This document shows, piece by piece, positions 1-64,000 of a stretch of 64,000 bases of DNA. Origin of the DNA: Aureispira anguillae (lineage in GTDB: Bacteria; Bacteroidota; Bacteroidia; Chitinophagales; Saprospiraceae); the NCBI RefSeq assembly GCF_026000115.1, contig NZ_AP026867.1, forward strand, positions 3,529,716 to 3,593,715, in the 5' to 3' direction. Both the position numbers and the translations under genes were made by a program. The notes beneath the pieces are model-generated. The model was given only the letters and a program-made list of their open reading frames with translations, was not told where the DNA came from and did no database searches. The stretch's first letter is position 1, and each line of letters begins with the position of its first letter.

Positions 1-242
1 CGGCTGTCGAACAAGCTGCTGATAGTATCCCCCTTCAACATGTAAGCCCAAAAGCACAAGCAAAAATGGCAATTATCTTTGGCAATGAAGTTAAGGGGGT
101 TGATCAAGCCGTTATGGATGAGGTAGATTCTTGCATAGAAATTCCTCAATTTGGCACCAAACATTCCTTTAATATCTCTGTTTCTATGGGGATTGTATTG
201 TGGAGTCTAACCCAAAAAATTCGTCCTGACCTTATTGTTTAA
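1..242 (+). CDS. SPOUT (TrmH family) RNA 2'-O-methyltransferase, C-terminal part
   Basis: The gene enters from the left edge; the first complete codon is at position 3 and 79 residues are visible before the TAA. The two C-terminal SPOUT motifs are present: IFGNEVKGV (motif 2, binds the S-adenosylmethionine knot) and IPQFGTKHSFNISVSMG (motif 3). Proteins with these motifs 2'-O-methylate ribose in tRNA or rRNA and work as knotted dimers in the cytoplasm. The RNA target cannot be told because the N-terminus is missing. The short form and the FGTKHSFNISVS motif resemble TrmH proteins without a large accessory domain more than the RlmB type. A second, unrelated-by-position SPOUT enzyme lies at 58866. 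Confidence 0.88.
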   Translation, partial: AVEQAADSIPLQHVSPKAQAKMAIIFGNEVKGVDQAVMDEVDSCIEIPQFGTKHSFNISVSMGIVLWSLTQKIRPDLIV

Positions 243-461
243 TCAACCATTTGTAAATCAACAATTATCATAAAACAATAGCCAATCAATCACACTAGAT
301 CAGGCATTAATCGTCCATAGGCTTAGATTGACAAAATCAGTATGTTTTTTCTAAATTTTACTTGGCGGTATTGGTACTGCTTATTTATGAATTGGCAACT
401 GGTACATCAATTGCCCAAAGTAATCCTGTCTAGATGACTTAGCTATCAATACACTTTAATA

Positions 462-905
462 ATGAAAGTAGATCTTAATTTTGTCAAAGATATGGTGGAA
501 GAACAAATTCCAATCCATAAATTTTTAGGCGTAAAACTTGTTGAAATTCGTAGAAATTATGCCAAAGTTCACGTACCTTTCCAAGAGGCTGTTCTTGGAG
601 ATATTATTCGCAGAAGATGGCATGGGGGCATTTTGGCAACGATAATGGACTCTGTTGGAGGCTTGGCTGGTATGACGCATCTTACTTCTTTTGAAGATAA
701 AATGGCAACCATAGATTTGAGGGTAGATTACCTGAAAGGTGCCGAAGCCAAAGATATTTTTGTAGAGGGCGAGATCGTTCGCTTGGGAAATCGAATTTTG
801 GTTACCAGTATGAAGGTTTGGGATGAAACAGAGACCGAATTACTAGCAGAAGGAAAAGGCGTTTACAACTTTATACGAATGAAAGATAAGGTATTGGTTG
901 AATAG
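462..905 (+). CDS. PaaI-type hotdog-fold thioesterase
   Basis: This 147-residue protein has the length and core motif of single-domain hotdog acyl-CoA thioesterases of the PaaI/DUF4442 group. HGG at residues 54-56 is followed by IMDSVGGLAG, with the Asp at 63 in the usual catalytic position on the central helix, and the strand ATIDLRVDYLKGA follows. Such enzymes hydrolyse acyl- or aryl-CoA thioesters in the cytoplasm as dimers or tetramers. The substrate cannot be predicted. The ATG is the first in frame after a stop-rich leader. It lies 40 bp ahead of a GNAT gene in the same direction, so the two may be cotranscribed. Confidence 0.85.
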   Translation: MKVDLNFVKDMVEEQIPIHKFLGVKLVEIRRNYAKVHVPFQEAVLGDIIRRRWHGGILATIMDSVGGLAGMTHLTSFEDKMATIDLRVDYLKGAEAKDIFVEGEIVRLGNRILVTSMKVWDETETELLAEGKGVYNFIRMKDKVLVE

Positions 906-945
906 TCTTTGTTCTATTCCCCCCAATTAAAATTCCATTTTTGTT

Positions 946-1419
946 ATGAAAATCACCTTTAAAATAGAAAACAACCCCGTTATTCTTACCCAACTCAACA
1001 AGACGGTTCAAAATTATCATGCTACCCAATACCCCAACCTATTTTTACCACACAATTATGATCGCTTTCTCCCTTGGTTTGAACAAAAATTAGCTCAAAA
1101 AAATATAACCGCCATTGTAGTTTACGATGCGGATCAGCCCATTGGTTATGCTCTATTGATCCTTAACGTTGTAGGAGATGACAACCCCTTTCAACCCGAT
1201 GGTTTTACAACAATGCTTATCGACCAAATGAGCATTGAGCCCAATTATCAAAATCAAAAAATTGGCACGTTACTAATGGAGTATATTTTCAATTATTGCC
1301 AAGAACAACAAGTCTCTCGCATTCGACTAAGTGTCTGGTCAGATAATTTGCAAGCCAAACATTTTTATAAAAAAATGGGCTTCTCCAACTACCTAGAACA
1401 CCTAGAAATTCAACGATAA
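946..1419 (+). CDS. GNAT family N-acetyltransferase
   Basis: The 157-residue protein has the standard GNAT order. A strand with IDQMSIEPNYQNQKIGTLL at residues 92-110 forms the acetyl-CoA pyrophosphate loop (Q-x-x-I/G-x-G-type), a strand SRIRLSVWSDN follows at about 124-134, and the C-terminal AKHFYKKMGF (137-146) is the usual motif B end. It transfers an acetyl group from acetyl-CoA to an amine. The acceptor (small molecule or protein) is not predictable. It ends 15 bp before the convergent lipoprotein gene at 1435. Confidence 0.9.
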   Translation: MKITFKIENNPVILTQLNKTVQNYHATQYPNLFLPHNYDRFLPWFEQKLAQKNITAIVVYDADQPIGYALLILNVVGDDNPFQPDGFTTMLIDQMSIEPNYQNQKIGTLLMEYIFNYCQEQQVSRIRLSVWSDNLQAKHFYKKMGFSNYLEHLEIQR

Positions 1420-1434
1420 AGTTTGCTCCCTGTT

Positions 1435-1962
1435 CTACTGCGAAAAAATAATACTCAACATTGCAGACTCTGTTTGATGTGTTTTATCAATTTGAGCATG
1501 AATTGCCGTCCCTTTTAACAATATTTTTTCATTGTATTTAAAGGATTTCGCTGCTGCTTGAATCGCTGCTGCCCACTGTTGAAAAAGCCCTAATTTCTCA
1601 GGAGCTTCTCCCGCTAAGATTAAAAAGATGTTGGAAATATGCAAGGCGCAAACTTCTGCGGGCGTATTCAAAGGATAAGCTTCTTCTAGCAAAATTCTAT
1701 ATTCCTGTTGCAAAAAATCACAGCCCGATTGATAAAGTTCTATCGTCATATTCATTTTAGGAATAAAAACACGCTCTACAGCATCCTGTCCTGTTACTTC
1801 AAAACTATGATTTGAAAAACGATCAATCCCTTCAAAAATTGCAACGGGAGGTTTGTACTTGCACGGTTTTGAATCAGAATTTGTATTGGTACAGCTTATA
1901 ATTGTAAACAGACTCAAAATACCAATTAAAAATCTCTTCCTTGTTTTTATTGATTTAAACAT
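1435..1962 (-). CDS. Putative lipoprotein, unknown function
   Basis: 175 residues. The N-terminus is basic (MFKSIKTRKR), then a hydrophobic stretch ends in TIISC at residues 20-24, which fits an SPII lipobox, so the mature protein would be a lipid-anchored periplasmic or outer-membrane protein. The rest is a globular domain with several Cys (SGCDFLQQE, AEVCALH) and no motif I recognise. It is convergent with the GNAT gene and alone on its strand. Function unknown. Confidence 0.75.
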   Translation of the reverse strand: MFKSIKTRKRFLIGILSLFTIISCTNTNSDSKPCKYKPPVAIFEGIDRFSNHSFEVTGQDAVERVFIPKMNMTIELYQSGCDFLQQEYRILLEEAYPLNTPAEVCALHISNIFLILAGEAPEKLGLFQQWAAAIQAAAKSFKYNEKILLKGTAIHAQIDKTHQTESAMLSIIFSQ

Positions 1963-1996
1963 AGAATGCTATAGGTTTATTCCCTTAATTGTTTAG

Positions 1997-2204
1997 GTTC
2001 TTTGGCAACTCTATTACGACCACGGAGTAGCAGCGCAGCTAAGTAAATCCTGTGGAATAATAAACCACCCTGCCTGCTTATTACTACCTTTAACTTTCTT
2101 CTAAAAAAAGTAGTTGAAAGCTTGCCCTTTTTTAGAGTTTATCACACGATTAACTACGTTGCTACTCTGTGGTTACTGCGTGCGTCTACGGGTTGACAAA
2201 AAAC
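1997..2204. repeat. Structured intergenic repeat, family A, copy 1 (inverted ends)
   Basis: A 208-bp non-coding block with imperfect terminal inverted repeats of about 45 bp. The left end begins GTTCTTTGGCAACTC and the right end, read on the other strand, begins GTTTTTTGTCAACCC; both then carry CCAC(G/A)GAGTAGCA(G/A)CG. The whole block matches the reverse complement of 34667-34810 apart from about 64 bp that only this copy has, and its right end matches 7795-7846. It fits a non-autonomous, MITE-like element; no transposase is nearby. It fills almost all of the gap between the flanking genes. Confidence 0.75.
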
Positions 2205-2262
2205 TATTATTTACGACTAACAACACCAAAAATATCTAAAGTTAAGAGCTTTTTAACTTATT

Positions 2263-2670
2263 TTATGATTTTTCTTTTGATTCAGCCTCACTAGTCAAGT
2301 AATGGGAACGATCGTAGGCTCCTCCATTAATAAAAAAATAAAACAGACAAGCTCCTAGCGCATAGGACACATAATCCCAAACATCTCTAGTAAACCCACT
2401 AAAAAATACAGGAAATATTTCTTCGTATAAAATTGCCAAGGCAGCAACACTTACAATGGTGTCCAACAAAGGGAAATTATACACCTTTATTCTACGCCAC
2501 AAAAACCTTCGCTCCATCAATATCAACCCCAATAAAATTGGCATACACAGCAAAGTGTCTAAGTAATTATCTGCTAATGGGATGCTCCAAAGAAGGACTT
2601 TTTGGGTCAATTGATGACCAATAAAAAGCAATAAACAAACTTGCCATACCTTATTTTGTAAAACGCCCAT
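2263..2670 (-). CDS. Small integral membrane protein, about 4 TM segments
   Basis: 135 residues with hydrophobic segments at about residues 8-30, 36-52, 66-84 and 100-116, joined by short charged loops (MERRFLWRRIK), and a charged C-terminal tail. It resembles a group of short Bacteroidota membrane proteins sometimes labelled 'magnesium citrate secondary transporter', but nothing here proves transport. It is followed 65 bp downstream of another small membrane-protein gene on the same strand (2736), which may share its transcript. Confidence 0.65.
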   Translation of the reverse strand: MGVLQNKVWQVCLLLFIGHQLTQKVLLWSIPLADNYLDTLLCMPILLGLILMERRFLWRRIKVYNFPLLDTIVSVAALAILYEEIFPVFFSGFTRDVWDYVSYALGACLFYFFINGGAYDRSHYLTSEAESKEKS

Positions 2671-2735
2671 GATGTTATTTTTTGATTCCTATTAATAGAC
2701 AACATTAATTGAGATAGCGCTTTGTTGTTGGACTT

Positions 2736-2954
2736 CTAAAGGACTAAAGAGATCGCCAAAATAAAGCCCAAAAGTGCAAAAGGCGACAAGGCGATCATAA
2801 TTACAATACCAACCAATCGGATGGCTATTTTTAAGGCAATCCATATCCATGGATCTTCTGCTTTTATCGTAGCAACATTATTCCACCATTTAAGGGTTTC
2901 TGTTATTTTTTCTAGGATAACTTGATCAATAGAATTGACTTCTCGCTTTGCCAT
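2736..2954 (-). CDS. Small membrane protein, 72 aa
   Basis: The first 40 residues are soluble and mildly amphipathic (MAKREVNSIDQVILEKITETLKW begins it). They are followed by one long or two short hydrophobic segments at about residues 38-72 that run to the C-terminus. No family is recognised. It is kept as a gene because of its clean membrane topology, its ATG start and its position upstream of another small membrane-protein gene on the same strand. Function unknown. Confidence 0.55.
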   Translation of the reverse strand: MAKREVNSIDQVILEKITETLKWWNNVATIKAEDPWIWIALKIAIRLVGIVIMIALSPFALLGFILAISLVL

Positions 2955-3086
2955 TTGTTTGTGGTTATTTTAAACGTTTAGTAGTAGGTGCTTTGTGTGC
3001 TTCAAAAATACAACTCTTTTGATTACCATGCTGAGCATTCAAAGTATTTAGAATAGTTCTAAAAAAATTAAAAACAGATGATTTAC

Positions 3087-3118
3087 TTGCCTTTAAATAC
3101 CCAAACAAGCTATTTTTG
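3087..3118 (+). promoter_or_regulatory. Predicted Bacteroidota-type promoter
   Basis: TTG at 3087-3089 (-33 element), a 21-bp spacer, then TATTTTTG at 3111-3118, which matches the Bacteroidota -7 consensus TAnnTTTG. It lies about 40 bp before the ATG of the lipoprotein gene at 3160, so transcription would start near 3125. Confidence 0.55.
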
Positions 3119-3159
3119 TGTTTTCATTTTTTATATAAAAAAATAAACTATTATTGCTC

Positions 3160-3798
3160 ATGTCATTCAACCTAAAATGTTTTATCTCTATTGTTATTAT
3201 AAGCTTCTTATTTGGAAGTTGTCAACAACAAAATACCACCACTCCCCCTCCGTGCAGCTACTCTGCCTACACCACAGGTTCAGAATTTCTTTATAGTGTT
3301 ACCAGCTCAACTGCTGTAGATACGATCCGAGAATATGTTGTGGGAGATTCTATTGTTGATGGTTATTCTTGTCAAGTCATTCAACGAACAACAACTGCCG
3401 ATTCATCCATCACCACTTATTTAGCTTATTGTGGCAATGGCAACTACATGCATAAAAATTTACTAATCCCAGGCTATGGTGTTACAGTAGATAGTTTAGT
3501 CTATCTAAAAGACAACCTCAGTGCAGGAGACAGTTGGACCAATACATTTAGTGGCACCTTTGGTGGATTTTCTGTGGTGGTTGATTATGAAAACCATTAT
3601 ATTGCAACAGAAGCTACTCGTGTTGTTAATGGAGAAACATTTAATAATGTGATTCAAATTAGAGTCGATTTATACTCCACCGTTTTTAATGTTCGTCAAT
3701 CTACTGGAAGCTTTAACTACTATTTTGCAGAAGGCGTAGGACTAATCGAAAATGATGTTAATCAAACTAAGCTAATTGATTATACCATTGTGCCTTAA
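3160..3798 (+). CDS. Putative secreted lipoprotein, unknown function
   Basis: 212 residues from the ATG at 3160; an in-frame TTG two codons earlier is less likely. A signal sequence ends in FLFGSC, a good SPII lipobox, followed by a Gln/Thr/Pro-rich linker (QQQNTTTPPPC). The mature part is β-rich with many Ser/Thr and aromatic residues. It resembles generic Bacteroidota lipoproteins in which a strand-rich domain carries fields such as 'VGDSIVDGYSCQVI'. Function unknown. A promoter is predicted just upstream, and a 14-bp hairpin lies downstream at 3838-3873. Confidence 0.75.
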   Translation: MSFNLKCFISIVIISFLFGSCQQQNTTTPPPCSYSAYTTGSEFLYSVTSSTAVDTIREYVVGDSIVDGYSCQVIQRTTTADSSITTYLAYCGNGNYMHKNLLIPGYGVTVDSLVYLKDNLSAGDSWTNTFSGTFGGFSVVVDYENHYIATEATRVVNGETFNNVIQIRVDLYSTVFNVRQSTGSFNYYFAEGVGLIENDVNQTKLIDYTIVP

Positions 3799-3837
3799 CC
3801 ATCTTTAATCTACAACGACTTAGTAAACAATCTATTT

Positions 3838-3873
3838 AATGAGCCAATTTGGAAAATTTCAAATTGGCTCATT
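3838..3873 (+). terminator. Hairpin after lipoprotein gene, terminator-like
   Basis: A perfect 14-bp inverted repeat (AATGAGCCAATTTG at 3838-3851 and its complement at 3860-3873) with an 8-nt loop lies 40 bp past the stop codon at 3798. The T-tract after it is weak (TTCTTTTTT only about 15 bp later), so it may be a stabilising hairpin rather than a classic intrinsic terminator. Confidence 0.55.
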
Positions 3874-3960
3874 CTATAAATAATCATTCTTTTTTGTGCA
3901 TTCCTTGAATAAAAAACTTTAAATTGGAAAACAATTAATCATTTGGTTAAAAATCAAATC

Positions 3961-5559
3961 ATGCGCCCAATCAAAAGCACCATCAATAGCAATAGTTCCT
4001 CTTATCGGGACAATTATCAGCAAATGTCTGACTTGGTAAAAGAGCTAAATGGCTATCTGCAAAAAAGTTTGTTCCAAGGCAAAGAAAAACATCTTGCCAA
4101 AGCTAGAAAAGCCAATAAACTATTGGCACGAGAACGGATTGAACTCCTACTGGATCAAGATTCTTTTTTTTTAGAATTATTGCCCCTCATTGGTTTGCAA
4201 GGAAAAGGTTTTGGTCCTGGCGGAACAGCGGTTTGTGGCATTGGTTTAGTAACAGGGCGCTTGTGCATGATTAATGCCAATGTTGGTAGTAATAGAGGAG
4301 GTTCTATTGACAAAGCAACACTCGAAAAAAGCATTCGCATGAGTGAGATTGCTTCAGAAAATGGTTTGCCTGTTATTAACTTAGTAGAATCATCAGGTGC
4401 CAATCTCCCAGAACAAGAACAAATCTTTAATTATGGAGGAACCATTTTTAGGGAGATTACCCGCCGTTCTCGCAAAGGCTTTCCTACTATTTCTGTTGTT
4501 TTTGGCAATAGTACCGCTGGCGGGGCTTACATTCCAGGAATGTCAGATTATACGATTATGGTCAAAAAACAAGCGAAGGTATTTTTGGCAGGTCCTCCCT
4601 TGGTCAAAATGGCCACTAATGAAATTACAGACGACGAATCACTGGGCGGAGCAGAGATGCACAGTAGCATCTCAGGGGTTTCTGATTATTTAGCAGAAAA
4701 TGAGACCGATGCCATTCGTTTGGCAAGAGAGGTAATGCATCAATTGGCAGCGCCATTGAGTGTCCCTCCAACGAATACGACCATTGAAGCACCACTTTAC
4801 AGCGCCGAAGAATTATTGGGAATTGTTCCTGCGGACATCAAAAAACCTATTGATGCTAGAGAATTAATTGCACGAATTGTAGATGGTTCTCGTTTCTCCG
4901 AATTCAAACCCAATTATGGTCCTACTTTAATAACAGGATATGCCCTAATTCATGGTTATAAAATAGGTATTATTGCCAATAATGGAGTTATCCTTTCAGA
5001 AGCGGCCAACAAAGCTACCCATTTTATTCAACTGTGCAATCGAAATAATATTCCTCTGCTCTATCTACAAAACACTACTGGTTTTATGGTTGGACGTGCT
5101 TACGAGGAAGGAGGCATTATCAAAGATGGAGCAAAAATGCTCAATGCAGTATCCAATAGTGATGTTCCTACCATTACCATTATGATTGGTGCTTCTTATG
5201 GTGCAGGAAATTATGCCATGAATGGGCGTGCTTACCAACCTCGTTTTTTATTTTCTTATCCCAATTCAAAAATTGCGGTCATGGGACCACAACAACTTAG
5301 TGGGGTAATGGAAATTATACAACGAGCAGCAGCTCATAAGTCAGGGATAGAATATGATGAAAAGCAAGCAGCCCAATTGCGACAATATATGATTCAACAA
5401 GTAGAACAATCTTCTACGGCTTGGTATGCTACTTCCCAAGGCTGGGACGATGGCGTTATTGACCCAAGAGAAACTAGAAACTACCTAGCGGTTTGCCTAG
5501 CTACGATTCACAATCAACCGATTGAAGGCTCCAAAGATTATGGTGTTTTTAGAATGTAA
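3961..5559 (+). CDS. mccB: Acyl-CoA carboxylase, carboxyltransferase (β) subunit, methylcrotonyl-CoA type
   Basis: 532 residues from the ATG at 3961; an in-frame TTG 18 bp upstream is rejected because the family starts near here. The protein is the carboxyltransferase half of a biotin-dependent acyl-CoA carboxylase. It moves CO2 from carboxybiotin to an acyl-CoA, most likely 3-methylcrotonyl-CoA in leucine breakdown. Family signatures include LFQGKEKHLAKARKANKLLA near the N-terminus, FGNSTAGGAYIPGMSDY, FLAGPPLVKMAT, a LGGAEMHSSISGVSDY stretch, and in the second half YGAGNYAMNGRAYQPRF and SVMG-like AVMGPQQLSGVM. The biotin carboxylase subunit follows 51 bp downstream. Geranyl-CoA or another branched acyl-CoA remains possible, because no other leucine-pathway gene is next to it. 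Confidence 0.88.
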   Translation: MRPIKSTINSNSSSYRDNYQQMSDLVKELNGYLQKSLFQGKEKHLAKARKANKLLARERIELLLDQDSFFLELLPLIGLQGKGFGPGGTAVCGIGLVTGRLCMINANVGSNRGGSIDKATLEKSIRMSEIASENGLPVINLVESSGANLPEQEQIFNYGGTIFREITRRSRKGFPTISVVFGNSTAGGAYIPGMSDYTIMVKKQAKVFLAGPPLVKMATNEITDDESLGGAEMHSSISGVSDYLAENETDAIRLAREVMHQLAAPLSVPPTNTTIEAPLYSAEELLGIVPADIKKPIDARELIARIVDGSRFSEFKPNYGPTLITGYALIHGYKIGIIANNGVILSEAANKATHFIQLCNRNNIPLLYLQNTTGFMVGRAYEEGGIIKDGAKMLNAVSNSDVPTITIMIGASYGAGNYAMNGRAYQPRFLFSYPNSKIAVMGPQQLSGVMEIIQRAAAHKSGIEYDEKQAAQLRQYMIQQVEQSSTAWYATSQGWDDGVIDPRETRNYLAVCLATIHNQPIEGSKDYGVFRM

Positions 5560-5610
5560 GCCTTTTCTTTTCAAAACTACACTAAAAAAGTTGTTTAAGA
5601 ATATAATACA

Positions 5611-7581
5611 ATGATACAATCTATTCTCATAGCCAACCGAGGCGAAATTGCTAGCCGAATCATCAAAACGTGCCGACGACTCGGCATCCACAGTATTGCT
5701 GTTTATGCTGATCCTGACCAATATCTGCCCTTTGTAGAAGAAGCGGACGAAGCAATCGCTTTGGGAGGGAATACCGCTAGTGAATCCTACTTGGTGCAGG
5801 ATAAAATTATTGCTGCGGCCAAACGTACGCAAGCTTCTGCCATTCACCCTGGTTTTGGCTTTTTATCTGAGAATGCTGCCTTTGCGCAACGCTGTCAACA
5901 GGAGGGCATTGTCTTTATTGGTCCCAAGCCATCCGCCATTGATTCCATGGGATTAAAATCTACGGCAAAAACCATCATGGATCAAAATGGAATTCCCACT
6001 ATTCCTGGGTATCAAGGAGAAGATCAATCTTTAACCACCTTAATTCAAGAAGCTAATGCCATTGGATACCCTATTCTGATCAAAGCAGTAGCAGGGGGCG
6101 GAGGCAAAGGAATGCGGATTGTTCAGCATGAACATGAAATAAAAATAGCCTTGGAAGCGGTACAACGAGAAGCTTTTAATAGTTTTGGAAATAAAGCTGT
6201 TTTATTAGAACGTTATTTTGTTGGTGCTCGACATATTGAATTCCAAATTTTTGGCGATCAACACGGCAATGTAATTCATTTATTGGAACGAGAATGTAGT
6301 ATACAACGCCGTTATCAAAAAATAATCGAAGAAAGCCCCTCTCCCAGCCTCTCAGACGAACTGCGGCATCAAATGGGACAAGCAGCAATTGCTGCGGCAA
6401 AAGCCATTCATTATGATAATGCAGGAACCGTAGAATTTATAGTAACACCACAAGGAGAATTTTTCTTTTTGGAAGTCAATACACGCTTGCAAGTAGAACA
6501 CCCTGTTACGGAAATGATCACAGGTTTAGATTTGGTTGAATGGCAAATTCTAGTCGCTGAAGGGCAACCCTTGCCACTAAAACAGGCTGAAATTCAGTCG
6601 AATGGTTATGCGATGGAATGTCGTTTGTATGCAGAGGATGCTTCCAATAATTTTTTCCCTTCTACTGGAACCGTTCTTCATTGGGAAACAACTCCGATAG
6701 AGGGATTGCGTTATGAATCAGGAGTTCGAACAGGCTCTGAAATCGGCATTTATTATGACCCTATGCTAGCCAAAATCATTGCTCATGCTCCCAATCGTTT
6801 GGCTGCTATCCGAAAAATGAATTATGCGCTAAGGCAACTTAAATGTATTGGTCCAATCACCAATCAGCCTTTCTTGGTTGCCTTGTTACAACATGAAGCA
6901 ATACAAACAGGGGATTATCACACTAATTTTATTGCACAGGCGTTTGATTTTAAAAACTTTGCATTAGAACAAAAAAAAGGAGCTGTTATTGCCGCTATTG
7001 CTAGTTTATTGTATCGTTGGCAACAGCGCCAAGATGAACGACAATTAATTCCTGCTCTACCATCAGCTTGGCGAAACAATTATTATCAAGCTTCCCAAGA
7101 GTCTTATCTAGTAAATGGCGAAACAATCCAGCTTAACTATCGCTATAAAAATAAGGTGTTCTCCATTCAAACAAAAGAACAAAACTACCAAGTTGAGTTG
7201 CTTTATAAACAGCAACAGGCGCTTGGCATCAAAATCAACGATCAGCATCATAACCTTTCTTGTTATAACAATGGTGATCAATATTATATCCATCACCAAG
7301 CTTATGGGCAAATTCAATTAAATCTTTGTCCAAGATTTCCCGACCTAGAAACAGCCAAAACCAAAAATGGTTACAAGGCTCCTATGCCTAGTGAGGTGCT
7401 AAAAATTAATGTTCAAATCGGACAGCAAGTTAAGGAAGGACAAGCACTCATTACGTTATTATCTATGAAAATGGAAAATACAATTAGCGCTCAAGAAGAT
7501 GGTTGGGTTGAAGATATCTTTGTAACAGAGGGCAATGCCATTCCCAAAGGGATTGTTCTATTAAAAATTAAGGTTCTTTGA
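5611..7581 (+). CDS. mccA: Acyl-CoA carboxylase, biotin carboxylase + biotin carrier (α) subunit
   Basis: 656 residues, the usual MccA length. The N-terminal biotin carboxylase begins SILIANRGEIASRIIKTCRR; its ATP-grasp glycine loop is AVAGGGGKGMRIV, with LERECSIQRRYQKIIEESPS and EVNTRLQVEHPVTEMITG further on. A linker (BT) region covers about 450-570. The C-terminal biotinyl domain holds LSMKMEN with the acceptor Lys at residue 620. It carboxylates its own biotin with ATP and bicarbonate and feeds the β subunit encoded just upstream. The stop codon TGA (7579-7581) lies inside GTTCTTTGATAA, which is also the end of a family A repeat, so the last codons may derive from that element. Confidence 0.92.
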   Translation: MIQSILIANRGEIASRIIKTCRRLGIHSIAVYADPDQYLPFVEEADEAIALGGNTASESYLVQDKIIAAAKRTQASAIHPGFGFLSENAAFAQRCQQEGIVFIGPKPSAIDSMGLKSTAKTIMDQNGIPTIPGYQGEDQSLTTLIQEANAIGYPILIKAVAGGGGKGMRIVQHEHEIKIALEAVQREAFNSFGNKAVLLERYFVGARHIEFQIFGDQHGNVIHLLERECSIQRRYQKIIEESPSPSLSDELRHQMGQAAIAAAKAIHYDNAGTVEFIVTPQGEFFFLEVNTRLQVEHPVTEMITGLDLVEWQILVAEGQPLPLKQAEIQSNGYAMECRLYAEDASNNFFPSTGTVLHWETTPIEGLRYESGVRTGSEIGIYYDPMLAKIIAHAPNRLAAIRKMNYALRQLKCIGPITNQPFLVALLQHEAIQTGDYHTNFIAQAFDFKNFALEQKKGAVIAAIASLLYRWQQRQDERQLIPALPSAWRNNYYQASQESYLVNGETIQLNYRYKNKVFSIQTKEQNYQVELLYKQQQALGIKINDQHHNLSCYNNGDQYYIHHQAYGQIQLNLCPRFPDLETAKTKNGYKAPMPSEVLKINVQIGQQVKEGQALITLLSMKMENTISAQEDGWVEDIFVTEGNAIPKGIVLLKIKVL

Positions 7582-7846
7582 TAAATTGTGTGCTAATCGT
7601 AAAACGTAGGGTAAAATGCTTCTATTTTGGGATATTAGAGCCTAGATCACGTTGTTTTTAGATCGCTTCGCTTTTAGACTATATAGGCATGAATTACAGC
7701 TATATAGTCTAAAAGCGAAGCGATCTCGTACCTTTGGTAAAAGTTCTAAAACCTAATACCCAAACGGCATAATTAAAACCATTAATTAAAATTTCCACAC
7801 GATTAGCTTCGCTGCTACTGCGTGAGCCTACGATTTGTCAAAGAGC
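7573..7846. repeat. Structured intergenic repeat, family A-related copy 3
   Basis: The left end GTTCTTTGATAAATTGTGTGC (7573 on) pairs imperfectly with the right end, whose complement reads GCTCTTTGACAAATCGTAGG (to 7846). The right 50 bp match the right end of the element at 1997-2204 and carry the same GCTTCGCTGCTACTGCG core. The middle holds a perfect 26-bp inverted repeat (7660-7726) not found in the other copies. The element overlaps the last three codons of the carboxylase gene. Confidence 0.6.
7660..7726. repeat. Perfect 26-bp inverted repeat, 15-nt loop
   Basis: The left arm 7660-7685 (starts AGATCGCTTCGCTTTTAGAC) and right arm 7701-7726 are exact reverse complements, with the loop GGCATGAATTACAGC. 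There is no T-tract right after it, so it is not a standard terminator, although it would form an extremely stable RNA hairpin after the carboxylase operon. It sits inside the family A-like element. Confidence 0.85.
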
Positions 7847-8232
7847 GAAAATTAATACGGAAGCTCCTATTATTAACCTATAAGTTTAACAAAAAAAATT
7901 AATGTTTTAGATAACATATTAACAATTTTTTTACTCAAAAAAACATCATTTTCTTTGAACAAATTGATAATGTAATCTACATTTGCAAACATAATACAGC
8001 ATTGAATTATTTTTTTTCTTTGCAAAAAGAAAAAATTCAACTTCTGCTGTCTTTCTTTTAGATTCAAGTTTTTTGAAATAGCTGTCATCTTTAATATTTA
8101 CGAATACAACCCCTTTGCGTTAAGTGCATCAAATACGCATAGAAAGGTCTATTCAGTTGATATTAAAGGCTAAATACTGACTGTAGTGCATCCGTTCAAA
8201 AAACATATATCACAATCCCAAAATTTTATATT
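7847..8232. other. AT-rich intergenic region, no gene supported
   Basis: About 385 bp between the repeat element and the desaturase gene. It is very A/T-rich with homopolymer runs. The only open frame (71 codons, minus strand, 7873-8088) has a composition typical of chance translation of AT-rich DNA. No TAnnTTTG promoter with a good -33 element was identified, though the desaturase promoter must lie in the right part. Confidence 0.5.
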
Positions 8233-9192
8233 ATGTTTACAAAACAACTAAACTACAAAGCTGATTATCAAAGCCTAGGTATTGTACTCGCCTATCTGAT
8301 ATTTGCCTACGTAGGTTTCTTCTTTTTTAATCAATTATCATGGACTGTTTTATCCATTTTATTTGTACTTGCTTGCTTTTTCAGTTTTTTCTGTGCTTGC
8401 ATCATTCACAACACTATACATAGCCCTATTTTCAAAAAGAAAAGCTGGAATATTATTTTTCAGTACATTCTCACCTTTGTTCATGGCTATCCAGTAAGCG
8501 CTTTTGTTCCAGGTCATAATTTTAGTCATCATAAAGAAAATCAAACGCAAAAAGATTGGACTCGTGCTAGTCGAGTGCGATTCAAATGGAATATATTGAA
8601 TCAGACCTTGTTCTTTTTCGTTACTGCAAAATCGCTAATGGAAGCAGAATGGGCATTTGCTAAAAAGATGAAAACAGATAATCCCCGATGGTACAAACAA
8701 TATAGACGTGAAGTATTTTTTGTCAATGCTACTAAAATCATCTTGTTGTTAATCAATTGGAAAGCTATGATTTTATTTGTTTTTATCCCTCAAGTATATG
8801 GTAGTTGGGGACTGTTTGGCACCAATGTATTTCAGCATGATGGCTGTGACCACGAACACAAATACAACCATTCCCGTAATTTTAAAAGTCCTATTCTTAA
8901 CTTTTTTATGTGCAATAACGGCTACCATGGTGCGCATCATATGCGTCCTAACCTGCACTGGAGTCTGTATCCTGCTTTTCACGAAAAAGAAATTGCTCCT
9001 TATATCCATCCCAACTTAGATCGCCATTCTTTATTTGCCTATCTATGGGAAGCCAATGTTTATCCAGGTAAACGAGTTGATTATTTGGGCAACCCTATAC
9101 AATTTATTCCAGTTGAAAAAGATAAAAATGAAAACTGGTTGATTAATGTTGACGCTAAAAGAGATCATGAAGACTTAGGGGCTGTTTCCTAG
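8233..9192 (+). CDS. Membrane fatty acid desaturase-like protein
   Basis: 319 residues. Histidine clusters typical of di-iron membrane desaturases/hydroxylases are present: HNTIH at residues 59-63, HNFSHH at 95-100, QHDGCDHEH at 201-209 and GYHGAHH at 231-236. Hydrophobic segments at about 15-33, 38-58, 74-92 and 165-187 give the usual four-TM fold with the His boxes on the cytoplasmic side. It would introduce a double bond or hydroxyl group into a lipid acyl chain or carotenoid-like substrate using O2. The spacing fits the FA_desaturase superfamily, but the regioselectivity cannot be read. A strong terminator hairpin follows, so it is probably monocistronic. Confidence 0.85.
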   Translation: MFTKQLNYKADYQSLGIVLAYLIFAYVGFFFFNQLSWTVLSILFVLACFFSFFCACIIHNTIHSPIFKKKSWNIIFQYILTFVHGYPVSAFVPGHNFSHHKENQTQKDWTRASRVRFKWNILNQTLFFFVTAKSLMEAEWAFAKKMKTDNPRWYKQYRREVFFVNATKIILLLINWKAMILFVFIPQVYGSWGLFGTNVFQHDGCDHEHKYNHSRNFKSPILNFFMCNNGYHGAHHMRPNLHWSLYPAFHEKEIAPYIHPNLDRHSLFAYLWEANVYPGKRVDYLGNPIQFIPVEKDKNENWLINVDAKRDHEDLGAVS

Positions 9193-9211
9193 TCTTAGTC
9201 TTTATTATTAT

Positions 9212-9261
9212 ATGAAAATTTGAAAATCTGGTTCTTGCCACTTTTCAAATTTTCATTTTTT
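9212..9261 (+). terminator. Intrinsic terminator after desaturase gene
   Basis: A perfect 15-bp inverted repeat (ATGAAAATTTGAAAA at 9212-9226, complement at 9242-9256) with a 15-nt loop, followed by a T-run (ATTTTTTATG). It begins 20 bp after the stop codon. Confidence 0.8.
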
Positions 9262-9264
9262 ATG

Positions 9265-9313
9265 TTAAGTAACTAAGCAGAATTGACTATGCATTAAATT
9301 TACCAAGATTTTT
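9265..9313. repeat. 49-bp dispersed repeat, copy 1
   Basis: The 49 bp beginning TTAAGTAACTAAGCAGAATT match 45609-45657 with four mismatches, all transitions. A third, more diverged copy of the first 35 bp lies at 32561-32595. All three are intergenic. No protein is encoded, and the orientation relative to genes varies. Confidence 0.75.
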
Positions 9314-9439
9314 AGCTCACTTCGTTCGTGAGGCGCAATGCTTTATTGATAGCTAATCAGGCGTAAAAAAGTATAGGCAAAAAAGAATTATTTTTTCCTG
9401 TAAATTAAGTAACATCTATTTCTAGCAGCAACTCAACTT

Positions 9440-10588
9440 ATGATGATCCAACAGTTTGACATAATAATATGTGGAGCAGGTCCTGCGGGAAGTACCTGTG
9501 CTTTGGCACTAGAAAATTCGGGCTTAAAAATAGCTCTAATTGACAAAAGTAGTTTTCCTAGAGATAAAATTTGTGGAGATGCTATTGCGCCTTATGTTCC
9601 AAGCGTTTTGCGAACTATTCATCCTAAATATGAAGCTGCATTTCATCAATTTAAAGCAAAAAAAATTGTTACGACACTTAGAGTAGTTGCTCCCAATCAA
9701 AAAGCTGTGGATCTGAATTTCACTCAAAAAGGAGCCATTTCTATGCGGGTTCATTTAGATCATTTTTTATTTGAACAAGCCAGCCAATTAGCCAATGTGA
9801 GCTCCTTTACAGGCTTTATAAAAACCGTTCAAACTCATTCTGACCACACTATTGTTACCCTCAAAAATGGTCAGCAACTCCGTTCTAAATTAATCATTGG
9901 TTGCGATGGCGCTCAAGGAATTGTAGCCAAAGAGTTAACCCAAAACAAAATAGATTTAGCACATCATTCGGCAGCTGTTCGTGCTTATTATAAAGGGGTA
10001 AAAGGAATTTCTGAACAAACATTTGAATTACACTATTTAAAAGATTTAATGCCAGGCTATTTCTGGATATTTCCATTGCCAGATGGCTATGCTAATGTAG
10101 GTTTAGGCATGTTATCTCAAAAGATCAGTCAGCAAAAAATTAACCTCCGCAAGTCCCTACTTCAAACCATTACCAATACGCCTTATCTAAAAGAGCGTTT
10201 CGAAGGGGCGGAACTGATTCATCCACCCAAAGGATTTGGCCTCCCTTTAGGCTCTCGCAAAGTAACCATTTCAGGGCATCGTTTTATGCTTTGTGGCGAT
10301 GCTGCTGCCTTAGTGGATCCGCTATCTGGAGAAGGAATAGGGCAAGCCATCATTTCGGGACGTTATGCGGGTTGGCAAGCAAAAAAATGCTTTGAAGCAG
10401 ACGATTTTTCTGCTCCATTTCTATTAAACTACAATAAAATGGTTTACCATAAATTATGGCGAGAACATCGTATTCACTACTTCACACAACGGGCTATCGC
10501 TCGTTGCCCTTGGCTGCTTGATAGTTTTGCTAACATCAGCCAAAAAAGCTCTATACTACTTCGTCTCTTCCAAAAAGCATTTTGGTAA
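9440..10588 (+). CDS. FAD-dependent oxidoreductase, geranylgeranyl reductase family
   Basis: 382 residues. The N-terminal Rossmann motif is IIICGAGPAGSTCALAL with the FAD-ribose acidic residue in LIDKSSFPRDKICGDA, the hallmark of the geranylgeranyl reductase/PHBH-like group. The middle has LIIGCDGAQG, and the C-terminal FAD motif is MLCGDAAALVDPLSGEGIG. These enzymes reduce or oxidise isoprenoid chains (archaeal-type lipids, chlorophyll side chain, menaquinone) or hydroxylate small molecules. In Bacteroidota the substrate is usually unknown. It starts ATGATGATC; the second ATG is equally possible. Neighbours give no pathway, although the lipid desaturase upstream is suggestive. Confidence 0.85.
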   Translation: MMIQQFDIIICGAGPAGSTCALALENSGLKIALIDKSSFPRDKICGDAIAPYVPSVLRTIHPKYEAAFHQFKAKKIVTTLRVVAPNQKAVDLNFTQKGAISMRVHLDHFLFEQASQLANVSSFTGFIKTVQTHSDHTIVTLKNGQQLRSKLIIGCDGAQGIVAKELTQNKIDLAHHSAAVRAYYKGVKGISEQTFELHYLKDLMPGYFWIFPLPDGYANVGLGMLSQKISQQKINLRKSLLQTITNTPYLKERFEGAELIHPPKGFGLPLGSRKVTISGHRFMLCGDAAALVDPLSGEGIGQAIISGRYAGWQAKKCFEADDFSAPFLLNYNKMVYHKLWREHRIHYFTQRAIARCPWLLDSFANISQKSSILLRLFQKAFW

Positions 10589-10713
10589 AACGGGAACCAA
10601 AACTAAAAAATAAAGGTTAGGTATTTCGATAAACCAGCCTAACAACTATCCTTAGTTACTTTTTTGTAGCTTTAGAATCAAAAATTTCTGTTTTTTAATT
10701 AACACCATTGATA

Positions 10714-11304
10714 ATGAAAATAATTGTTATTTTATTTCTACTATCTTGCTTAGCTATTGCCGCTTGTACTCCCCCAACTACTGACCCTTCCAAAAAAGAA
10801 AAAAAAACAATTCCTAATAAAACTTCCGCTCAGTTTCCAGAAGGTTGGATTGGAAAATACCAAGGAAATTTAGCCTTGATTAATGCTCAAAAAGGCAAAA
10901 CAATGGAGTTACCTATGACACTTATTATTAGCAGAACAGACACGGCAAACCGTTGGCGCTGGTATTCCAAAGCATTGTACAATGGCAAAGAAATAATCAA
11001 AGACTATGCACTGGTTCGCCATGACTCCATGCCTGAAAATCACTTCATCATGGACGAAAACAATGGCATTCTATTGGATCGTGTTTTATTAGACAATGCA
11101 TTCTATGATTATTTTGAAGTAGGCAATTTGGGGCTTTATGGCATTACCCGCAAAGTAGGAGATGACATTCATTTTGAGATCGCTTCTTTTCCCCTATCTT
11201 CTTCTTCTCATTCTACCTATCAAAAAGATGAAACAACAGTAGATACCGTGACAAGTTTTAAAGTAATTAATACCCAAAAAGTGCTCTTAAAACGTGTACA
11301 ATAA
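10714..11304 (+). CDS. Putative lipoprotein, unknown function
   Basis: 196 residues from the ATG at 10714; the in-frame TTG at 10708 is not preferred. The signal ends in LAIAAC, a good SPII lipobox, followed by a Lys/Pro/Thr-rich linker. The mature domain is about 160 residues and β-rich, with GWIGKYQGNLALIN, RWRWYSKALYNGKE and a late LYGITRKVGDDIHF. It looks like a calycin- or lipocalin-like single barrel in composition, but no defining motif is present. It faces the convergent gene at 11335 across 30 bp. Confidence 0.7.
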   Translation: MKIIVILFLLSCLAIAACTPPTTDPSKKEKKTIPNKTSAQFPEGWIGKYQGNLALINAQKGKTMELPMTLIISRTDTANRWRWYSKALYNGKEIIKDYALVRHDSMPENHFIMDENNGILLDRVLLDNAFYDYFEVGNLGLYGITRKVGDDIHFEIASFPLSSSSHSTYQKDETTVDTVTSFKVINTQKVLLKRVQ

Positions 11305-11334
11305 TCAGCTTTAGCAACCAATTCCAAACAGTTC

Positions 11335-11922
11335 TTAACAGCTTTGTTGTCCACTAAATAAAATTTGATGATCCCAAGCAATGGTCTTTAAGTCTTCATT
11401 AAAAACAAACTTCTCTTGCTCTGCGCTAGCTTTGTGAATTGATTCTCTAGACAAAGCTAGTGTATATTCCTTTTTAGCCTCATCTTTTCTCCAAATTAAA
11501 AACTCTTTGCGAAAGCCATCTTTTTCTATCTTATCCGCTCCTACCAAAAAATCAATCAGCCAAGTGCAATTCACCCATCCTGTGTTTTCAATGGTATCAT
11601 CTGTAATGTTTTCCGTTGGAAAACGAGCTACAAATTGTTCTTTTTTAACCTCAACAGGAGTCTCTTCTTGGATAAATCGACCTAGATATTGAAATTTATA
11701 TTCTCCCAATTTTTTTCCGACTAAATCTTTAAAACTTTGTGGAGTTGCAGGAGTTTGCACCTCCTTCCATTCTAGTATAATTGAAGATTCGGGGAGCTCC
11801 ACTTCTAAATTGACCAATTCTAAACTGGCAATTTTTTGTAACGCTTCAAAGAGGTTCAATTTGCCGTTTTGTAATACTTTACAAGTTTCTAAGCGTTGAG
11901 AGGATAATAATAATTGATTCAT
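11335..11922 (-). CDS. Conserved-looking hypothetical protein, 195 aa
   Basis: The ATG at 11922 (MNQLLLSSQRLETC) is preferred over an upstream in-frame ATG at 11979, which would add a hydrophobic AT-rich stretch typical of read-back into an intergenic region. The protein is soluble, acidic and without signal peptide, with features such as IILEWKEVQTPATPQSF and NTGWVNCTWLIDFL. No family is recognised. It is alone between two convergent/divergent neighbours. Confidence 0.6.
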   Translation of the reverse strand: MNQLLLSSQRLETCKVLQNGKLNLFEALQKIASLELVNLEVELPESSIILEWKEVQTPATPQSFKDLVGKKLGEYKFQYLGRFIQEETPVEVKKEQFVARFPTENITDDTIENTGWVNCTWLIDFLVGADKIEKDGFRKEFLIWRKDEAKKEYTLALSRESIHKASAEQEKFVFNEDLKTIAWDHQILFSGQQSC

Positions 11923-12220
11923 TACTTGGGAGATTATACATTTTAAATAAATAAAAATACAGAAAAAAACGACTTGCATTAAATGCAGTAGGAATTTGGT
12001 CCAGCCTAGGCTTTAGATTAAACCATACCTTATAAGTTTTTGTTCTATTCTAAAAGAATAAACAATGGTATTAATTTATCTAAGTTACAAAAAACAATGA
12101 AAGGATACAAGTTATTTATAATAGTAGTTTATTACTTTTTATCGATCAGTTGATATTCCATAAATTACCTTCTGCCTGTCTTATTCGCTACTTTGCCCTA
12201 ATAAACGAACAGGATGCAAG

Positions 12221-13219
12221 CTACACTTCATTCACCAACAAGTTGCAGCCTCTCAAATCACTGGCATCAAAACGTCCCAAAACAGAAAAGCTACCATCTT
12301 CAAAGGAGCGTCCTAGATCATCGGTCGCAATAAAACTACAGGTATCTATATTTGCCAAATCAATAATATTAATCCCTCCTGTTTTTTGACTGGGTAAAAT
12401 ATTCAATGGATCCGTTGTTTCACGAATCAAAACCCGCATCAGACGACTGGGTTGAAAAATGCCATTTCCTTTAGAATAAGCCTGTGATAACAATTCTGTC
12501 ATTCCATATTCAGAATGAATTGTTTCTAATTGAAAAGCCGTTTTGAGTTCCTGATGCACGGCAGCTTTGGTCATTTCTGCTCGTTTTCCTTTCATCCCTC
12601 CCGTTTCCATCAAAATAACCTGACGAAGCGCTTGGGGGTATTTTTTAGCTAAATCCAGTAACGCATAAGTCACCCCCAACAACAACACGGGTTGATTTTC
12701 TTTTTGGCAATGCCCCAACACCTTTATCAATTCATCCGTATTATATAAAAAGAAACCGCTTAATGGATGTTGAGAACGTTGAATGAACTGTTCTGCCATA
12801 AATACTAAGGAAGAACCTGTTCGTTCTAAGTAAGAGGGCAATAAAGCTACTACTGCATAGTTTTGTAGACTACCATAAGCAGCTTCAAAAGTTTGGAAAG
12901 CGCAATGCTTGTACCAATCCAAGGAACGAACATGGTGTTTAGAAGGATGTTTGAGAGTCGTTCCACTACTCGTAAAAATCACTTCTGAGGACCAATCTTG
13001 GCTTTTTATCGTATGATATTTAAAAAATTGTATGGGTAGGAAAGGTATTTGCTGCAGATTTTTGACATCTTGAATTGAAATGCCTAACAAATTTATGAAT
13101 TGTTGATAAAGTCGATTATTTTGGACTTGATACCGAAAAACTGCTAAAGCTACTTGTTCAAAGGTGGACTCATTTACGTTATTGATGTGTAATTTTAGTG
13201 TTTGGTATATTCTATTCAT
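12221..13219 (-). CDS. LuxE-like acyl-protein synthetase / acyltransferase
   Basis: 332 residues. The N-terminal part (ALAVFRYQVQNNRLYQQFINLLGI) and IPFLPIQFFKYHTIKS, followed by the nucleotide-loop-like VIFTSSGTT, are typical of the LuxE/PaaK-related family that Bacteroidota carry as a lone 'acyl transferase'. YGMTELLSQAY in the second half matches the adenylate-forming motif (YGxTE). The family activates carboxylates with ATP and passes the acyl group to a thiol. In luminous bacteria it feeds the fatty-acid reductase, but no lux genes are nearby, so the partner here is unknown. It may act in O-antigen or lipid tailoring, as suggested for relatives in other genomes. Confidence 0.8.
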   Translation of the reverse strand: MNRIYQTLKLHINNVNESTFEQVALAVFRYQVQNNRLYQQFINLLGISIQDVKNLQQIPFLPIQFFKYHTIKSQDWSSEVIFTSSGTTLKHPSKHHVRSLDWYKHCAFQTFEAAYGSLQNYAVVALLPSYLERTGSSLVFMAEQFIQRSQHPLSGFFLYNTDELIKVLGHCQKENQPVLLLGVTYALLDLAKKYPQALRQVILMETGGMKGKRAEMTKAAVHQELKTAFQLETIHSEYGMTELLSQAYSKGNGIFQPSRLMRVLIRETTDPLNILPSQKTGGINIIDLANIDTCSFIATDDLGRSFEDGSFSVLGRFDASDLRGCNLLVNEV

Positions 13220-13289
13220 AATCTATTTTAAGTTCAACTTTTCTTGATAAAAAACATTCATTAATGTAATTTTTGTTTTTAATATAAAA

Positions 13290-13344
13290 AAGTTGTTTAA
13301 AAATAAGCTAATATTCTAAATGACATCTCTTTTTTAAACAACTT
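13290..13344. repeat. 14-bp inverted repeat in a divergent promoter region
   Basis: AAGTTGTTTAAAAA at 13290-13303 and its exact complement at 13331-13344 flank 27 bp between the divergent genes at 13219 and 13381. The same sequence forms the ends of the 45396-45607 element, and related strings AGTTGTTTAA occur before the genes at 5611 and 48058. It could be a small deleted element or an operator. Confidence 0.5.
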
Positions 13345-13380
13345 CAAAGCAAAAATAACACAAATCATCTATTAATATAT

Positions 13381-13854
13381 ATGCGTCTAAAAATAACATC
13401 TTTTCTATTCTTGGTCACTACGATTTGCTTTTTTTCCTGCAAAGACCAAAACTCAACTACACCCTATATCGAATTTGTCAGCATATCAGACAGCTATATG
13501 ACCCAAGGGGGGCTTGATTCGCTCTATCTAAAATTTAAATTTACAGATGGCGATGGCAATATCGGAAGCGATACCAATGATAATATTTTTGTCTCAGATT
13601 CTAGAACGGGTGCGATTATTGCGTCTTACAAAATACCTAATTACCTAGGTGTAAATCCGAACAATTCTAGTCGAACAGGAGAAGTCACCTTAGTCGTTTA
13701 TTCACAATGTTGTATTTATCCCAATGGTTCTTCTTGTCAAAGTAGTACGACCTACCCAACTAGAACCATGAATTATAAGGTACAAATACAAGATCAGGCT
13801 GGCAACTATAGTAATGTCATTGAAACCGATGAGGTTACATTGGATTGTTTATAG
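13381..13854 (+). CDS. Lipoprotein with TDGDGNIG motif, paralogue 1
   Basis: 157 residues. The signal is TTICFFSC (SPII type). The mature part has LYLKFKFTDGDGNIGSDTNDN at about residues 52-72, an acidic loop typical of a Bacteroidota lipoprotein group with PKD/cadherin-like β-sandwiches. It ends in an MNYKVQIQDQAGNYSNVIETDEV strand and a terminal DCL. It is paralogous to the next gene (same motif order, same C-terminal Cys). The acidic loop may bind calcium; this is an inference. The next gene starts 46 bp downstream. Confidence 0.72.
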   Translation: MRLKITSFLFLVTTICFFSCKDQNSTTPYIEFVSISDSYMTQGGLDSLYLKFKFTDGDGNIGSDTNDNIFVSDSRTGAIIASYKIPNYLGVNPNNSSRTGEVTLVVYSQCCIYPNGSSCQSSTTYPTRTMNYKVQIQDQAGNYSNVIETDEVTLDCL

Positions 13855-13900
13855 GGTCTGACATCAATACATTTTAAGCAATAACAATCAATAATTTAGT

Positions 13901-14395
13901 ATGAACAAAATACTCATCATTGCCGCTTTAGTTTTTATGAGCTATATTTGGATTGCTTGCGAAAAGCCACCAATTTATGACGACACGCCACATATTACTT
14001 GGAATAGTTTTTCGGCAGATACGGTACAACAATTAACAGGTTCCGTTTCTTTTAAATTTGATTTTACAGATGGCGATGGGGATTTAGGAAAAACAGGAGA
14101 TACCGCCAATCATATCATTATAGTAGATACCCGCCGTACTCCTAATGATACTGCTTTTTACAAAATTCCAACAATAGAACAACAAGGAATTGTCAGTGGC
14201 ATTTCGGGGCAACTAGAAGTGACCATGTCTCAAATCTGTGGAATTGATCCTAATAACCCATTGATTCTTTGTCAAGAGCAACCCAATTATTTTGACCCTA
14301 TTGTTTATAAAATTCGCATCAAAGACAATGCTGGTCGTTGGAGCAATGAAATTGATACGGATACCCTTTTTGTACGGTGCTTTATTCAACCGTAA
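13901..14395 (+). CDS. Lipoprotein with TDGDGDLG motif, paralogue 2
   Basis: 164 residues. The signal ends MSYIWIAC (lipobox). FKFDFTDGDGDLGKTGDTA sits where the preceding gene has FTDGDGNIGSDTND, and VYKIRIKDNAGRWSNEIDTD matches its C-terminal strand, so the two genes are a tandem duplication that has diverged strongly. Conserved Cys residues (QICGID, ILCQEQ, VRCFIQP) suggest disulfides. The likely location is the periplasm or outer membrane. It lies 69 bp upstream of the WG-repeat gene, in the same direction. Confidence 0.72.
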   Translation: MNKILIIAALVFMSYIWIACEKPPIYDDTPHITWNSFSADTVQQLTGSVSFKFDFTDGDGDLGKTGDTANHIIIVDTRRTPNDTAFYKIPTIEQQGIVSGISGQLEVTMSQICGIDPNNPLILCQEQPNYFDPIVYKIRIKDNAGRWSNEIDTDTLFVRCFIQP

Positions 14396-14464
14396 ATGGC
14401 TACCTGCTCGTGTTGTGTACAGCAACAAGGTTAGATATCCCATGCTATACTAAAACCTAAACCA

Positions 14465-15988
14465 ATGAAACCTTCCCTATTTTTAAGTATTCTACTGTAT
14501 ATTGGACTCTGTTCTTGTTCACAAAAAGAAAAACTAGATCATTTCAATCTGGTTACTAAAACGTTTGAAGTAGATGGCAAAAACTATTCTATCGATGATT
14601 TTGAAGATGGGATTTGTGTCATTTCTAACAAGGGATTATTTGGTTTTGTAGATAGCACAGGAACCCTTTTATGCCCTTTTAATTATGATACTATTTTTCC
14701 CTTTCATCATAACCGAGCCATTGTTGTTTTGAATGAAAAAATGGGTCTTGTCGATAAAAAAGGAACAGAAATATTAGCTCCAAGTTTACAACTGATACAT
14801 CCCTTTACAACTCCCTCTATTAGTTCGTTTCAAGACACCAATGGTGTTTTTGGGATACTTAATTCTTCTGGTGAAGTCCTCTTTAAAAATAAAGATTTTC
14901 ATTGGATTAGCCCTTTTCACAAAGGAAAAGCAACCTATTCTTCCTCCAGCCAAATAGGTGCTATTGATAGTTTAGGGCAGTTGCTTCCTATTTATATACC
15001 TGAATACCAATTCCTCCATAAAATACACTTAGTTGAACTTAATAAACTATCATCTCTTTCGTTTAATAATGATTTGGCTCCAATTATCATCCGAACAAGT
15101 AGTTCAGATTTTATCCACAATAGAACAACTCCTGATTGGCCTATTACAACGACATCTTATTATATAAATAATCAATTGACTATTGACTCTAATTTTCAAG
15201 ATAAAACGAGTTGGCAATATGGTTTTATCAACAAAAAGGGAAAAATTGTTGTTTCTCCTCAATATCATAAGGTTAGCGATTTTGCTAATGGCTATGCTCA
15301 TGTACAAAACGAAAAAGGATGGAATGTTATTGATACAACTGGGCAGCCCCTTTTTAAAAACTATTATGCACAATTACAGATCATCAATGAGCATTGGCTA
15401 ATCGCTAAGAAACATAAATTATTCAGTGGAAGCCCTATAGAAGATAACTTATTTGGCCTCATCAATTTCAAAGAAGAAACTATTATTCCTTTTGAGTACT
15501 TTTTTTTGAAATATCTTTTTGAAGACTTGTTTTGTGCACAAGGTAACCTTGTAGTAAATCCAATAATTTTACAACCTCCCTTTTCCCCTTTACATCCTTA
15601 TACCCCTCATAACATGGGCGTTATTAACACTTCTTTGGACACAATAATGCCCTTTATTTATGCTGACATTTATGCTGCGCCCAATAATGAAAAATATATT
15701 GGCTATGCTAAAAAGATAACAGAAACAATGCTTATACCCGTCCATACTAGTACTTCTGACTATGAGATTTGTAATAATAAAGGATACTATGACCGATTTA
15801 ATGCACAAGGAAAGGTTTTTAATAAAAAAATTCCTTTCGCTGAAAGCATTTCGAGTGGTTCTAGTCTTTTTAATCAAGCATTTTTCGTCGAATCTCTACC
15901 TCCGCCTCCTCAATCCTGCCCTTTCTTTTGTAGTCCATTACCCCCCAACAATAGAAAGCTAGCAAAAACCCCATACTATTTACAATAA
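14465..15988 (+). CDS. WG-repeat lipoprotein
   Basis: 507 residues. The signal LLYIGLCSC gives a lipid anchor. The body is made of WG-type repeats: FGFVDSTGTLLCPFNYD at about 60-77, then KMGLVDKKGTEIL, VFGILNSSGEVLF, IGAIDSLG, WQYGFINKKGKIVVSPQY at about 250-268, GWNVIDTTGQPLF, and weaker copies further on. WG repeats are β-rich units of unknown molecular role found in secreted bacterial proteins, usually thought to bind partners. The last 13 bp overlap the convergent LysM gene. Confidence 0.8.
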   Translation: MKPSLFLSILLYIGLCSCSQKEKLDHFNLVTKTFEVDGKNYSIDDFEDGICVISNKGLFGFVDSTGTLLCPFNYDTIFPFHHNRAIVVLNEKMGLVDKKGTEILAPSLQLIHPFTTPSISSFQDTNGVFGILNSSGEVLFKNKDFHWISPFHKGKATYSSSSQIGAIDSLGQLLPIYIPEYQFLHKIHLVELNKLSSLSFNNDLAPIIIRTSSSDFIHNRTTPDWPITTTSYYINNQLTIDSNFQDKTSWQYGFINKKGKIVVSPQYHKVSDFANGYAHVQNEKGWNVIDTTGQPLFKNYYAQLQIINEHWLIAKKHKLFSGSPIEDNLFGLINFKEETIIPFEYFFLKYLFEDLFCAQGNLVVNPIILQPPFSPLHPYTPHNMGVINTSLDTIMPFIYADIYAAPNNEKYIGYAKKITETMLIPVHTSTSDYEICNNKGYYDRFNAQGKVFNKKIPFAESISSGSSLFNQAFFVESLPPPPQSCPFFCSPLPPNNRKLAKTPYYLQ

Positions 15989-16884
15989 GAAACCTTTACA
16001 TAAAATCTAGAATCTAAGCCCCCCAAAGCTTTTGCAACAGTAGGAGTCAGCATCACAATAGATTCTTGTGTGAATGAATTTTCGGGCTTAGGGGCAACTA
16101 CTTTAGCGTATAAATGTCGATTGGTCATTGGGTTCTCGATTTTGACAACGCCCCCTTTGGGAACATAAGAGCACATGACATAAAGTTTATTTTTCGCAGA
16201 CAAACTCATGGCCTTATCCCAACAAGCTGTCCCTTGTAATACCTGCTCGTTTTTACCATTAAAATTAACCTCGTAACGATATTTATTTTTTTGGCTTTCT
16301 TCTCCTAATATCCCAGACAAACCTGTAAAATTTTTGAGCGAATCAGGAATTCCCTTTTTGTCAATCCAGCCAATGTGCAAGATTTGATGTTCACTTAGAT
16401 GGTCTGTAACCAACTGGTTTCTTGATTTTAATATCTCAGAAGGCAAGCGAAAATAAATTTTAGAAATTCGATATAAGGTTTCGGAAGTTCTCACTTTGTA
16501 ATAAACTGGGATATAAGAAGTGTCAACAAAGCTCTCCCCCACAAAACGCTTAATCGCTTTGTTTACTAATGGAATTCTAATTTTCTGCCCTATCTTTAAT
16601 CCATTGGTTTCTAAATTGGGATTGCTATAATAAATATCCGACAAATCGATCCCATAAAATTTCTTAATCGCATATAAGGTTTGCCCAGGATGAATCGTGT
16701 GCAAAAGATATTTTTGTCCATTTTCAACCTGAACATATAAGGAATCCGCCGTCTTTACTTGTTCTTTTGGTTGGTAGGCTTGAATTCCCAATTGATCCAT
16801 ACTAAACTCTGCAAAGCCGTCTGTCTGGGCATCCATAGTAGCCTGAAATAAGAATAAAAAAAATAAACTATAATATACCTTCAT
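15976..16884 (-). CDS. Secreted protein with two LysM domains and an RlpA-like domain
   Basis: 302 residues. A signal peptide (MKVYYSLFFLFLFQATMDAQ) is followed by LysM 1 at about 57-104 (HTIHPGQTLYAIKKFYGI), LysM 2 at about 127-174 (YYKVRTSETLYRISKIYF) and a C-terminal region at about 205-300 that resembles a double-psi β-barrel (YVPKGGVVKIENPMTNRHL, then TPTVAKALGG). LysM modules bind peptidoglycan glycans. The last domain resembles RlpA lytic transglycosylases, but the usual catalytic Asp of the DRGP motif is replaced (VAPKPENSF), so it may only bind. Its 3' end overlaps that of the WG-repeat gene by 13 bp. Confidence 0.82.
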   Translation of the reverse strand: MKVYYSLFFLFLFQATMDAQTDGFAEFSMDQLGIQAYQPKEQVKTADSLYVQVENGQKYLLHTIHPGQTLYAIKKFYGIDLSDIYYSNPNLETNGLKIGQKIRIPLVNKAIKRFVGESFVDTSYIPVYYKVRTSETLYRISKIYFRLPSEILKSRNQLVTDHLSEHQILHIGWIDKKGIPDSLKNFTGLSGILGEESQKNKYRYEVNFNGKNEQVLQGTACWDKAMSLSAKNKLYVMCSYVPKGGVVKIENPMTNRHLYAKVVAPKPENSFTQESIVMLTPTVAKALGGLDSRFYVKVSYCK

Positions 16885-17272
16885 ATACTTATATTATTGG
16901 TTTTAGGAAATAACAGTATTTGATTTTTAGTTGAAAGAAAACGTTAAACACTATCTAATAAGCCTCATTCTATTTTAATGCCAATTTGGTTGCTCATTAA
17001 AATATGTTGGATACAGGTTTTATAAATGCTTCCAAAACTAACCGTTCCAAAAGCCATTTATAATTTAATGTTTTTTCGCCAATATTCCTAAGTAGAATCG
17101 CACAGAATACTTGGATAAAAGTAAAAATCTGTTGGCTAACATTGGAATAATTCGCAAAAAATGACGAAATTTGCGACACTTTTATTCAATTGTAACAAAA
17201 CATATGAAGTGTAATTTCTTAAAAAGAACATTACCTTCGCCATTAAAAAGACAACTTTCAATAGTTTTAACC
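16885..17272. other. Intergenic region between divergent LysM and GAPDH genes
   Basis: 388 bp if GAPDH starts at 17273. It holds an 8-bp inverted repeat TATAAATG/CATTTATA (17021-17028 and 17055-17062) around two TTCCAAAA direct repeats, and AT-rich DNA. The frame of the GAPDH gene stays open back to 17171 with an ATG at 17204, so part of this stretch may be coding if an upstream start is used. No clear promoter motif was found. Confidence 0.4.
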
Positions 17273-18751
17273 ATGGACGTAAAATCGTTAGAGACACAAT
17301 TTGAATCACACCTAAGCACTTGGCGTGAAGATGAAAAAGCAGCTTTAGAATTATTAAAAATAGTAGGTGATCTACGGTTTGATCGTTCTATCGAAATCAT
17401 TCTTTTCCGCCGTGACATTTATGACTCTAGACCTACAGAAGTCATGAACGATCACCTTTTTGCAAAGAATTATTCTAAGCAGCCGATTACGGTTCAGATG
17501 AGTGTAAAAATTGCAAAAGCAATCGCAAAACTTGACCTTGCTCCTTCTCGTATTGATTTGGGAAAATTGGCTACTCAATGGCTTAGCTCAGAAGAGAGCT
17601 GGGATAACATCGATCATTTTGTTGCGGATGAATTAACTGATTTCATTGGTAAAGATGCCAAAGATGCTAAAGTGATCACTCCTAGAGATGTTGTGCTATA
17701 TGGTTTTGGTCGTATTGGTCGTTTGGCTGCTCGTTGTTTAATAGAAATGATGGGTCGTGGCGAACAATTAAGACTAAAAGCTATTGTATTGCGTCAAAAA
17801 AACAAAAAGAATCCATACGAAGAATTGCTTAAACGTGCTTCTTTGTTGCGCAAAGATTCTATTCATGGCAAATTCCGTGGAACAATTAGTGTTGATGAAG
17901 AAAACCAACAATTGATTGTTAACAGTTGCCGTGTTCAAATCATTTTTGCCAATAGTCCAGAGGATATTGATTATACAGAATATAGCATCAAAGATGCTAT
18001 TCTTATTGACAATACAGGTGCTTGGAGAGACAAAGAAGGTTTGAGTCGCCATTTGCGTCCTGGTGTGAAGCAGGTATTGTTTACTGCTCCAGGTAAAGGC
18101 ATCAAAAATATTGTACATGGAATCAATCAAAAAGAATTGAATTTCCAAGAAGATACTGTTTTCTGTGCAGCATCTTGTACAACCAATGCAATTGCTCCAG
18201 TATTAAAAGTATTGCACGATAATCTAGGCATTAACAATGGACATTTAGAAACCATTCATGCTTATACCAATGCTCAAAACTTGTTGGACAATTACAATTC
18301 TAAAGAAAGACGAGGTTCTGCTGCTGCCTTAAATATGGTTATTACATCTACTGGTGCTGCTAGTGCTGTTAGTAAAGTAATTCCTGAATTGGATGGAAAA
18401 CTAACAGGTTCGGCTATTCGTGTTCCTACTCCTGATGGTTCTTTGGCTGTTATGACCTTGAATGTTCAAAAAGAAACTACTGTTCAAGAAATCAACGAGA
18501 TGATGCGCCAAGCTTCTTTGCACGGCAACTTAGTAGAGCAAATCAAATATTCTATTTCTAAAGAATTTGTTTCTTCTGACGTTATTGGTGCGCCTGCTGC
18601 TTCTGTGTTTGATGCTCCATCTACGAAAGTTGGAAACAATGGTAAAACGGTTACCGTTTACGTTTGGTACGACAATGAGTATGGTTATACTCGTCAAGTA
18701 TTGCGTTTAGCTAAATATGCTGCGCAAGTAAGACGTTACCGTTATTATTAG
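17273..18751 (+). CDS. gap: Glyceraldehyde-3-phosphate dehydrogenase, long (about 490 aa) type
   Basis: 492 residues from the ATG at 17273 (MDVKSLETQFESHL). In-frame starts at 17204 (ATG) and 17171 (TTG) would add a basic leader and are less likely. A helical N-terminal extension of about 130 residues precedes the NAD-binding fold (VLYGFGRIGRLAARCLIE). The catalytic part holds FCAASCTTNAIAP with the active-site Cys at 302, HAYTNAQNLLDNY, and the C-terminal WYDNEYGYTRQVL. It oxidises glyceraldehyde-3-phosphate with NAD(P) in glycolysis or runs in reverse. The length matches a group of long GAPDHs in Bacteroidota and some Gammaproteobacteria; classical enzymes have about 335 residues. A strong terminator follows. 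Confidence 0.9.
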   Translation: MDVKSLETQFESHLSTWREDEKAALELLKIVGDLRFDRSIEIILFRRDIYDSRPTEVMNDHLFAKNYSKQPITVQMSVKIAKAIAKLDLAPSRIDLGKLATQWLSSEESWDNIDHFVADELTDFIGKDAKDAKVITPRDVVLYGFGRIGRLAARCLIEMMGRGEQLRLKAIVLRQKNKKNPYEELLKRASLLRKDSIHGKFRGTISVDEENQQLIVNSCRVQIIFANSPEDIDYTEYSIKDAILIDNTGAWRDKEGLSRHLRPGVKQVLFTAPGKGIKNIVHGINQKELNFQEDTVFCAASCTTNAIAPVLKVLHDNLGINNGHLETIHAYTNAQNLLDNYNSKERRGSAAALNMVITSTGAASAVSKVIPELDGKLTGSAIRVPTPDGSLAVMTLNVQKETTVQEINEMMRQASLHGNLVEQIKYSISKEFVSSDVIGAPAASVFDAPSTKVGNNGKTVTVYVWYDNEYGYTRQVLRLAKYAAQVRRYRYY

Positions 18752-18829
18752 ACGCTTTTGTACTAGCTACTAGTACTTAAAAATAATGTTATAGATAGTA
18801 TTTATCTATAATGGTTGTGTTGTTAAAAG

Positions 18830-18859
18830 CTCTCGGATTTTATCTGAGAGTTTTTTTTT
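18830..18859 (+). terminator. Intrinsic terminator after GAPDH
   Basis: An 8-bp stem (CTCTCGGA with TCTGAGAG, one G-U pair) and a 5-nt loop are followed by nine T's (18851-18859). It lies about 80 bp past the stop codon. Confidence 0.85.
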
Positions 18860-18947
18860 ATGGGTTGTTTTTTATTAGCCCAAAACACCTAGTTCTCAAC
18901 GTACAATAATAGGACAGCATTTTAAATAATAACTTTTGTTTTACTAT

Positions 18948-19348
18948 TTGTTCTTTTCTTGATAAAAGAACCAAAATCAAGGGCTAAGACTACGGCTGGA
19001 TAGCTTTAGCTGTTCGAATACTGTATTTAGCGAATGCTTCGCCCGCTAAATACGGACGTATTCTTCACAGAAGCTATACACCAGCCTCCATCATGCCCAC
19101 CTCAATACAAATCTATTAAATTCAAAGATAATGGGTATTTATAATAGAAAGAAGGGGTGGGCATTTGAAAAATTGGAGAACAAAACAGGACGAGTAGTGC
19201 CGTTATTTTTCAAAGAAAAATAAATCGTTCAATTGTTTGAGCGCAGCGAGTTTTGAACGATTAGGCAATAGGAGGACTTGTTTAGTCCAATTTTTCAGCA
19301 AGCCCTAGCGTTTTTTGTTTCTTTTTTTGGCAATGCAAAAAAGAAAAG
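18948..19348. repeat. Composite palindromic intergenic element, about 400 bp
   Basis: The ends are inverted copies: TTGTTCTTTTCTTGATAAAAG...AAGGGCTA at the left and, on the opposite strand, CTTTTCTTTTTTGCATTGCC...TAGGGCTT at the right. Between them are separate nested hairpins. Arms GGCTGG at 18994 and CCAGCC at 19081-19086 enclose a stepwise cruciform with a 10-bp core stem (19023-19032/19044-19053). A second hairpin is ATGCCCACC/GGTGGGCAT (19093-19101, 19156-19164). A third is TGAAAAATTGGA/TCCAATTTTTCA (19166-19177, 19286-19297), with the 10-bp stem AATCGTTCAA/TTGAACGATT inside. No protein is encoded. It resembles repeated non-coding islands common in Bacteroidota genomes. Confidence 0.7.
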
Positions 19349-19471
19349 ACTACTATTGGACAATTCGTAGCTAAGTTTTTTTTAAGAAACAGCCTTACTT
19401 TATTTAATCCTAATTGTTTTATCCTGTATTTATATTTCGAGGACTTTTACGAAATTTAGACCTGTGAAAGA

Positions 19472-20080
19472 TTAGTTAATAATTACTTCCTTTAAAAACG
19501 CCTGCTTTTTCCTAAATGTATCTAAGGCAACCTCTAAGGCATTGACATAAACACTTATATCAGGACTATATCCTAATGGCTTAGTCAAAACCTCCCCTTG
19601 CCAAGTCATCAAAACCAAATAAGGCTGACTAGCCATACGAAACATTCTTTCTTGTAAGTAAGCATTTTTATTCCCTACATTTCGAAACTGCCTAAAGCCA
19701 TTCTCTGTTTTTACCATTTCCTGCTCTGCCAATGGCAATTTTTTTCTATCGTCAACATACAAGATAATCGGGATAAAATCATGGTATAAATAACTCAAAA
19801 TAGCAGGATCTTGAAGCGCAATATCAGGAAAAAAATGCACTCTCGTTCCATAGCCCGTAAAAAGCAAAAAAATTGGTTTGTTCTGCCGCTGCGCACAAGC
19901 TACACCAGCATCAAAGTCGTTAAAAGCCCTTAAAGTCTTAGGATAGAAATCAAATCTATTCTTAGAAAAAGTATATTCTTCTTGCGATGCAGGGGCAAGC
20001 TCACATAGAGGATTTTGAGGCGCTGGATCGCAAGAAAATAAGCATAATATCGCAGCTACAGCAAGCATAAAAGATTTCAT
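19472..20080 (-). CDS. Thioredoxin-fold lipoprotein lacking CxxC
   Basis: 202 residues with a lipobox signal (AAILCLFSC). The domain at about 50-170 matches the thioredoxin_7/DsbD-C type: FDAGVACAQRQNKPIFLLFTGYG, then IALQDPAILSYLYHDFIPIILYVDDRKKLPLAEQE, and the cis-Pro region ASQPYLVLMTWQGEVL. In active relatives FTGxG is followed by CxxC; here TRVH stands in that place, so it cannot do dithiol chemistry. It is lipid-anchored, so probably periplasmic. It may act as a chaperone or a binding partner; this is an inference. Confidence 0.78.
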   Translation of the reverse strand: MKSFMLAVAAILCLFSCDPAPQNPLCELAPASQEEYTFSKNRFDFYPKTLRAFNDFDAGVACAQRQNKPIFLLFTGYGTRVHFFPDIALQDPAILSYLYHDFIPIILYVDDRKKLPLAEQEMVKTENGFRQFRNVGNKNAYLQERMFRMASQPYLVLMTWQGEVLTKPLGYSPDISVYVNALEVALDTFRKKQAFLKEVIIN

Positions 20081-20224
20081 ATTAACAGTCTAGTTTTAAT
20101 CAATGAGCTAGAGTTCTTCTTCATTTTATAAAAATGATAAAAAACTCCCTATTTTTGGACTTAAAGACTTAAATAAGCATACCATCCCTTAAACAAAAGA
20201 CAAAAAAGTCTAAAAAACAATACA

Positions 20225-21718
20225 ATGACAATCAAAAAAATAATTCCTTCTACCCTATTTCTTTTCCTTCTGCAATCTTATGCTCCTAATCTAAACGCAC
20301 AATTAAATCATTACTCTGGTAGCAATGCTCTTAGAGGCAATACCACTGGGGTATACAATACCGCAACAGGAAATGATTGTTTGCGCAATAATTCATCAGG
20401 AAGTTACAATACGGCCTATGGAACAGGAGCCATGTACAACAATAGAGAAGGAAAAAGCAATACCTCTATTGGTTATCAATCTCTTTATAGAAACACCTTG
20501 GGAAAGGAAAATGTGGCAGTAGGTTCCAATTCCTTGAATAGTAATAGTAGTGGCAATTATAATACGGCAATTGGTACTTTTTCTTTGGGCTTTAATAAAG
20601 ATGGAATGAACAATACCGCAGCAGGCTATCATGCCCTAATGAGCAATACTTCTGCTTCTGCCAACACTGCTTTTGGAGCTTATGCCTTGCAAAGTAATAC
20701 CACTGGCGAAAATAATGTTGCGTTGGGTTATTATTCCCTTTATAGCAATATGATTGGCAATAGTAATGTGGCCTTAGGAACCAACACCTTGGGCAATAAT
20801 ACATCTGGAAATTTTAACGTGGCAAGTGGTCATCATTCTATGACCAAAAACACTTCTGGGAGTTTTAATATTGCCATGGGAGGCAAATCATTGCACAGCA
20901 ACATGACAGGATCTAAAAACATTGCAATTGGCCATTTTAGCATGTATAAAAATATCTCTGGCCTCAACAACACTTCTGTGGGTGCTAATAGCATGGAAAA
21001 TAATTCTTCTGGCGATCAAAATACCGCACTAGGTTATCAAAGTCTCAAAGACAACAAAACAGGCAATGAGAATGTGGCAATTGGTTATGATGCACTCAAC
21101 AGAAATACAGCAGGCAACAAAAATACAGCACTTGGGTTTAATGCCTATGCTAGAGGGTTTGCTTATGGAAACTCAACGGCAATTGGTGCCAATGCTCATG
21201 TTTCTGCTAGCAACCAAATGCGCTTTGGAGATGACCGAATAACGAGTATTGGAGGCAAAGTTTCTTGGTCTAAGGTTTCTGACAAGCGATTCAAAATTGA
21301 TGTCAAAGCCAATGTTCCAGGCTTGGCATTTATCAATCGCCTAGAGCCTGTTACGTATTATATTGATGCCGAAAAATTACGAGATTATCAAGGCGTTGAA
21401 GAGTGCCGCATGGAAACTACTGATTTGGTGCGTGAGGCTGGCTTTATGGCGCAAGATGTAGAACAACTTGCTCAAGAGTTGGGCTTTGAATTTAGTGGCG
21501 TGGACAAACCTGCCTCTGTAGAAGATTATTATGGTTTGCGTTATGCTGATTTCACCGTTCCTTTAGTAAAAGCGGTACAAGAATTATCAAGAGAAAATGA
21601 GCAATTAAAAAACAAAATAAAAGCATTGGAACGCCAACAAAAACGGCTCTCTTCCTTAGAAAAAGAAATAGCTGATATTAAGGCACTTTTGGGAACCAAT
21701 GCACAAATTTTAGATTAA
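20225..21718 (+). CDS. Secreted fibre-like protein: 15 x 17-residue repeats plus S74 chaperone domain
   Basis: 497 residues with a signal peptide ending in NLNAQ. Residues 45-299 are fifteen consecutive, ungapped 17-residue units of the form N(T/V/I)AxGxxSLxxNxxGxx (for example NTAFGAYALQSNTTGEN), preceded and followed by partial ones. Such periodic N-x-A-x-G units resemble the left-handed β-roll heads of trimeric adhesins. The C-terminal part (from SDKRFKIDVKANVPG at about 355) is a peptidase S74 intramolecular chaperone, with YYGLRYADFTVPLVKAVQEL and a terminal coiled coil (ELSRENEQLKNKIKALERQQ). In phage tail spikes this domain trimerises the fibre and then cleaves itself off. The protein probably forms a trimeric surface fibre. 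No phage genes lie nearby. Confidence 0.85.
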   Translation: MTIKKIIPSTLFLFLLQSYAPNLNAQLNHYSGSNALRGNTTGVYNTATGNDCLRNNSSGSYNTAYGTGAMYNNREGKSNTSIGYQSLYRNTLGKENVAVGSNSLNSNSSGNYNTAIGTFSLGFNKDGMNNTAAGYHALMSNTSASANTAFGAYALQSNTTGENNVALGYYSLYSNMIGNSNVALGTNTLGNNTSGNFNVASGHHSMTKNTSGSFNIAMGGKSLHSNMTGSKNIAIGHFSMYKNISGLNNTSVGANSMENNSSGDQNTALGYQSLKDNKTGNENVAIGYDALNRNTAGNKNTALGFNAYARGFAYGNSTAIGANAHVSASNQMRFGDDRITSIGGKVSWSKVSDKRFKIDVKANVPGLAFINRLEPVTYYIDAEKLRDYQGVEECRMETTDLVREAGFMAQDVEQLAQELGFEFSGVDKPASVEDYYGLRYADFTVPLVKAVQELSRENEQLKNKIKALERQQKRLSSLEKEIADIKALLGTNAQILD

Positions 21719-21734
21719 TCTTTTCATACAATTA

Positions 21735-22205
21735 ATGCCAAAACAAATGACCAAAGAAATACATCAAGGAGTAGGCTTGCTCATTGGCAATCAAGATCAA
21801 AGTCGTTTTTTTGTACAAATCAAAGATGAGCAATACCCTTTTGAAGCTTGGCGAGGTGCTTGTGCGTTTTGGGGTGGAGCAATAGAAAAAGAAGACGCCA
21901 ATGCATTGGTTGCCGTAGAACGGGAAGTAATGGAAGAAATTCCAGCTGCGGTTCCTATTCTGCGAAATATTAGCAAAACAAAAATTAAGCAATACCTAAT
22001 TAATAATCAGCATGTTCAACAAGTTTTTGGGTTAACCATTTTTGAAGCTATTGTTTCGGATGAACAGCTTGAAAAAATTGCCCAATCTGAAGTTTTGGAA
22101 GGCAAGGGTGTATTGATGAACAGAGCAACGTTATTGCAAGCCCAATGGATTTGGGGCATAGATTTTATTTTTGAAGAATACCTCAAACTCAAAGATAATC
22201 TTTAA
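21735..22205 (+). CDS. Nudix hydrolase
   Basis: 156 residues (152 if the ATG at 21747 is used). The Nudix box is recognisable as WGGAIEKEDANALVAVEREVMEEI, shown here for its key residues GG, E, R-E and E-E; it has one residue more than the consensus GX5EX7REUXEE between the Gly and Arg. The preceding AWRGACAFWGG is also typical. It hydrolyses a nucleoside diphosphate linked to another group, in the cytoplasm, with Mg2+. The substrate is unknown. It starts 16 bp after the fibre gene stop, so it may be cotranscribed, but no functional link is evident. Confidence 0.8.
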   Translation: MPKQMTKEIHQGVGLLIGNQDQSRFFVQIKDEQYPFEAWRGACAFWGGAIEKEDANALVAVEREVMEEIPAAVPILRNISKTKIKQYLINNQHVQQVFGLTIFEAIVSDEQLEKIAQSEVLEGKGVLMNRATLLQAQWIWGIDFIFEEYLKLKDNL

Positions 22206-22450
22206 TTTTGTGGGTTCTAAATACTCATTACTCCGTTAAAAACCTGAACCCAGCTTGCTGGCTCATAAGCGATAGCGCACTAGCTAACCTAGCAGCGCAG
22301 CTAAACAGAGCTTGCGACCTCATGAACATAGTGCACGAGCAGCTTGGTACTGTATACCAACTGGAATGCCTAGCACCGTAGGTAAAAGCGAAGGCACTGT
22401 TTTTTTATGTTTTTTACTAAAAAACCAAAAAATCAACGGAGTATTAAATA
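22206..22450. repeat. Intergenic palindromic element with ACTCCGTT ends
   Basis: The gap after the Nudix gene is locally richer in G/C and full of short palindromes (GCTAGC-, TAGCAGCGCAGCTA-like strings). TAATACTCCGTTGATT read on the minus strand near 22435-22446 matches CATTACTCCGTTAAAA near 22227-22241, giving inverted ends. No frame is open across it. It is similar in style to the other palindromic islands (GCAGCGCAGCTAA also occurs at 2030) but is not the same family. Confidence 0.5.
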
Positions 22451-22579
22451 CTAAAACTGGTCTAATTTTAGTTTAAGAATCATGTATACTGATTACTTTA
22501 ACGCTAATAACTGTATCTATAACAAAAAAATTTACACTAAAAAAATTCATAACAGCCTCCTAAATGTAACCTTACTATT
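22451..22579. other. AT-rich leader before the gene at 22580
   Basis: This completes the 374-bp gap. It holds AT-rich sequence that must contain the promoter for the secreted protein at 22580; no perfect TAnnTTTG was found. Confidence 0.3.
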
Positions 22580-23518
22580 ATGAAAAAATATTTGTTATTG
22601 CTCCTTAGCTTACCACTTAGTTTTTGCAGCTACGCAATAGATAGTGATGTAGATACCACCTTAATTATAGAATCCGAAGCTACTATGCGTGGTTTATTGG
22701 TTGATATATTGACCAATAAAGAACTAAGCATTCGTCAAGAATCTTCTCAAAAACTGGAAAAAATCATGGAAAAAACCCTCAGCCAAAAAGGGGCTTTTGA
22801 GTATGATTTTTCTAATTTGGAAGGCGTTTCATTGGTGCAACCAGAAGACAAAAGTTTTAAGATTTTTACTTGGCAACTATACCTTGACAAAGATCATTAT
22901 CAATACCGAGGCTTTATTCAAACCAAAGAGAATAAGGTGTACAAATTACAGGACAAATCAGACGATATGCGTACGGTAGAGTTTAGTATTTTAAAACCTG
23001 AAAATTGGTATGGTGCTTTGTATTACAACCTAAAAGAGTTCAAATCGGATGGACAAAAGATGTATTTGCTTTTTGGGTTTGATGCCTATGATTTTTACAA
23101 TAGACGCAAACTGCTAGATGTACTTTATTTTGATAGCTCTGGTCGACCAAGATTTGGAAAAACAGTGCTTGAAATGAAAGATGGCTTTGGCAGAAAACGC
23201 AAGGTAAAACGTTTTGTCATGGAATATTCTTCTAGTGTTAATGTAACGCTCAACTATTCTGAAGAACAAGAGATGGTTGTTTATGACCATCTTATTTATG
23301 GCTCTCCCATCAAAAGTGCAGGACCAAGCAATGTTCCAGATGGCAGTTATTCGGGCTTAAAATTGTCTAAGGATGGTACTTGGGAATTTGTTGATAAAGT
23401 TCACAAGGATGACCCTGCCAATGTTCTTGTAGATGCAACGAGTTATGAAAGAATTCTACAAAATGAAAAAGCAAAATCAAAAACTAAAAAGAAAGACTTA
23501 TTTGGTCGACGCAAATAA
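22580..23518 (+). CDS. Secreted hypothetical protein, 312 aa
   Basis: A signal peptide (MKKYLLLLLSLPLSFCSYA) is followed by a Bacteroidota-type soluble domain. There is a short helical region (NKELSIRQESSQKLEKIMEK), then a β-rich part with FKIFTWQLYLDKDHYQYRG, SDDMRTVEFSILKPENWYGA and LLFGFDAYDFYNRRKLLDVL, and a basic C-terminal tail (KAKSKTKKKDLFGRRK). Proteins of this pattern are common in Saprospiria-like genomes and have no assigned role. A strong terminator follows. Confidence 0.7.
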   Translation: MKKYLLLLLSLPLSFCSYAIDSDVDTTLIIESEATMRGLLVDILTNKELSIRQESSQKLEKIMEKTLSQKGAFEYDFSNLEGVSLVQPEDKSFKIFTWQLYLDKDHYQYRGFIQTKENKVYKLQDKSDDMRTVEFSILKPENWYGALYYNLKEFKSDGQKMYLLFGFDAYDFYNRRKLLDVLYFDSSGRPRFGKTVLEMKDGFGRKRKVKRFVMEYSSSVNVTLNYSEEQEMVVYDHLIYGSPIKSAGPSNVPDGSYSGLKLSKDGTWEFVDKVHKDDPANVLVDATSYERILQNEKAKSKTKKKDLFGRRK

Positions 23519-23541
23519 ATAAAAAACCGCTTATTTTCCTT

Positions 23542-23582
23542 TAAAATAGGACTAATCAACTTACAGATTAGTCCTATTTTTT
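23542..23582 (+). terminator. Intrinsic terminator after the gene at 22580
   Basis: A perfect 15-bp stem (AAAATAGGACTAATC at 23542-23556 and complement at 23565-23579) with an 8-nt loop and a run of seven T's. It begins 24 bp after the stop. Confidence 0.9.
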
Positions 23583-23644
23583 TGCTACTTTAGCTGTTTG
23601 AAATCTAGTGTAATAAATTCTATATCCTTTTTAGATCTAAATAT

Positions 23645-24142
23645 ATGTATACATTGTGGTTGATGCCTGACGAAGCTGCTTACCAAAAACTAAGTAGGTT
23701 GATTGTGGATTTGAGCACCACACATGACACCCCTACCTTTGAACCGCACGTCACCTTGTTGAGTGGTATTATCGACAAAGAAACAATTGCCATTCAAAAA
23801 GCAGAAGAATTAGCCAATAGTTTAATCCCTGTCTCTGCCACCTTAACGAGAATTGAATTTCTAGAGGTCTATTATCGTTGTTTGTTTTTTTGTACCAATC
23901 AAAGTGAAGATTTGATGGAAGCAAGAACCTTAGCAGAAGAAATTTTTGAACATACCCAAATCAATCCATTTATTCCACACGTTAGTTTTCTTTATGGCTC
24001 TTTACCTATTTTTCAGAAGGAAGCCATTATAGGAGCACTTGGAGATAGCTTTTTTATGGATTTTAGAATGCCCAAATTGCGATTAGTAGAAACCCGACGC
24101 ACTCCAGAACATTGGCGATTAATGGCAGAATTTGATTTGTAA
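23645..24142 (+). CDS. 2H phosphoesterase, cyclic phosphodiesterase-like
   Basis: 165 residues. The two catalytic HxT/S motifs are HVTLLSG at about residues 36-42 and HVSFLYG at about 114-120, placed as in plant and yeast cyclic nucleotide phosphodiesterases (CPDase). The fold opens 2',3'-cyclic phosphates such as ADP-ribose-1",2"-cyclic phosphate or RNA ends. It has no signal peptide, so it is cytoplasmic. It is convergent with the gene at 24149, 6 bp away. Confidence 0.85.
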   Translation: MYTLWLMPDEAAYQKLSRLIVDLSTTHDTPTFEPHVTLLSGIIDKETIAIQKAEELANSLIPVSATLTRIEFLEVYYRCLFFCTNQSEDLMEARTLAEEIFEHTQINPFIPHVSFLYGSLPIFQKEAIIGALGDSFFMDFRMPKLRLVETRRTPEHWRLMAEFDL

Positions 24143-24148
24143 GCCACT

Positions 24149-25093
24149 CTAATCGTACACAATTGAGCGTTCTATAATCTGTTGTACGCTCCCTTTTTTA
24201 TAGTGTGTTTGACAGGTCCAATTTCCATGCTCGTCAAAGGTATACGTATAAGAAGTTAACGGCTCTTTCTCAGCAGGAGCTTGATAAGTAATCAAATTTC
24301 CACGCTCATCATATCTAGAATAAGAAGTAAAGGTAAAATTGTCTAAATGGTTTTTGATGGTGTGCTCTTTTACATAATCGTTCTTATCATAACTGTAATA
24401 ATTAGTTTGGTGCAATTGATCTTTATTGTTGTAAGTATATTCCTCTACTACCAACCCTTTTTTATTGTAGACAAATTCGTACTTTGAAGCAGTATAACGA
24501 CTAGAAGGCGCATGTACATCGGTTTCTTTCAAAAGCCCTTTGGGCGAATACGTATGTATATAACGAACTAATAAGGTATTGTCAGCACCATAAATAGACT
24601 CTGCTGCAAGCTCTCCAAAACCATTGTAAACATAGGCAACCTGCTCTATCCTATAGTTTCTATGATCGTACATATTTTTCTTAACCAGCAACCTTTTCTT
24701 TTTGTACTTATATTCATAATAGAAAATCAACTCATTAGCAGCATCATAACACTTTTTCTCTTGAATATATCCTTTTTTATTAAATTCAATATCCCAGTTT
24801 TCGAGCGGGTCGAGCATTAGATGACGTTTTTTGATGATGCCATTTTTCTTTCCTGCATCATAAACACGTTGGGAGATAGATTTTATGGCTCCTTTTAATC
24901 TCATTTTTTCAAGATCCGAAGCCACAGCATTCCCGATTGTTTTCCCTTTAAAAGCACCCAAAAAAAGCACCACAACAAGACTTCCCCACAAAACAATCCC
25001 CCTTTTCCAGACGTTAAAGAGTAGCCTTTGAGTACCAATCTTATTATGGGTACTGCTAGTAACGTTTTGCTGCCTTGTAGTTGCTGCCTCCAT
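24149..25093 (-). CDS. Membrane-anchored protein with YD/RHS-like repeats
   Basis: 314 residues. After a Gln/Thr-rich start, a hydrophobic segment at about 33-50 (GIVLWGSLVVVLFLGAF) anchors the protein. From residue 85 the chain is a run of degenerate tyrosine-rich β-hairpins: YDAANELIFYYEYKYKK, YVYNGFGELAAESIYG, YEFVYNKKGLVVEEYTY, YSYDKNDYVKEH, YSRYDERGNLITYQ, YTFDEHGNWTCQTHY. This is the pattern of YD/RHS-like repeats and of small Bacteroidota 'hypothetical' envelope proteins. It lies 6 bp downstream of the DUF2452 gene, so the two form an operon. Function unknown. Confidence 0.7.
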   Translation of the reverse strand: MEAATTRQQNVTSSTHNKIGTQRLLFNVWKRGIVLWGSLVVVLFLGAFKGKTIGNAVASDLEKMRLKGAIKSISQRVYDAGKKNGIIKKRHLMLDPLENWDIEFNKKGYIQEKKCYDAANELIFYYEYKYKKKRLLVKKNMYDHRNYRIEQVAYVYNGFGELAAESIYGADNTLLVRYIHTYSPKGLLKETDVHAPSSRYTASKYEFVYNKKGLVVEEYTYNNKDQLHQTNYYSYDKNDYVKEHTIKNHLDNFTFTSYSRYDERGNLITYQAPAEKEPLTSYTYTFDEHGNWTCQTHYKKGSVQQIIERSIVYD

Positions 25094-25099
25094 GATTAA

Positions 25100-25552
25100 T
25101 TATTCAAGTATTTCCCAAGTATGATCCGCCAATAAAGCTATTGTTGCCAAAAAGCTATTAAAAGGACAGCCCTTCCTCCCCCATTCGTTAGGACCAACAA
25201 CAGACAACACAGCCGTTTCATCCGCACGTTGATAAAGATGATACGTTTTGCCTATAAGTGGTTTAAATCCCATTTCTGCTCCATAAATAATTTCAGAAAT
25301 TTCAACTCTTTTTTTAATTTTTTGTGCCTGCTCTGCCAACAATTGCATTTGCTTTCGAATTTGTTCCAATTGCAAATCTGTTTGTTTATGCATAGCTTTT
25401 ACGGCCAGCCCTTTTGTTTTCCCTTGGTCTATTGGTTTGATAACAGCTCCTCCTACCGTATGAGCATAAGGTAAGCTATGAGGAGTCTCTGTGATCTTGT
25501 CCTCATCAATAGGGTTAATAAACGTTTCTTTATTATTTATATCGTTTTTCAT
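25100..25552 (-). CDS. DUF2452 family protein
   Basis: 150 residues. LPYAHTVGGAVIKPIDQGK at about 27-45, LAVKAMHKQTDLQLEQIRKQ and IIYGAEMGFKPLIGKTYHLY followed by a WGR...FLATIALLADHTWEILE end match the conserved pattern of DUF2452, a soluble protein of unknown function found in Bacteroidota and eukaryotes. It has no signal peptide. It is the first gene of a two-gene operon with the YD-repeat protein. Confidence 0.8.
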   Translation of the reverse strand: MKNDINNKETFINPIDEDKITETPHSLPYAHTVGGAVIKPIDQGKTKGLAVKAMHKQTDLQLEQIRKQMQLLAEQAQKIKKRVEISEIIYGAEMGFKPLIGKTYHLYQRADETAVLSVVGPNEWGRKGCPFNSFLATIALLADHTWEILE

Positions 25553-25974
25553 TCTATTTCTATTTTAACTACTCGCTTAACAAGTCTTATATTCCTCCTT
25601 TCAATCTATTTAAAACAAATCTTTATGGCACTTTGTTTCAAGTTATCCTTATATCATTACTCCATTGAAAAATCGTATTAAACGGATCAATAGCCCTAAA
25701 CAAAGCATAAGCTATAATCTTTTCTAATTTTTCAAATCTTTAGAACAGTCAAAAATACAACTTTTTCTCTTATTTGGATTGATTTATATTCTTCCATGTT
25801 TCTAATTTATTTCGCTCCAAATCAACTTAAAAAAAAACAGTTTCATACACACTTAATTATCAACAATTAATAAATCACACAATATACACTACGATAACCC
25901 TTCAAAAAATCTTCTCTTTTTTTTAGCAACAAATAAGTTTTTCTATCAAGTATTATTCCTTCTGTTATAAAGAG
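25553..25974. other. AT-rich intergenic region
   Basis: The first part of a 600-bp gap between the divergent DUF2452 gene and the first solute-binding protein. No open frame of coding character and no strong palindrome was seen. It presumably holds the promoter of the DUF2452 operon on the minus strand. Confidence 0.4.
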
Positions 25975-26012
25975 AAGCTGTTTTGGTAGCTTGTTTGAAA
26001 ATATATATATTG
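25975..26012 (+). promoter_or_regulatory. Conserved upstream block of solute-binding gene 1
   Basis: TTATAAAG followed by TTGGTAGCTTGTTTG plus AAAATATATATATTG (25983-26012) is repeated exactly before the second solute-binding gene (28533-28562). Downstream, both leaders also share CCTTAATTTTT and the sequence around the ATG. In copy 1 the block lies 144 bp before the ATG, in copy 2 only 51 bp. The block partly resembles a -7 element (TAgcTTG). It may be the shared promoter or an operator. Confidence 0.6.
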
Positions 26013-26156
26013 GGGAACCATTGATTATCTACTACTTCTGTGGAAACTCCGAAGGTTTACCTATAAAATTACACCAAATTGATTATCAACTTAATACGAT
26101 CTTTAGAGCAATAATGAGATTATCAAAACCTTAATTTTTATAAAAAATACCTACCA

Positions 26157-27962
26157 ATGATTAGTAAGAAAAGCATTCACACTAATTGGAGTCTGTTATT
26201 TGTAGCTTGTTTAATCTTTACATGCTATAGTTGTGGTACAGATTCCAAAAAAAATGACACGGGACAAGAAGGAACCTCTAACAGCCAAAATATCCCTGAT
26301 GATTTTACCGTTCGGATTCAAATAGGGGGCAATACAGACGGTTTAAACGTTGCCTTATCCAATAGTGCTATTTCATCTGAAATACTAAATTCTAATGTCC
26401 ATGCTGCACTTTTGGAGATGAATCCTAAAGATTTTAGTTTGCGCCCTTATCTAGCTACAGGAAGACCAATAATTAAAGAGTTAGACGACAACAAAATGTC
26501 AATAAGTTTTGAAATCAGAGAAGAGGCAGTTTGGGACAATGGAACCCCTATTACGGCAGAAGATTATGCCTTTACCATCAAAGCAATAAAAAATCCAAAG
26601 ACTAATGCTACCGCTCAACGTAGTTATTTAGAATTTGTTGAAGAGGTTAAGATTGATCCTAACAACCCTAAGAAATTTACCGTTATTTCTAACACACGTT
26701 ACCTATTAACGGAAGAAGTTTCAAGCTCTGTAGCAGTACTTCCTGCTTATTTTTATGATGCACAAGGGCTAATGAGTGATTTCACAATCTCAGAGTTGAA
26801 TGATCCAGCTAATCTAGATCGTTTGAATAAAGATCCTAGAATTCTTGATTTTGCCAATGATTTTAACACCAACTACAGCCATACCCCCAAGAACATTGTG
26901 GGAGCTGGTCCTTATCAGGTTACCGAAATTGCAACCCACCAACACGTAAAACTAGAACGCAAAAAGGAATGGTGGGGAGATAAGGTTGATGTTGATTATA
27001 TTGCTGCTTATCCTCAGAAATTATACTTCAAGATCCTTGACGATGACAATACTGCGATCTTGGCTCTAAAAGAGCAGGAAATAGATGTCATGACTTATAT
27101 TCCTGAAGAAAAGTTCTTGGATTTACAAAAAAATGAGCGTGCAACCAAAAACTTTAATTTATACACTCCTGACAATTTTGCTTATCGATATATTGGTTTT
27201 AATATGAACCAAGCTAAGTTAAGCGATGTTAGGGTGCGTAAAGCAATTGCTCATTTGATCGACAAAAAACATATTGTCGAAGATTTGTGCAGCAACTTAG
27301 CAACTCCTATTAATGGCCCTGTTAGTCCACTCAAAAAACACAACAATAAAAACTTGCCAGAGATAGCATTCAACATTGAAAAAGCGAAGCAGCTTTTGGC
27401 TGAGGCAGGATGGAAAGACATGGATGGCGATAATATTTTGGACAAAAATATTCAAGGTCAACAAGAAAGTTTAAAAATCAAGTTTTTATACCCACAAGGA
27501 AAGCAGTTCTACAAAGATATTGCTCAGGTACTCAAAGATGAAGCGGCTCGTGTTGGTATCGAGATTGACATGATTGCTAGCGAGTGGTCTGTAATGCAAG
27601 AGGATTTGAAAAAACGCAATTTTGACCTAACCTGCTTGGGATGGGGACAAGGACCTACCTTAGATGATTTTAAACAAATTTGGCACACCGAATCAGACAC
27701 TTACGATGGTAATAATTATGTTGGGTTTGGCAACCAAGAAAGCGATAAACTAATTGAAACAATTAGAGTCACTATGGATGAAGCAAAACGCCAAGAAATG
27801 TACTTTCGCTTCCAAGAAATTGTTGCAGATCAACAACCTTATGTATTCTTAGTTGCGCCCAAATTATGTATAGCAATTAACAAACGATTCAAAAATGCAG
27901 AGGCTAGCTCATTGCGTCCTGGTTATTCTGCTCGTTTATTCCAATTAAATTCTCCTAAATAA
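26157..27962 (+). CDS. Solute-binding lipoprotein of peptide ABC transporter (family 5), copy 1
   Basis: 601 residues with a lipobox (TCYSC) and a Gly/Ser/Asn linker. Family 5 (DppA/OppA) features are present: EEAVWDNGTPITAEDYAFTI at about 120-140, NIVGAGPYQV at about 248, then KLERKKEWWGD, VRVRKAIAHLIDKKHI at about 356-372, and a C-terminal FDLTCLGWGQGP region. It would bind oligopeptides or similar solutes outside the inner membrane and hand them to an ABC permease, none of which is encoded here. Its paralogue follows 650 bp downstream, and the two align end to end. Confidence 0.88.
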   Translation: MISKKSIHTNWSLLFVACLIFTCYSCGTDSKKNDTGQEGTSNSQNIPDDFTVRIQIGGNTDGLNVALSNSAISSEILNSNVHAALLEMNPKDFSLRPYLATGRPIIKELDDNKMSISFEIREEAVWDNGTPITAEDYAFTIKAIKNPKTNATAQRSYLEFVEEVKIDPNNPKKFTVISNTRYLLTEEVSSSVAVLPAYFYDAQGLMSDFTISELNDPANLDRLNKDPRILDFANDFNTNYSHTPKNIVGAGPYQVTEIATHQHVKLERKKEWWGDKVDVDYIAAYPQKLYFKILDDDNTAILALKEQEIDVMTYIPEEKFLDLQKNERATKNFNLYTPDNFAYRYIGFNMNQAKLSDVRVRKAIAHLIDKKHIVEDLCSNLATPINGPVSPLKKHNNKNLPEIAFNIEKAKQLLAEAGWKDMDGDNILDKNIQGQQESLKIKFLYPQGKQFYKDIAQVLKDEAARVGIEIDMIASEWSVMQEDLKKRNFDLTCLGWGQGPTLDDFKQIWHTESDTYDGNNYVGFGNQESDKLIETIRVTMDEAKRQEMYFRFQEIVADQQPYVFLVAPKLCIAINKRFKNAEASSLRPGYSARLFQLNSPK

Positions 27963-28137
27963 GTAGATGAACAAAAATAATTAACATTAAATGGGGCATC
28001 TTTTGTTCGCTAAGCTTCCTTGAAAAGCTTCGCTGCGTGAAGTCGCAGGCTTAGTTAGCCCGCTAAAGTTACGTTTTGCAAGTCGTTAGCGAAAAAAATA
28101 GACTACTAATTTTATCCATCTACTTAATTAGGGCATC
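27963..28137. repeat. Palindromic intergenic element at the end of solute-binding gene 1
   Basis: AAGTAGATG (27961-27969, overlapping the TAA stop) pairs with CATCTACTT at 28117-28125. Inside, TTCGCTAA near 28006 pairs with TTAGCGAA at 28086-28093, and the middle has several GCTT/AAGC stems. The left end AAGTAGATGAACAAAAATAATT also occurs, inverted and with one change, at about 45702-45725. It fits a small non-autonomous repeat that abuts the stop codon. Confidence 0.55.
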
Positions 28138-28187
28138 ACATCCGTTTGAGAACGACATTATTAAATGCTCAAACGGATGTTTTTTAT
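28138..28187 (+). terminator. Intrinsic terminator between the two solute-binding genes
   Basis: A perfect 13-bp stem (ACATCCGTTTGAG at 28138-28150, complement at 28168-28180) with a 17-nt loop and a T-run of seven. It separates the transcripts of the two paralogues, which therefore are not one operon. Confidence 0.85.
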
Positions 28188-28532
28188 TTAAGAATGTCCT
28201 AAAAATGCTGCTAGTATCCCCTAACCTCTTCACAATTAACTTCCTCTAATTTTTTTGTTATTACTCGCCTCCTCTTCCTTATAAAATGCCCAAATACAGC
28301 TCATCATTAACACATAATCCATTCGGTTTAGTTAGTTGTCGTTCTTTTTTCTCTCTTTATAAAAGTTCCTATTTATAGCTTTTTTCCACAATAAGGAATT
28401 ATCCCTCCATCTCTTCCAAAACTGTTATAAACTAATCTTTAATTTCATCAAAAAGTTAAAATATTGATTTTTAAGGCAAAGTAGTATTTTATAATAAAAT
28501 GCTCTAATATATAATTATAAAGGGACTCGCTC
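28188..28532. other. AT-rich intergenic region before solute-binding gene 2
   Basis: About 345 bp with no supported gene and no strong palindrome. Its right end leads into the conserved 28533-28562 block. Confidence 0.4.
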
Positions 28533-28562
28533 TTGGTAGCTTGTTTGAAAATATATATATTG
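28533..28562 (+). promoter_or_regulatory. Conserved upstream block of solute-binding gene 2
   Basis: The block beginning TTGGTAGCTTGTTTG is 30/30 identical to 25983-26012, with TTATAAAG 10 bp upstream as in the first copy. It lies 51 bp before the ATG. Confidence 0.6.
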
Positions 28563-28613
28563 AGAGACAATCAATTATCAAAAACCTTAATTTTTTATAA
28601 AAATATTTAACCA

Positions 28614-30419
28614 ATGATTAGTAACAAAAGCATTTACTCTAATCTGAGTTTGTTTCTTGTAGCATGTTTAATCCTCGCATGTTACAGTTGCAGCTCTGAT
28701 TCAAATGGAAAACAGGGAGAATCAACAAGCAAAAATATTCCTGACGACTTTACGGTCCGAATCTTATTAAGAGGAAATACTGATGGGCTCAATGTTGCAT
28801 TGGCACAAAGTGCTATTTCGTCGGAAATCCTAATTAACAATGTACATTGCTCTTTATTAGAAACCAACCCTAAAGGTTTCGATTTACGTCCTTATTTAGC
28901 CATTAAAAAACCAGAAATTGAAATTCTATATGATGACCATATAGCACTTAGTTACGAAATTAGAGAAGAAGCCGTTTGGGACAACGGCACTCCAATTACA
29001 GCCGAAGATTATGCTTTTACGGTAAAAGCCATAAAAAACCCTAAGACAAATGCAGCAGCTCAGCGTAGCTATTTAGAATTTATTGAAGAGGTTGAAATTG
29101 ATCCTCATAACCCAAAAAAATTTAAAGTAATATCCAACAAACAATATCTTTTGGCAGAAGAAGTTTCTGGAAGCATTTCTATCTTACCCGCTTATTTTTA
29201 CGATGCACAAGGGCTAATGAGTGACTTCGCCATTTCAGAGCTAAATGACCCTACCAATTCGGAACGCTTAAATGCTGATCCTAGAATTATCGATTTTGCA
29301 GCTGATTTTAATAGCAACTATAATCACATTCCCAAAAATATTGTTGGAGCAGGTCCTTATCAAGTTACCGAAATTGCAACCAACCAACATGTTAAACTCG
29401 AACGTAAAAAAGAGTGGTGGGGAGACAAAGTTGATATGGACTACATTGCTGCTTATCCAGAAAAATTACACTTCAAAATTATTGAAGATGATAACACAGC
29501 TATTCTTTCTTTAAAAGAGCAAGAATTAGACCTTATGACTTCTATTCCCGCCGAAAAATTCTTGGAATTGCAGAAAAATGAGCGTGCGCTGAAAAATTTC
29601 AATTTATACACGCCCAATAGCTTTTCTTACCGTTATATTGGTATGAATATGAACAACCCTAAACTAAACAATGTTAAAGTACGTAAAGCAATCTCGCACC
29701 TAGTTGATAAAAAATATGTCGTAGAGCAATTATGCAGCAACCTAGCTACTCCCGTCAACGGTCCTGTTAGCCCGCTCAAAAAATATTACAACAAAGCAAT
29801 CGCTACAACAGAATTTAATATTGACAAGGCCAAACAACTTTTAGCAGAAGCTGGCTGGAAGGACTCAGATGGTGATAACATTTTGGACAAGCGGATCAAA
29901 GGTCAAAAATTAAGTCTAAAACTGAACTTTTTGTACCCACAAGGCAAGCAATTTTATAAAGGTATGGCTCAAGTCCTCAAAGATGAAGCGGCTCGTGTTG
30001 GTATCGAAATTAATCTAGCAGCTAGTGAATGGTCTGTTATGCAAGATGACCTAAAAGAACGTCACTTTGATTTAACTTGCTTAGGTTGGGGACAAAGTCC
30101 TGCCTTAGATGACTTCAAGCAAATTTGGCATACAGAATCCAATACGTATGATGGGAGTAATTATACAGGATTCGGAAATTTAGATACCGATCAAATGATT
30201 GAAAAGATTAGACGTACCATGAACGAGGAAGAGCGAAATGAAATGTACCTCAAATTCCAAGAGGTTATTGCTGAGGAACAGCCTTATATTTTCTTAGTGG
30301 CTCCCAAACTATGTACGGCGATTAGCAAACGTTTCAAAAATGCAGAGGCTAGTGCATTACGCCCAGGTTATTTAGTGCGTTTATTTCAATTAGCAGATCA
30401 AGAACAACCTGTTAATTAA
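28614..30419 (+). CDS. Solute-binding lipoprotein of peptide ABC transporter (family 5), copy 2
   Basis: 601 residues; a tandem paralogue of the previous gene with the same segments (EEAVWDNGTPITAEDYAFTV, NIVGAGPYQV, KLERKKEWWGDKVDMDYIAA, VKVRKAISHLVDKKYV). The lipobox is ACYSC. Differences cluster in the N-terminal linker and scattered surface positions. The C-terminus is longer by a few residues (LADQEQPVN), and the linker is shorter. The copies probably bind different ligands or are expressed under different conditions. No permease or ATPase gene is adjacent. Confidence 0.88.
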   Translation: MISNKSIYSNLSLFLVACLILACYSCSSDSNGKQGESTSKNIPDDFTVRILLRGNTDGLNVALAQSAISSEILINNVHCSLLETNPKGFDLRPYLAIKKPEIEILYDDHIALSYEIREEAVWDNGTPITAEDYAFTVKAIKNPKTNAAAQRSYLEFIEEVEIDPHNPKKFKVISNKQYLLAEEVSGSISILPAYFYDAQGLMSDFAISELNDPTNSERLNADPRIIDFAADFNSNYNHIPKNIVGAGPYQVTEIATNQHVKLERKKEWWGDKVDMDYIAAYPEKLHFKIIEDDNTAILSLKEQELDLMTSIPAEKFLELQKNERALKNFNLYTPNSFSYRYIGMNMNNPKLNNVKVRKAISHLVDKKYVVEQLCSNLATPVNGPVSPLKKYYNKAIATTEFNIDKAKQLLAEAGWKDSDGDNILDKRIKGQKLSLKLNFLYPQGKQFYKGMAQVLKDEAARVGIEINLAASEWSVMQDDLKERHFDLTCLGWGQSPALDDFKQIWHTESNTYDGSNYTGFGNLDTDQMIEKIRRTMNEEERNEMYLKFQEVIAEEQPYIFLVAPKLCTAISKRFKNAEASALRPGYLVRLFQLADQEQPVN

Positions 30420-30438
30420 TCTCAAAAGTTCGAAATTT

Positions 30439-30492
30439 TGAAAATTTGAAAATGAATACATCTTTTCATCTTCAAATTTTCAAACTTTCAAA
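30439..30492. terminator. AT-rich imperfect hairpin between convergent genes
   Basis: GAAAATTTGAAAATGAA (about 30440) and the inverted TTCATCTTCAAATTTTC (about 30463-30481) form a long A/T stem with one mismatch between the end of the solute-binding gene and the convergent aminopeptidase gene. It could terminate both. The arms resemble the stem of the terminator at 9212. Confidence 0.5.
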
Positions 30493-30582
30493 TCATGCTA
30501 AAAACGTTCAGGTCGGCAACCAATAAAAATGAAACCGAATATAATATACCTCCTAGTATTTAGCATTGGTCTTAAACCACAA

Positions 30583-31887
30583 CTACACCACTACCTCTGA
30601 ATTCATTAACTCTTCTATCTCCTCTACTTCTATTGGAATATTTGACATTAAATTGAGGGGTTGACCATTCGTAACAACCAAATCATCTTCAATTCGGATG
30701 CCTATATTTTCTTCGGGAATATAAATTCCTGGTTCACAAGTAAACACCATCCCTTCTTCAAAATCCACATAACGATGACAAAGATCGTGTACGTCCAAAC
30801 CTAAATGATGAGAAGTTCCGTGCATAAAGTACTTTTTGTACAAAGGAGCATTTGCATTTTGTTGAAGTACATCCTTTTTATCTAACAAGCCCAGCCCAAT
30901 TAACTCTCCTTCCATTATTCGACCCACCTCCTTATGATAATCCAGCAAATTATTACCTGCTACTAGTATTTTTTCGGCTTCTTTTTTTACATTTAATACC
31001 GCATTGTAAACCGCTTTTTGGCGAGCTGTAAATTTTCCATTAACAGGAATTGTACGGGTCATATCTGAAGCATAATTGGCATATTCTGCTCCAAAATCCA
31101 TTAGTAATAAATCGCCATCATTCAACTTCATATCGTTGGCAATATAATGCAATACACAAGCATTTTTCCCTCCTGCAATAATAGGAGTATAAGCATGTCC
31201 TGAAGAACCTTGACGGGTAAATTCATAGATAACATTAGCTTCTACCTCATATTCCATCATACCAGGCTGAGTCGTTGCCAATACTCGACGAAAAGCACTA
31301 TTGGTAATATCGCAAGCTTTTTGCATTAGGTCAATCTCATACGATGATTTAATCATGCGTAAGCTTTTGAAAATAGGTTGTGCTCGTTCAAAATTATGCC
31401 CTACATACTCTTGTTTTAATTGTAAGGCATGACGAACATCACGAGAAGGGGAATCCATCACAGCTCGATCGTTCTCATTTGTATTCACATAAATATTGTC
31501 TGCCAATAAAATTAGTTCATTAAACAAAGGTTGCATTTCGTCTAACCAATACACGGTATTTATTCCTGAAGTTTGAGCAGCATCTTCTTTGGTGTATTTA
31601 TACCCTTCCCACACTGCAATGTGTTCATTGGTTTGTTTAGTAAAAATAATTTCCTTAAACTTATCCCCTCTAGGACAATCGGGATACAAGACCAAAATCA
31701 CCTCCTCTTGGTCTAGCCCTGTCAAATAAAATAAATCAGAACTTTGACGATAAGCAAAATGGCAATCTCCATTCCTAGACATCATATCATTGGCATGAAT
31801 AATAGCAATAGAATTCGGTTTCATTTTTGCAGCAAATCGCTTTCTGTTTTCTATAAAAAGAGCTGGGTTTATTGAATTGTATTTCAT
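30583..31887 (-). CDS. pepP: Xaa-Pro aminopeptidase (aminopeptidase P)
   Basis: 434 residues. The N-terminal aminopeptidase P domain has FIENRKRFAAKM and FAYRQSSDLFYLTGLDQEE. The C-terminal M24 'pita-bread' domain contains the metal ligands: LLMDFGAEYANYASDMTRT (two Asp), HGTSHHLGLDVHD (His) and CEPGIYIPEENIGIRIEDD (two Glu). It removes an N-terminal residue before proline with two Mn2+ ions, in the cytoplasm. It is 40 bp downstream of the SixA-like gene on the same strand. Confidence 0.93.
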   Translation of the reverse strand: MKYNSINPALFIENRKRFAAKMKPNSIAIIHANDMMSRNGDCHFAYRQSSDLFYLTGLDQEEVILVLYPDCPRGDKFKEIIFTKQTNEHIAVWEGYKYTKEDAAQTSGINTVYWLDEMQPLFNELILLADNIYVNTNENDRAVMDSPSRDVRHALQLKQEYVGHNFERAQPIFKSLRMIKSSYEIDLMQKACDITNSAFRRVLATTQPGMMEYEVEANVIYEFTRQGSSGHAYTPIIAGGKNACVLHYIANDMKLNDGDLLLMDFGAEYANYASDMTRTIPVNGKFTARQKAVYNAVLNVKKEAEKILVAGNNLLDYHKEVGRIMEGELIGLGLLDKKDVLQQNANAPLYKKYFMHGTSHHLGLDVHDLCHRYVDFEEGMVFTCEPGIYIPEENIGIRIEDDLVVTNGQPLNLMSNIPIEVEEIEELMNSEVVV

Positions 31888-31927
31888 CCGTTTAAATTCT
31901 TAAGTGTTCTAAATTATTAATAATCCA

Positions 31928-32551
31928 TCAATTAGCTACGCTACTACGTTGCGATTTTTGCTTTTTTGCTTTATATTTTTTTGGATAATCAAAAAATAAA
32001 TAGTTCCCTGATTTATTCCCCAAATATTTCCAACCATTAGACTCAAATTCAATGACAACAAGACCACAAGTTGGAATCTCTGTAAAAATAGTATCCTTCT
32101 GGAAGTGATTAGCGGCTTGTATAATAGAAGGATTATGCCCTATAATTGCGACCGCTTTATCCTGCGGGTCTAAATCTTGAATCGTACGAATCAAGGCTTG
32201 GGTTTTGCAACGATAAAGTGCCATATCCTGTCGAATACTATCTCTTTCAAACCTTAATGCCTTAGCGAGCCGTTTAGCAGTAGATTTTGTTCGTTTAGAG
32301 GGACTGATAATTAATTTATCCCAAACAATCCCTCGTTTTACTAACTCTGCACCAATTAGCTTGGTATCACTTTTCCCTCTATCGTTCAAGGGACGATCAA
32401 AATCTGCTAAACTAACATCTTTATGGCTTGATTTGGCATGTCGAATCAAATACAACCTTCGTTTTTCCATGCCCCTAGCCTCCTCCATTTGAGTATTAAA
32501 ATTACAACTTCCTATTAACACTATGACAACTAATATGAATATTTTTTTCAT
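31928..32551 (-). CDS. SixA-like histidine phosphatase with possible lipoprotein signal
   Basis: 207 residues. The phosphatase core starts RRLYLIRHAKSSHKDVSLAD at residue 31, with the catalytic RHA motif. It continues with DFDRPLNDRGKSD and IISPSKRTKSTAKRLAKALR, and the second His is in AVAIIGHNPSI, the SixA arrangement. It is preceded by 27 residues that read as a lipoprotein signal (VIVLIGSC). A second ATG at residue 28 (MEKRRLYL) would give the cytoplasmic form normal for SixA. It removes phosphate from phosphohistidine proteins or small molecules. Confidence 0.82.
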   Translation of the reverse strand: MKKIFILVVIVLIGSCNFNTQMEEARGMEKRRLYLIRHAKSSHKDVSLADFDRPLNDRGKSDTKLIGAELVKRGIVWDKLIISPSKRTKSTAKRLAKALRFERDSIRQDMALYRCKTQALIRTIQDLDPQDKAVAIIGHNPSIIQAANHFQKDTIFTEIPTCGLVVIEFESNGWKYLGNKSGNYLFFDYPKKYKAKKQKSQRSSVAN

Positions 32552-32560
32552 AATTTAGAA

Positions 32561-32595
32561 TTAAGCAACTAAGCAGAGTTAAATTATACGTTAAA
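32561..32595. repeat. 49-bp dispersed repeat family, diverged copy 3
   Basis: The 35 bp TTAAGCAACTAAGCAGAGTT and onwards match the first 35 bp of the repeats at 9265 and 45609 with about eight differences, mostly transitions. It lies just upstream of the SixA-like gene start. The rest of the gap (to 32820) is AT-rich with no gene. Confidence 0.55.
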
Positions 32596-32820
32596 GCCAG
32601 CGAGTGTCTCCCCTTATATTTATTAGGCATGCTCATAATCTCAATAATACGACGAGTCTCGTACAATTTAACGATGCGATTAAGCCGTCTAGTTCGTGTG
32701 ATTACCCCAACAAAAAACAATTGTGTTTGACCATATACACAACAATAAACAAAACACTGACTATCAATATACTAAAACATCAAAAAAGCATTGAATGATA
32801 TAATAATAATAAAAAAATGG

Positions 32821-32852
32821 TTTGCGTTAACTTTCTTCCTCAATTATATTTG
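32821..32852 (+). promoter_or_regulatory. Predicted Bacteroidota promoter of the T9SS protein gene
   Basis: TTTG at 32821-32824, a 20-bp spacer and TATATTTG at 32845-32852, a perfect TAnnTTTG. Transcription would start near 32859, 33 bp before the ATG at 32892. Confidence 0.7.
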
Positions 32853-32891
32853 CGGCAATATTTTATTCTTTAACTCAACACCTTACTATAA

Positions 32892-34604
32892 ATGAAAAAA
32901 CCAACAAATTATATCTACTTAATTATTTACATATTAATTATTACCATAAACAATCATACCAATGCACAAACTTGGGTTCAAAAAGGAATAGATATCAATG
33001 GAGGAGCTATGGCAAAAAAAGCAGGGCATTCTGTAAGTCTCAGTGCAGATGGTCATACAATTGCTATTGGTGCCCCCGACTATTCTAATGTCCTATATGG
33101 TGGATCAGGATCAGAATCAGGTCGTGTACGAATATATCAGTGGGTTGGGGGGAATTGGACTCAAAAAGGAGGCAGTATTTATGGCTCGTCATCTAACAAT
33201 TCAGCGGGCTCATCCGTTAGTCTTAGTGCCAATGGAAATATTCTTGCGATTGGATCACCAAGGAATAGTACAAATGGACTTTACGCTGGGCATGTTCGAA
33301 TTTACGAATGGAATGGAACAACTTGGATCAAAAAAGGAACTAATATTAATGGAGAAGCTGCTGGTGATCTATCTGGAGGTGCAATTAGCCTTAGCGCTGA
33401 TGGCAATTCTGTTATTATAGGAGCCCGGCTTAATGATGGCATTGGTATAGCTGCTGGGCATGCAAGAGTCTATGAATGGAATGGGACAGATTGGACTCAA
33501 AAAGGAGTAGATATTGATGGTGAAGCTACTTTTGATGAAGCAGGGCAGTCTGTTAGTATTAATGCCGACGGTAGCATCATTGCGATAGGAGCAGAAGAAA
33601 ATAGTGGTGGAATTGCTGGGTTCGCCTCTGGGCATGTTCGGATTTATCAATGGAGTGGTACCTCTTGGTTGCAAAAAGGAGCAGATATTGACGGTGAAGG
33701 AAGTGGCGATCGTTCAGGTAGAGCAATTCATCTTAGTGCTGATGGAAATTCTATTGCCATTGGCTCTGCTAACAATAGTAATTCTAGTCAAGGTTTTGTA
33801 AGAATTTATAATTGGAATGGAACAGCTTGGATTCGAAAAGGACAATCTCTTAATGAACGACCAACATCATCTGTAAGTCTTAATTATGATGGAAATAGGC
33901 TCGCTATTGGTTCGGTTAGATCTATTAACTTATCTCTTACTGGTTATGTTAGGATTTATAGCTGGAATGGAACAACTTGGGTTCAAGAAGGCACTGATAT
34001 TGTAGGTAGAGCCAGTAATGTTCAATCAGGTTATTCTGTTAGCCTTGATTCACTAGGACACACTCTTGCTATTGGCGCCATTGATGACTATAATAATGGC
34101 AGTGGCCATGTACAAATTTATACTACTTGCCATTACCTTGATACAACAGTAGGGCTATCAGGAGCAACACTAACCTCCAATGCTATAGGAATGACTTACC
34201 AATGGATCGATTGTAGCAATGGCAACAGCCCAATAACAGGCGCAACCCAACAAAGCTTCACGCCAACAACGAATGGACTCTATGCGGTAGAAATTAGTAA
34301 TGGTGTTTGTACTAAAACCTCCGCTTGTACTAATGTAACTGCTGTTAAAGTATCCGTAATAGAATCCCAAAACAAGTACCGTATATTCCCTAATCCATCC
34401 ACAGATATCCTCCACATAGAAAGAACCAATTCTACGAATTTAAACATCAGGGTCGTAGACAATCTTGGACAAATTGTACTTTCTAGCCGATCTAACAAAA
34501 CTAGAGCTACCTTAAATCTTCAACGCTTAAAACAGGGGGTTTATTACCTTGTATTAGACGATGGAAAAGAAATAACTTATCACAAATTTATAACCACAAA
34601 ATAA
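32892..34604 (+). CDS. T9SS-exported protein with FG-GAP-like β-propeller repeats
   Basis: 570 residues. The signal peptide ends about NHTNAQ. About seven repeats of roughly 55 residues follow, each with a core of VSLSADGHTIAIGAP, a GHVRIYQWxGxxW strand, and QKGxDIDGE turns. This is the pattern of FG-GAP/integrin-type propeller blades. A Cys-rich bridging part (CSNGNSPITGATQQ) leads to a C-terminal type IX sorting domain of about 75 residues: RIFPNPSTDILHIE, VVDNLGQIV and LKQGVYYLVLDDGKE. It is therefore exported through the outer membrane and cleaved or anchored at the surface. Function probably adhesion; inferred from the fold only. Confidence 0.85.
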   Translation: MKKPTNYIYLIIYILIITINNHTNAQTWVQKGIDINGGAMAKKAGHSVSLSADGHTIAIGAPDYSNVLYGGSGSESGRVRIYQWVGGNWTQKGGSIYGSSSNNSAGSSVSLSANGNILAIGSPRNSTNGLYAGHVRIYEWNGTTWIKKGTNINGEAAGDLSGGAISLSADGNSVIIGARLNDGIGIAAGHARVYEWNGTDWTQKGVDIDGEATFDEAGQSVSINADGSIIAIGAEENSGGIAGFASGHVRIYQWSGTSWLQKGADIDGEGSGDRSGRAIHLSADGNSIAIGSANNSNSSQGFVRIYNWNGTAWIRKGQSLNERPTSSVSLNYDGNRLAIGSVRSINLSLTGYVRIYSWNGTTWVQEGTDIVGRASNVQSGYSVSLDSLGHTLAIGAIDDYNNGSGHVQIYTTCHYLDTTVGLSGATLTSNAIGMTYQWIDCSNGNSPITGATQQSFTPTTNGLYAVEISNGVCTKTSACTNVTAVKVSVIESQNKYRIFPNPSTDILHIERTNSTNLNIRVVDNLGQIVLSSRSNKTRATLNLQRLKQGVYYLVLDDGKEITYHKFITTK

Positions 34605-34666
34605 AACTTAAGCTTTTGAATTTATGTGAATTTTATGTTTGAAATAACTCTTAAATAACAATTATG

Positions 34667-34810
34667 GTTCTTTGATAACCCATAGGCTCACACAGTAACC
34701 ACAGAGTAACAACGCAGTTAATCGTGAGGTAAACACTAAAAAAGGGTAAGCCTTTAACTACTTTTTAGCTTCGCTGCTACTCCGTGGTCGTGATAGAGTT
34801 GACAAAGAAC
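34667..34810. repeat. Structured intergenic repeat, family A, copy 2
   Basis: 144 bp whose reverse complement matches 1997-2204, with the same inverted ends (GTTCTTTGATAACCC at the left; complement of right end GTTCTTTGTCAACTC). The shared central part reads, on the minus strand, CTAAAAAGTAGTTAAAGGC and CACGATTAACTGCG. It lacks about 64 bp present in copy 1. Confidence 0.75.
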
Positions 34811-34904
34811 CACAATTATTAAGAATAAAACCAAGTCTATCCCTAATTTAGAAGTATAAGCCTTAAAAGGAGCAGGTCGATACTAAGTAGCATAAAGTAT
34901 CCCC

Positions 34905-34943
34905 ATAAAAAAACATGAGGTACTGTTGTCAGTACCTCATGTT
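34905..34943 (-). terminator. Intrinsic terminator of the 1802/282-residue gene unit
   Basis: A perfect 13-bp stem (AACATGAGGTACT at 34912-34924, complement at 34931-34943) with a 6-nt loop; read on the minus strand it is followed by seven T's. It lies 24 bp beyond the stop of the gene at 34968. Confidence 0.9.
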
Positions 34944-34967
34944 AGATTTGATATTAGCTGTATAATA

Positions 34968-35816
34968 TTAGTAGATCAATTCTACGTTTACGCCACTAGC
35001 CATTCTTGACAATTCGATTGCCTTAGGTCCTTCAGCACCAATAGACCCTTCAAACGCAGCCAAGGTATCGGCCGCATTTTCAGCATAGGCAATGGACAAA
35101 TAACGCACAAAATTGGCACTTGGTTCAGGAACAACCAATCCAGCTTTTAGGATCCCTGCACTTCCCAACCAAAAAGAAAGCTCCAAATATTCAGGGTCTT
35201 CCTCTAAGATCATTTCTAGCAGAGGCGTAGGCAATGGCGACATCTCTAAATGGCTCATCAGATCCATATACAATTGAATGTCTTCTTCCCCAGTATTGCC
35301 AAATAGTTCTGTGTGCAATATGGTAAATCTATTCCCCCCAACAGAGCGCCCCACTCGTACACAAGCATCTGCTTCAAAACTAGCATACCATTCTTCTAGC
35401 TTGTTTCGCTTGTCGTTTTTAGGGGTAACGGCAAAAGCATGTGCCAAGGGAAAAACACCATTAAGCGCCCAACCTGTTTCTTGTGTGCCTTGACTCAATT
35501 GCAGCCAAGTAGACAAATTTCCTTCAGGGATTAATTTAAAAATCTTTTGAAGTACCTTAACTTCCGATTCATTCAATTTGCTAGCCCCCATAAACTCGGC
35601 AAATTGTTGTAGCAATATATTTCGATCATTGTTCACCCAACAAGTCACTTTTTCTGCATCTACACTAGTTGACAAGTGTACCTCTGGCTCGTCCAAAGTT
35701 GGATTTAAAGGAAACAGCATTTGATTGAGCCATTCCGTTAACAATTCTTCGTTTTCTGGTTTTATAAACGGCAAAGTAATAACAGCACTTTGCGTTCTCA
35801 TGATAGTTTCTACCAT
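34968..35816 (-). CDS. Hypothetical protein, 282 aa, partner of the giant protein
   Basis: A soluble acidic protein without signal peptide. Visible stretches include PFIKPENEELLTEWLNQMLF, VTCWVNNDRNILLQQFAEFM, LSTWLQLSQGTQETGW, WYASFEADACVRVGRSVGGN, and MILEEDPEYLELSFWLGSAG. The composition and even mix of helix and strand suggest a compact globular fold of about 280 residues; I recognise no family. It begins 35 bp after the end of the 1802-residue gene and ends at a strong terminator, so it is its operon partner. An immunity protein, chaperone or adaptor role is a guess from context. An ATG five codons in (35801) is an alternative start. Confidence 0.65.
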   Translation of the reverse strand: MVETIMRTQSAVITLPFIKPENEELLTEWLNQMLFPLNPTLDEPEVHLSTSVDAEKVTCWVNNDRNILLQQFAEFMGASKLNESEVKVLQKIFKLIPEGNLSTWLQLSQGTQETGWALNGVFPLAHAFAVTPKNDKRNKLEEWYASFEADACVRVGRSVGGNRFTILHTELFGNTGEEDIQLYMDLMSHLEMSPLPTPLLEMILEEDPEYLELSFWLGSAGILKAGLVVPEPSANFVRYLSIAYAENAADTLAAFEGSIGAEGPKAIELSRMASGVNVELIY

Positions 35817-35851
35817 TTTATATTAATTTTGTTTTTTACCGATTAAATGTA

Positions 35852-38800
35852 TTAGAAAATCAACTTAATGTCCTTCACTCCCATCTCTGTCAATTCGCTC
35901 CACTCCGCATAGATACTGTTTAAGTCATTCTCCAAATCCTTTGTATTGGCTAAATCATTTCCATCAAATTCAACGGTATATTGAACTTGTTTAGGATGGT
36001 GGCCATCGTGGTTTCTATCCTCAATATAACGTTTTACAAAATCCTTATTGCTAAAAATACGATTATAATCTGAGTTATTCTGTGCATAATCTGTTCTAAA
36101 ATCCATTATAGATACAAATTTTTTGCACTTGGTTTCACGACGATACAGTTTTATTTGATCTTCTGTAATGTCCAATACCTTTGCAGCCTCATTAAAGAAC
36201 TTAAGATTATTAGCCGCATCAGCTCCATCGCCAATTCGATCAATTTTTTCCCAAATGTCTAAAATTTGATGGGACTCAAATGCATTATCTTTTAAGTCGT
36301 CTAATTCAACCTCTATATTATCACCGTAACCATTTTCAATAATTTTGATAATATCCTGCTGCTTTTCTTCAACAGCACCATCAAAAGCCTTTGTCATGGT
36401 TTTCTTTAACAATGCTTTGGTTTCACTATCTAATGGCTCTCCATTAAACGCTGTAAAATTGTTAATAGCGGTATCAACTAACCCTGTAAGACGTTGTTTA
36501 ATTCCCTTTGTACCATCCATTGTTCCCCAAACAGCAGCATTTCCAAGTGCTACAAGTACTTTAGGGTCTTGCAAATTTTTAGCGGCACTGGTAAACACCT
36601 CTAACAAACCTTTAGCTGGATCTTCTCCACCATTCCAACCTGCACCACCAAATTTAGGACTAGCATCAAACATTCCCCAACCATTGAACCAACTGGTAAA
36701 TGTATCTCCGTCATTTTTGAAGAAATTAAGTTTGGCATCACTCGCCATAAACTCACGATCTCCCTCTCTTGTATATCGATTAGCACCTGCCGCATTAGGA
36801 TTATGGAATTTCAAGAAGCCCCAATCCAATTCTTTGGCTAATGCTCCAACTCCTGTAGCCGCAGTTGTCATCAACAAGCTTTTAAGATATTTTCTAGGAA
36901 GGCTACTAATTTGGTTTTTACCCCATGTTTGGAAATCCCCAATTGGATCGCTCAAAACAGATTTTTTCTCATCGGTCAGATTCTTAACAAACTTAGAACC
37001 AATATCATTAAAGGTCGTCGTTAAAATGCCTTTAGCCGTTTTGAGGAATGGCGTACGCAAAATATTTTCCCAAGAACTCAACAATGGTTTGCCATCAGGT
37101 CCCGTTCCTTGAGAGAAAGTGCCCAATGCTTTTACGTCCAAAGCAAAAGCTAAGTTAGCTCCAATTAATCCAGTAATAGCTCCTGCTTGATCTGCCAATG
37201 CAGTAAAGAAGAAATCTTCAGCTCGCTCTCGCACGCCACCAACTCTGTCTCCACCAGTAATCATGCCCATCGTTTGATTGATGGTCGTTTGCATAGCCGT
37301 TGATGCCAAAGCCCAAACTAGTTGAACCACCCCTACAGCAGCTCCTACTCCAGAAGCCATAGATAAGGTAAACACAATAGCACTGGTTAATGCAGCAACC
37401 GCACCTGTTAGTTTAGCATCGTATTCTTTTTTGCGCTCCTCAAACTTTTCTTGCGCCTCTTGTAGTTTTCCTTCTGCCTCCTTCAAACTAGTAAGCAAGG
37501 CTTCTTTCTCTTGTTCCAATTCCTCTTTGGTCAAGACTCCTTCTAGCGCAGGAATACGCTCGTTTCTATCCCAACCTTTGGTCAAGAAATCCGCTGCTGC
37601 AACATCACGTTGCAACATTCTTGAACTTTGACTTGACCATTGTAAGCCTGTTTCGCTTTGTTTTTGAATTTCGAGGTCAGAGATTGCCTTGATGTCCATA
37701 CCAATCAACTTAATATCCGCCTCTGTAAATCCACCTAGTCTCTTAAAGAGCTTTTTCGCCTCATTGTCTCCGTCCGCCATCAACTCTTTTCCTACTTTAA
37801 AACGGATTTGTTTTTTGGCTTTTATTGCCTTTTGAGGAGGTAATACACGATCAATAGTTTCTAGAAAAGCAGGAGAAATATCAAAACGCTTAATCTTGAC
37901 ATTGAGTTCTTCTACTTGTGCTTCTTTGGTAGCACGAATTTCTTCATTTTGCTCATTTTCGAGGGCATCTAACAGTTCTTTTTTCCTTTCCACCCACTCT
38001 TCCATGGATTCAAAGTCAAAAGCCTCTTTGAGTAAATCATCGGCACTCATCAAATCTACCAGCTCTGTTACTTCGCTAGCATCCACTTGACGTTTAAGCA
38101 GCACGGATTCTCTAGAATCAATCAAAACATCCATTGCCTTAATTGGCTTATTGCCCTGAGCATTTGCTCTAATAATTCGACAGGCGTGTTTATCCTTATC
38201 TTGGATATAACTATGGGCATCCTCATCTAGTTCTTTCAATTTCTTCAAAACCTCCTCAATAGAAGGGCCTGCTTTTTGAGCCTCAAACATCGTTTGCAAC
38301 AAGGTATGCTCATCTCTAGAGAAATAGCCTTTCTCATATTCGTAAGCCAAACGTGCCGCCCAGAAGGCAGGATCTGTTTTTTGCTCTTTAAGCTCTTTCT
38401 TTTGATCTTCAATCTCAACAGGAGTTAAGAGCTTCGCACGATTTTTTCGATGTTTTCGTTTAAAGTTATCACTAGAAGCCTTTTCTCGATCATCACTACT
38501 GATCTCCGTATTAGAGAGCGGCGGTTTGAGTCCTAATTCAGCAGAGATCAATTCCCACTGCATCATATTGCTCTTAATCCCAAGCTGACCTAAGGTTCTA
38601 GCCTGCAACACTTTGATAAGATCTTTATCGGCTGCAATAGCTGCAAACTCAGGGCTATCAGGCTCTAGTTCATTCAAATATTTAAGCACATCGGTACCAA
38701 AATTTACGGTAAAACCAGATTTGGCAAGTTTTACTATTTTTTGGTAGATTCTCCCCTTTACACCATTGGATTTAAGCGTTTCGCTAATCTCTTTCTGAAT

Positions 38801-41260
38801 ATCGTGGTGCACACTTGCCTTGTCCATCAAAGCTTGTACGCCCAAATAACCTCGATCAAAGATTTTACCTCGCTCTTTTTCCAAGGCATTTTCTGCTTTT
38901 CTAAGTTCTTTTAATCGATCTATGTTATTAGCTCCATTCTCTTCATCATCTATTTTTTGCGCTACCTCCTTTAGTTCACCTTCTATCGCCGTCCAACGTT
39001 CTAGATCGCTATCGTTACAAAACTTAGCAACCACTGCCTTCTGAGGATCTTTAACCGCCCCATCAAACAAAATATTCTTGAACTGCTCTCCCATATCTTT
39101 ATCTTGCGCCCAACGAGAAATAAAGTTTTTGGTCGCTTGTTTAGCGGTCAAAGCTTCCAATTGATCAAAGATCGCATTGGTTTCTTTGCCCTCTGGCAAT
39201 TCCTTAGGTGCACCAATTTTTTCTTTGATATAAGCCAAATCTCCATCGTCAATTCCCGAATAACTAAACGTTCCTGACAAGTCCCGTAATTTTTTCATAA
39301 AACCACTCTCCTCATCAAGAATTGCCTCACGCTCTTCATCACTAGCATCTTTCAACCAAGTTGTAATACCAGCCATTAACTTATCTTTGTCTAAGCGTTT
39401 TCCGAAGCTTCCCTCTTTGCGCAAGCGATGAATCATACTGCACAAATATTCGTCATTGGCATCGTTTAACTCCTCAGGAGTACCATCTTTTTTGGCGTTT
39501 TTTAAATTCATATGCGCCCTAATTTGTTTGCGCATATTGGGGTGTTTATTTTCTAAATACACCTTGATAGCCCCTTCATAAGTTGATTCGTCCTTGGTTG
39601 TTCTCAAGATTTCATCAATTTGCTTAGAATCATAACCAGAGATAATTAAACTCATGGCATCCTCCCGCTCAACGGTAGATTCAATGTGCGTATCAACACC
39701 ACCAACAACTGCCAAGCTATCTCGCCAAGTTTTTCCCATTAAACCAAGCGCAAAAGCCAACTTAGCATAAGGCGACTCATAGCCTTTTAACTTGTCCAAC
39801 AAATAACGAGATCTCAAAGAACCTGCTTTAAAAACAGAAAGTATATCTCCAATAAGGTTGGATGTTTTCTTAAAAAGATGTTGGGTTGCAGCAATGTATT
39901 TATCTTCCAACTCATTAAAGACATTATCTGCCAGCCATTTCATAACAGCTCCAAAAGTCTTATCGTCATTATCCGCTTTTCCTCTATGTAGCAATTCGGC
40001 TAATCTTATCGCTCGATCATCTACGGTAGCGTCCCTAACGTCCTTTGCACGCTCACTCGATTTTTTATTACCAGCCGTTTCATCAAAAAGCGTCTTTGTT
40101 CCCGTCATATTTTGAGAATCCTTATGAATGCTTTTTTTCTCTGTAGCCAATTTAGCCTCTTCAGGAGCCGTTAGGAAGCGTTCATAAGCTTTGTACAAAG
40201 CCTCAAATCCTGCCAATTGTTTTTTGGTTTTGGAAGTAGAAACTTTGTCCTTTTTATGGTGTTCAATCCACTTTTTAATCATGCCCATCATTCCTGTAAA
40301 CAAGTCACGTTTGCGGTTGATGTCCATTTCTTTATTGAAGATCTCTATAGCTTTGCAAATTTTGCTATAGTTTGTCCCCTTCATTTTATCAATTTTGCCT
40401 GGTTTTTCAAGCCCAAAAGCTCCAATATCAGCAATAGCAAGCGTAGTTTTTCCCCCGTCATCATCTGCCAAAACAATTCCAGCCAAACCTGCACCTGTGT
40501 TTTTATCATCTTCATTCTGATTGTCTAACCAATCTAAGATAAAATCGTAATTCGCATTTTTTGCCGCAGCAGCCTGTTGTTGTTGAGGAGTGAGCAAAGC
40601 ATATTTTCCTTGCCAATTATCAATAAAGGTTTTGATTTTAACACGTACTGCCTTCTCTTTCTTTGCATCTTCTTTATAATCTCCCCTTTTGAGTGCAATA
40701 AATAAGGCTTGTACCTTATCGGTAGGATCTAAGTCATGAACTTGGTTTTGTTCATCGTAAACGGCTCCATCGTTCGCTCCAACATTTTCTATGTCTTTGT
40801 CTTCAATCTCATCATCTCCACCAAAACTAATTTCAAAGCCACCAGGCATTAACCATTTATCCAATTGCTTTTTAATGATCTTTCGCTTGGCTTTTCCCTT
40901 CTCAATCGTCAGCTCAACCAAGTTAGCACCATCCTTTACTTCCTCAAATTTAAGCGTACCTAAGGCATCAATGTTCTTATGTTCTTTGATTCGCTTTTTA
41001 AGGTAATTCTTCCAATTTCCAGAAGGCGTTCCCACCACCAAAATGGGCATATTCTCTTTATCTATATAATTGTGTTCAACACATAGATAAAAATTGATTT
41101 CAGCAGTAGGATCTTCCCCTATATGCTTTTGTGCCTTTTGCAAATCCTTTTGCAATTGCTTTTTAAATTCTTTGTATTTAAACAAACACTTATTGGGATC
41201 TAATTTTGCATCTTCTGCACTTTTTTTGTCAATTCTATCCGGGAAAAATCGAATCTTCAT
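35852..41260 (-). CDS. Giant α-helical protein, 1802 aa, unknown function
   Basis: No signal peptide. The first 150 residues look α/β (MKIRFFPDRIDKK, INFYLCVEHNYIDKE, PILVVGTPSGNW). Residues about 170-1280 are soluble, highly charged and mostly helical, rich in Lys/Asp/Glu, with repeated helix-pair regions such as KQIDEILRTTKDESTYEG and AGITTWLKDASDEEREAILD. A coiled coil spans about 1233-1283 (LTKEELEQEKEALLTSLKEA). Hydrophobic helices follow at about 1284-1330 (VAALTSAIVFTLSMASGVGA), about 1352-1377 and about 1457-1477. The last 280 residues are again soluble. Few Cys. The layout (long helical shaft, late membrane-active segment, distinct C-terminus) recalls contractile-injection or polymorphic toxin cargo, but I recognise no defining motif. 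It is in an operon with the 282-residue gene. Confidence 0.75.
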   Translation of the reverse strand: MKIRFFPDRIDKKSAEDAKLDPNKCLFKYKEFKKQLQKDLQKAQKHIGEDPTAEINFYLCVEHNYIDKENMPILVVGTPSGNWKNYLKKRIKEHKNIDALGTLKFEEVKDGANLVELTIEKGKAKRKIIKKQLDKWLMPGGFEISFGGDDEIEDKDIENVGANDGAVYDEQNQVHDLDPTDKVQALFIALKRGDYKEDAKKEKAVRVKIKTFIDNWQGKYALLTPQQQQAAAAKNANYDFILDWLDNQNEDDKNTGAGLAGIVLADDDGGKTTLAIADIGAFGLEKPGKIDKMKGTNYSKICKAIEIFNKEMDINRKRDLFTGMMGMIKKWIEHHKKDKVSTSKTKKQLAGFEALYKAYERFLTAPEEAKLATEKKSIHKDSQNMTGTKTLFDETAGNKKSSERAKDVRDATVDDRAIRLAELLHRGKADNDDKTFGAVMKWLADNVFNELEDKYIAATQHLFKKTSNLIGDILSVFKAGSLRSRYLLDKLKGYESPYAKLAFALGLMGKTWRDSLAVVGGVDTHIESTVEREDAMSLIISGYDSKQIDEILRTTKDESTYEGAIKVYLENKHPNMRKQIRAHMNLKNAKKDGTPEELNDANDEYLCSMIHRLRKEGSFGKRLDKDKLMAGITTWLKDASDEEREAILDEESGFMKKLRDLSGTFSYSGIDDGDLAYIKEKIGAPKELPEGKETNAIFDQLEALTAKQATKNFISRWAQDKDMGEQFKNILFDGAVKDPQKAVVAKFCNDSDLERWTAIEGELKEVAQKIDDEENGANNIDRLKELRKAENALEKERGKIFDRGYLGVQALMDKASVHHDIQKEISETLKSNGVKGRIYQKIVKLAKSGFTVNFGTDVLKYLNELEPDSPEFAAIAADKDLIKVLQARTLGQLGIKSNMMQWELISAELGLKPPLSNTEISSDDREKASSDNFKRKHRKNRAKLLTPVEIEDQKKELKEQKTDPAFWAARLAYEYEKGYFSRDEHTLLQTMFEAQKAGPSIEEVLKKLKELDEDAHSYIQDKDKHACRIIRANAQGNKPIKAMDVLIDSRESVLLKRQVDASEVTELVDLMSADDLLKEAFDFESMEEWVERKKELLDALENEQNEEIRATKEAQVEELNVKIKRFDISPAFLETIDRVLPPQKAIKAKKQIRFKVGKELMADGDNEAKKLFKRLGGFTEADIKLIGMDIKAISDLEIQKQSETGLQWSSQSSRMLQRDVAAADFLTKGWDRNERIPALEGVLTKEELEQEKEALLTSLKEAEGKLQEAQEKFEERKKEYDAKLTGAVAALTSAIVFTLSMASGVGAAVGVVQLVWALASTAMQTTINQTMGMITGGDRVGGVRERAEDFFFTALADQAGAITGLIGANLAFALDVKALGTFSQGTGPDGKPLLSSWENILRTPFLKTAKGILTTTFNDIGSKFVKNLTDEKKSVLSDPIGDFQTWGKNQISSLPRKYLKSLLMTTAATGVGALAKELDWGFLKFHNPNAAGANRYTREGDREFMASDAKLNFFKNDGDTFTSWFNGWGMFDASPKFGGAGWNGGEDPAKGLLEVFTSAAKNLQDPKVLVALGNAAVWGTMDGTKGIKQRLTGLVDTAINNFTAFNGEPLDSETKALLKKTMTKAFDGAVEEKQQDIIKIIENGYGDNIEVELDDLKDNAFESHQILDIWEKIDRIGDGADAANNLKFFNEAAKVLDITEDQIKLYRRETKCKKFVSIMDFRTDYAQNNSDYNRIFSNKDFVKRYIEDRNHDGHHPKQVQYTVEFDGNDLANTKDLENDLNSIYAEWSELTEMGVKDIKLIF

Positions 41261-41838
41261 ACGTATGGCAATTTTATTTTATGATAAATAGCATGATTTA
41301 TTTACTTAACAATGACAACCAACTAATTAACTAAATTAAAGTTTTAATTATTAATTAAGGTTTAATTCTATGTTTTTATTTCGTTAATCAAAATAATTAA
41401 CCCTATGGTTGAATCATATTTAATATACCTCCCTAAAGTAGCTTTAAAAAAAATAAAAACCAAGCGTTTTATTCTTTTTAATCCACTATAACCTCCATTA
41501 TAAATATTTTAGTGTCGCTTATATTTAAGCCTTCCAAAGGCTAAAACAACTTATAATGTTATCTTCTCTATTACTTGTAGTCCGCTGCTTGTATTTATAA
41601 AAAAGACACTAAACAGCAATTATTTTACCGATCGCTAAATATACAACAATAAAAATAAAAAAACAAGCCCAAAAAACAACCTAAAACATAGGCATCAACT
41701 TAAGAAACCTTATTTATTCACAATGTTGCTGATTGTTTTATTTTACCTTTCGTTAAATATAAGTATAACAACACAAAAGATAAGCCTCCAAAAGATATTT
41801 ACCTTGTCGCATACGATTAACAAGACACCTTATTTATC
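41261..41838. other. Long AT-rich intergenic region upstream of the giant gene
   Basis: About 580 bp with no gene supported; composition is strongly AT-rich, with runs of TTAATTAA-type sequence at 41325-41370 next to the start of the 1802-residue gene. A 65-codon open frame at 41723-41920 runs into the terminator hairpin and is not credible. The giant gene's promoter should lie within the first 150 bp, but no TAnnTTTG was found. Confidence 0.4.
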
Positions 41839-41879
41839 AAAAAATCCCTTTAACGAATTTTTCGTTAAAGGGATTTTTT
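41839..41879 (-). terminator. Strong bidirectional terminator
   Basis: A perfect 19-bp stem (41839-41857 with 41861-41879; core AATCCCTTTAACGAA) with a 3-nt loop and T-runs on both strands. It lies 27 bp after the end of the minus-strand gene at 41907, which it most likely terminates. Confidence 0.9.
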
Positions 41880-41906
41880 ATTCCAAATACTTTGCGTTTT
41901 TTATTG

Positions 41907-43343
41907 TTATTCTTTTTTAAGTGCCAATTTACGGGCTAAAATTTCATCGAGTTGAGCAGGGTCAATCCGCTTGTATATAATTTTCTTGTCCTCGTCTAAC
42001 AAAACAATATATGGATTTGCCTTTAAATCATATCTTTTTTTTGCGACCGCCAAAGGATAAGCATTATCAGAGGTATTGATAAAATCCATCCCTTTCTCTT
42101 TTATCTTTTTCTTGCACTCGTCCAACTCCTTCCAACTTTTACTACAAACTCCAAAGACTTCAAAGCCCCTGTCCTTGTATTTATGATAAACAGGAATCAG
42201 TTGATCACTAGTTTTGCTGCAACTTCCACAATTAGGATTCCAAAAATAAATTGCGGTATATTTTGCCTTTACATCGTACAAACTAATTGGCGTTCCATCC
42301 ATTTTTTTCAGATAAACATTGGGCGCATATAGCCCACATTGCAAAGGTTTTGCGGTATTCACATTTTCACAGATCTTAATCAATTGAGCCGAATCTACCC
42401 AATCTGCCTCGCCTGAACAATAGTACTTTTCGCCTAAGAATACATAAACCGCATCCATGCAAATTATCTTGCTTTTTGCATACTTATTGAGCAGTTCAGC
42501 CGCCGCATACCTATACATTTTTTTGTTCTTAGATTTTAAGGTTTGTTGAACAATCCAATCTACTGCAACAATCACAGAATCGGGATGTTGAATGGTTAAT
42601 TTCTCGGTATAAATTTCCATTTTGTATTTGAACAAAGGGGTTCTAATCAATCGCTCATCTGAAAAATCAAACTGATCCCAAAAATGTTTTTTAGTCCAAT
42701 AAAACCAAGCCATTTTGTCCTTTTTTACGGTCTCAGGCACCGCTTTAGCCATCCCCTCTGCAATCAATTTAGAAGCCAAATAATCTGGATTTTGGTCAAT
42801 AATATCCAATTGATATTTTTTTAATTTTTGATCCAACGCTACAATATTAGCCTCCCATTTATGCTTTCTTTTCTCTTGTTTCTCCTCTTTTAGTTTTTGT
42901 TGCAACTTGGATTTTTCCTTTTGAATTTTTGCATTATATTTCAAATAGTCTAGATAGACTTGATTTTCTTTAGAACCTTCAATTTCCAGATGCTTACTCA
43001 AATCTCTGCTTTCGTCTAATTTGGTTGACAAAACCAATTCTTTTTGATCTTCTTCATTAGGGATCAAAAATTCAAAATAATTGTTATTGTCTTTTATTAG
43101 AACTAAATAAAGCCCTCCTTCTAGCGACTCCTCCCCTTCAAAAACAAATTCATTGTCTGCATTTTTTGAGGTTACCGTTTCATTGATGTATTTTTTGTCT
43201 CCCATGTGATATGCTAAAATGCAGGTGTCGTTTTCATAACCATCAATTTTTACACGGATATTATAACCGTCTTTTGCCAACAACATCTTAGTAGTTAACA
43301 TCAATATCCATACGATCGCCCATTGATTTAATAAATATCTCAT
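41907..43343 (-). CDS. DUF5106/thioredoxin-like secreted protein, paralogue 2
   Basis: 478 residues from the ATG at 43343; an in-frame start at 43394 would add a non-signal-like stretch before it. A signal peptide (NQWAIVWILMLTTKMLLA) precedes a β-rich domain (YNIRVKIDGYENDTCILAYH), a helical middle of DUF5106 character, and a C-terminal thioredoxin-like domain with YFWNPNCGSCSKTSDQLIPV (CGSC), then GFEVFGVCSKSW and the cis-Pro region LKANPYIVLLDED. It would be a periplasmic thiol-disulfide protein of the TlpA/ResA kind; these often help cytochrome or envelope protein maturation. It is the downstream copy of the gene at 43827; both align throughout. Confidence 0.85.
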   Translation of the reverse strand: MRYLLNQWAIVWILMLTTKMLLAKDGYNIRVKIDGYENDTCILAYHMGDKKYINETVTSKNADNEFVFEGEESLEGGLYLVLIKDNNNYFEFLIPNEEDQKELVLSTKLDESRDLSKHLEIEGSKENQVYLDYLKYNAKIQKEKSKLQQKLKEEKQEKRKHKWEANIVALDQKLKKYQLDIIDQNPDYLASKLIAEGMAKAVPETVKKDKMAWFYWTKKHFWDQFDFSDERLIRTPLFKYKMEIYTEKLTIQHPDSVIVAVDWIVQQTLKSKNKKMYRYAAAELLNKYAKSKIICMDAVYVFLGEKYYCSGEADWVDSAQLIKICENVNTAKPLQCGLYAPNVYLKKMDGTPISLYDVKAKYTAIYFWNPNCGSCSKTSDQLIPVYHKYKDRGFEVFGVCSKSWKELDECKKKIKEKGMDFINTSDNAYPLAVAKKRYDLKANPYIVLLDEDKKIIYKRIDPAQLDEILARKLALKKE

Positions 43344-43752
43344 TTTGTTTTGTTTTATTAATACCCCTCGAATCAACAGAGCATAAGCAGCCAATTCAGT
43401 GGGTAATATTTTATGAATGAATTAAATACAAAGAAGGTATCCAAGAAGAAGAATCTATGTCATCTTGGAATAAAAAGAGCCCCGATAAAATAAGGCAATA
43501 GAATAGCCAAGGAGCCTTAGGTTGGTTGAACCAGTTCGTTTTTGCTTCTTATACAACAACTTCTTTTGTTACTGTATACCTGAAGAACGTTAACGTTTCT
43601 CGAATCTTATGGAAGGGTTCTAGCTTTAACACCTAAATATATCGTTTTAAAACTAAAAAAATAGTTAAGCAAATGTTATTATAATGACTACTTATTTATT
43701 GCATAGCATGATACTCTAAAGACAGCTTGGGAGGATAAGAACTACCCTAAAT
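43344..43752. other. Intergenic region between the DUF5106 paralogues
   Basis: About 410 bp without a supported gene. A short palindrome AACGTTAACGTT lies near 43588. The copies are separated by the terminator at 43753-43787, so they are transcribed independently; no conserved leader like that of the solute-binding pair was seen. Confidence 0.4.
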
Positions 43753-43787
43753 TAAAAACGCCCTGATAGGTTTTCTATCAGAGCGTT
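43753..43787 (-). terminator. Terminator of DUF5106/thioredoxin gene 1
   Basis: A 13-bp stem (43757-43769 with 43775-43787, core CCTGATAG/CTATCAG). The one imperfect position becomes a G-U pair in the minus-strand RNA. It is followed by a T-run when read on the minus strand, 40 bp beyond the stop codon at 43827. Confidence 0.85.
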
Positions 43788-43826
43788 TATGATACTAACT
43801 AAGCTAAGTATTAAAGGTACCAATGA

Positions 43827-45335
43827 TTATTTCTCATTGACTTTTAATTTTGCTTCATTTGCTTTTTCTTTTTTCTTAAACTCTTCTTCTACTGCTTTAT
43901 CAACATTGGGATCTTCTTTGGTTTCAAACCCACGTTTTAGAATATCTTCCAATTGTTTAGGATCAAGTCGTTTAAACATAATTTTTTTGTCTTCATCCAA
44001 TAAAACCAAATAAGGGTTCACCTTGATGTCATAAATCTTTTTGGCAACGGCCAAGGGATAAGCCTCATCAGAAGTATTGATAAAGTCCATTCCTTTATCT
44101 TTTATTTTTGCCTTACACTTGTCAATTTCCTTCCAATTTTTGCTACACACTCCAAAAATTTCAAAGCCCATATCCTTGTACTTATTATAAACGGGCACTA
44201 ACTTATCTGTTGTTTTACTACAATTTCCACAGTCAGGATCCCAAAAATAAAGCGCCACAAATTTTGCTTGTACTTCATGTAAATTGACAGGAGTGCCATC
44301 CATTTTTTTCAAGCGAATATTAGGCGCATACAAACCACATTGCAATGGTTTTAGGGTTCTTACATTTTCACAAATTTTCTCTAATTGCGCTGAGTCTACC
44401 CAATCGGCATGTCCCGCACAATAATATTTTTCACCCAAAAATACATAAACAGCATCCATACAGATGACCTTAGTTTGAGCATATTTATTCAACAATTCAG
44501 CAGCAGCATATTGGAACATTTCTTTATTGCCTCCTTCAAGTAATTTTTGCAAGATAAAATCTACCGCAGTAATAACAGAATCTGGCGTTTTAACGGCTAA
44601 TTTTTCTGTCCAAAATTCGATTTTGTCTTTAAAAATAGGCGTGCGAATCAAACGAGCATCTGTCCAATCAAAATTATCCCAATAATGCGCTCTAAAATAA
44701 TAAAAGCCCTCTGCCTTTGTGTAGGTCTTAGGTACTTCTGGTTGCATAGAAGCAGCAATCAATTTGGCGGATAAATAATCTGGATTCTTCTCGATTAAAG
44801 CCAATTGATATGTTTTTACAGAAGCACCAATTTTAACACGCTCTTCTTGTAATTTTTTCTTTTTTTCTGGATTTTTTTCTGCCTCAATTTCTTTGGCAAC
44901 TTTGCCGTCTTTTGCTCTTGTATCTGCCAAAAATTTTAGGTAGTCAAGAAACACCTTATTATCGGCAGAACCTTCAATTTTTAGATGCTTGCTCAAGTCC
45001 CTGTTTCCGTCCAACTTAGTAGACAAGAACATCTTTTTTTGATCTTCTTTGTTAGAAACTAAAAACTCAAAATATAAATTTTCGGGCTTGGTCAAAATCA
45101 AATAAATTCCCCCTTTCAAAGACTCATCGCCCTTAAAAAGCCATTCTCCTTTATTGTTCCTTGAAGTTAGGGTATCCTTAACATATGTTTTTTTGCCCAA
45201 ACGGTATCCTAAAATACAAGTATCATTTTTGTACCCGTCAATTTTTACACGAATATTATAACCGTCTTGTGCGGTGGCAAAAGATGCCCAAGCAATTAAA
45301 ACAAATAATATCGATCGTCTAAGTAATTGATTCAT
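43827..45335 (-). CDS. DUF5106/thioredoxin-like secreted protein, paralogue 1
   Basis: 502 residues. The signal peptide (ILFVLIAWASFATAQ) is followed by the same order as the next gene: YNIRVKIDGYKNDTCILGYR, a helical middle (KKLQEERVKIGASVKTYQLA), YAAAELLNKYAQTKVICMDA, and the thioredoxin domain with YFWDPDCGNCSKTTDKLVPV (CGNC) and IKVNPYLVLLDEDKKI. It has an extra charged tail (VEEEFKKKEKANEAKLKVNEK, not repeated in full here) after the domain. Its likely place is the periplasm. The copies differ most in the helical middle, so they probably have different partners. Confidence 0.85.
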   Translation of the reverse strand: MNQLLRRSILFVLIAWASFATAQDGYNIRVKIDGYKNDTCILGYRLGKKTYVKDTLTSRNNKGEWLFKGDESLKGGIYLILTKPENLYFEFLVSNKEDQKKMFLSTKLDGNRDLSKHLKIEGSADNKVFLDYLKFLADTRAKDGKVAKEIEAEKNPEKKKKLQEERVKIGASVKTYQLALIEKNPDYLSAKLIAASMQPEVPKTYTKAEGFYYFRAHYWDNFDWTDARLIRTPIFKDKIEFWTEKLAVKTPDSVITAVDFILQKLLEGGNKEMFQYAAAELLNKYAQTKVICMDAVYVFLGEKYYCAGHADWVDSAQLEKICENVRTLKPLQCGLYAPNIRLKKMDGTPVNLHEVQAKFVALYFWDPDCGNCSKTTDKLVPVYNKYKDMGFEIFGVCSKNWKEIDKCKAKIKDKGMDFINTSDEAYPLAVAKKIYDIKVNPYLVLLDEDKKIMFKRLDPKQLEDILKRGFETKEDPNVDKAVEEEFKKKEKANEAKLKVNEK

Positions 45336-45395
45336 TCTATCTCTTTTTGTAATAAAAATGGTTTAAATTTATTTAATTTGCCGTTAATTAAGATT

Positions 45396-45607
45396 GAAGT
45401 TGTTTAAAAATGATCTTAACACCTACGATCCAACCATAGCAGCCATCGGATCGGCAGCTATTTTTAGCCCCGTAGCTGCTTCGCAGTTCACAACACTCAA
45501 AGTCTATCAGACTTTGTGTTAGTTCATAGCTACGAAACAAAAAACGAGCTTTGCCCGATAACTACTAGCTTTGATCTCGAAAATCAACAACATTTTTAAA
45601 CAACTTC
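45396..45607. repeat. MITE-like element with perfect 17-bp terminal inverted repeats
   Basis: GAAGTTGTTTAAAAATG at 45396-45412 is the exact complement of 45591-45607. The 212-bp interior has no frame and is itself palindromic: CAAAGTCT-ATC-AGACTTTG sits inside outer arms CGTAGCT/AGCTACG. The same terminal string appears as the 14-bp inverted repeat at 13290-13344. The element is followed directly by a copy of the 49-bp repeat. Confidence 0.8.
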
Positions 45608-45608
45608 A

Positions 45609-45657
45609 TTAAGTAATTAAACAGAATTGATTGTGCATTAAATTTACCAAGATTTTT
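45609..45657. repeat. 49-bp dispersed repeat, copy 2
   Basis: Matches 9265-9313 with four transitions; it starts 1 bp after the right end of the MITE-like element. About 45 bp further right, AATTATTTTTGTCCATCTACTT (about 45702) is the inverted form of the sequence at 27961-27982. Together with the MITE these make a cluster of three repeat types in one 450-bp gap. The rest of the gap to 45854 holds no supported gene. Confidence 0.7.
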
Positions 45658-45854
45658 GCACTACTCTTCATCAAAAAGTTTTGTCTTTGATTAACACTAA
45701 AAATAATTATTTTTGTCCATCTACTTACTTAGGTCTCAAATGTAACTTTTTAAAACTAAAAACCTAGTTAAAAAAATGTTATCACCTATGAATCCTCTAA
45801 GTTTCAAACAGGACTACTTATGATTTTGTTGTGCAAACAAAGAAGTACAACAGG

Positions 45855-46727
45855 CTATTTCTCTCGCTTTTTTAGGGCTTCAATCTCTTTCATTCGCTGG
45901 ATTTCTAGATGATTAAAACGAGCCACAAAATAAATTTTGTCTGATCTTACATTGCTTAAAAAGCGTCTTAGCGCACGAATTTCTCGATTTAAGTCAATGT
46001 CCTGTGTTGCATCATCTAAATTAAATGCCTGCAAAATATAACTCGCTGTACTTTTATTCAACACCATATAACTGTACCGAACAAAACGTGTGGTATCAGA
46101 AATAGGAACATCAGTATCCAGATAATCTCTAACTTCTTCTTCCTCTGTTTCTGCCATCTCATTAAAAATCTCAAATGGATAATAGAACTCCGAGTTAGTG
46201 AACAATTTGTACCCCTCTTCCCTATTTAATTTTCGAATAAGCGTCACTACCCTTCTAGAGAAATATCGTTCTTGCGACATAAACCAATATTCAGGATAAA
46301 AAGCCTCCGTGGTAAAAGCGAGGTATTGTTCCAAAAATAATCTATGATCGTAATATAAGGCCTCCCTTGTTCTTAATCGATCTTCATAGTTTTTTAGCGC
46401 AGCTAGTGTTGCTTCTTTTGCGACAATTGCTTGCTCATCAAAATTAGTATAATTCCCTGCATACCACAATTCAAAAGCTCTATTTTGAGCTTTAGGTGAA
46501 AAACCTTTTAGACTCGATCTCATTTTTCGAATAGCCGTATAAACGGCTCCATACTCCTCCCTACCAATTGCGCTTTTTAGTTTTAGAAAATCACCAAAGG
46601 TCGCTTTTTCGATGGTAAAAAAACAAATTTCACTAAAAGTAGAAGGGATATCTGTTTTATTTTGTCCAAAAACAAGTGGCTGAATTCCCAAACTAATAAA
46701 AAATAAAATGTAGTGTATTGGTCTCAA
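45855..46727 (-). CDS. Secreted hypothetical protein, 290 aa
   Basis: A signal peptide (HYILFFISLGIQPLVFG) is followed by a mostly helical soluble domain with many aromatics: FLKLKSAIGREEYGAVYTAI, FSPKAQNRAFELWYAGNY, LYYDHRLFLEQYLAFTTEAF, YPEYWFMSQERYFSRRVVTL. No family recognised. Its start follows the stop of the HAD-phosphatase gene by 1 bp on the same strand, so the two are almost certainly translated from one transcript, though no functional link is known. Confidence 0.72.
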   Translation of the reverse strand: MRPIHYILFFISLGIQPLVFGQNKTDIPSTFSEICFFTIEKATFGDFLKLKSAIGREEYGAVYTAIRKMRSSLKGFSPKAQNRAFELWYAGNYTNFDEQAIVAKEATLAALKNYEDRLRTREALYYDHRLFLEQYLAFTTEAFYPEYWFMSQERYFSRRVVTLIRKLNREEGYKLFTNSEFYYPFEIFNEMAETEEEEVRDYLDTDVPISDTTRFVRYSYMVLNKSTASYILQAFNLDDATQDIDLNREIRALRRFLSNVRSDKIYFVARFNHLEIQRMKEIEALKKREK

Positions 46728-46728
46728 A

Positions 46729-47283
46729 CTATAAAATATTATTTAGATGTTGCGCAAATAAATACAAGCTGGGAAAAGAGTAATCAATTTTGTCTTGAAT
46801 GGCTGCTAGTTTGACCTTATCAATATCAGGTTTGGTTTCAATTAAAATCGTCTTCATATTCATTCTAATGCCAAATTCTATATCTGTAATAGAATCACCT
46901 ACCATTATAGCACGATCAAAATCTATGTCAGGAAAATCTAATTTCGCTTGAATAGCCATTCCTGTATTGGGTTTTCGGCAAGGAGGATTTTCTCGCTCAT
47001 GTTCTGCACAAAAGTATACTTGATCTATCCTTCCTCCATGCTGGTTGATTACATCTAACATTTCAGCATGTACCTTATTCAAATCATTTACAGACATTAA
47101 GCCCTTGGCGATTCCCTGCTGATTGGTAACAATAACAATTCGATTAAATTTTCGTGCCAAAATAGGCAAGCACTCCAAAACCCCATCTAGAAAAACAAAT
47201 TCAGACCATTTTTGAACATAGCCTCCAATAATTCTATCATTAATAACTCCATCTCGATCTAAAAAAAGTGTCCATTCCTTCAT
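46729..47283 (-). CDS. HAD-superfamily phosphatase, GmhB-like (HAD-IIIA)
   Basis: 184 residues. The HAD motifs are WTLFLDRDGVIN (motif I, nucleophile Asp and general-acid Asp), VIVTNQQGIAKG (motif II) and MVGDSITDIEFG (motif IV). FCAEHERENPPCRKPNTGM is the GmhB-like metal loop, with C, H and one C but without the complete four-ligand set. GmhB removes the C7 phosphate of heptose-1,7-bisphosphate during LPS core or ADP-heptose synthesis; the incomplete zinc loop makes histidinol-phosphatase or another sugar phosphate an alternative. Cytoplasmic. Confidence 0.85.
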   Translation of the reverse strand: MKEWTLFLDRDGVINDRIIGGYVQKWSEFVFLDGVLECLPILARKFNRIVIVTNQQGIAKGLMSVNDLNKVHAEMLDVINQHGGRIDQVYFCAEHERENPPCRKPNTGMAIQAKLDFPDIDFDRAIMVGDSITDIEFGIRMNMKTILIETKPDIDKVKLAAIQDKIDYSFPSLYLFAQHLNNIL

Positions 47284-47359
47284 TTTATTTAATTGTAGTC
47301 TTTTTTATGTTGTTTTTCTATATAATGTAACCCAATAGAGTAGATTATGTTGTCTTGAA

Positions 47360-47863
47360 TCAAAATTCGTTTAGATCCTTTTCTAGGATAATCATGTGTT
47401 TGCAAAGAATGCCATTTTCAACAATAGGATTTGGATAATTATGCGTAAAAAAATCTTTTACTATCTGGGTAATTTCAAAACCTTCTTTTTGATACAATGC
47501 CAATTGTCCAATACTAGAATTTCCTGTTCCTATCCTTATTTTTTGATAGTTGGATTCTTGAGCTATTTTAGTGGCCCATTTTAATAGTTTTTTTCCATAA
47601 CCTTTCCCTTGTTGAATTTCTTTTATCGCAATATTTTTTATTTCAACAGTTTGAGCACTCAATTCTTTTAGAACAAGCACCCCTATGCATTGAGCTTCTA
47701 AGAGCGCTAAATAGCATTGGCTTTCATACAAATATTGTTCAATTTGAGCTCTTGAAGGATCTGCTAATTCGAGTAAGTTGAAAGGAATTTTTTGATGCTC
47801 TGTTAAGCGTTTTACTATTAACGACTCGTTAAACAGTTTATTTTTATTTTTTTTAGAATACAT
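47360..47863 (-). CDS. GNAT family N-acetyltransferase
   Basis: 167 residues. Motif A is VEIKNIAIKEIQQGKGYGKKLL, with the Q-x-x-G-x-G/K loop (QGKGYGK) for acetyl-CoA. It is followed by YQKIRIGTGNSSIGQLALYQKEGFEI, whose ALYQKEGF is the standard motif B. It has no signal peptide. The acceptor is unknown. It is 76 bp upstream of the HAD phosphatase in the same direction, so a shared transcript is possible. Confidence 0.87.
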   Translation of the reverse strand: MYSKKNKNKLFNESLIVKRLTEHQKIPFNLLELADPSRAQIEQYLYESQCYLALLEAQCIGVLVLKELSAQTVEIKNIAIKEIQQGKGYGKKLLKWATKIAQESNYQKIRIGTGNSSIGQLALYQKEGFEITQIVKDFFTHNYPNPIVENGILCKHMIILEKDLNEF

Positions 47864-47935
47864 AATAGAATGTCCTACAGACCAACGGTTGTACTTCTGT
47901 CCCCAAACCGCTACCTACAAATAATAAATCAAAGC

Positions 47936-47966
47936 TTTGGAAATGCAAAAATAGTTTTTACCTTTG
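47936..47966 (+). promoter_or_regulatory. Predicted Bacteroidota promoter of the NlpC/P60 gene
   Basis: TTTG at 47936-47939, a 19-bp spacer and TACCTTTG at 47959-47966, a perfect TAnnTTTG. The ATG at 48058 lies about 85 bp after the expected start point. Confidence 0.65.
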
Positions 47967-48057
47967 CATCTGCAAATTTAAACAAATCACCATTCAAAAT
48001 AGTATATAAATTTTACTATTGGTTGTTGTTTAAAAATTCGTAACCAAAATTTCAGCA

Positions 48058-48840
48058 ATGAAATATACCCAAAAATCTGTAGCAAGAATTGTTAGTGCAT
48101 ACTTTTTTTTCCTAATTACAACAAACGTATTCTTACAAGCTACATTTCTCCCTCTTTCTAGTCATCAACAGGTTGATGCAGAAAAAACTGAAATTCCCAC
48201 CGATTTAGCGCTTCTTACCACTCGTTCTGCTGTTCTTGATCTTGAAGTAGAAGAAATCATAGAAGAAGAAGTTCCTCCCATTATCATTGATCACCACGAC
48301 ATTACAGGTCTAAAGCGCATCGTTCGCAACAAACGCAAACGCAATGCCCGTAGAAATGCCCCAAGTAGAAGAAATTTTATTCCTGCTGTTTCCGTCCCTT
48401 CCCTTCCTGTTGCTTATAATGCCATATTTGATAGCCTAAACGCCTCTAGTCTTCGCCTAAATATTATAGAAGAAGCAAAAAAATACTTAGGGCTTCGATA
48501 CATTTGGGGGGGAACAACCCCTAAAGGTTTTGATTGCTCAGGTTTTACTTCTTATGTTTTGGCACAAGAGGGAGTTGGAATAGCCCGTAGCTCTCGCTAC
48601 CAAGCTCGTCAAGGAAAAGACATTGACATGACTAATGCCAAGACTGGCGATCTAATTTTCTTTAGTAAATATGGCAAAGGTGGTCGAGTAACTCATGTTG
48701 CCATGGTCGTTGACAATAAAAAAGATGGTGTTTATATCATTCACTCTACTCGCCGTGGTATTGTGGTGGATAATCTTTCGGAGTCTTCTTATTGGAAACC
48801 GAAGGTGCTTTATGCCAAAGACGTTATTAGCAAGGGATAA
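48058..48840 (+). CDS. NlpC/P60 family cell-wall endopeptidase
   Basis: 260 residues. A signal-like N-terminus (VSAYFFFLITTNVFLQA) is followed by an acidic stretch and a basic linker (RNKRKRNARRNAPSRRN). The C40 peptidase domain occupies about 140-260: KKYLGLRYIWGGTTPKGFDCSGF with the catalytic Cys, then RSSRYQARQGKDI, the catalytic His in VTHVAMVVDN, and the third residue in the following YIIHSTRRG. It cuts D-γ-glutamyl-meso-diaminopimelate type bonds in peptidoglycan. It ends 2 bp before the convergent response regulator gene. Confidence 0.9.
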   Translation: MKYTQKSVARIVSAYFFFLITTNVFLQATFLPLSSHQQVDAEKTEIPTDLALLTTRSAVLDLEVEEIIEEEVPPIIIDHHDITGLKRIVRNKRKRNARRNAPSRRNFIPAVSVPSLPVAYNAIFDSLNASSLRLNIIEEAKKYLGLRYIWGGTTPKGFDCSGFTSYVLAQEGVGIARSSRYQARQGKDIDMTNAKTGDLIFFSKYGKGGRVTHVAMVVDNKKDGVYIIHSTRRGIVVDNLSESSYWKPKVLYAKDVISKG

Positions 48841-48842
48841 TT

Positions 48843-49586
48843 TTAGCTCCTTATTTTTAGAATAAAAGCTTTCCTTTTTCCTCTAGAAACTGGAATTTTG
48901 TGTCCATGGGTCAAAACCACATAGCCCTCATTCAAATACTTGTTGATATGGCTAAGGTTAATTAAGTGAGACTTATGTACTAAATAAAATTCTTGATTTT
49001 CTAGTAGCTTTCCAAAGTGTCCTATACTCAACGAACTGAACAATATCTTTTTTTCAAGGGTATAAATTTTAGTATATCCACCACTTCCTTCGCAATGAAT
49101 AATATCACTAATTTTGACAAATTCTAGCCCTTCTTGCGTGGGTAAAGTGATTTTTTTGTTTTGGAAAAGTGTAATTTGCTGATTTTCTAATAGCAGCCTA
49201 TTTTTTTGTGCAGCCGTTTTTTCTACTATATTTTTGATAGCATTTCCTACCGCAAGGATTAAATCATCCTTGTCTATTGGCTTAACCAAATAACCAATGG
49301 CACAGTGTTTAATTGCATCAATGGCGTATTGGTCAAATGCTGTTACAAAAATCACCTCAAAAACAGGTTGCTCAATTCTTGCTAACAATTCAAAACCACT
49401 CAAACGAGGCATTGCTATATCTAAAAATACCAATTGAGGATTGAGGCTGTTAATTAGTTCGATCCCTTCTTCTGGGTCTTGTGTCTCCGCAATAAGACTA
49501 ATATTAGGGCAGAATTTTTTAATTCTGTTCTTCAAAATCTCTACTGCTTTTCGTTCATCGTCAATTATTATTGCCCTAATTTCCAT
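48843..49586 (-). CDS. LytTR response regulator
   Basis: 247 residues. The receiver domain covers 1-125: AIIIDDERKAVEIL with the acidic pair, phosphoacceptor Asp in PQLVFLDIAMPRLSG, and the Lys in GYLVKPIDKDD. A linker leads to a C-terminal LytTR DNA-binding domain (about 150-247) with FVKISDIIHCEGSGGYTKIY, FYLVHKSHLINLSHIN and the final HGHKIPVSRGKRKAF. It is the partner of the histidine kinase whose gene ends 1 bp upstream. It probably regulates promoters with a pair of direct LytTR repeats. Confidence 0.92.
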   Translation of the reverse strand: MEIRAIIIDDERKAVEILKNRIKKFCPNISLIAETQDPEEGIELINSLNPQLVFLDIAMPRLSGFELLARIEQPVFEVIFVTAFDQYAIDAIKHCAIGYLVKPIDKDDLILAVGNAIKNIVEKTAAQKNRLLLENQQITLFQNKKITLPTQEGLEFVKISDIIHCEGSGGYTKIYTLEKKILFSSLSIGHFGKLLENQEFYLVHKSHLINLSHINKYLNEGYVVLTHGHKIPVSRGKRKAFILKIRS

Positions 49587-49587
49587 T

Positions 49588-52524
49588 CTAATTCTTTTGA
49601 TTAAAGTTTAAGGTAACTCTTGTTCCTGTTTGCTCAGAAATAGTCGATAGATCAACCATAGCATATTGAATTTCCCATTCGTTATTTTGCCTCAATAAGT
49701 CCAATCGTTCTTCTAAGACAAACGTTGAATTTACTTTGTTGCCTAGCTTATTGTTTCGATATTTCTCCTTAAAAAACGCAACGCCTACCCCATTATCTTC
49801 TATCAATACATCAAAAGCAGCAGCATCAACAAACTTAAAGACAATCTGCACTTTTCCCTTTCCTTTTTTATGAAATAGACCATGGTTGATTGCATTTTCA
49901 ACAATCGGCTGCAAAATCATAGATGGGATCATTTGTTCCTCTAGATCTATTTTTTCATCGATATCAATAAAAAACACTAGCTGTTCTTCAAATCGTAATT
50001 GTTCGATTTCTAGGTAATTGGTCAATAGCTCAATTTCATTTTTTAACGAAACGTTTTGTTCCCTCGAATACTTAAAAAAGGCTCTTATCAGTTTAGAAAA
50101 TTTGATCAAATATTTTTCAGATAGCTCTACTTCATTTTTCTGAATGTAATATAAGATAGAATTTAAGGAATTGTGAATAAAATGAGGGTTCATCTGCGCT
50201 CGCAATGCTTGCAATTCTACAGTAATGATTCTCCGTTCTATTGCTAATCTTTTCTCTTCGTTTTTTCTGATAATCTCCTTAAAAATTTTCAAAAATACTC
50301 CTATCAATAACAAACTTAAGCCCCCAATCGCTAGTTTAAATTCTGTTTGTTCCCACCACGATGGTTTGACCAAAATGTATTGTTTTCTTCGATCTTCTTT
50401 TTGATGTTGATTGGTTGCTCTAATCTCTAATTCATAACATCCAGCAGCTAAATTAGAAAAGCTTAATTGTTTGGATTCCGTTGGAACCCACTCTTTTTGA
50501 ATTGGCAATATTCTATACGCATAGTTGTAGTGCCGTTGATTGATGTAATCCAATACATTAAAATTAATCGTTACCAAACGTTCTGCTTGAGGATTGACGA
50601 TTAAGGTATCTGCTAAAGTGGTAAAATATAGGTAAAAAGGTATGCTTTCGCTTTGTTTTAACCAATTAATTTTTGCCAAACCAAGATCACTGGCTGCATA
50701 TAAAAAACTGTCTTTTAAATAGATGTCATTAACATTATCACTCCATAAACCATCCTCTCTATAAAAAGCATCCACAATAGCTGACTCGCTAAGTTTGTCG
50801 TTCTTCAGCTTGACCACTTTAACCCCTTCTTGTGTAGCCAACCAGATTGTATCATTTTTTACAAGTATCTTCTGAATCGTTAATTCATCTGTTCTTTTAA
50901 GATGAATAACCTTTTCTCCATCCAGTAAATAAACCCCTCGACCATCTGTGCCGACCAATAAATAAGATTGATAGGTTGCCATGCTACTAATTGAAATATG
51001 GAGCAATGGATCTGTTTGTTGGTGCCGCTCCAAGGAAAACCCCTTTAACATCCACAGCCCATCAACCCCTCCAATATACAGTTGATTTTTATGTTGCTGA
51101 AAAAGTAACAATCCCAATTTTTCTTCCAAACAATTCCACTCTAATTGCCCTAAAGTCCTGTAATAAACCCCTCCATGTGAAATGATGTACTCGCTCCCCT
51201 TAAATTCAACAATATCCCTCCAATTAAATCTGGACTCCAACTCCTGTTCTATCATTTTGCCCTTCTGATGCTTAATCTTAAACAGTTTTTTGTTCATGAC
51301 TAAATAGCCACATTTGCTGAGAGCGTCCTCCTTTATTTGATAATAAGAGCCCGAAAACCCATCTATTTTATGACGTAGAGCACAAGTATCTTGATCGATT
51401 TCATAGAACCCATACCCTAACACCCCTGCTGTAATTACCTCCTTAACCGAGCCTATTTTGGCAACTGATTTTCCTTCAAAATACGTCTTGTTCCCTCCTT
51501 GATGAGGCAATAAGAGCACCCCATTACTTAAACTAGCTAACCATAAATTGCCATTGGTATCCTTATAGCCTCTATAATTTTCCGTTTTGGGGTATTCTAT
51601 TCGCTTTTTTAGCTCCAATTGATTATTCAAAATAATCAAATAGTTGCTCAAGCAAATTTGGATTTCTCCTTCTTTATATTGAAAAGAGATACGATCTCCT
51701 GCCGCTTGTTGTATCAATTCTTGATAGGAATAGAATTTCAATTTATTCCATTTAGAATTTAGCAGTAGTATTCCTTCTTTTAGGCAATAAAAATAGATGG
51801 AGTCCGAATACAAGCCTCTATATGCAGAATGCCCCATACCTTTCTGCCAAGAAAGTTTACAAGAGTGTTCAACGTCCATTACCTTTTGGCACTGACCATC
51901 AATGATTAGGATTCTATCTTTGAGAGCAATCAACAACTCATTTGCTGTTGTTTTTTGTGAGAACTGCACTTCATTTCTATTAAATGCAAACTTCTTAGTT
52001 GCCTTTGTCCAAAAACCAGGCGTTTCTTTCCAATCTTGGGGAATCAGCAGGCTATCCTCCAACTTATAATTGCTGTACCAAACTGTATCCTCACAGTTTC
52101 TAACAAAGCCAGGGCTTAAGACAATGCTATCCTCCGTTGGAAATCGATAGACCTGATCTTTGTAAATGTATCCTTGATAATTACTCTTAGAAACATACCA
52201 CACTCGCCCTTTGGTGTCCGTTTCTAACAGCCAAACATCATTATTGGGTAAACCATCTTTGAGGGTAAACGTCCTAAAGGACGTACCATTGTATTTCACA
52301 ATACCTCTATTGGTAGCAAACCACATAAAACCATCCTTATCTTGTCTTACGCAGTACACATGATTACTAGGCAAACCATTATTGGTCGTAAAACGAATGG
52401 GCGATTGGGCATAACTATCCCCCAACAAAAAGAAAAGCCCAATACCTATACAAAATGCTATCATTAGTCCTGCTTCGTTACTTAAGTTCAGATAATAAGC
52501 AGGTTTAGATATCGTATTGCTCAC
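49588..52524 (-). CDS. Two-component sensor histidine kinase with β-propeller and Y_Y_Y sensor
   Basis: 978 residues. After a signal/TM region (LMIAFCIGIGLFFLLGDSYA), an extracellular portion up to about 690 carries propeller repeats (QDKDGFMWFATNRGIVKYNG, TKGRVWYVSKSNYQG, DTNGNLWLASLSNGVLLLPH) and then a Y_Y_Y domain (LSFSNLAAGCYELEIRATNQ). One TM segment follows (FKLAIGGLSLLLIGVFLKIF). The cytoplasmic kinase is the LytS/HisKA_5 type: LRAQMNPHFIHNSLNSIL with the phosphorylated His near 776, SMILQPIVENAINHGLFHKK as the ATP-binding N box, and VLIEDNGVGV as the G box. It phosphorylates the LytTR regulator encoded just downstream. Confidence 0.92.
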   Translation of the reverse strand: MSNTISKPAYYLNLSNEAGLMIAFCIGIGLFFLLGDSYAQSPIRFTTNNGLPSNHVYCVRQDKDGFMWFATNRGIVKYNGTSFRTFTLKDGLPNNDVWLLETDTKGRVWYVSKSNYQGYIYKDQVYRFPTEDSIVLSPGFVRNCEDTVWYSNYKLEDSLLIPQDWKETPGFWTKATKKFAFNRNEVQFSQKTTANELLIALKDRILIIDGQCQKVMDVEHSCKLSWQKGMGHSAYRGLYSDSIYFYCLKEGILLLNSKWNKLKFYSYQELIQQAAGDRISFQYKEGEIQICLSNYLIILNNQLELKKRIEYPKTENYRGYKDTNGNLWLASLSNGVLLLPHQGGNKTYFEGKSVAKIGSVKEVITAGVLGYGFYEIDQDTCALRHKIDGFSGSYYQIKEDALSKCGYLVMNKKLFKIKHQKGKMIEQELESRFNWRDIVEFKGSEYIISHGGVYYRTLGQLEWNCLEEKLGLLLFQQHKNQLYIGGVDGLWMLKGFSLERHQQTDPLLHISISSMATYQSYLLVGTDGRGVYLLDGEKVIHLKRTDELTIQKILVKNDTIWLATQEGVKVVKLKNDKLSESAIVDAFYREDGLWSDNVNDIYLKDSFLYAASDLGLAKINWLKQSESIPFYLYFTTLADTLIVNPQAERLVTINFNVLDYINQRHYNYAYRILPIQKEWVPTESKQLSFSNLAAGCYELEIRATNQHQKEDRRKQYILVKPSWWEQTEFKLAIGGLSLLLIGVFLKIFKEIIRKNEEKRLAIERRIITVELQALRAQMNPHFIHNSLNSILYYIQKNEVELSEKYLIKFSKLIRAFFKYSREQNVSLKNEIELLTNYLEIEQLRFEEQLVFFIDIDEKIDLEEQMIPSMILQPIVENAINHGLFHKKGKGKVQIVFKFVDAAAFDVLIEDNGVGVAFFKEKYRNNKLGNKVNSTFVLEERLDLLRQNNEWEIQYAMVDLSTISEQTGTRVTLNFNQKN

Positions 52525-52578
52525 ATCTAAATTTGAAAAAAGAAAAGTACAAGTATAAACTTTCTAATGCAGGAATAC

Positions 52579-54804
52579 CTACAATTTAATAATCTTTCTT
52601 TGTAACCATTGTTCACCAACTCTTACTTTTAGCCAGTAAGTACCAGAAGGAATACGATCTAAAAATAATTCAACTATATTTTCTTGAGATATTCTTTTGC
52701 TGTAAAATTTTTGCCCTAACACATTAAATATTTCTATATAATCTATGGTCGTATTGTTGCTGCTTGCCAGTTGAATTGTTATGTTGGTAGCAAAAGGGTT
52801 GGGTAGAACTAGTAGCTCATTTTTGAGAGCTGAAAAATGCAAATGTTTGATTGCGGTATAAGAATAAGTCCCATCCTGATGAAACAATTTCAACCTATAG
52901 TAGTTATCACCAACCAATGGACTAAAATCTATATAACTATTTTTGTTAGGATTGATGGCATTCGCTATGGTTTCAAAAAGCTGCCCGTTGGAACTTCTTT
53001 GTATTTCAATGGCTGTATACGTTGAGGGAGTATGTAATTTCCAACTTAGTTGAGATTTTGTTGCTTGATATTTTTCTACTTCATAATATTCCCAATCCAC
53101 ATCTAAGAGATTGCAACCAACAGTATTCACAACGATTGTATCTCTTAATACATCATTGCAGAAACTAGTCCCCCTTACATGAAACGTATTTCCTGTTTTT
53201 GCAACAAATACAGAGTCTGTACTCCCATCCTGCCAAAGATAACTACTAAATAAACCGCCTTTGCTTGCATCTAAGATTAGAGAATCTATTGCACAAACCG
53301 TTGTATCATTGCCAAGGTTGAGGCTTGGAGGTGTTGTAGCACAAATAGGGCTCGTGCAACTAACTGTGATAAGCAAGGTGTCGGTAAGCGTGTCACAGGC
53401 ATTCGTTTGTACAACAATGAGGGTATCGACTCCTTCATCGCCAAAAGATAGGGTAACCGCAGAATCTTGGGTTGAGTGAATTATTGCATTACCTAAAACA
53501 GACCATGTATTATCATAAGATAAGCACCTTTTGACATTCGTATGATAACTATGGGCACTACTAGGGCAAACTGTTTTTGGGCCACTGATATAAAGTTCTT
53601 CTTCCAAATTAGCAGGAAAAAAATTAGGTAGCCCAAGCCTTCCTCGCCTCCCTAATAAATTCACAGCATTATCTATATAATTACATCCTGCCCCTAAAGC
53701 ATTAGGATTGCTAATTACCCCCAGAAATGCACGTCCTGAATAAGCAACATATATTTTTTTATCTGGTCCCATTTGCAAGGCACTTTTTTGGGCACAGCAG
53801 GGAGCTATATTGGTAGCAGAGGCTCTTATCAATGAGGAAGGTAAGGATAAGTCGTATTGAAATATAGAACGATCATTAAACTCGCAAACATATAGTACTT
53901 GGTTGTCAGACGAAAATTCAGAAGAATAAGCATGAGGGTAAGCATTGGCATCTGCCAAAATTAAAGGATTAGAAACAATACCTGTGCTTGCATCAAAATC
54001 AAAAAGGGTCACCGTTGCTAATGTCGTGCTGCCTCCTAAGGTAGAGCAAAGTTTTTTGCCATCGTGCGAAAATCTCAACCCTCCATATCTGTTACTCCCT
54101 GTATTAACTGGCCCTATATTAGAAATTCTAGGGGTAGTGTTAATACCTGTCGGGCTAACTTGAAAAGCTACAAAATTACTATTATCTCGTTCATGAGACA
54201 CAATCCAAATATCCTGACAATTTGTATGATAAGCCGCTGAGACTTGTTCTACGATATTAGTATGAATTACAACATTCTTGGTTGCTGTCACAGCGCCTAG
54301 CCCACTATTCAAACTCATATCAACCACAGAATAAGCCAAAACTCTAGCAGCAGTAGCATCCGTCCAGTTGGGAACCGTAAATATATAATAGAGAGTATTG
54401 CTATTGGGTGCAGGTACAATAATAGAAGATTGTGCAGAAATATTGGAGCCTCTTAATCCCGTTCCATTTGACATGACAGCGTGATTGGCATTCCAAACCG
54501 TTAGCCCATTGGTATAAAATAATAAATTTCCATTTTTATCGGAGATCGTAGAAATCCCTTCACTAGCACTCATTGCCCCATTTGTTGTTCCTGTTGCAAT
54601 TCCTCCAGTAGAGAAATTGATCCCCGCATTATTTCCAAAATACCAATGGTTACTGGAACTATCCGTACAAAAACAAGGGCAATCGGGATCGTAACAATCA
54701 ATTAAAGAATCTCCATCGTCATCTATATTATTATTGCATAATTCTTGCGCACCAACACAGTAATGAGATAAAATGTATCCAATAAGCAGTAAAAATTTCT
54801 TCAT
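52579..54804 (-). CDS. T9SS-secreted protein with C-terminal sorting domain
   Basis: 741 residues. A signal peptide (KFLLLIGYILSHYCVGAQ) and a Cys/Asp-rich segment (CNNNIDDDGDSLIDCYDPDC), which looks like a calcium- or metal-binding DxDGDS loop, come first. A WYFGNNAGINFSTGG to YAYSVVDMSLNSGLGAV propeller region (residues about 55-390) follows, of a type common in Bacteroidota surface proteins. PKD/Ig-like parts (about 420-560) and a type IX C-terminal signal (LVLPNPFATNITIQL, IFNVLGQKFY, IPSGTYWLKVRVGEQ) end it. It would be exported to the surface. It lies 54 bp upstream of the sensor kinase gene, in the same direction; a possible coregulated product. Confidence 0.85.
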   Translation of the reverse strand: MKKFLLLIGYILSHYCVGAQELCNNNIDDDGDSLIDCYDPDCPCFCTDSSSNHWYFGNNAGINFSTGGIATGTTNGAMSASEGISTISDKNGNLLFYTNGLTVWNANHAVMSNGTGLRGSNISAQSSIIVPAPNSNTLYYIFTVPNWTDATAARVLAYSVVDMSLNSGLGAVTATKNVVIHTNIVEQVSAAYHTNCQDIWIVSHERDNSNFVAFQVSPTGINTTPRISNIGPVNTGSNRYGGLRFSHDGKKLCSTLGGSTTLATVTLFDFDASTGIVSNPLILADANAYPHAYSSEFSSDNQVLYVCEFNDRSIFQYDLSLPSSLIRASATNIAPCCAQKSALQMGPDKKIYVAYSGRAFLGVISNPNALGAGCNYIDNAVNLLGRRGRLGLPNFFPANLEEELYISGPKTVCPSSAHSYHTNVKRCLSYDNTWSVLGNAIIHSTQDSAVTLSFGDEGVDTLIVVQTNACDTLTDTLLITVSCTSPICATTPPSLNLGNDTTVCAIDSLILDASKGGLFSSYLWQDGSTDSVFVAKTGNTFHVRGTSFCNDVLRDTIVVNTVGCNLLDVDWEYYEVEKYQATKSQLSWKLHTPSTYTAIEIQRSSNGQLFETIANAINPNKNSYIDFSPLVGDNYYRLKLFHQDGTYSYTAIKHLHFSALKNELLVLPNPFATNITIQLASSNNTTIDYIEIFNVLGQKFYSKRISQENIVELFLDRIPSGTYWLKVRVGEQWLQRKIIKL

Positions 54805-55160
54805 CTTTTCTTGTTATCGTAATCTTGGGAAGACTTACGTCTATGAGGAATAAAAGCAGGGCATTCAAAGACTTACTTACTAACAATGATTTTAGCAACT
54901 ATTCTTTATCTTTAAGATTCAAATATGCCTCATAAAACACAGAAATAAAACAGCGAATAAAGGATTGGAGGGTTTCGATCGATCAATGGTAATTTTCGAT
55001 TGATTAATGGTCTATGAATTGATCCTACGCTATAAAGAAACGATTGAATGGGTTAAACTTTTAAGAAGTTCTTGTTGGAAACAACAAAACCTTCCAATTT
55101 TTTGTATTATTGGAAGTTCGTAACGATAGTGATTCCATAATCCAGTATTTTCTAGCAAAA
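54805..55160. other. Intergenic region upstream of the receiver-like protein
   Basis: About 355 bp between divergent genes. TGGTCTATGAATTGATC and ATCGATCAATGG-type strings (54975-55025) form short palindromic repeats around GATCGATC. The open frame of the next gene extends into the last 50 bp but begins with TTG. No clear TAnnTTTG was found. The opposite-strand gene at 52579-54804 begins here. Confidence 0.35.
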
Positions 55161-56087
55161 ATGGCAAAAAATAAAAAACGCAGAAGACCCATCCATGTTT
55201 TGATGATAGATGATGATGAAGGACTTTCTGCATCAATTAAAAATAGAGCCCGCCGATATAATGTAATTATAACCAGTACTACCAATTTTCGAGATGGGTT
55301 CAAAGAGCTAGAAAACAGCCCCAAATATCAAGCTGTTATTTTGGATGGAAAGGCTCCTATGACGGCAGAACAGCCTAAAGGAACAGAGGCCGAAAATTTT
55401 GTACACGAAGCAATCTTAAAACTGAGAGAATTGGAGATCCTTCATGAACGAACGCTCCCTTTTTGTGTGCATACGGCTTGGTATGTGCAACTAGAACCTA
55501 GTTTGCGCAATAGAGCTCAAATTTTTGACAAGAAAAAGACGGCTGTTGATGATAATATGATGGAAGCGATGTTTGAGTACCTTCATCAGGCAATAGGAAC
55601 CTTAGAAATCACCAAAATTAAGCAACAGCATCCTGAAGTTTTTGAATTTGCAGAAACATATCTAGATGCTGAAGACAATACCTTTTTAATTAGTTTGTTG
55701 TCTCCCAAACTTTCTTCTAAACGAGAAGACTTAATGAACCGCTTAGGTTTTATCCGCCGCTTAGAAGAGTCGATCCTAAATGTTTATTGCAAAGAATACC
55801 TTAAAATGGACCCTATGCTCTTTGGGCAAGGCAAAGAAACCCCTGGTAGAGGCAAGGATTTGATCGACCACATCAAAGTCAAAAAATTAGCCCCTTTGCA
55901 CATTTCTTTTATGACTTATGTCATTTATAGTACACAAAGCATTGCCATCAATCACAAAGCTCCTGAATCTAGTGAGTATTACAATTATCCAATTACTATT
56001 TATACGGTTCAGACTTTTATTAATGCCTTATTGGATATTATTATTTGGGTACAAACGAGTATTGAAGAAGCCCATCAAAATGGATAG
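55161..56087 (+). CDS. Receiver-like domain fused to a helical HEPN-like C-terminus
   Basis: 308 residues from the ATG at 55161 (MAKNKKRRRPIHVLMIDDDE); the upstream in-frame TTG is less likely. Residues 10-75 are receiver-like: VLMIDDDEGLSASIKNRARR with the acidic cluster, a helix, and AVILDGKAPM with an Asp where the phosphorylated residue should be. The rest is all-helical, with LMNRLGFIRRLEESILNVY at about 195-215 and a last segment QSIAINHKAPESSEYYNYP then FINALLDIIIWVQT. The final part recalls HEPN-type or DUF4145-like helical bundles, where RxxxxH normally occurs; here only the His is present. The domain call is inference. Its end overlaps the convergent TamL gene by 13 bp. Confidence 0.6.
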   Translation: MAKNKKRRRPIHVLMIDDDEGLSASIKNRARRYNVIITSTTNFRDGFKELENSPKYQAVILDGKAPMTAEQPKGTEAENFVHEAILKLRELEILHERTLPFCVHTAWYVQLEPSLRNRAQIFDKKKTAVDDNMMEAMFEYLHQAIGTLEITKIKQQHPEVFEFAETYLDAEDNTFLISLLSPKLSSKREDLMNRLGFIRRLEESILNVYCKEYLKMDPMLFGQGKETPGRGKDLIDHIKVKKLAPLHISFMTYVIYSTQSIAINHKAPESSEYYNYPITIYTVQTFINALLDIIIWVQTSIEEAHQNG

Positions 56088-58840
56088 CCTATCGCAATAA
56101 TAAACTTGTGGCGCTCTGGATGGAATGGCTTGGCATTCCAGTAAGGTCTAGGATCTGTTTCATTTTCACCATAACCTTGAGGTTCTCGAACTTGAAATGC
56201 AAAATCAAATCGAAAAACAAAAAAACTTAAATCAAATCGCAACCCAAGTCCTGCCCCAATTGCCAACTGTTCGTAAAAGCGCTCAGTAAAAACGCCTGTT
56301 TTTACATTGGGGTATGGAATTCCACGACTAGAAGAAGTAGATTCTAACAGCCATATATTGCCCACATCAACAAATAAGGCAGCCCCAATCCAAGAATTAA
56401 ACATAAATCGATACTCGCTATTAAATTCTACTCTAAAGTCTCCCATTTGAAACTCAGCTCCATTAATTGAGCGTTGTGATCCAGGTCCCAAGTATCTCAA
56501 ATTCCAAGCCCTCATACTACTAGGTCCCCCCAAAGTAAAACGCTTTACAAAAGGAACTTCTGTACCTTCGGAGTTGCCATAAGGAATAATAATTCCCACC
56601 ATTAACCTAGAGATAATAGAATGGCGCTTGCTTAATTTGTAGGAGTAACGAATATCTAAATCTGTTCGAAAATATTGCGAGTAATCTATGCCCCAAAATT
56701 GCATGGTTTCCTTGGGCTTAATGATTTTATCTGCCAAATAGAAAAGGTTTCCTGCCACCTCAAAAGAAGACTTAAAATACCAACCTCCTCCTTTTGTTTT
56801 GTTATCCAAGGAGCTAAAAGTATAACTAAAATCCATGCTAGGAATTAAATAACTCGCCGACAAAGATTCATACAACGGACGATTGTTTTCTTTTAACAAG
56901 GCCTCAAAGTTAGCATCTAAGACAGGTTTTAAGGTTAAATTAATCAATATAGGATTCCATCTAAAGGCATGTTGTGTTCCCTTAGACCATTCATAGCCCA
57001 TTTTGGTATAAAAAGAGCTAATCTGAAAATCTGCAGCCTGTTGCAAAAAACGATACCCTATTGCTACTTTGGTGCTAGGTCTTTCCATTTTAAAAGCCTT
57101 TTCAATCCCTTTTATCCCCAAGAAACGAGGAAAATACAAACTTGTTTCTAGGTTAATGTCTAACAAGTTGACCGCCTGCTCAAAAAAGTTATTGTCAAAA
57201 CTATCCTGTCCATTGAGTTTAAAATCAATCCCACCAAGAGCCGATACTTCAAAGGTTTCTGCTCCTTTAAATATATTTTTATTTTGATAAGAAAGAAACG
57301 TAGCAATTCCAAGACTAGACACGGTAGCGTAATTGTTATTAACCTCAAAGTCCGCTCCTACTGCCTGCTTTTTACCAGGTTGCATCTTAACCAAACAATC
57401 TAGATGGTTCTTTTTGCCATTGGCAGAAGGCACATATTCGATGCGGGGAAATCGAAAAACATCCAATTTATCAATGCGTTTTTCAGATTCTTGCGAGGTT
57501 TTATTATTGTACAAATCACCCGCCTTAACCAAAACAGCATCTGAAATGATTTTATCTCGGATGAAGTATTTTTGTCGTTTTTCCTGTTCACTTGCTGGTT
57601 TTCCATCCTTGTTTTTGACAATTTTTCGCAGGATAATATGGATAATTTTGTCCTCTGCTAACAAATCTGCACGAGAATTTAAGGTCATTTTTTTGAATCG
57701 AGGGACACTACGTTGCACGAGCCTTATTTTTTTGCCATTCAACAGAACGCTTTCTTTTATTAAGGAATCGTTGGGCAACATAATATCATTGCTCTTTAGC
57801 AAGATTTTCTTTTGTCGTTCTTTTAGCGTTCGTTCTACAATAAAAAAAGAATCTTTTTTTATTGTACGTCTTTGGTGAGCCTTTAAAATATACTCATTGG
57901 GGGTAATATAAACATTAGAAATCGTATAACGAGGATGCATAATTGACGTATCAGAGTAGGGTAAAACTTCTAGATAAACATTGGCTCTAGGCTCTCCTTG
58001 TTCTAACGGACCACCAAACAAACCACCTCCTTTGGGCTTCACCTTTCTGGCATTAATCGTATCGGCCTCCACAACAATATAATTCCAATTAAAATCATAA
58101 TAGCCTCTATCTCTAATGGCCAATGTGATTCGCTTTTTTTCTTTCTCTAAGTTTTGGTCAAAATTATCGGCTGATAAAGGCACTCCCTTTTTGAGAATTG
58201 TCGAAACCTTAATTTCTTCTAAAATTTTGTGTATGGCAGAATCTTTAGAAAATACAGATACGGTATCAATCAATAAAGGCATTCCTGTTTTGATATGATA
58301 ACTAACAATTGCCTTATGTCGCTTATATTTTATACTATAATCTACTGATGCATTAAAATAAGCCCTCTGATTCAGAAAAATACGCATTGACTCTGCTGTT
58401 TTTCTAGTCAGTGCAGTATCTAAAATAACAGGTTTTATTCCTACTTTATTGTGTAACCACTTTTGTAAACCATTCGATTTTCGACGGATAGTTTTGGGTA
58501 AAATAGCATTGCTATCTCTATTGAATCGGTAAGAAGTTGATAAGGTATCGTTAAGATGATAAACCCACTGTCTAAAACCTTTGACGACAGAACGATCGGG
58601 AACCTGTTTTATTATTGTAGATATTTCGTACCACAAATTCTCATAGTCTTCTTGTATTTTGTACTTTTGCTTTACAAAATTAAGTTCGTTTTTGACAACC
58701 CTGTGCTCGTCATAAACTCTATTCCGAGGTTTCTCTGTTGATTTTGAATGGCTTTTTAAATATTTATGATTGCCACAGCTACTCATAAGTAGGCACAAAA
58801 ACAAAACAATACCATAGAAGTGCTCAAATTTGTATTTCAT
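56075..58840 (-). CDS. tamL: TamL-like Omp85 family lipoprotein
   Basis: 921 residues. The lipobox (FLCLLMSSC) is followed by a soluble part with POTRA-like segments (about 110-480: LQKWLHNKVGIKPVILDTAL, TAESMRIFLNQRAYFNASVD, VSYHIKTGMPLLIDTVSVF). The C-terminal 430 residues form an Omp85 barrel: KRFTLGGPSSMRAWNLRYLG is the conserved Omp85 loop, then FNSEYRFMFNSWIGAALFVDVG and a final RHKFIIAIGYPF with a C-terminal Phe. TamL is the Bacteroidota counterpart of TamA, a lipoprotein that helps assemble outer-membrane proteins with TamB. No tamB gene is adjacent. Its start is 25 bp from the divergent SPOUT gene. Confidence 0.88.
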   Translation of the reverse strand: MKYKFEHFYGIVLFLCLLMSSCGNHKYLKSHSKSTEKPRNRVYDEHRVVKNELNFVKQKYKIQEDYENLWYEISTIIKQVPDRSVVKGFRQWVYHLNDTLSTSYRFNRDSNAILPKTIRRKSNGLQKWLHNKVGIKPVILDTALTRKTAESMRIFLNQRAYFNASVDYSIKYKRHKAIVSYHIKTGMPLLIDTVSVFSKDSAIHKILEEIKVSTILKKGVPLSADNFDQNLEKEKKRITLAIRDRGYYDFNWNYIVVEADTINARKVKPKGGGLFGGPLEQGEPRANVYLEVLPYSDTSIMHPRYTISNVYITPNEYILKAHQRRTIKKDSFFIVERTLKERQKKILLKSNDIMLPNDSLIKESVLLNGKKIRLVQRSVPRFKKMTLNSRADLLAEDKIIHIILRKIVKNKDGKPASEQEKRQKYFIRDKIISDAVLVKAGDLYNNKTSQESEKRIDKLDVFRFPRIEYVPSANGKKNHLDCLVKMQPGKKQAVGADFEVNNNYATVSSLGIATFLSYQNKNIFKGAETFEVSALGGIDFKLNGQDSFDNNFFEQAVNLLDINLETSLYFPRFLGIKGIEKAFKMERPSTKVAIGYRFLQQAADFQISSFYTKMGYEWSKGTQHAFRWNPILINLTLKPVLDANFEALLKENNRPLYESLSASYLIPSMDFSYTFSSLDNKTKGGGWYFKSSFEVAGNLFYLADKIIKPKETMQFWGIDYSQYFRTDLDIRYSYKLSKRHSIISRLMVGIIIPYGNSEGTEVPFVKRFTLGGPSSMRAWNLRYLGPGSQRSINGAEFQMGDFRVEFNSEYRFMFNSWIGAALFVDVGNIWLLESTSSSRGIPYPNVKTGVFTERFYEQLAIGAGLGLRFDLSFFVFRFDFAFQVREPQGYGENETDPRPYWNAKPFHPERHKFIIAIGYPF

Positions 58841-58865
58841 AGATAAAAAATAGAATTAGGTCAAG

Positions 58866-59615
58866 ATGTTATCCAAAGCAAAGATTAAGTATTTACAAGC
58901 TCTTCATCAAAAAAAATATAGACTCAAAGAAGAGGCTTTTTTGGTAGAGGGCGAAAAAATTATAGCAGAAGTACTTAAGCAAGACATATTCAATGTTCAT
59001 TCCATCTATGCTACAGAAGCTTGGGTTAACAAAAATAAAAGCTTTTTATCCCAATATAATTCGATATTAAGTGTTGTTAGCTCCCACGAGCTCAAAAAAA
59101 TCTCTGCCTTAAAAACTCCCAACTCGGTAGTTGCTGTTGTCAGAATTCCTAATTATACGCCTTTAGTTCAAAAAATACAAACATCCCTAAATCTAGTTCT
59201 CGAAAATATTCAAGACCCTGGCAATATGGGAACCATCATACGAATCGCCGACTGGTTTGGCATTCCTCATATTTTTTGCTCAAAAGGCTGTGTGGATTGT
59301 TACAATCCCAAGGTTGTACAAGCTAGCATGGGCGGTTTTTTGAGGGTTCAAATTCACTATACCAATTTAGAGACCTTATTGGACAAGCATCCACAATTGC
59401 CTGTTTATGGTGCCGTATTGGGAGGAAATAATGTCTTTGAAGAATCGCTAAAACAACCTGCCTTTTTACTGATTGGCAACGAAGGAAAGGGCTTAAGCGA
59501 TCCGATCAAAAATCATCTAAGTCATCGCATTACAATTCCTCGGTTAGGGGGAGCCGAATCTCTAAATGCAGGAGTAGCCACAGGCATCTTATGCGCATTG
59601 TTTAATGCTAAATAG
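58866..59615 (+). CDS. SPOUT rRNA methyltransferase, RlmB/TrmH-like with substrate-binding domain
   Basis: 249 residues. The N-terminal 95 residues are the L30e-like RNA-binding domain (KYRLKEEAFLVEGEKIIAEV). The SPOUT fold starts at about 105: LVLENIQDPGNMGTIIRIADW with the motif 1 Asn/Arg, LIGNEGKGLS as motif 2 and IPRLGGAESLNAGVATGILC as motif 3. It 2'-O-methylates a ribose of rRNA (RlmB-type) or tRNA with S-adenosylmethionine. It shares a 25-bp divergent spacer with TamL. Confidence 0.9.
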   Translation: MLSKAKIKYLQALHQKKYRLKEEAFLVEGEKIIAEVLKQDIFNVHSIYATEAWVNKNKSFLSQYNSILSVVSSHELKKISALKTPNSVVAVVRIPNYTPLVQKIQTSLNLVLENIQDPGNMGTIIRIADWFGIPHIFCSKGCVDCYNPKVVQASMGGFLRVQIHYTNLETLLDKHPQLPVYGAVLGGNNVFEESLKQPAFLLIGNEGKGLSDPIKNHLSHRITIPRLGGAESLNAGVATGILCALFNAK

Positions 59616-59817
59616 CAAAGCAGAATCAAGTTTATTTTGCGTTGAAATTATCTAATAACAAACATTAGAGCAAACGTCTAACATTAATATTTTGATCAAA
59701 AAAGCCTTCCTTAGGCATAACATACCCCATAAATTCTCAAAACAGTTGGATCATGAATCAAACCAATTCCAGAATTTATGGGGCAGGACTACCATCCAAG
59801 CATAAACTACTCTGCTG
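59616..59817. repeat. Short intergenic palindromic block
   Basis: A 13-bp perfect inverted repeat CCCCATAAATTCT (59724-59736) and complement (59770-59782), with a 33-nt loop, sits in the gap before the convergent glpD gene. At the two edges are weak copies of the 49-bp repeat theme (AGCAAAGCAGAATCAAGTTT; on the minus strand AACAGCAGAGTAGTTTATGC). No T-tract, so probably a repeat element, not a terminator. Confidence 0.45.
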
Positions 59818-61473
59818 TTATTTTCTAAAACTTAGAACAGCATGATATTCTTTTTCAAAATCTTCCACTTCCTTGGATTTTCGTTCTTCTGACCAAGCTA
59901 ATATCTTTGCCATTTCGTTCGCCACGTATGGGTACCAACGTTTTAAGGTTGGTCGTTCAAAATAAAGCCTTCCTGTACGACGAATAAAGAAATCGCACAA
60001 ATTATTGGTCATTTCATAATGAATTGCATACCACACTTCGGCACTCATTAAACGATCATGGGGATCTCTAATTGAGTTATACAATTCATAAGCTCGATTG
60101 ATAATAAGTTCTGTATTGGTTCCATACTTATAGACCAAAGCCTGAACATCGGCTGTTTTTAAATCAATTTGCTTGGCTTCTCCTGTTATTTTATAAATAT
60201 AATCTTGAATTGCCTCAGACGAGTCAAAATCACCTCCAGACAAAGTTAAATCCTGCGTTTTTGAATGATTTTTTGTTCGCATTGTTTTGGCAACAAAGTT
60301 GAGCACTCGTTCAGCCATCTTGCGATACCCTGTCAACTTTCCTCCTGCGATAGAAATTAAGCCCGTTTCTGAATAAAAGATCTCATCTCTACGAGATAAT
60401 TCGGAAGGAGATTTTCCATCTTGATGAATCAAAGGGCGCAAGCCAGCCCAAGAAGACTCTACATCTGCAAGGTCTAATTGAGCAGTAGGAAACATATAAT
60501 TCGTCGCCTCTAAGATATATTCTACATCTTCTTTGGTCGTGTTGGGTTGGTTAATATCAGTATCATAAAAGGTATCTGTTGTTCCTATATAAGTAATATT
60601 TCCCCTTGGAATTGCAAAACACATTCGATTGTCCTTTTTGACATCAAAATAAACCGATTGTTGGAGTGGCAATTTTTGGTAGGGCACCACCACATGCACC
60701 CCCTTTGTAAGATGAAGACGCTTGCCAACCACTCCTTCTTTATCATTTTTTCGTACGGTATCCACCCAAGGGCCAGCAGCATTTACGACTCGTCTAGCCT
60801 TTACCTTTATCGTTTGATTAGACAAATGATCGTTTAATACTGCTCCCCCAACGTATCCATTTTCTTTATAAATAAATTCTGTTGCCTCTAGATAATTCAA
60901 ACAAACAGCCCCATTAGCCACAGCCGTTTTCATATTTTCAATGGTCAATCGAGCATCATCCGTTCTATATTCATAATACAAACCGCCCCCCAACAAAAGA
61001 TCAGGGCGCAACAATGGTTCTAAATCTGCCACAACTTCCTTTTCTAGCATTTTTCTACGCTCATCCTTTTCTACACTTGCTAGGCGGTCGTACACCCACA
61101 GACCAATAGAGCTTAATGTTTTACCCAAAGAACCTTCTTCTATAATTGGCAAAAGCATTTTTTCGGGAATCACAATGTGGGGAGCATTGGCATGAACAAT
61201 CGCTCGTTCAACCCCAACTTCATGAACCAAAGCAAACTCTAGCTGTTTTAAATAGCGCAAACCACCATGAATTAATTTGGTAGATCGGCTACTCGTTCCC
61301 CAAGCAAAATCCTTTTTTTCTACTAGTGCTACTTTGAGCCCTCTAGTAGCGGCATCCAAAGCAATTCCTGCTCCTGTAATTCCACCTCCGATAATCAATA
61401 AGTCAAAAGTATCTGTCTCTAATTTAGACAACCAGCTAGCACGTTCAGCAGCTGAAAAAGTACCTGTATTCAT
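59818..61473 (-). CDS. glpD: Aerobic glycerol-3-phosphate dehydrogenase
   Basis: 551 residues. The FAD-binding GGGITGAGIALDAATRGLKVALVEKKDFAWGTS region (residues about 30-62) is diagnostic, followed by SSRSTKLIHGGLRYLKQLEF. The central substrate part holds NAAGPWVDTVRKN, and the FAD C-terminal motif is LISIAGGKLTGYRKMAE. The last 130 residues are the C-terminal GlpD domain (GTNTELIINRAYEL, DFFIRRTGRLYFE). It oxidises glycerol-3-phosphate to dihydroxyacetone phosphate and passes electrons to menaquinone at the inner membrane. A TATATTTG-type promoter lies just upstream. It faces the SPOUT gene. Confidence 0.93.
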   Translation of the reverse strand: MNTGTFSAAERASWLSKLETDTFDLLIIGGGITGAGIALDAATRGLKVALVEKKDFAWGTSSRSTKLIHGGLRYLKQLEFALVHEVGVERAIVHANAPHIVIPEKMLLPIIEEGSLGKTLSSIGLWVYDRLASVEKDERRKMLEKEVVADLEPLLRPDLLLGGGLYYEYRTDDARLTIENMKTAVANGAVCLNYLEATEFIYKENGYVGGAVLNDHLSNQTIKVKARRVVNAAGPWVDTVRKNDKEGVVGKRLHLTKGVHVVVPYQKLPLQQSVYFDVKKDNRMCFAIPRGNITYIGTTDTFYDTDINQPNTTKEDVEYILEATNYMFPTAQLDLADVESSWAGLRPLIHQDGKSPSELSRRDEIFYSETGLISIAGGKLTGYRKMAERVLNFVAKTMRTKNHSKTQDLTLSGGDFDSSEAIQDYIYKITGEAKQIDLKTADVQALVYKYGTNTELIINRAYELYNSIRDPHDRLMSAEVWYAIHYEMTNNLCDFFIRRTGRLYFERPTLKRWYPYVANEMAKILAWSEERKSKEVEDFEKEYHAVLSFRK

Positions 61474-61508
61474 TAATATTATTTATAATTGATGATTTTT
61501 TAGTATGA

Positions 61509-61516
61509 CAAATATA
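61509..61516 (-). promoter_or_regulatory. Likely -7 element of glpD
   Basis: On the minus strand TATATTTG, a perfect TAnnTTTG, lies 36 bp before the ATG of glpD. The -33 TTG is not obvious at the usual distance, so this is a partial match. Confidence 0.5.
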
Positions 61517-61564
61517 GTGGAATTAGTTTTGTTTAAAGACTTATTGATAAGACGATTTATACAA

Positions 61565-61596
61565 AAAAAACTCTACAACTAGTTGTAGAGTTTTTT
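61565..61596 (-). terminator. Perfect palindrome terminator after ompA-like gene
   Basis: 32-bp exact palindrome (AAAAAACTCTACAACT and its complement), with T-runs on both strands. It lies 38 bp after the end of the gene at 61634 and upstream of glpD, separating the two minus-strand transcripts. Confidence 0.9.
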
Positions 61597-61633
61597 CATT
61601 TAATGTAGGTATTTAGACTAAACTAATCTTCGT

Positions 61634-62836
61634 TTAATTTTTGTTGGAACAGATGGGTTCTACCTCTACTCTTCGGTTAGCACCACCCCCATTTCTGTAC
61701 TTGGGTAGCGGCTGTGAGCCACCAAAAAAGAAGACCGATATTTTGTTAGGATTGACTCCCATATTTACCAATTCTCGCTTTACAGCTAAAGCTCTCTCTC
61801 TTGACAAATCAAGATTTTTGCGTGGGTTACCATGGATATCAGTATGCCCATACAAATTAATTCTAGCCTCGGCATAAGTATTAACATACTCCACTACATA
61901 TCTGATGTTCTGAATTGCTTTTACTCGCCCAGAGAATTTGGTCTCGTTCTCTTTAAAAACTACATTGGGCAAATATACTCGGGTATTACATTCTAGGTCC
62001 CCTACCGCAGACAAAGCTCCAGGCATATAGTCAATTGGTTCTGGATTTTGTATGATATTAACCACCTCTCTTGGAGTGCTAGTAGTACTTGGTCGTGTAG
62101 ATGTTGTTCTAGGTCGTGTTGTAGATGCTGTTGTGCTCGGTCTAATGGATGAACTAGTTGGAGCACTCGATGTTGTCGGTCGTGTTGATGAGTTTGTACT
62201 TGCCAAGGTAGCCTCCTCTGATACCTTTGGTTTGATGTAATTAAACGATTTTTCAAATCGATTTACTACAGCCAACATATTTTCAGACTTTCCTAATAGA
62301 GGGTTTTCTTTGGTTTTGATCATAATATCAAAACAGTTGAATTTGTCTTGATCCAAATGCCCATCCTTTCCTTCTATTAGGTCTAACATACGAATATACC
62401 TAGGAATACGAACAAAATGAACTTGACAAGTTACAACATCCCCTCTTTTTAGATCATAGCTGATTTCGGGCACATTGGTTAATGAGCTTCGTTTTACTTC
62501 ATTATTGATGGCAATATTAGCAACTTCTAGCTGCTTAAACTGAATTTCCAGTCCTCTCATACGAGGAGGAGTACGCAAATACCAAGAATTAGGATGATTT
62601 CCATTGTAAAAAGTAGCTGATCCAGATTCCTGAACAACATAACGAAAATGAATAATCGTTCTCTTTTCTTGATATTCTATTTTATCAATTTGATAATGGG
62701 ATTTAAACTTTCTGTACTTTGGGAGATAATCAAAAAAACTACTAATAGCACTAACTGTTTCTATTCCACTGAACAAAAACAACAGTAGGAACATTGTAAT
62801 TTTGGGGAGATGATTTGTAAAAAACAAAATTCTCAT
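61634..62836 (-). CDS. OmpA-family peptidoglycan-associated protein with Thr/Ser/Arg/Pro linker
   Basis: 400 residues. A signal or signal-anchor (ITMFLLLFLFSGIETVSA), an N-terminal β-rich domain up to about 210 (RTIIHFRYVVQESGSATFY), then a low-complexity linker at about 215-270 (STRPTTSSAPTSSSIRPSTT). The OmpA C-terminal domain covers about 285-395: RVYLPNVVFKENETKFSG, INLYGHTDIHGNPRKNLDLS, and RALAVKRELVNMGV with the family NRRVEVEP end. It holds the diaminopimelate-binding Asp/Arg residues, so it tethers to the cell wall. The linker's repeats at DNA level (GGTCGTGTTG-like units) suggest replication slippage. Confidence 0.88.
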   Translation of the reverse strand: MRILFFTNHLPKITMFLLLFLFSGIETVSAISSFFDYLPKYRKFKSHYQIDKIEYQEKRTIIHFRYVVQESGSATFYNGNHPNSWYLRTPPRMRGLEIQFKQLEVANIAINNEVKRSSLTNVPEISYDLKRGDVVTCQVHFVRIPRYIRMLDLIEGKDGHLDQDKFNCFDIMIKTKENPLLGKSENMLAVVNRFEKSFNYIKPKVSEEATLASTNSSTRPTTSSAPTSSSIRPSTTASTTRPRTTSTRPSTTSTPREVVNIIQNPEPIDYMPGALSAVGDLECNTRVYLPNVVFKENETKFSGRVKAIQNIRYVVEYVNTYAEARINLYGHTDIHGNPRKNLDLSRERALAVKRELVNMGVNPNKISVFFFGGSQPLPKYRNGGGANRRVEVEPICSNKN

Positions 62837-63023
62837 CGTTAGTAAAGTTTATATTCTAGTTTAAATGTGGTTATAGTGGCCTTAGCTACCTTTTATATGC
62901 GATTTTTTTAAGTTTTGTTACAAAAAAGAGATAAAAAGTTATTGTCAGCATAAAAATAGCAAAAAAACAAATGTATCCTAAAAATATCTCAATTTTACAT
63001 ACGAACTTATCCTATATTTATTA
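62837..63023. other. Intergenic, AT-rich
   Basis: 187 bp between two minus-strand genes; no terminator or promoter found with confidence. It contains a T-rich stretch at 62905-62960. Confidence 0.3.
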
Positions 63024-63689
63024 TCATTCTCGATTCAACAGCATCATATTTCCATCCAAAGATAAAGCAACTGCGCCTTTAAATACTTGTTTGAATCTCG
63101 TTTCAAAAAAATGTTCTGTCTTAACTTTTAATAGATCATTATAGGTCAACTGGTTATACATTAGCAAAGCATTGGGTCTTAATACTTCTTTGATATCTTC
63201 TAAAAATTCTATCGACTCAAAAGCAGAGGGAATTTGGTCGTCGATAAAAATATCAATTGCTACTAAATCAAATGTTTTAGAACATGATTTAACATAACTT
63301 AAGGCATCTTCACAAACAACTGAGTAGGAAGATGATAGTCGTTCTAAGGTATACTTCTTAGCTAAATTTACAATTTTTTGATCAATTTCTACTAACGTAT
63401 AATTATATTTTTTTTTAAATTTTTTTTCTAGTAAAAAAGGAATAGACCCTAAGCCCAGTCCTAGCACCAAGACATCGTTTATTTTATATCGTTCTAGATC
63501 AACTTGTTGAAAACTTTTTCGAAAATTAACATATAAGTCGTCATAAGAATAAACAGCATTTTTAGTACAGAGGGCGTATCTACCTTTTCGGCAAATCACT
63601 TCTAGCTTTCCACTATAATCACTATCCGTCTCTTCCAACTGAATATCAAACCAATAACTCCCCAACTTAGTCCAAAAAGAAGGCTCCAT
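63024..63689 (-). CDS. Spermidine synthase-like methyltransferase-fold protein
   Basis: 221 residues. The Rossmann core is VLVLGLGLGSIPFLLEKKF (glycine loop), then YTLVEIDQKIVNLAKKYT (acidic ribose-binding residue) and LVAIDIFIDDQIPSAFES with the Asp typical of the spermidine synthase superfamily. It resembles short 'spermidine synthase-like' proteins in Bacteroidota rather than full polyamine synthases, since the N-terminal β-domain is reduced. The true substrate is unknown. Its gene starts 5 bp after the GlmU-like gene, so they are cotranscribed. Confidence 0.78.
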   Translation of the reverse strand: MEPSFWTKLGSYWFDIQLEETDSDYSGKLEVICRKGRYALCTKNAVYSYDDLYVNFRKSFQQVDLERYKINDVLVLGLGLGSIPFLLEKKFKKKYNYTLVEIDQKIVNLAKKYTLERLSSSYSVVCEDALSYVKSCSKTFDLVAIDIFIDDQIPSAFESIEFLEDIKEVLRPNALLMYNQLTYNDLLKVKTEHFFETRFKQVFKGAVALSLDGNMMLLNRE

Positions 63690-63694
63690 ATTTA

Positions 63695-64000
63695 TTAATA
63701 AGTTCGATGATGATCCGTTTCTGCAAAAATATGCTTTAATATATCTTCTTCTATTTCATCCAATACTTTTCCTCTACGAGCCATAACCCGTTTAGCCGTT
63801 TCGAGCACCTTGTCCATTTTGTACGTAACAAAGCCTTTGCTACTCCCCCAAGAAAAGGAAGGAATAAATTTTCGAGGAAAATCGCCACCAAAGATATTGC
63901 TTGAAACTCCGACTACTGTTCCAGTATTAAACATCGTATTGATACCCGCCTTAGAATGATCGCCCATAATTAGACCGCAAAACTGCAACCCTGTTCGATA
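63695..64000 (-). CDS. GlmU-like sugar nucleotidyltransferase, C-terminal part
   Basis: The frame runs off the right edge; 101 codons are visible (YRTGLQFCGLIMGDHSKAGINT begins them, broken here for its key features). GDHSKAGINTMFNTGTVVGV is the hexapeptide β-helix region of the GlmU-like family that Bacteroidota carry ('putative sugar nucleotidyl transferase'). It ends KHIFAETDHHRTY. It likely makes a UDP- or dTDP-sugar for cell-wall or surface glycan. The gene immediately precedes the spermidine synthase-like gene in the same operon. Confidence 0.82.
   Translation of the reverse strand, partial: YRTGLQFCGLIMGDHSKAGINTMFNTGTVVGVSSNIFGGDFPRKFIPSFSWGSSKGFVTYKMDKVLETAKRVMARRGKVLDEIEEDILKHIFAETDHHRTY

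What the first reader, a model, noticed from the sequence alone, without database searches (positions are those of the whole stretch)
34905..41260. Two-gene unit with a giant 1802-residue helical protein and a 282-residue partner
Seen in sequence: both genes are on the minus strand with 35 bp between them, and a strong terminator follows. The large protein has an α/β start, about 1100 charged helical residues, a coiled coil at about 1233-1283, then clusters of hydrophobic helices at about 1284-1330, 1352-1377 and 1457-1477, and a soluble C-terminus. It has no signal peptide and no sorting domain. Inference: the layout fits cargo or toxin proteins that end in a membrane-active region, with the small protein as immunity, chaperone or adaptor. 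Parts such as KQIDEILRTTKDESTYEG recall helical-repeat (annexin-like) domains, but this is impression, not identification. No family of known function is recognised, so it is the best candidate here for an undescribed system.
Basis: partly seen in the sequence, partly recalled or inferred. Interest (0 to 1): 0.75.

Follow-up and report, generated by a model that had tools for sequence, protein, structure and literature searches.

The report
Giant predicted prey-injection protein with partner
A filamentous marine bacterium of a group known for hunting other bacteria carries a giant protein and a small helper gene that look like one item of a large, apparently unnamed set of weapons sharing the same front-end tag and probably fired by the cell's contractile injection machine.

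Summary
The two genes are real: 1802 aa and 282 aa, minus strand, 35 bp apart, with a 14-pair terminator behind. Their order is conserved: giant body and partner occur as 8 adjacent pairs in 7 genomes, never apart in the 18 genomes searched (one further partner hit, E 0.0085, taken as noise). The genus is Aureispira; the other pairs are in Saprospira and a Chitinophagales MAG.

The main new point is the giant's first ~130 residues: an apparently undescribed domain that opens all 41 proteins collected, 175-1963 aa long. A profile gives 102 matches in 18 of 398 family genomes; in a phylum sample only the own genome of 395 matches. None of the 41 has a signal-peptide-like start. Some are fused to calpain protease, EndoU-like or peptidoglycan-binding domains. 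Others are small and head genes for muramidase, CHAP amidase or D,D-carboxypeptidase. In one Aureispira relative a tagged protein and its follower lie inside the contractile-injection operon.

Best reading: the domain is a cargo marker or adaptor for these predators' subtype-iv T6SS; the giant is a large effector with a membrane-active region. The partner, modelled confidently as five ααββ repeats, is more likely chaperone or adaptor than immunity protein. Delivery, toxicity and partner function are untested. The annexin resemblance was not supported.

The parts
35852..41260 (-). giant protein, 1802 aa, predicted cargo/effector
   Evidence: ATG ORF; long relatives in Saprospira and a MAG
40823..41203 (-). 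N-terminal marker domain, residues about 20-146
   Evidence: profile shared by 41 collected proteins, always N-terminal; model H-H-E-E-H-E-E-H-E but low confidence, pLDDT 50.8
37571..40093 (-). body, residues about 390-1230, helix-rich by eye, mostly the best conserved part of the giant
   Evidence: mean identity to 3 relatives mostly 0.18-0.39 per 50-residue block, one block (751-800) 0.08; no structure predicted
37112..37564 (-). coiled-coil-like stretch (by eye) followed by hydrophobic helices, residues about 1233-1383
   Evidence: hydropathy; weak, sub-threshold resemblance to T3SS translocators: AopB E 0.006, SseC E 0.015
35855..36463 (-). poorly conserved C-terminal end, residues 1600-1802
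   Evidence: identity 0.05-0.13 per 50-residue block against 3 relatives
34968..35816 (-). partner protein, 282 aa, five alpha-alpha-beta-beta repeats in the model
   Evidence: ATG ORF; directly behind the giant in 8 of 8 pairs; AlphaFold2 pLDDT 89, pTM 0.86
34912..34943 (-). intrinsic terminator, 14-pair stem, T tail

Best explanation
The pair is one cargo unit of the contractile injection machine (a T6SS of subtype iv, related to eCIS) that Aureispira and Saprospira carry. The giant begins with a ~130-residue marker domain. In this bacterial group the marker is either fused in front of a toxin-like body or made as a small stand-alone protein whose gene precedes a separate effector gene; it would dock the cargo on the machine. 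The 1650-residue body is then carried into prey, where the coiled coil plus hydrophobic helices (about 1233-1383) probably insert into or perturb a membrane. The 282-residue partner most likely binds the giant before firing, as chaperone or adaptor. Shown: the genes, pair conservation, the shared N-terminal domain with diverse bodies, no signal-peptide-like starts, and one marker-plus-follower unit inside an injection operon. Inferred: docking, delivery into prey, membrane action and the partner's role.
For: (1) Marker domain within the first 44 residues of 41 of 41 collected proteins of 175-1963 aa. (2) Bodies or neighbouring genes with effector-type domains: calpain twice (2.4e-18, 2.5e-32), peptidoglycan-binding, sub-cutoff EndoU; neighbouring genes with muramidase 4e-67, CHAP 7.9e-11, M15/VanY, SLT. 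(3) A signal-peptide-like start in 0 of 41 versus 118 of 338 other ORFs in the same loci. (4) In G002 the marker protein, its 568-aa follower and a 360-aa gene sit between baseplate-J and a 259-aa gene whose relatives are directly adjacent in G000, Aureispira CCB-E and S. grandis Lewin. (5) The eCIS/T6SSiv-type marker Pvc16_N occurs in 16 of 18 genomes with the domain, against 41 of 150 family genomes. (6) A paper's passages name a T6SS subtype iv in Aureispira sp. CCB-QB1 (PMC11566945). (7) 8 giant-partner pairs in 7 of 18 genomes, never apart.
Against: Only one marker locus was seen inside an injection cluster; 47 other fetched loci, covering about half of the 102 matches, hold no homologue of the own sheath, tube, VgrG, PAAR or baseplate at E <= 1e-3, and the own cluster is ~2 Mb from the window. 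Marker and machine are both seen in one clade, so their co-occurrence may be shared ancestry; about 35 of the 41 machine-positive family genomes have no marker match. The operon preference is modest (24 of 41 vs 110 of 298, p 0.01; the background pairs were limited to ORFs of 150 aa or more, followers to 90 or more), and 3 of those 24 followers do have a signal-like start. The giant has no recognisable toxin domain; the translocator resemblance is below thresholds and absent in single relatives. Hydrophobicity is weak in the two MAG giants.
Confidence: 0.6

Rival explanations
1. The N-terminal domain is a lineage-specific intracellular or envelope module with no link to the injection machine; the giant is a structural or scaffold protein of these long filaments and the partner its assembly factor.
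For: Clade-limited distribution (18 of 398 family genomes, 1 of 395 in a phylum sample); the giant's body is conserved at 25-30% over most of its length; the other marker loci examined are not beside injection genes.
Against: Fusions to calpain, EndoU-like and peptidoglycan-binding domains, and followers with muramidase and CHAP domains that have no signal-like start; a unit inside the injection operon of G002.
Confidence: 0.2
2. Same delivery reading, but the 282-aa partner is an immunity protein that protects kin from the giant's membrane-active region.
For: One-to-one linkage immediately downstream, 8 of 8 pairs, as in toxin-immunity pairs.
Against: The partner has no signal-like start; its only hydrophobic stretch (211-229, mean 1.43) falls mostly in beta strands of the model. 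It is more conserved than the giant, 66% vs 47% between tandem copies, and was not found alone in 18 genomes, as orphan immunity genes often are (general knowledge).
Confidence: 0.22
3. The partner is an enzyme of the aromatic-prenyltransferase (PT-barrel) type that modifies the giant.
For: Predicted order of elements is five consecutive alpha-alpha-beta-beta units in 282 residues, confident model, which is the textbook description of the PT barrel (recalled).
Against: No sequence match to any prenyltransferase in Pfam or PDB profiles; the fold search could not be run, so barrel closure is unproven.
Confidence: 0.12
4. The marker family is a polymorphic anti-phage or self-killing system acting inside the cell.
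For: Proteases, nuclease-like and nucleotidyltransferase-like bodies also occur in such systems (general knowledge).
Against: Peptidoglycan hydrolases with peptidoglycan-binding repeats have no obvious substrate in the cytosol. The PADLOC library was not searched, so this was not tested by profile.
Confidence: 0.06

Closest known systems
RIX-domain T6SS effectors and secreted adaptors (PMC10435454, abstract seen)
   Same: An N-terminal domain in front of diverse toxin bodies; domain-bearing proteins that enable delivery of other cargo.
   Different: RIX is described in Vibrionaceae; here the domain is ~130 residues, in Saprospiraceae, and goes with an eCIS-like machine. Homology to RIX was not tested, and delivery is not shown here.
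MIX domain and similar vgrG-linked domains (PMC10673891, abstract seen)
   Same: Occurs fused at the N-terminus of an effector or as a stand-alone gene.
   Different: The marker loci examined here are not in vgrG loci, except one unit in the injection operon of G002.
eCIS-associated toxins with N-terminal signal peptide and DUF4157 (PMC11297309, passages seen)
   Same: Cargo of eCIS-like machines; DUF4157 too is found in the toxin itself or in a neighbouring gene, and its authors suggest a chaperone role in cis or in trans.
   Different: The leaders are described there as hydrophilic, probably unstructured and without a conserved sequence, with genes near the core; here a conserved domain, no DUF4157 hit, genes mostly remote.
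T3SS translocators (SseC/YopB/AopB)
   Same: Coiled coil followed by hydrophobic helices, with a dedicated chaperone (recalled).
   Different: Matches are weak (15.4 bits against a 30.2 cut-off; E 0.006); the giant is several times longer; no T3SS context was examined.

Membership tests
T6SS subtype iv / eCIS-like effector | genome encodes the machine | tested here: met
   sheath, tube, hub with OB domain, PAAR, gp25, baseplate J and Pvc16_N in the own genome
T6SS subtype iv / eCIS-like effector | gene family linked to the machine's operon | tested here: met
   met once, in G002; not at the window's own locus; no homologue near 47 other loci
T6SS subtype iv / eCIS-like effector | machine-dependent delivery | not testable with these tools
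   needs mutants and secretion assays
eCIS-associated toxins with DUF4157 | DUF4157 domain in the protein | tested here: not met
   no such Pfam hit in the giant, 3 of its relatives or 13 other marker proteins
RIX/MIX-type marker domain | N-terminal, in front of diverse bodies, also stand-alone | tested here: met
RIX/MIX-type marker domain | sequence homology to RIX or MIX | not tested
   no RIX or MIX sequence was compared; the window's domain has no Pfam hit at E <= 1
RIX/MIX-type marker domain | necessary and sufficient for secretion | not testable with these tools
   bench test
SseC/YopB translocator | PF04888 above cut-off | tested here: not met
   15.4 vs 30.2 bits, window segment only, none of 3 relatives' segments
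annexin-like repeats | annexin repeat profile | tested here: not met
   no Pfam annexin hit; hhalign with a recalled annexin A5, probability <= 0.4%; no structure of the body
T9SS cargo | signal peptide and C-terminal sorting domain | tested here: not met
PT-barrel (ABBA) prenyltransferase, partner | five alpha-alpha-beta-beta units forming a closed barrel | tested here: inconclusive
   order of elements fits; fold search never accepted; no sequence family match
toxin-immunity pair | partner neutralises the toxin | not testable with these tools
   bench test

The most novel reading that the evidence does not exclude
A previously undescribed ~130-residue N-terminal domain marks the cargo of the subtype-iv contractile injection machine in the filamentous predators Aureispira and Saprospira. 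It works both fused to effectors and as stand-alone adaptors, and so gives a handle on a whole predation arsenal: cell-wall hydrolases, calpain-like proteases, nuclease-like proteins, and giant proteins with a co-conserved partner of five alpha-alpha-beta-beta repeats.
Probability: 0.58. Interest if true: 0.85.

Novelty: new variant of a known kind. Interest (0 to 1): 0.72.

Why it matters
How these filamentous predators kill is partly known (a subtype-iv T6SS in Aureispira), but how that machine picks its cargo is not described in the papers my searches returned. If the domain is the cargo tag, the effector set of each genome can be read off by one profile (9 matches here, at least 10 in S. 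grandis Lewin), and cargo recognition becomes testable with one small domain. It would also extend the RIX/MIX principle, one tag fused or in trans, to the eCIS-like branch of injection systems with a conserved, probably folded domain.

Tried and rejected
Annexin repeats: rejected on sequence. Phage origin of the giant: no match in phages or viral contigs. VipB-type T6SS: PF05943 in 0 of 150 family genomes (it rings in E. coli), so the machine is of the Pvc16/eCIS-like branch; the T6SSiii-specific TssC family was not searched. A hairpin motif in a 92-aa protein of the own injection cluster looked like the start of some neighbouring proteins, but phmmer gave no match. A 328-aa protein in the MAG's injection cluster looked like the partner by eye; the profile comparison says no. 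Barnase hits of the partner profile (E 0.18 and worse) are taken as chance. The AopB/SseC resemblance is kept only as a weak lead. The marker-domain model is poor (pLDDT 50.8), so no fold claim is made for it. Dropped from counts: the L065 and L057 matches (E 1.1e-6 and 1.6e-5) are not among the 41 proteins; G000 2437088 (E 0.217) is noise; G692 (E 3.2e-5) is doubtful but is counted in 18 of 398.
Full report
WHAT IS THERE. The window holds an 1802-aa ORF (35852-41260, minus) and a 282-aa ORF (34968-35816, minus), 35 bp apart, followed by a 14-pair terminator at 34943-34912. Neither matches a known family above cut-off in Pfam, NCBIfam or PHROGs. Hydrophobic stretches of the giant occur at about 1281-1327 and 1350-1383. 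No homologue of the own injection cluster and no second marker domain is among 52 ORFs of the window.

WHERE IT IS. The window is G000:C1:3529716-3593715 of a 7.79 Mb genome. G003, given by the tool as same genus, has a second contig whose first 15 kb are 100% identical to a plasmid of Aureispira sp. CCB-E, so the genus is Aureispira. The species is not identified.

THE PAIR IS CONSERVED. A long relative of the giant lies in Saprospira grandis Lewin (27% over 1620 columns), with a 284-aa relative of the partner (35%) 26 bp behind it. S. grandis DSM 2844 has the same pair. A Chitinophagales MAG has two tandem pairs. Among the 18 genomes that carry the marker domain, the giant body is found 8 times in 7 genomes and the partner 8 times in the same 7, adjacent each time; one giant, in G698, is cut by a contig edge. 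A further partner hit in G005 at E 0.0085 is taken as noise. Only 1 of the 9 Aureispira genomes searched has the pair, so it is accessory there. The giant's last 200 residues are nearly unconserved (0.05-0.13 identity per block), while blocks in 400-1300 mostly reach 0.18-0.39, one block being 0.08.

THE MARKER DOMAIN. The first ~130 residues (20-146) recur elsewhere. A five-row profile hit 5 of 150 family genomes. A 40-row profile hit 18 of 398 family genomes with 102 matches, a lower bound because scored candidates are capped at 10 per genome, and 1 of 395 phylum genomes, the own one. Positive are the 9 Aureispira genomes examined, 6 genomes of the genus of G079 (Saprospira), G078, G098 and, doubtfully, G692 (E 3.2e-5). 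I collected 41 such proteins from six genomes, two weaker matches (L065, L057) not being recovered. In all 41 the domain starts within the first 44 residues, and lengths run from 175 to 1963 aa. By a crude hydropathy test none has a signal-peptide-like start, against 118 of 338 other ORFs of 150 aa or more in the same loci (p 1e-7).

WHAT IT IS ATTACHED TO. I scanned 17 longer or selected proteins for bodies, of which 16 carry the marker: calpain protease in two (2.4e-18, 2.5e-32), peptidoglycan-binding domains in three, EndoU in one just below cut-off (22.8 vs 25.3 bits); the rest have no hit or only sub-cutoff ones. The 918-aa protein of the own genome shows a nucleotidyltransferase-like GS...DYD motif by eye only. 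Short marker proteins are often followed by a separate gene; overall 24 of 41 marker genes have a same-strand follower within 120 bp, against 110 of 298 background pairs, the latter limited to ORFs of 150 aa or more (p 0.01). 3 of the 24 followers have a signal-like start themselves. Of ten neighbouring genes scanned (followers, array members or genes just upstream), six have domains: N-acetylmuramidase (4e-67), CHAP (7.9e-11 and 2.6e-6), D,D-carboxypeptidase with peptidoglycan binding, SLT transglycosylase, and thioredoxin plus weak OmpA; four have none. The muramidase and one CHAP gene directly follow a small marker gene and have no signal-like start.

LINK TO AN INJECTION MACHINE. The own genome has a contractile injection cluster at about 5.58-5.60 Mb with sheath, tube, hub with OB domain, PAAR, gp25, baseplate J and Pvc16_N. 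VipB of the usual T6SS was found in 0 of 150 family genomes. In G000, Aureispira CCB-E and S. grandis Lewin the baseplate-J gene is next to a 257-263-aa gene. In G002 a 303-aa marker protein, a 568-aa follower and a 360-aa gene lie between the same two genes. The gene behind the EndoU-like fusion also has a relative inside the MAG's injection cluster (E 1.6e-7). Pvc16_N is present in 16 of 18 marker genomes; the two misses are 63% and 88% complete, the latter being the doubtful one. In the 150-genome set, all 5 marker genomes have it, against 41 of 150 overall (p 0.001), but this is confounded by ancestry. Against the link: no homologue of the own cluster lies in 47 other fetched marker neighbourhoods, about half of all matches. 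Passages of PMC11566945 state that Aureispira sp. CCB-QB1 has a T6SS of subtype iv and cite the ixotrophy paper; that paper itself was not held.

HOW IT PROBABLY WORKS. The marker would be recognised by the machine, either in cis or as an adaptor that brings a separate effector, as reported for RIX (abstract) and MIX (abstract); a cis or trans chaperone role is also suggested for DUF4157 of eCIS toxins (passages of PMC11297309). The giant would be a large cargo whose coiled coil and hydrophobic helices act at a prey membrane. The only sequence lead for this is weak: AopB, a T3SS translocator, is the best PDB profile match (E 0.006) and SseC the only Pfam match of the window segment (E 0.015, far below cut-off); the three relatives' segments do not show it. 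The two leads are not independent, AopB being an SseC-type protein (recalled). The partner model is confident (pLDDT 89, pTM 0.86) and reads as five alpha-alpha-beta-beta units. From recalled knowledge that order fits the PT barrel of aromatic prenyltransferases, but no sequence supports it and the fold search was never accepted. Because the partner has no signal-like start and is better conserved than the giant, I favour a chaperone or adaptor role over immunity; this is inference.

NOVELTY. Searches of the held library for Aureispira or Saprospira with T6SS, contractile injection, rhapidosomes and cargo leaders returned no description of this domain in what I saw (listings; passages of two papers; outline and abstract of two more). 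Subscription papers are not covered. The principle, an N-terminal tag of polymorphic injected effectors, is known; this domain, its host group and its association with the eCIS-like branch appear new.

Noticed in passing
L066:6414-6962, L129:6743-7285, L130:10299-10850, L131:11644-12180 (own genome): Four marker-domain loci of the own genome carry a GNAT acetyltransferase gene (Acetyltransf_3, E 5e-16 to 2e-19) after a gene of unknown kind; possibly a self-protection enzyme.
   Followed up: partly
L056:8691-17771 (G078): A marker gene is followed on the same strand by five genes that share peptidoglycan-binding-type repeats; the two scanned have M15/VanY and CHAP domains.
   Followed up: partly
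L070:7117-13008 and L125:7641-13532: A second giant (1963 aa) with the marker domain, no significant similarity to the first in its body, and Gly/Ala-rich hydrophobic stretches, in Aureispira CCB-E and G008, without the 282-aa partner.
   Followed up: partly
own injection cluster, L093/L100, about G000:C1:5584.8-5587.6 kb: A 791-aa and a 92-aa ORF of unknown kind sit between gp25 and baseplate J; the larger one's first 110 residues have only a weak match in CCB-E's cluster (E 3.5e-5).
   Followed up: partly
41907-43394 and 43827-45335: Two neighbouring minus-strand proteins, 61% identical, with DUF5106 and AhpC/TSA thioredoxin-like domains.
   Followed up: partly
26157-27962 and 28614-30419: Two tandem plus-strand ORFs of 601 aa, 75% identical; the second looks like a lipoprotein solute-binding protein by eye.
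   Followed up: partly
32892-34604: FG-GAP-type repeat protein with a T9SS sorting tail (Por_Secre_tail, 7.4e-16) next to the pair on the other strand.
   Followed up: no
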